This document shows positions 1 through 13,739 of a DNA stretch of 13,739 bases, piece by piece (position 1 is the stretch's first letter; each line of letters begins with the position of its first letter). The DNA comes from Nocardioidaceae bacterium (GTDB lineage Bacteria > Actinomycetota > Actinomycetes > Propionibacteriales > Nocardioidaceae): assembly GCA_025965395.1 (NCBI GenBank), contig JAOPXA010000185.1:1-13739 (forward strand), written 5' to 3'. Under the pieces are notes generated by a model, which saw nothing but the letters and a program-made list of their open reading frames with translations, ran no database searches and was not told the origin of the DNA. The position numbers were made by a program, and so were the translations under genes.

Positions 1-467
1 GTGAGGATCACGCCGACCAGCACGAGCGACTTGAAGTCCTTGATCTTCGCCGTGAGGAACGACGGGTTTCGTGACGTGGGCAGGCCACCCATGGCGTCCA
101 AGGAATCCCGCACGACCGCGATCCACCCGATGCCGGTCAAGAAGAGTGCTGCAAAGCCGATGATGCCGAGGGCGCCACTCGCGCTGCTGATGTCGTCGAT
201 GTTGATCGTGCCCTCAGAGCCCGCGCCGACAATGCCCGGCAGGATCTGGTCGATCGCCTCGATCACGACATCCTGAGCGTCGGGGTAGATGTCCGCGACA
301 TAGCCCGCGACTGCCAAAGCGATGGCCAAAATGGGGAAAAACGCCAGAAACCCGGCGTACGTGATGGCGCCAGCGAAGAGGTTACCGCGATGTCGCCCGA
401 AGTGATCGAGCATGGCTTTGACGCGACGGGTGACTACCCAAGACTGAAGTCGCGTTTTGGCATCCAT
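1..467 (-). CDS. YihY/BrkB family inner-membrane protein, C-terminus cut by window edge
   Basis: The minus strand reads open from an ATG at 467 to the left edge, giving 155 residues without a stop. The start is supported by an AGGAAGG-type ribosome site about 8 bases upstream. The segment FAGAITYAGFLAFFPIL (residues 31-47) resembles the conserved first part of the YihY/BrkB family, which in known members reads roughly S/T-Y-x-x-F-x-x-F-P. Hydrophobic helices are visible at about residues 38-57 and 97-118, and a third begins near 148. The family is a polytopic membrane protein, once mis-described as ribonuclease BN, with no firmly established function. Family members are usually about 270-400 residues, so roughly half is missing here. 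The gene overlaps the 3' end of the 2'-5' RNA ligase-like gene by 34 bp and is last in a trpS-led operon, so it is probably co-transcribed and translationally coupled. I am confident of the family and know nothing of its role here. Confidence 0.85.
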   Translation of the reverse strand, partial: MDAKTRLQSWVVTRRVKAMLDHFGRHRGNLFAGAITYAGFLAFFPILAIALAVAGYVADIYPDAQDVVIEAIDQILPGIVGAGSEGTINIDDISSASGALGIIGFAALFLTGIGWIAVVRDSLDAMGGLPTSRNPSFLTAKIKDFKSLVLVGVIL

Positions 468-943
468 CCGGAGCCTTCCTCATGGAGGTACAGCGAGAAG
501 CTACGTACCCCGAACCCGCACTCGTAGGCGTTGAGCTGCTCGCTCGCGCGATCGAGGGCCGATTCGTCGAGGTGCTGCGCGACCGTTACATGAGGATGAA
601 AAGGGAACTCGAGAGGGGGTGAGCCCAACTGGACCCGCACGCTGCGTGCGAGCTGGTCGATGCACTCGTGGCCCGTGGCTATGGCGACGTAGACGACCGG
701 GGTGACGGGACGGAAGGTGCCCGTGCCGCGCAGACAGATATCGAACGGCTCGTGGTCCAGCGCGGCCTTGGCGAGCCTTTCGGCGACGCCCTCAACCTCG
801 TCGTCCTCGACCTCAATCGGGGGCGCGAGGGTGATGTGGGTAGGCACCGTCTCAGCCATAGGATCGCCGAACTCGGACCGCCAAGCACGTAGCTGTGCGC
901 CATACGGCTCAGGCACCGCTATCGCCACACCCATCGTCAGCAT
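434..943 (-). CDS. 2'-5' RNA ligase / cyclic phosphodiesterase superfamily protein
   Basis: This 169-residue protein carries the two HxT motifs that define the 2H phosphoesterase superfamily: H36-I-T38-L and H118-V-T120-V, the second in the context PFHPHVTVAQ. The two histidines form the catalytic pair in family members such as bacterial ThpR/LigT. Those enzymes open 2',3'-cyclic phosphates or join RNA ends through 2'-5' bonds, and their cellular role is poorly understood. The length is normal for a single-domain member and no signal peptide is seen, so it should be cytoplasmic. I take the ATG at 943, with an AGGG element about 9 bases upstream; an in-frame ATG at 934 is a possible alternative. 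It starts 10 bp after the trpS stop and its end overlaps the YihY/BrkB gene, so all three probably form one transcription unit. Linkage to a tRNA synthetase fits RNA metabolism, but that is inference. The physiological substrate cannot be told from sequence. Confidence 0.85.
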   Translation of the reverse strand: MLTMGVAIAVPEPYGAQLRAWRSEFGDPMAETVPTHITLAPPIEVEDDEVEGVAERLAKAALDHEPFDICLRGTGTFRPVTPVVYVAIATGHECIDQLARSVRVQLGSPPLEFPFHPHVTVAQHLDESALDRASEQLNAYECGFGVRSFSLYLHEEGSGWMPKRDFSLG

Positions 944-953
944 GGCTAGAACC

Positions 954-2900
<1,947 letters not shown>

Positions 2901-2926
2901 CCCCCGGCCCCCCAGCCCCACCCCCA

Positions 2927-2990
2927 CCGAAATCCGTGGGTCTCGCACTGTCTGAGCACCCCGTACGGTGTGAGACCCACGGGATTTCGG
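2927..2990 (+). repeat. Long hairpin after purU, terminator-like but without a U tract
   Basis: The left arm (2927-2950, begins CCGAAATCCGTGGGTCTC) pairs with the right arm (2966-2990, GAGACCCACGGGATTTCGG at its end) around a 15-base loop. There is a one-base bulge and two G-U pairs in a stem of about 24 bp. Outside it, a C-rich run (2901-2926) faces a G-rich run (2991-3020), which could lengthen the stem. It begins 26 bp after the purU stop, as expected for a terminator, but no T tract follows. Its layout resembles the hairpins at 8905-8970 and 12796-12873. Confidence 0.85.
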
Positions 2991-2991
2991 C

Positions 2992-3018
2992 GGGGGTGGG
3001 GGTAGAACGGGGTGGGGG
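2992..3018 (+). other. G-quadruplex-type G-run tract just upstream of galK
   Basis: Four G runs follow one another: five Gs, T, five Gs, TAGAAC, four Gs, T, five Gs. Four runs of at least four Gs with loops of 1, 6 and 1 bases match the canonical quadruplex pattern on the coding strand. The tract ends 15 bases before the galK ATG, so in the mRNA it would lie just upstream of or overlapping the ribosome landing site. Formation and any effect on galK are inference. Confidence 0.7.
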
Positions 3019-3033
3019 TGGAACACTGGCCGC

Positions 3034-4134
3034 ATGACCGAGGTCCCCCAATGGCAAGCGCCCGGCCGCGTCAACCTCATCGGTGAGCACCTCGACTACA
3101 ACGGCGGCCCCGTCCTGCCCATGGCGATCAACCGCCGCACTACGGTCAAGGCCCGCCAGCGCGACGACGACCTCGTACGCGTCTGGACCACACACGACGG
3201 CAACCAGCGCGCAGAGTTCCGCACCGACGTCGCCCCGCACGACGTCTCCGGCTGGGCGTCCTACGCCGCCGCGATGTTCTGGGCACTCGCACAAGATGGT
3301 CACCAGATCGACGGATTCGATCTCGTGCTGGACTCCGACGTGCCCGCCGGCGCGGGTCTGTCGTCCTCCGCAGCGATCGAGTGCGCGATCGGCCTGGCGG
3401 TGTGTGATCTCAGCGGCATCACGCTCGACCCCATCGACCTCGCCCTGCTGGCCCAGCGCGCCGAGAACGACTTCATCGGCGTCCCCTCGGGCGCCATGGA
3501 CCAACTAGCATCGATGTGCGGCAAGGCAGGCCATGCAGTCTTCATCGACTTCGGCACCGAGCGACCGACCGTGCGCGAGGTGGAGGCGACCTGGGCCCAG
3601 GACGACCTGGCGCTCCTCGTCATAGACACCAAGGCGCATCACGCGTTGGCCGACGGCGAGTATGCCGCGCGCAGAACCGAGTGCGAAGAGGCCGCCAAGG
3701 AGCTCGGCATCGAGCGCCTCGCCAAAGCCGGGCCGGACGCGGTGCTCCGCCTCGAGGACGAGACGCTGAAGAAACGTACACGGCACGTCATCACCGAAAC
3801 CGCGCGCACGAGGGGCGCGATACGGGCACTCAGCACCCGCAACTGGACCCAGTTCGGCGCGATGCTCACCGCTTCGCACGCGTCGCTCCGCGATGATTTC
3901 GACGTGAGCTGCCCCGAGCTCGACGTCGCCGTCAGCGCGTCCCTCGAAGCGGGCGCGCTCGGCGCGCGTATGACGGGCGGCGGCTTTGGCGGCAGCGCCA
4001 TTGCCTTGGTCGCGCGGGACGGCATCGCGGGGCTTCGCGAGCGTGTCGAGGCGCAGTTCAGCGCCCACCAATGGACCCGCCCGGAGGCTTGGGTGGTTGA
4101 ACCTGCCGCAGGCGCCAGCACAATGGACGTATGA
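3034..4134 (+). CDS. galK: Galactokinase
   Basis: Galactokinase phosphorylates galactose to galactose-1-phosphate with ATP, the first kinase step of the Leloir pathway. The 366-residue protein has all three GHMP-kinase signatures: the galactokinase motif GRVNLIGEHLDYNGG (11-25), the ATP loop DVPAGAGLSSSAA (102-114), and the C-terminal glycine-rich ARMTGGGFGG (311-320). Asp156 in SGAMDQ corresponds to the catalytic base of characterised galactokinases. It is slightly short of the usual 380-400 residues but lacks nothing conserved. The ATG at 3034 is preceded by a GGTGGAAC-type purine stretch. Its stop overlaps the ATG of the SRPBCC gene (ATGA), so the two are translationally coupled. No galT, galE or galactose transporter lies nearby, so it stands apart from the other Leloir genes within this window. 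A G-run tract and a hairpin lie immediately upstream. Confidence 0.95.
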   Translation: MTEVPQWQAPGRVNLIGEHLDYNGGPVLPMAINRRTTVKARQRDDDLVRVWTTHDGNQRAEFRTDVAPHDVSGWASYAAAMFWALAQDGHQIDGFDLVLDSDVPAGAGLSSSAAIECAIGLAVCDLSGITLDPIDLALLAQRAENDFIGVPSGAMDQLASMCGKAGHAVFIDFGTERPTVREVEATWAQDDLALLVIDTKAHHALADGEYAARRTECEEAAKELGIERLAKAGPDAVLRLEDETLKKRTRHVITETARTRGAIRALSTRNWTQFGAMLTASHASLRDDFDVSCPELDVAVSASLEAGALGARMTGGGFGGSAIALVARDGIAGLRERVEAQFSAHQWTRPEAWVVEPAAGASTMDV

Positions 4135-4604
4135 CTACGCCCGCCATCGTCACCGTCCACGGTCATTCTTCGGCCACCGTCGAGCATGCCTTCGCGACGA
4201 TTGCGCCCATCGACCTGACGCTGGTGTTCCGTGGACTCGGCTTTCTCCCGTCCGTCGTCGAGGTGCGTGACCAGACCGGCGCCTGGGACCACGTCGGCGC
4301 CACGCGAACGGCCGTGATGAGCGACCGAAGCACTGCTGACGAGCTCATCACGACGTACGTCCCCCCGCTCGAGTTCGGCTACCGCGTCGGGCCAATGACC
4401 GGCCTCATTGGCAAGCTCATCGATCACGCCGACGGGGCGTGGCAGTTCGAACCGACCGAAACCGGCACCGATATCACCTGGACGTACGCCTTCATGCCCA
4501 AGACCGGCCGTGGCCTGGCGGTCCGGTCGTGTCTTCCCCTCTGGCGGCGCTACGCCGAGCAGGTGCTCGCGGCGTGCATCGAGCGGTGCGACAAGCCCCA
4601 CTGA
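4131..4604 (+). CDS. SRPBCC (START-like) family protein
   Basis: This 157-residue protein has the look of a polyketide-cyclase/SRPBCC helix-grip protein. An N-terminal strand leads into a segment for the first helices (about 17-35). A run of beta strands follows, containing GAWDHVGATRTAVMSD, ELITTYVPPLEFGYRV and GAWQFEPTETGTDITWTYAF, the last being the typical W-x-F-x-P-x-x-x-G-T-x-x-x-W signature. A long C-terminal helix (about 132-153) closes the fold. Such proteins bind hydrophobic ligands, and no specific ligand or reaction can be assigned. The ATG at 4131 overlaps the galK stop as ATGA, so it is probably translated by coupling after galK. The pheA gene begins 42 bp downstream. No signal peptide is seen, so it is probably cytoplasmic. 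Confidence 0.8.
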   Translation: MTTPAIVTVHGHSSATVEHAFATIAPIDLTLVFRGLGFLPSVVEVRDQTGAWDHVGATRTAVMSDRSTADELITTYVPPLEFGYRVGPMTGLIGKLIDHADGAWQFEPTETGTDITWTYAFMPKTGRGLAVRSCLPLWRRYAEQVLAACIERCDKPH

Positions 4605-4646
4605 CCGACCAGCCCCAGTGACAACGGGAAGTGACAAGATGAACCC

Positions 4647-5510
4647 GTGACATCTGAATCGACGCGCTCCCCGGTCATCGCCTACCAGGGTGAGCCTGGC
4701 GCCAACTCCCACATCGTGAGCAACAACGCCTACCCCGGCTGCACGCCACTCGCGTGCGCGTCATTCGAGGACGCATTCGCCGCTGTGACCGACGGCACCG
4801 CAGATCTCGCGATGATCCCGATCGACAACTCGATCGCCGGACGTATCTCTGACATCCACCACCTGTTGCCCACGTCTGACCTGCACATCATCGGCGAGGC
4901 GTTCCTACCGATCCGCTTCTCGCTCGCGGGCGTGGCCGGCACGACACTGGATTCGATCAAGACCGTGCACAGCCACGTCCACGCGCTCGGGCAGTGCCGC
5001 AAGATCATTCGCGAGCATGGCTATACACCGGTGATCGCCGGCGACACGGCCGGGTCCGCCCGGGAAGTCGCCGAGTGGAACGACACGTCGAAGGCCTCGA
5101 TCGCCACACCGCTCGCCGCGCAGATCTACGGCCTCGAGACGCTGGCGGACAACGTCGAGGATGAAGCGCACAACACCACGCGCTTCGTCGTGCTCTCCAA
5201 AGAGGATCGGCGCGCGCCCGCTGGCAACGGACCGACGGTCACGAGCTTCGTGTTCCGCGTGCGCAACGTCCCCGCTGCGCTCTACAAGGCGCTCGGCGGT
5301 TTCGCCACCAACGGCGTCAACATGACCAAGCTTGAGTCCTACATGGTCGAGGGCGAATTCACCGCCACCCAGTTCCTTGCCGACGTCGATGGCCATCCCG
5401 ATGACCGTTCGGTGGCGCTCGCCTTGGAGGAGCTGTCGTTCTTCACCGAGGAGATCAAGGTGCTGGGCGTCTACCCGGCCGACCCGTTCCGCGCCGAGAC
5501 CACGCGCTAG
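4647..5510 (+). CDS. pheA: Prephenate dehydratase with C-terminal ACT domain
   Basis: The enzyme decarboxylates and dehydrates prephenate to phenylpyruvate, the committed step to phenylalanine. The 287-residue monofunctional form has a dehydratase domain (about 8-185) with AYQGEPGANSHIV (12-24), IPIDNSIAGRI (58-68) and NTTRFVVLS (176-184). Thr178 of the TRF motif is the residue known to be essential in this family. An ACT domain follows (about 198-280). There the usual ESRP phenylalanine-binding motif reads ESYM (230-233), followed by VEGEFTATQF, a variant I associate with alphaproteobacterial-type dehydratases. No chorismate mutase domain is attached. The start is GTG 4647 with only weak purines upstream (AAGATG). 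The ATG at 4639 is out of frame and stops at once. It lies 42 bp after the SRPBCC gene and may share its transcript with galK, though no functional link is apparent. Confidence 0.95.
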   Translation: MTSESTRSPVIAYQGEPGANSHIVSNNAYPGCTPLACASFEDAFAAVTDGTADLAMIPIDNSIAGRISDIHHLLPTSDLHIIGEAFLPIRFSLAGVAGTTLDSIKTVHSHVHALGQCRKIIREHGYTPVIAGDTAGSAREVAEWNDTSKASIATPLAAQIYGLETLADNVEDEAHNTTRFVVLSKEDRRAPAGNGPTVTSFVFRVRNVPAALYKALGGFATNGVNMTKLESYMVEGEFTATQFLADVDGHPDDRSVALALEELSFFTEEIKVLGVYPADPFRAETTR

Positions 5511-5541
5511 GCATACGCAGCCCCGCACCCACCACGGGTTG

Positions 5542-5577
5542 TTGACTCATCTCATGGGTTGCAACCCATTGGATGAG
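5542..5577 (+). promoter_or_regulatory. 32-bp palindrome overlapping a possible promoter
   Basis: The arms 5546-5561 and 5562-5577 are inverted with no spacer and match at 14 of 16 positions. The central 16 bp, ATGGGTTGCAACCCAT (5554-5569), is perfect. A TTGACT at 5542-5547, one base off the sigma-70 -35 consensus, overlaps its left edge. A convincing -10 box is not seen at the right distance. It could be an operator for the downstream acetyltransferase gene or a terminator for pheA. The compact, loopless form favours a protein-binding site. Confidence 0.55.
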
Positions 5578-5582
5578 GCGCG

Positions 5583-5602
5583 TTCCCATGGCCTCATGGG
5601 AA
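5583..5602. repeat. Short inverted repeat before the tandem-GNAT gene
   Basis: Two exact 8-bp arms, TTCCCATG and CATGGGAA, flank the 4-base spacer GCCT. The element ends 28 bases before the preferred ATG of the acetyltransferase gene. It repeats the CTCATGGG word found in the palindrome at 5546-5577, so the two may bind the same factor or fold together in the leader. Its function is unknown. Confidence 0.5.
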
Positions 5603-5630
5603 TCCGACGGGAGTGTGGCAGCCTGGGAGC

Positions 5631-6740
5631 ATGCGCTTCCCCCTCAACGTCCCGGTGCTCACCGACGGGGTCGTGACGCTGCGCGCTCATACTCCCGCCG
5701 ACATCGAGGCGCTGTATGAGATGTGCACCGACCCCGAGATGGTGCGTTGGACATCCATCCCCCAGCCGTACAACCGGGTCAACGCCGAGATGTTCGTCAA
5801 TCGCCTCATGCCGCTCGGTTGGGACGAGAAGGACCACCGCGGCTGGGCCATCGACGCGACCGACGACGACGGTCAGCCGCGCTTCGCGGGCAACATCGAC
5901 ATCCGCAAGACCCCCATCGCCGAGGTCGGATTCGCTCTCCACCCCTGGGCCCGCGGACGCGGGGTCGCCACCAGCGCCCTGCGCCTGGCCGCCGACTGGG
6001 CGTTCACCGAGGGCGGCGTCGAGATCATCCACTGGAATGCCCAGGTCGGCAATGTCGCATCGTTGCGCGTCGCCCATTCCTGCGGATTCACGCTCCACGA
6101 CGTGATGCCGGGATTCTTGTATGAGCGCGGCCGCGTCCTCGACGCCTGGACCGCATCGCTGCGCTTCGGCGAAGCACCGCTGCCGACGAACACCTGGACA
6201 GAGCCGCCGATCCTCACGAGCGATCGCTTGCGCCTTCGCCCGCTTCGCCTTGGCGACGCTCCCGCCATTGTCGAGGCCTGCAACGATCCAGCAGCGCGCC
6301 AGTGGCTCGCCCATCTGCCGAGGCCCTACACGGTTGAGGTCGCGCGCACCTACATCAACGAACGCATCTGGCGCGCCGCGTGTGGCGTCGAGACGATCTG
6401 GTGCATCGCCGACCCGGTCACCGACAACCTCATCGGGACCGTTGCCGTCATGGATATGGCGGGTGCTGACGACACCGCGGGCGAGATCGGCTACTGGCTC
6501 CACCCCCGCGCGCGCGGCAAGGGCATCATGGCCGAAGCGTTCAACGTCGTCATCGCCTACGCGATGAGCCCTTCGGGCCTCGACCGCAGGAGGCTCACGC
6601 TCTACGCGGCCGCCTCCAACACCGCAAGCAACAAGGTCGCGGCGGCCTGTGGCATGCAGATGTGCGGCACGCTGACCCAGGCAGAACGCCTCGGAGACGG
6701 CACCTTCGACGACCTCATCACGTACGAGCTTCTGCGCTGA
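5631..6740 (+). CDS. Tandem GNAT-domain N-acetyltransferase
   Basis: Two GNAT domains of the RimJ/RimL type are fused in one chain of 369 residues. The N-terminal domain (about 8-175) has the acetyl-CoA loop WARGRGVATSAL (106-117) after the strand EVGFALHP. The C-terminal domain (about 194-369) has RARGKGIMAEAF (293-304) after EIGYWLHP. Both keep the R-x-x-G-x-G/A-type loop, so both may bind acetyl-CoA. Each also has the late asparagine-rich segment seen in this family (NVASLRVAHSCGF and NTASNKVAAACGM). The substrate cannot be predicted; relatives acetylate protein N-termini, small molecules or antibiotics. I prefer the ATG at 5631, where the family-like sequence begins. A GTG at 5613 would add six residues and is also possible. 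Neither has an ideal ribosome site, so a leaderless message is conceivable. It stands alone between pheA and the padR promoter, with palindromes just upstream. Confidence 0.88.
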   Translation: MRFPLNVPVLTDGVVTLRAHTPADIEALYEMCTDPEMVRWTSIPQPYNRVNAEMFVNRLMPLGWDEKDHRGWAIDATDDDGQPRFAGNIDIRKTPIAEVGFALHPWARGRGVATSALRLAADWAFTEGGVEIIHWNAQVGNVASLRVAHSCGFTLHDVMPGFLYERGRVLDAWTASLRFGEAPLPTNTWTEPPILTSDRLRLRPLRLGDAPAIVEACNDPAARQWLAHLPRPYTVEVARTYINERIWRAACGVETIWCIADPVTDNLIGTVAVMDMAGADDTAGEIGYWLHPRARGKGIMAEAFNVVIAYAMSPSGLDRRRLTLYAAASNTASNKVAAACGMQMCGTLTQAERLGDGTFDDLITYELLR

Positions 6741-6762
6741 CGCGTCGATCGTTGCTCTCGAC

Positions 6763-6791
6763 TTGCGCGGTCGTCGAACCCCTCGTAATAT
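6763..6791 (+). promoter_or_regulatory. Predicted promoter of the padR-MFS operon
   Basis: A -35-like TTGCGC (6763-6768) and a -10-like TAATAT (6786-6791) are separated by exactly 17 bases, the optimal sigma-70 spacing. Each hexamer is imperfect (3/6 and 4/6 matches). The predicted start of transcription near 6798 falls inside the palindrome at 6789-6804, about 35 bases before the padR ATG. Confidence 0.55.
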
Positions 6792-6804
6792 TCCAGGTGG
6801 AATA
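6789..6804. promoter_or_regulatory. Likely PadR operator palindrome
   Basis: TATTCCA and TGGAATA are perfect 7-bp inverted half-sites separated by GG. The site overlaps the end of the predicted -10 box and the predicted transcription start, so a bound dimer would block transcription. PadR-family repressors commonly bind such dyads in front of their own gene. The assignment to the adjacent PadR is inference from position and symmetry. Confidence 0.7.
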
Positions 6805-6832
6805 ATCGGCGCGGACCAAGAAGGGGGATGCC

Positions 6833-7399
6833 ATGAAATCGCTGACACCCCTCGCGGTCGCGACGCTGGCGTTGCTCAACGAAGGACCGATGCATCCCTA
6901 TGAGATGTATCAGCTTCTGCTCGCTCGTCACGAGGACAGACTCGTCAAGGTGCGGCCCGGCTCGCTCTATCACACGGTCGAGCGGCTTGCCCTCGACAAG
7001 CTCATCGTCGCCACGGGCACCGAGCGGGAGGGCAACCGTCCCGAGCGCACTACCTACGAAATCACGCCGCTCGGCCAGGAGGCCCTCGAAAACCGCGTTC
7101 GCGAGGTCTTGACCACACCCATCAACGAATTCCCCCAGTTCCCCTGGGCCCTTGGCGAGGCGCACAATTTGTCGCGCGACGAGGTCCTAGCGGCCTTGAA
7201 TCAGCACATCGCCGAGCTTGACGCGCTTATCGACGAATTCACGACCATCATCGAGGACGTCAAGCAGCGCGAGATCCCCGAGATCTACTGGGTTGCTGGC
7301 GACTACCTCCGCACGACCCGCCTGGCTGAACGCGCCTGGCTCGCCACCTTCATCGCACGACTCGAATCAAAGGAAATTCCATGGCAACTCGACACGTAG
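6833..7399 (+). CDS. PadR family transcriptional regulator
   Basis: A 188-residue regulator with an N-terminal winged helix (about 1-85) typical of PadR. It begins SLTPLAVATLALLNEGPMHPYEMYQLL, a near-canonical PadR opening, followed by the recognition-helix region KVRPGSLYHTVERL (40-53) and the wing TTYEITPLGQEAL (68-80). The C-terminal part (about 95-180) is helical and corresponds to the dimerisation domain of the longer PadR subgroup. Family members are usually repressors released by small toxic compounds. The ATG at 6833 has a strong AAGGGGG site five bases upstream. The gene overlaps the MFS exporter gene by 19 bp, so the pair is co-transcribed and probably autoregulated through the palindrome at 6789-6804. 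The inducer is unknown, but the likely target is the exporter it overlaps. Confidence 0.93.
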   Translation: MKSLTPLAVATLALLNEGPMHPYEMYQLLLARHEDRLVKVRPGSLYHTVERLALDKLIVATGTEREGNRPERTTYEITPLGQEALENRVREVLTTPINEFPQFPWALGEAHNLSRDEVLAALNQHIAELDALIDEFTTIIEDVKQREIPEIYWVAGDYLRTTRLAERAWLATFIARLESKEIPWQLDT

Positions 7400-8892
7400 T
7401 CGACATCGACGAGACCTACAACCCCTGGCCGGCCCTGTGGGCCATGGTCATCGGCTTCTTCATGATCCTGGTCGACTCGACCATCGTGTCGGTGGCAACA
7501 CCGGCGATCATGGAGGGCCTCAACACCGACGTCAATGCCGTCATCTGGGTCACCAGCGCCTACCTGCTGGCCTACGCGGTCCCGCTCCTCATTACCGGTC
7601 GTCTGGGTGACCGTTTCGGCCCCAAGAACGTCTACCTCATCGGTCTCGTCATCTTCACGGTCGCCTCGTTGTGGTGCGCACTCACCGGCACCATCGAGAC
7701 GCTGATCATCGCGCGCGTGGCTCAAGGCTTCGGCGCCGCGCTCATGACTCCCCAGACCATGGCCGTCATCACTCGCACCTTCCCGCCGGCCCGTCGCGGC
7801 AGCGCCATGGCCCTGTGGGGTGCGACCGCTGGCGTCGCCACACTCGTCGGCCCAATCCTGGGCGGCGTGCTCGTCGACTCGCTTGGCTGGGAATGGATCT
7901 TCGCCATCAACGTTCCGGTCGGCGTGATTGCGTTCGTCCTCGCCTGGCGCCTCGTGCCTACGCTGCAGACGCATACGCACTCGTTCGACTGGATCGGCGT
8001 GGTCCTCAGCGCGATCGCCATGTTCTGCATCGTGTTCGGCATCCAGGAGGGCGAGAAGTACGACTGGGGCGTGATCAACGGCATCATCTCCGTGCCCGGC
8101 CTGATCATTTTCGGTCTCGTCGTCCTCGGAGTCTTCGTGGTGTGGCAAGCGCGGATGAGCGGCGAGCCCCTCGTGCCGCTCGCGATCTTCAAGGACCGCA
8201 ACTTCTCGCTTGCCAATATCGCGATCAGCACGGTGGGGTTCGCCATCACGGCGATGGCCTTCCCGTTCATCCTGTATGCGCAAGCGGTTCGCGGCCTCTC
8301 CCCCACGACGTCAGCGCTGCTCTTCGCACCGATGGCCATCGTCCTGCTCTTGCTGGCGCCTGGCGTCGGCAAGCTCGTCGACAAGTTCCACCCGCGCTAC
8401 ATCGCCGGCTTCGGACTGGCCACGGGCGCTATCTCGTTCCTCTGGCTGTCATTGGCGATGACTCCCGATACGGCCACCTGGCAGCTTCTGCTCCCGATGG
8501 CGCTTCTCGGTGTGGCTAACGCGTTCATGTGGGCGCCGCTCGGGGCCACCGCCACCCGCAACCTGCCCATGACCTCGGCCGGAGCGGGCGCCGGGATCTA
8601 CAACACCACACGCCAGGTAGGCGCCGTGCTCGGCAGTGCGGGCGTTGCCGCGCTGATCCAGGCACGCCTGTCGGCCGAGGCGCCGCAGCTTGCTGGTGGC
8701 GCCGTCATCGACGCCGCGGGCCAGCGGATGCCTGCGGCCCTGGCCGACGGATTTGCCACCGCAATGTCACAAGCGGTGCTTCTTCCGGCGGGCATTCTCG
8801 TCATCGGCTTCCTCGCCGTGATCTTCTTCGCCCGGCCGGCTCACGCACAGGCCGCAGCGAAGCCCACACCCGCCGAAGCGCTCGCCGACTAG
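7381..8892 (+). CDS. DHA2 family (EmrB/QacA-type) MFS multidrug exporter
   Basis: A 503-residue major facilitator with 14 hydrophobic segments, the count typical of the DHA2 drug:proton antiporter family. It starts with FFMILVDSTIVSVATPAI (about 26-43), matching the DHA2 motif in helix 1. Motif A, GRLGDRFGPKNV (73-84), lies in the loop after helix 2, and the antiporter motif C region GVATLVGPILGG lies in helix 5. Such proteins expel drugs, dyes or toxic metabolites using the proton gradient, and no particular substrate can be named. The ATG at 7381 has an AAAGGAA site and lies inside the end of padR, overlapping it by 19 bp. It should therefore be repressed together with padR until an inducer is present. 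A hairpin (8905-8970) begins 12 bp after the stop. Confidence 0.93.
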   Translation: MATRHVVDIDETYNPWPALWAMVIGFFMILVDSTIVSVATPAIMEGLNTDVNAVIWVTSAYLLAYAVPLLITGRLGDRFGPKNVYLIGLVIFTVASLWCALTGTIETLIIARVAQGFGAALMTPQTMAVITRTFPPARRGSAMALWGATAGVATLVGPILGGVLVDSLGWEWIFAINVPVGVIAFVLAWRLVPTLQTHTHSFDWIGVVLSAIAMFCIVFGIQEGEKYDWGVINGIISVPGLIIFGLVVLGVFVVWQARMSGEPLVPLAIFKDRNFSLANIAISTVGFAITAMAFPFILYAQAVRGLSPTTSALLFAPMAIVLLLLAPGVGKLVDKFHPRYIAGFGLATGAISFLWLSLAMTPDTATWQLLLPMALLGVANAFMWAPLGATATRNLPMTSAGAGAGIYNTTRQVGAVLGSAGVAALIQARLSAEAPQLAGGAVIDAAGQRMPAALADGFATAMSQAVLLPAGILVIGFLAVIFFARPAHAQAAAKPTPAEALAD

Positions 8893-8904
8893 GGCAGCCT
8901 CCCT

Positions 8905-8970
8905 CCACGATTCGGATACTTGTACGCCGATCACCTCGCCTCCAAAGGCGGATACGTATCCGAATCGTGG
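8905..8970 (+). repeat. Long hairpin upstream of the sulfate operon (24-18-24 family, copy 1)
   Basis: Arms 8905-8928 and 8947-8970 pair around an 18-base loop. The outer 15 bp, CCACGATTCGGATAC with its complement, are perfect; the inner part has two mismatches and one G-U pair. The flank is CCTCCCT on the left and GGGGACGGGAGGGG-type G runs on the right. It matches the element at 12802-12867 in length, loop sequence and stem ends, with paired changes in the stem. It begins 12 bp after the MFS stop, as a terminator would, but has no T tract. Confidence 0.92.
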
Positions 8971-9008
8971 GGACGGGAGGGGAGGCCGTCTCAACAGGCG
9001 GCCATGTG

Positions 9009-9023
9009 TCTCGAATAGTGAGA
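9009..9023. promoter_or_regulatory. Imperfect TCTC-N7-GAGA dyad before the sulfate operon
   Basis: TCTCGAATAGTGAGA is a 15-bp imperfect dyad about 90 bases before the binding-protein ATG. Its outer half-sites resemble TCTC/GAGA operators of amino-acid and sulfur regulators in actinomycetes, such as IclR-type NdgR, as I recall them. It could control sulfate uptake. The match is short and the assignment is weak. The rest of 8984-9113 shows only the GAAAGG ribosome site and no recognisable riboswitch. Confidence 0.3.
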
Positions 9024-9113
9024 TGCGTACGAGTGGCGCACAAAGTCGACTAAGTTCATGGACTAATACCCCACAGGTTGCCCTGCGCACCTCCCCCGAA
9101 AGGCTCGACGCAC

Positions 9114-10151
9114 ATGAAGATCACACCCGGAAAACGACTCGCTACTGTCGCACTCATGGCAGGCGCGCTCATGCTCTCCGCCTGTGGCAGTAGCAGCGAT
9201 GATTCCGGTGCCTCCGGCTCGACCACCCTGTCGCTCGTGGCTTACTCGGTCCCCAAGGCTGCCAACGGCGGGCTCGAAAAGGCATTCGAGAAGACGGCCG
9301 ATGGCAAGGGCGTGACCTTCAAGGAGTCCTACGGCGCCTCGGGCGACCAGAGCCGCGCGGTTGCCGGTGGCCTCAAGGCCGACGTCGTCCACTTCTCATT
9401 GACTCCCGACGTGACCCGTCTCGTGGACGCCGACCTGGTCGCCAAGGACTGGGACCAGAACGACCACAAGGGCATCATCTCGACGTCCGTCGTCTCGCTC
9501 GTCGTCCGCAAGGGCAACCCCAAGAACATCCAGACGTTCGCCGACCTCGCGAAGCCGGGCATCGGCATCGTGACGCCCAACCCCGGTTCGTCAGGCTCGG
9601 CACGCTGGAACATCCTGGCCGCCTACCAGTCGGTCATCGCCAACGGCGGCTCCGAGGCCGACGCTGAGGCATACCTCACGAAGCTCTTCGCCAACGTCAA
9701 GGCGCTGCCCGGCAGCGGCCGCGACGCGACGACGGCTTTCCAAGGCGGCACGGGCGACGTGCTCCTCTCGTACGAGAACGAGGCCATCTTTGCCCGCGCC
9801 AGCGGCGAGGACATCGACTACGTGATCCCGAAGCAGAACCTTCTGATCGAGAACCCGGGCGCCGTCACGTCCAAGGCACCCGCCGCCGCGACGAAGTTCC
9901 TCGACTTCGCGATCAGCCCCGAAGGCCAAGGAATCTACGCGCAGTTCGGCTTCCGCCCGGTCGCCTCGGTTCAGGGCGTCAAGGTGGGCACGGTCAAGGG
10001 CGCCAACGATCCCGCCAACCCGTTCCCGGCCGTCGATGAGCTGTTCACGATCAACGACACGTTTGGTGGCTGGACCGCCGTCAACGACAAGTTCTTCGCG
10101 GACAACACCGGCATCATCACCAAGATCATCGCGGCTTCTGGCAAGTCGTGA
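9114..10151 (+). CDS. cysP: Sulfate/thiosulfate ABC transporter substrate-binding lipoprotein
   Basis: This 345-residue protein captures sulfate or thiosulfate outside the membrane for the CysTWA importer. It has a lipoprotein signal: charged KITPGKR, a hydrophobic stretch, and the lipobox LSAC with Cys24 as the lipidation site. Then comes a serine-rich linker. The mature part follows the Sbp/CysP pattern, including FKESYGASGDQSRAV, ADVVHFSLTPDVTRLV and IGIVTPNPGSSGSARWN. These correspond to the oxyanion-binding loops of known sulfate-binding proteins. The ATG at 9114, with GAAAGG ten bases upstream, gives a proper signal peptide; a TTG at 9078 would add an unlikely 12 residues. The stop overlaps the GTG of cysT by 4 bp. 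Sulfate cannot be separated from thiosulfate by sequence, so the symbol is provisional. It is the first gene of a four-gene operon bracketed by two related hairpins. Confidence 0.92.
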   Translation: MKITPGKRLATVALMAGALMLSACGSSSDDSGASGSTTLSLVAYSVPKAANGGLEKAFEKTADGKGVTFKESYGASGDQSRAVAGGLKADVVHFSLTPDVTRLVDADLVAKDWDQNDHKGIISTSVVSLVVRKGNPKNIQTFADLAKPGIGIVTPNPGSSGSARWNILAAYQSVIANGGSEADAEAYLTKLFANVKALPGSGRDATTAFQGGTGDVLLSYENEAIFARASGEDIDYVIPKQNLLIENPGAVTSKAPAAATKFLDFAISPEGQGIYAQFGFRPVASVQGVKVGTVKGANDPANPFPAVDELFTINDTFGGWTAVNDKFFADNTGIITKIIAASGKS

Positions 10152-10996
10152 CGTTCGAAACCCCTACTGAACCGGGCACGGCGCGTCGCACGCGCCGTGC
10201 CCGGTCGGCCAACTCACTGACGCGATCATCGGGCCTCGGCCTGGGGATCGCGTTGACGTGGTTCAGTCTCCTCGTCCTCATCCCGCTCGCCCTCATCGTG
10301 ATCCAGTCGATCGACGGCGGTTGGGAGACATTCCGTCTGACGCTCACCAACCCTCAGACTGTTTCAGCGTTGCGCCTCACCGTCGAGCAGTCGCTGATCG
10401 TCACGCTCATCAATGTCGTGATGGGCACGCTCATCGCCTGGGTCCTCGTCCGCGACGACTTCCCTGGCAAGCAGCTTCTTGAAGTCGTCATCGATATTCC
10501 TTTTGCCTTGCCGACTATCGTCGCCGGGTTGGTGCTGCTGAGCCTCTACGGACCCACCAGCCCGCTGGGGATCAACGTGGCCAACACCGAGCGGTCGGTC
10601 TTCCTGGCACTCCTCTTCGTCACGCTGCCCTTCATCGCGCGCACGGTGCAACCGGTGCTCCTCGAGCTTGATCGCGACGTCGAGGAAGCCGCAGCCTCCC
10701 TGGGTGCCAGTCGGTTCGTCACGCTGCGGCGGATCATTCTTCCCGCCCTCGCACCTGCGATCGCCGCTGGCGCAGCGCTCTCCTTCGCCCGAGGCATCAG
10801 TGAATACGGGTCCTTGGTCTTGCTGTCAGGCAACCTGCCCAACAAGACCGAGGTCGCGTCGGTGCGCATCCTGACCTACATCGAGAACGGCAACGAGGCA
10901 GCCGCCGCATCGGTGGCTGTGTTGTTGCTGCTGGTGGCGCTCCTCGCCATCACGATCCTGCAGATCATCACCTCGAGGGTGGCTCGCCGTGGCTAG
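10148..10996 (+). CDS. cysT: Sulfate ABC transporter permease CysT
   Basis: One of the two membrane subunits of the sulfate/thiosulfate importer, 282 residues with about six membrane helices. The first helix is at about 33-53, after a basic, arginine-rich N-terminal tail. The cytoplasmic EAA loop that docks on the ATPase is clear: DVEEAAASLGASRFVTLRRI (177-196), followed by LPALAPAIAAGAAL. The segments DIPFALPTIVAGLVLLSLYG and RGISEYGSLVLLSGNLPNKT are strongly CysT/CysU-like. The GTG start at 10148 overlaps the preceding stop as GTGA, and the gene's own end overlaps cysW by 8 bp, so all subunits should be made by coupled translation in balanced amounts. Confidence 0.93.
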   Translation: MTFETPTEPGTARRTRRARSANSLTRSSGLGLGIALTWFSLLVLIPLALIVIQSIDGGWETFRLTLTNPQTVSALRLTVEQSLIVTLINVVMGTLIAWVLVRDDFPGKQLLEVVIDIPFALPTIVAGLVLLSLYGPTSPLGINVANTERSVFLALLFVTLPFIARTVQPVLLELDRDVEEAAASLGASRFVTLRRIILPALAPAIAAGAALSFARGISEYGSLVLLSGNLPNKTEVASVRILTYIENGNEAAAASVAVLLLLVALLAITILQIITSRVARRG

Positions 10997-11819
10997 CAGC
11001 AGAGTGCAGCCGAAGACGGCCGGCACCTACGTGCGACGCGTGATCGTCATCGCATACCTGTTCTTTCTCGTCGTGTGGCCGGTCTCCTTGGTCGTGAAGC
11101 ACACGTTCGACGGAGGATTCGGCAACATCACTACCGCGTTGTCCGACCCTGTAGTGACGGACGCTCTCCGGCTCACGGTCTATGTCGCAATCTGGGCAGT
11201 CGTGATCAACACGGTGTTCGGCATCGGTGTCTCCCTGTTGCTCGTGCGGTATGAGTTCCCGGGGCGCAGCGTCCTGTCGGCGCTGATCGACCTGCCTTTG
11301 GCTGTCTCGCCCGTCGTCGTGGGCCTCGCGCTGCTTCTTGCCTACGGCGGCACCAACGGCCTTTTCGGGCCGTTCTTGAACTCGATAGGTTTTCAGGTCG
11401 CTTTCGCGACCCCTGGCATCATCCTGGCAACCGCATTCGTCAGCTTGCCCCTCGTGATCCGAGAACTTGTCCCGACGTTGCAGGAGATCGGCACCGACCA
11501 AGAGCAGGCCGCACGAAGCCTCGGGGCTGGTCCGTGGGCGACATTCCGGCGGATCACACTTCCCTCGATCAAGTGGGCCCTTGTCTACGGTGTCGTGCTC
11601 AGCCTCGCTCGCTCACTCGGCGAGTTCGGGGCGGTCAAGGTCATCTCCGGCAACATTGCCCAGCAGACCCAGACAGCCACCCTCGTCGTCGAGCAGAAGT
11701 ACCAAGACTTCGAGCAAGAAACGGCGTACGCCACATCCTTCCTCCTCACGCTGATCGCCATCGCGGCGCTCGTCGTGATCACCATCCTTCGACCGAAAGA
11801 TAAATCCGATGGGAATTGA
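10989..11819 (+). CDS. cysW: Sulfate ABC transporter permease CysW
   Basis: The second permease of the importer, 276 residues with about six helices, the first at about 17-36. The EAA loop reads [20 protein letters not shown] (170-189) and is followed by [26 protein letters not shown], a strong CysW signature. [20 protein letters not shown] (219-238) is equally typical. CysW pairs with CysT to form the channel across the cytoplasmic membrane. The GTG at 10989 lies inside the end of cysT with a GAGGGTGG site ahead of it. The 3' end overlaps cysA by 11 bp. Confidence 0.93.
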
Positions 11820-12768
11820 GATCCAGGGGATCAACAAGAACTTCGGCGACTTCGTCGCCCTCGATGACATCAACCTGAGCATCCCGACCGGACGTCTCAC
11901 GGCTCTCCTCGGCCCTAGCGGCGGCGGCAAGTCGACCCTGTTGCGCATCATCGCCGGGCTCGAGTCGGCGGACTCGGGCGTCGTGGAGATCGAGGGAATC
12001 GACGCTACCCATCTCCCGGCCCAGAAGCGCAACGTCGGCTTCGTCTTCCAGCACTACGCCGCGTTCAAGCACATGTCTGTGGCGAAGAACATCGCATTCG
12101 GCCTCGAGATCCGCAAGAAGCCGAAGGCTGAGATCGCGGCCAAGGTCGACGAGCTGTTGAAGCTCGTACACCTCAGCCAGTTCGCGCACCGATTGCCGTC
12201 ACAGCTGTCGGGCGGTCAGCGCCAGCGCATGGCGTTGGCCCGAGCACTCGCCATCGAGCCCACGGTGCTCCTGCTCGACGAGCCGTTCGGCGCGCTGGAC
12301 GCCAAGGTCCGCAAGGAGCTGCGCGACTGGCTCCGTCGCCTGCATGACGAGGTGCACGTGACCACCGTGTTCGTGACCCACGACCAAGAGGAGGCGCTCG
12401 AGGTCGCCGACACGATCGTCGTCATCAACGAGGGCCGTATCGAGCAGGTGGGTAGCCCCGATGACCTCTACGACAAGCCGGCGAGCGAGTTCGTATTGAG
12501 CTTCCTCGGCCCCGTGACACGCCTGCGTGGCGAGCTGGTTCGGCCCCACGACATCTTCCTCTCGCGCTCAGAGATTCCCAGTGCCGTCGCGGGGACTATC
12601 TCGCGGTTCACGCGCATCGGGTTCGAGGCACGGTTCGATGTGACGCCCGCCGACGGCTCGGAGCCGGTCATCGTCGAGATGACCCGCAACGAGGCGTTGT
12701 CGGAGGACCTCAAGCCCGGTGATGCCGTGTGGCTCAAGCATGTGACCGGAATACCCGCGACCCGCTAG
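11809..12768 (+). CDS. cysA: Sulfate/thiosulfate import ATP-binding protein CysA
   Basis: The ATPase that powers the importer, 319 residues. All nucleotide-binding elements are present: Walker A GPSGGGKS (35-42), Q-loop Gln81 in [12 protein letters not shown], signature LSGGQ (133-137), Walker B VLLLDE (153-158) and the H-loop His191 in [26 protein letters not shown] is characteristic of CysA rather than of other ABC ATPases. The C-terminal part (about 235-319) looks like a compact TOBE-type domain with VRPHDIFL. The chain is shorter than many CysA proteins of about 340-360 residues, so the regulatory tail is reduced. The ATG at 11809 overlaps cysW by 11 bp. It is the last gene of the operon, and a long hairpin starts 27 bp after its stop. 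Confidence 0.95.
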
Positions 12769-12795
12769 ACGTCCCCCTACCTCCCTCCACGCATA

Positions 12796-12873
12796 CCTTC
12801 TCCACGATTTGGAGAGTTACACGCCTATCCGCTCGCGAGGAAAGGCGTATAACTCTCCAAATCGTGGGGAAGG
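12796..12873. repeat. Long hairpin after cysA (24-18-24 family, copy 2)
   Basis: The core arms 12802-12825 and 12844-12867 enclose an 18-base loop with one C-A mismatch. CCTTCT on the left and GGAAGG on the right extend the stem to about 30 bp, including one G-U pair. The core begins CCACGATTTGGAGAG and ends CTCTCCAAATCGTGG. Loop bases ATC, CTCGC and AAA match the copy at 8905-8970 at the same positions. The site lies between convergent genes, 27 bp after the cysA stop, so a two-way terminator is plausible, though no T tract is present. Confidence 0.92.
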
Positions 12874-12907
12874 GAGGGGTACGGGAGGGGTGGGGTGCGG
12901 GGCGGGG
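12866..12907 (+). other. G-run tract with quadruplex potential between convergent genes
   Basis: Eight runs of three or four Gs, separated by one to three bases, follow the hairpin right arm and stop at the last base before the downstream gene's stop codon. Several combinations satisfy the four-run quadruplex pattern on the plus strand. On the minus strand the same tract is C-rich and is transcribed just after the MFS stop. Any role in ending transcription is inference. Confidence 0.6.
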
Positions 12908-13739
12908 CTAGACCGAGGCGCCGACGAGCTCGCGGGTGCGCGTGCGCTTGGAGTGCACGATCGAGACGCCAAGGATCGCCAGACCGCCGAGCGCGAGGCC
13001 GACGCCCACCTTGCTCGGCGCGGTGTATCCATACCCAGCAGAGATGACGACGGCACCGAGGTAGGCACCGAGCCCGTTGGCCAGATTGAGTGCCGAATGA
13101 TTGAGGGCGGCGCCGAGCATTTTGGCTTCGCCCGCCACATCCATGAGCCGCATTTGCAGGCAGACGGCCACCAAGGAGCCTGCCGCAGAGATCGCGAAGA
13201 CCAGGAAGAGTGCCGACACGGCATAGCTGGCACCGACGACGAAGAGCGCCAGCAGCACCGCCATCGCCAGGAACCCGCCGACGAGCGACTTGATCACGCT
13301 GAAGTCCGCCAGCCGGCCGCCGATCGCGGTACCCGCCAAGCCACCGAGTCCGAAGGCGAACAGAAACCACGGGATCGCGCTCCGCGAAAGACCGGTGACG
13401 TCCGTCACCGTGGGCGCGATGTAGCTGTACATCGCAAACATGCCGCCGAACCCGACCATGCCCGCGGCGACGGTGAAGAGCACCTGGGGTTGGCGCAAGG
13501 CATTGAGCTCGCGCCCGACCGAGGCCGACTTGTCGCCCTCGACCTTGGGAACGAGGAACCTGATCGCGATCGCCGTGAGCACCGTCAGGACGACGACCGT
13601 CCAGTACGCGCTGCGCCAGCCGAGATTCTGCCCCAGCCAGGTGCTCGCCGGGACGCCGGCGACATTGGCGACCGCTAGGCCGAGCATGACCGAGCTCACC
13701 GCGCGGCCGCGGAACCTGGGTTCCACCATCGAAGCGGCG
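12908..13739 (-). CDS. MFS transporter (DHA1-type, AraJ/arabinose-efflux-like), N-terminus cut by window edge
   Basis: The frame is open from the right edge to the TAG at 12908-12910, giving about 277 residues. An ATG at 13729 is the first in the window, but family-like sequence (A-S before MVEPRFRGRAVSSVMLG) continues upstream of it. I therefore read it as internal and the gene as truncated. The stretch RGRAVSSVMLGLAVANVAGVPASTWLGQNLGWR fits the helix 4-5 region with motif C of DHA1 exporters. Eight or so further hydrophobic helices follow. Roughly the first third of a protein of about 390-400 residues is missing. Relatives export drugs, sugars or purines; the substrate here is unknown. It converges with cysA, and the two share the hairpin and G-rich intergenic stretch. 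Its tail is short and basic (HSKRTRTRELVGASV). Confidence 0.88.
   Translation of the reverse strand, partial: AASMVEPRFRGRAVSSVMLGLAVANVAGVPASTWLGQNLGWRSAYWTVVVLTVLTAIAIRFLVPKVEGDKSASVGRELNALRQPQVLFTVAAGMVGFGGMFAMYSYIAPTVTDVTGLSRSAIPWFLFAFGLGGLAGTAIGGRLADFSVIKSLVGGFLAMAVLLALFVVGASYAVSALFLVFAISAAGSLVAVCLQMRLMDVAGEAKMLGAALNHSALNLANGLGAYLGAVVISAGYGYTAPSKVGVGLALGGLAILGVSIVHSKRTRTRELVGASV

What the first reader, a model, noticed from the sequence alone, without database searches (positions are those of the whole stretch)
8905..12867. Two related hairpins whose stems co-vary
The elements at 8905-8970 and 12802-12867 both have 24-base arms and an 18-base loop. Eleven of 18 loop bases match and both stem ends are the same. 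Numbering from the outer end, pair 9 is C-G in one and T-A in the other, pair 13 is T-A against G-C, and pair 15 is C-G against G-C; pair 18 is G-T against A-T. Both sides changed together at three positions, so pairing has been preserved while sequence drifted. That argues for a folded RNA or cruciform under selection, and for a dispersed element family rather than chance terminators. I know of no named family that fits.
Basis: partly seen in the sequence, partly recalled or inferred. Interest (0 to 1): 0.75.

Follow-up and report, generated by a model that had tools for sequence, protein, structure and literature searches.

The report
Dispersed palindromes paired with nuclease genes
The two hairpins belong to a family of about 66-base palindromes scattered through an actinobacterial genome, and the same family flanks a gene for a predicted DNA-cutting enzyme whose relatives elsewhere often sit between their own, different palindromes, which suggests an unnoticed kind of enzyme-linked genomic repeat.

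Summary
The hairpins belong to a dispersed family: 36 copies in this 63%-complete MAG, 31 of them exactly 66 nt. Model matches occur in 10 of 33 genera (own included), in 0 of 21 genomes of other families. Stems covary strongly between genera, but within a genome the two arms vary almost independently, which looks more like two protein half-sites than an RNA stem. Copies sit mainly between convergent genes.

One gene family lies between two copies in all six cases first met: an AbiEi-type DNA-binding half fused to a Vsr/EDxHD-type nuclease half. Among the best matches in Actinomycetes, 35 of 55 such genes are flanked by two similar palindromes of gene-specific sequence, against 3 of 250 control genes. 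Palindrome and protein similarity correlate (Mantel r 0.72). Orthologous sites show presence, absence and subtype replacement.

Best reading: REP-like repeats that are cognate sites of a non-RAYT nuclease. Binding, cutting and movement are inferred.

The parts
8905..8970 (.). Element copy 1: 66-nt palindrome (two inverted ~24-nt half-sites, 18-nt centre), 12 nt after the stop of an MFS gene and 143 nt before a substrate-binding-protein gene on the same strand
   Evidence: (E 1.5e-12)
12802..12867 (.). Element copy 2: 66-nt palindrome between convergent genes, 33 nt after the ABC ATPase stop and 40 nt from the stop of the opposing MFS gene
   Evidence: (E 6.1e-15)
8897..8985 (.). Copy 1 with its pyrimidine-rich left and purine-rich right border, which lengthen the predicted stem
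12790..12882 (.). Copy 2 with its borders
7381..8892 (+). Neighbour: MFS transporter gene upstream of copy 1 (context, not part of the element)
9114..10151 (+). Neighbour: substrate-binding-protein gene downstream of copy 1 (context)
11809..12768 (+). Neighbour: ABC transporter ATPase gene upstream of copy 2 (context)
12908..13729 (-). Neighbour: MFS gene convergent on copy 2 (context). The partner nuclease gene of the family is NOT in the window; it is on another contig of the same genome, G000:C132:376-1308 (-) = L052, between elements at 297-362 and 1421-1486

Best explanation
The hairpins are copies of a REP-like dispersed palindrome. Each is a double-stranded DNA site made of two inverted half-sites for a dimer of a genome-resident fusion protein: an AbiEi-type DNA-binding half joined to a Vsr/EDxHD-type endonuclease half. 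The gene of that protein lies between two copies of its own palindrome, so gene plus palindromes looks like a REPtron (a RAYT gene between REPs), but the enzyme is unrelated to RAYTs. Shown by computation: the dispersed family, its nearly fixed length, genes of this family flanked on both sides, gene-specific palindrome sequences that diverge with the protein, and presence, absence and subtype replacement at orthologous sites. Inferred: the protein binds the palindrome; it cuts it or its target; cutting followed by repair from another copy spreads new copies and converts old ones to the current type, which would explain concerted evolution. Also inferred: the copy upstream of the gene is its operator, and copies settle at the 3' ends of convergent genes because they do least harm there and may help end transcription.
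Against: No binding, cleavage or movement was shown. 20 of 55 loci fall below the similarity cut; several of these have a palindrome on one side only or none, and the genes at L162-L165 are distant homologues (E 1.2e-21 to 5.4e-42 and 3.3e-26). The first six genes were met in loci chosen because they hold elements. No target-site duplication was seen (by eye). Some orthologous sites keep the element between species, which fits selection as well as mobility. Mumia type-A genes of G048 and G056 are no closer in whole-protein identity (0.65) than A and B of G048 (0.67), yet share palindromes. The small excess of arm pairing in 4 of 7 subfamilies is not needed by the half-site model. In G123 the two pattern matches are the copies flanking the gene itself.
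Confidence: 0.62

Rival explanations
1. The palindromes are fixed regulatory or architectural sites (operators, insulators or protein-dependent terminators at 3' ends) bound by the AbiEi-type protein; they co-evolve with it as a regulon does and are not mobile.
For: Orthologous sites keep an element while its sequence follows the species' own type; nearly fixed length; strong bias to convergent 3' ends, 56 of 89 placed elements against 46 of 393 element-free gene pairs; AbiEi-type proteins are known autoregulators (PMC7319586, passages).
Against: Copy number of one type varies from 0 to 72 between genomes of one genus, and near-identical copies sit in unrelated flanks; clean absences at orthologous sites; invariant nuclease residues are not needed for a regulator.
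Confidence: 0.22
2. Folded RNA: bidirectional terminators or 3'-end stabilising hairpins, with stem pairing itself selected.
For: Very stable folds on both strands; cross-genus compensatory change; position close to stop codons and mainly between convergent genes; small excess pairing in 4 of 7 subfamilies.
Against: Within genomes the arms vary nearly independently; the nearly fixed length and conserved outer half-site are not needed for a terminator; no T-run follows either copy on either strand (letters; no site in the scan, which however only allows loops of 3-8); does not explain the nuclease gene between copies or gene-specific sequences.
Confidence: 0.1
3. Ordinary MITE: terminal repeats of a conventional transposon whose transposase is elsewhere; the nuclease gene is cargo or a fellow traveller.
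For: Short dispersed palindromes of one length are typical of MITEs (recalled); some copies lie in a stretch duplicated with a DUF222-type gene.
Against: The flanked gene is of one protein family in different taxa while the palindromes differ; length is kept in genera with different sequences; no target-site duplication apparent by eye in 12 own copies; no transposase domain in the 6 flanked proteins scanned.
Confidence: 0.06

Closest known systems
REP elements with RAYT (REP-associated tyrosine transposase), 'REPtrons'
   Same: A nuclease-type gene flanked by two palindromes; the same palindrome dispersed between genes; enzyme and palindrome diverge together; presence of the gene goes with abundance of the repeat (PMC2817692 and PMC3733652, passages read)
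   Different: No Y1/HUH domain; AbiEi + Vsr/EDxHD instead; palindromes about 57-72 nt against 20-40 bp (PMC3733652 abstract); no GTAG or CGTC tag at the ends; found here in Actinomycetes
EDxHD homing endonuclease I-Bth0305I and Vsr mismatch endonuclease
   Different: No intron; gene lies between two palindromes in intergenic DNA; AbiEi-type DNA-binding half; only weak sequence similarity (E 0.0087)
AbiEi antitoxin / Rv2827c autoregulators
   Different: Fused to a nuclease; no toxin partner recognised by eye next to it in the six loci translated (not scanned); sites dispersed over the genome

Membership tests
REP/RAYT | Gene encodes a Y1/HUH tyrosine transposase | tested here: not met
   Pfam scan of 6 flanked proteins: DUF559 in all 6, no Y1 transposase at E<=0.1; fold is AbiEi + Vsr/EDxHD (one member)
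REP/RAYT | Palindrome of 20-40 bp with GTAG (or CGTC) at one end | tested here: not met
   31 of 36 own copies are 66 nt, ends of the type CCACG..CGTGG; definition from the PMC3733652 abstract
REP/RAYT | Gene flanked by two copies of the repeat; repeat and gene diverge together | tested here: met
   35 of 55 loci, so not universal
EDxHD / Vsr-like endonuclease | Vsr-like fold with conserved E, D, H, D | tested here: met
EDxHD / Vsr-like endonuclease | Cleaves DNA | not testable with these tools
   needs an enzyme assay
AbiEi-type DNA-binding protein | AbiEi profile and fold in the N-terminal half | tested here: met
Intrinsic (Rho-independent) terminator | Hairpin followed by a T-tract | tested here: not met
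   No T-run after either copy on either strand (letters); no site there, whose scan allows loops of 3-8 only. Non-canonical termination remains untested
Structured RNA family (Rfam) | Match to a curated family at gathering score | tested here: not met
   Best hit at an element is a microRNA model, 35.7 bits against a gathering score of 77
MITE / IS terminal repeats | Target-site duplication next to the repeat | tested here: inconclusive
   None apparent by eye in 12 own copies or at the L220 site, where the extra DNA is about 116 nt, longer than the palindrome; no systematic search

The most novel reading that the evidence does not exclude
A class of mobile DNA distinct from IS elements, RAYT-REPs and introns: a homing-type (EDxHD) nuclease with an AbiEi reader whose only cargo is its own palindromic recognition site. 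Cutting and repair copy the site around the genome, overwrite outdated copies (concerted evolution), and leave actinobacterial convergent gene ends marked with enzyme-specific palindromes. Most Actinomycete genomes (185 of 296 sampled hold the protein family at E<=1e-20) could carry one or more such independently specified sets.
Probability: 0.35. Interest if true: 0.92.

Novelty: new variant of a known kind. Interest (0 to 1): 0.82.

Why it matters
It gives a partner, and so a testable cause, to a class of dispersed palindromes in actinobacteria, and suggests a role for a large family annotated only as 'DUF559 domain-containing protein'. It would show that enzyme-linked palindromic repeats arose more than once with unrelated nucleases. 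It offers many natural pairs of protein and 60-70 bp site for studying how the specificity of a long-site DNA-binding nuclease evolves. It also warns that covariation of a DNA palindrome need not mean a folded RNA.

Tried and rejected
Ordinary intrinsic terminators: no T-run after either copy, and the family has nearly fixed length and sequence. Rfam: only sub-threshold models. RNA stem selection as sole cause: arm-swap tests weak within genomes. DUF222-type gene as partner: three of 36 own copies lie in a similar stretch upstream of one (Pfam DUF222 checked for L073 only). One sequence family across the order: model R1 found 0 matches in 21 genomes of other families (stricter filters). The exact pattern hit only 9 of 294 genomes of the family, and one of these (G047) holds an unrelated 79-bp repeat.

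Weak points of my own tests. The first control left out genes near elements and so was too favourable; without that exclusion it was 3 of 250 for paired similar palindromes, while 116 of 250 then had some strong palindrome in a flank. Loci L149-L205 are best matches, not a random sample; two of 57 had no gene call (L178, L196) and were dropped; L161 and L179 are the same locus. L156 and L168 (scores 11.4 and 13.2, below the cut of 14) were added to the Mantel set by eye. A third close member in G048 (C1:1486452) was not fetched. Gene calls come from a simple script, so distances are rough. In the subfamily G056A pairing was below swapped (65.6 vs 70.2%), perhaps because some copies are trimmed at an end. 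Orthologous sites: all 7 species with both flanks at L220 were read, 8 of 10 at L219, but only 4 of 7 at L222 and 1 of 4 at L218, chosen for short gaps, so the latter two lean towards absence. The partner gene of the second hairpin family of this genome was not found (MAG 63% complete). Paper searches listed no report of DUF559 genes with flanking palindromes; the library holds open-access papers only, and I saw listings, except passages of PMC3733652, PMC2817692, PMC7319586 and PMC3943268.
Full report
OBSERVATION. The two hairpins are at 8905-8970 and 12802-12867, as described. They are far more stable than shuffles (z -4.8 and -11.0). Searching the window's own genome (G000, a MAG of 1.80 Mb in 330 contigs, 62.7% complete) with CCACGATTN{35,65}AATCGTGG gave 13 forward matches, that is 12 elements, and 0 for the reversed control. 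A covariance model (R1) built from 33 copies found 72 strand matches in G000, which are 36 elements (repeated on fetched contigs). Thirty-one of the 36 are exactly 66 nt.

DISTRIBUTION. The exact pattern occurs in 9 of 294 genomes of the same family; one of them (G047) holds a different 79-bp repeat. The family holds Aeromicrobium (record title of L029, whose coordinates match G123) and Mumia (contig lengths equal those), so I take it to be Nocardioidaceae; that name is recalled. R1 finds matches in 11 of 58 relatives and 10 of 33 genera, own included, and in 0 of 21 genomes of other families of the order. Four Mumia genomes gave 31 to 98 strand matches each.

COVARIATION. Over 33 copies from four genera, 90.2% of stem cells pair against 73.2% when 3' letters are shuffled, and 14 of 15 variable pairs change on both sides. 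The copies were found with a pattern that fixes the outer 8 pairs, so only the inner 16 are informative. Related sequences can exceed such shuffles, but slid versions score at most 0.115 against 0.443. Within a genome the picture changes: for 12 own copies the excess is small (87.5 vs 85.0%; 149 vs 139.4 Watson-Crick with arms swapped, p 0.012), and for 33 own copies it is 74.2 vs 72.5%, p 0.10. Of six Mumia subfamilies, four show a significant excess (p 0.0008 to 0.021) and two do not. So the arms drift as two copies of one degenerate half-site, with at most weak extra coupling.

POSITION. Of 36 own elements, 21 lie between convergent genes, 8 between tandem genes, 2 between divergent ones, 1 inside a doubtful gene call and 4 at contig ends (gene calls by a codon-model script checked on the window). 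With three Mumia genomes, 56 of 89 placed elements (of 109) are convergent against 46 of 393 element-free neighbouring gene pairs in the same loci (odds ratio 12.8, p 1.6e-22). Many start 5-20 nt after a stop codon. No T-run follows either window copy.

CONCERTED EVOLUTION. Orthologous intergenic sites in different species can hold an element each, but in the species' own sequence type (L121/L099, L106/L102/L145, L080/L103). Five of 16 fetched G063 elements have an element at the same gene pair among the 28 fetched from G048 (both flanking genes matching); the others were compared only with fetched loci.

PARTNER GENE. That comparison drew attention to one gene family with an element on each side in all six cases met in these loci: G000 (L052 376-1308), G048 type A (L127) and type B (L118), G063 type A (L094), G056 type A (L130) and type B (L133). 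Two palindrome subfamilies in a Mumia genome go with two such genes, each flanked by its own type; the G063 type-B gene was found later and is flanked by type-B palindromes (L168). Of 370 genes in the element loci, 10 have elements on both sides, and the six are among them. At the MeaB/citrate synthase locus (names recalled) the cassette is inverted between L127 and L130.

GENERALITY. Seventeen genomes with pattern or model matches all hold the protein family at E<=1e-15, as do 185 of 296 genomes of the class at E<=1e-20. For 57 loci (best matches; two without a gene call) I took the best palindrome within 330 nt on each side. The two are similar (score >=14) at 35 of 55 loci, against 0 of 150 control genes away from elements and 3 of 250 controls with element-adjacent genes included. 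Outside the window's family it is 15 of 21. The upstream copy is commonly 46-68 nt before the called start (outliers to 214); the downstream copy lies from 14 nt before to 22 nt after the called stop in the strong cases. Twenty loci do not reach the cut; some of these have one palindrome or none. In another family (f23, genus g69), a pattern taken from such flanks occurs 72, 56, 46, 38, 11, 11, 3, 3 and 1 times in 9 of 11 genomes of that genus, reversed control 0, and two subtypes in G449 flank two different genes of the protein family.

SPECIFICITY. Protein identity and palindrome similarity correlate over 37 gene-palindrome pairs (Mantel r 0.722, p 0.0001; 0.714 for 22 of the window's family, 0.683 for 15 others). 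Common descent alone also gives such a correlation, so it shows joint divergence, not binding. Sharper: in 49 genomes of the genus of G085, the palindrome of the G085 gene is found in G085 (7) and G123 (2) only, and these are the only genomes with a close orthologue (100%, 77%; best elsewhere 58%). The pattern came from G085 and G123 copies, and in G123 both matches are the copies flanking the gene.

MOVEMENT. In G449, copies 97.8% identical over 91 bp lie in unrelated flanks, though two other pairs share longer stretches and may be segmental duplications. At orthologous sites of related species: L220 site, element in G449, none in 6 species whose genes nearly abut, and a different insertion in G386; L219 site, one subtype in three species (G449 included), another in three, none in three; L222 site, none in the 4 read; L218 site, another hairpin in the one read. 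At L220 the extra DNA is about 116 nt, the palindrome plus GC-rich borders, so the unit of insertion is not settled.

MECHANISM. AbiEi and Rv2827c bind pairs of 23-bp inverted repeats and repress their own promoters (PMC7319586, passages). The EDxHD enzyme I-Bth0305I dimerises on a target of nearly 60 bp (PMC3943268, passages). A 65-66 bp palindrome of two inverted ~24-28 nt half-sites with fixed spacing is what a dimer of an AbiEi-EDxHD fusion would need. I therefore think the palindrome is the enzyme's DNA site, that the upstream copy is its operator, and that cutting plus repair from other copies spreads and homogenises the family. All three steps are inference; the last is the least certain.

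COMPARISON. The architecture repeats that of RAYT genes between REPs (PMC2817692, PMC3733652, passages), but the enzyme is unrelated and the palindromes are longer and untagged: it works like a REPtron without being one. I found no report of this pairing in six paper searches of an open-access library.

Noticed in passing
window 2916-3001: A second dispersed hairpin family in this genome (CCGAAATCCGTGGGT..GCAC..loop), 3 copies by exact pattern (C180, C306 and the window); one arm also lies beside the nuclease cassette (L052 1503-1515). Its own partner gene, if any, was not found.
   Followed up: partly
window 1974-2027: Perfect 22/22 inverted repeat with a 10-nt loop between the divergent trpS-like and purU-like genes; not a 3'-end position.
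   Followed up: no
L068 3061, L072 672, L073 3057: Three copies lie in a stretch of about 270-800 bp shared between these loci (75-85% identical) that leads into a DUF222-type gene (Pfam checked for L073) and also carries TTGAGC(C/T)TGTCGAAATCC-like repeats.
   Followed up: partly
G047, e.g. L014: A different 79-bp repeat starting CCACGATTCTYC, 7 copies in one genome of genus g19.
   Followed up: no
L177 1187-1411: Three head-to-tail copies (83-nt period) of a 59-nt palindrome upstream of a DUF559-family gene, and a related one downstream: an array reminiscent of a BIME.
   Followed up: no
L238 (G386:C416:340-1480): At the site where G449 has an element, G386 has a different insertion of about 700 nt with long GC-rich inverted repeats.
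   Followed up: no
L127 and L130: The palindrome-gene-palindrome cassette is inverted relative to its neighbours between two Mumia species.
   Followed up: partly
L072 1378-3347: Two tandem copies (76% identical DNA) of an aldo/keto-reductase-like gene (name recalled) in the window's genome.
   Followed up: no
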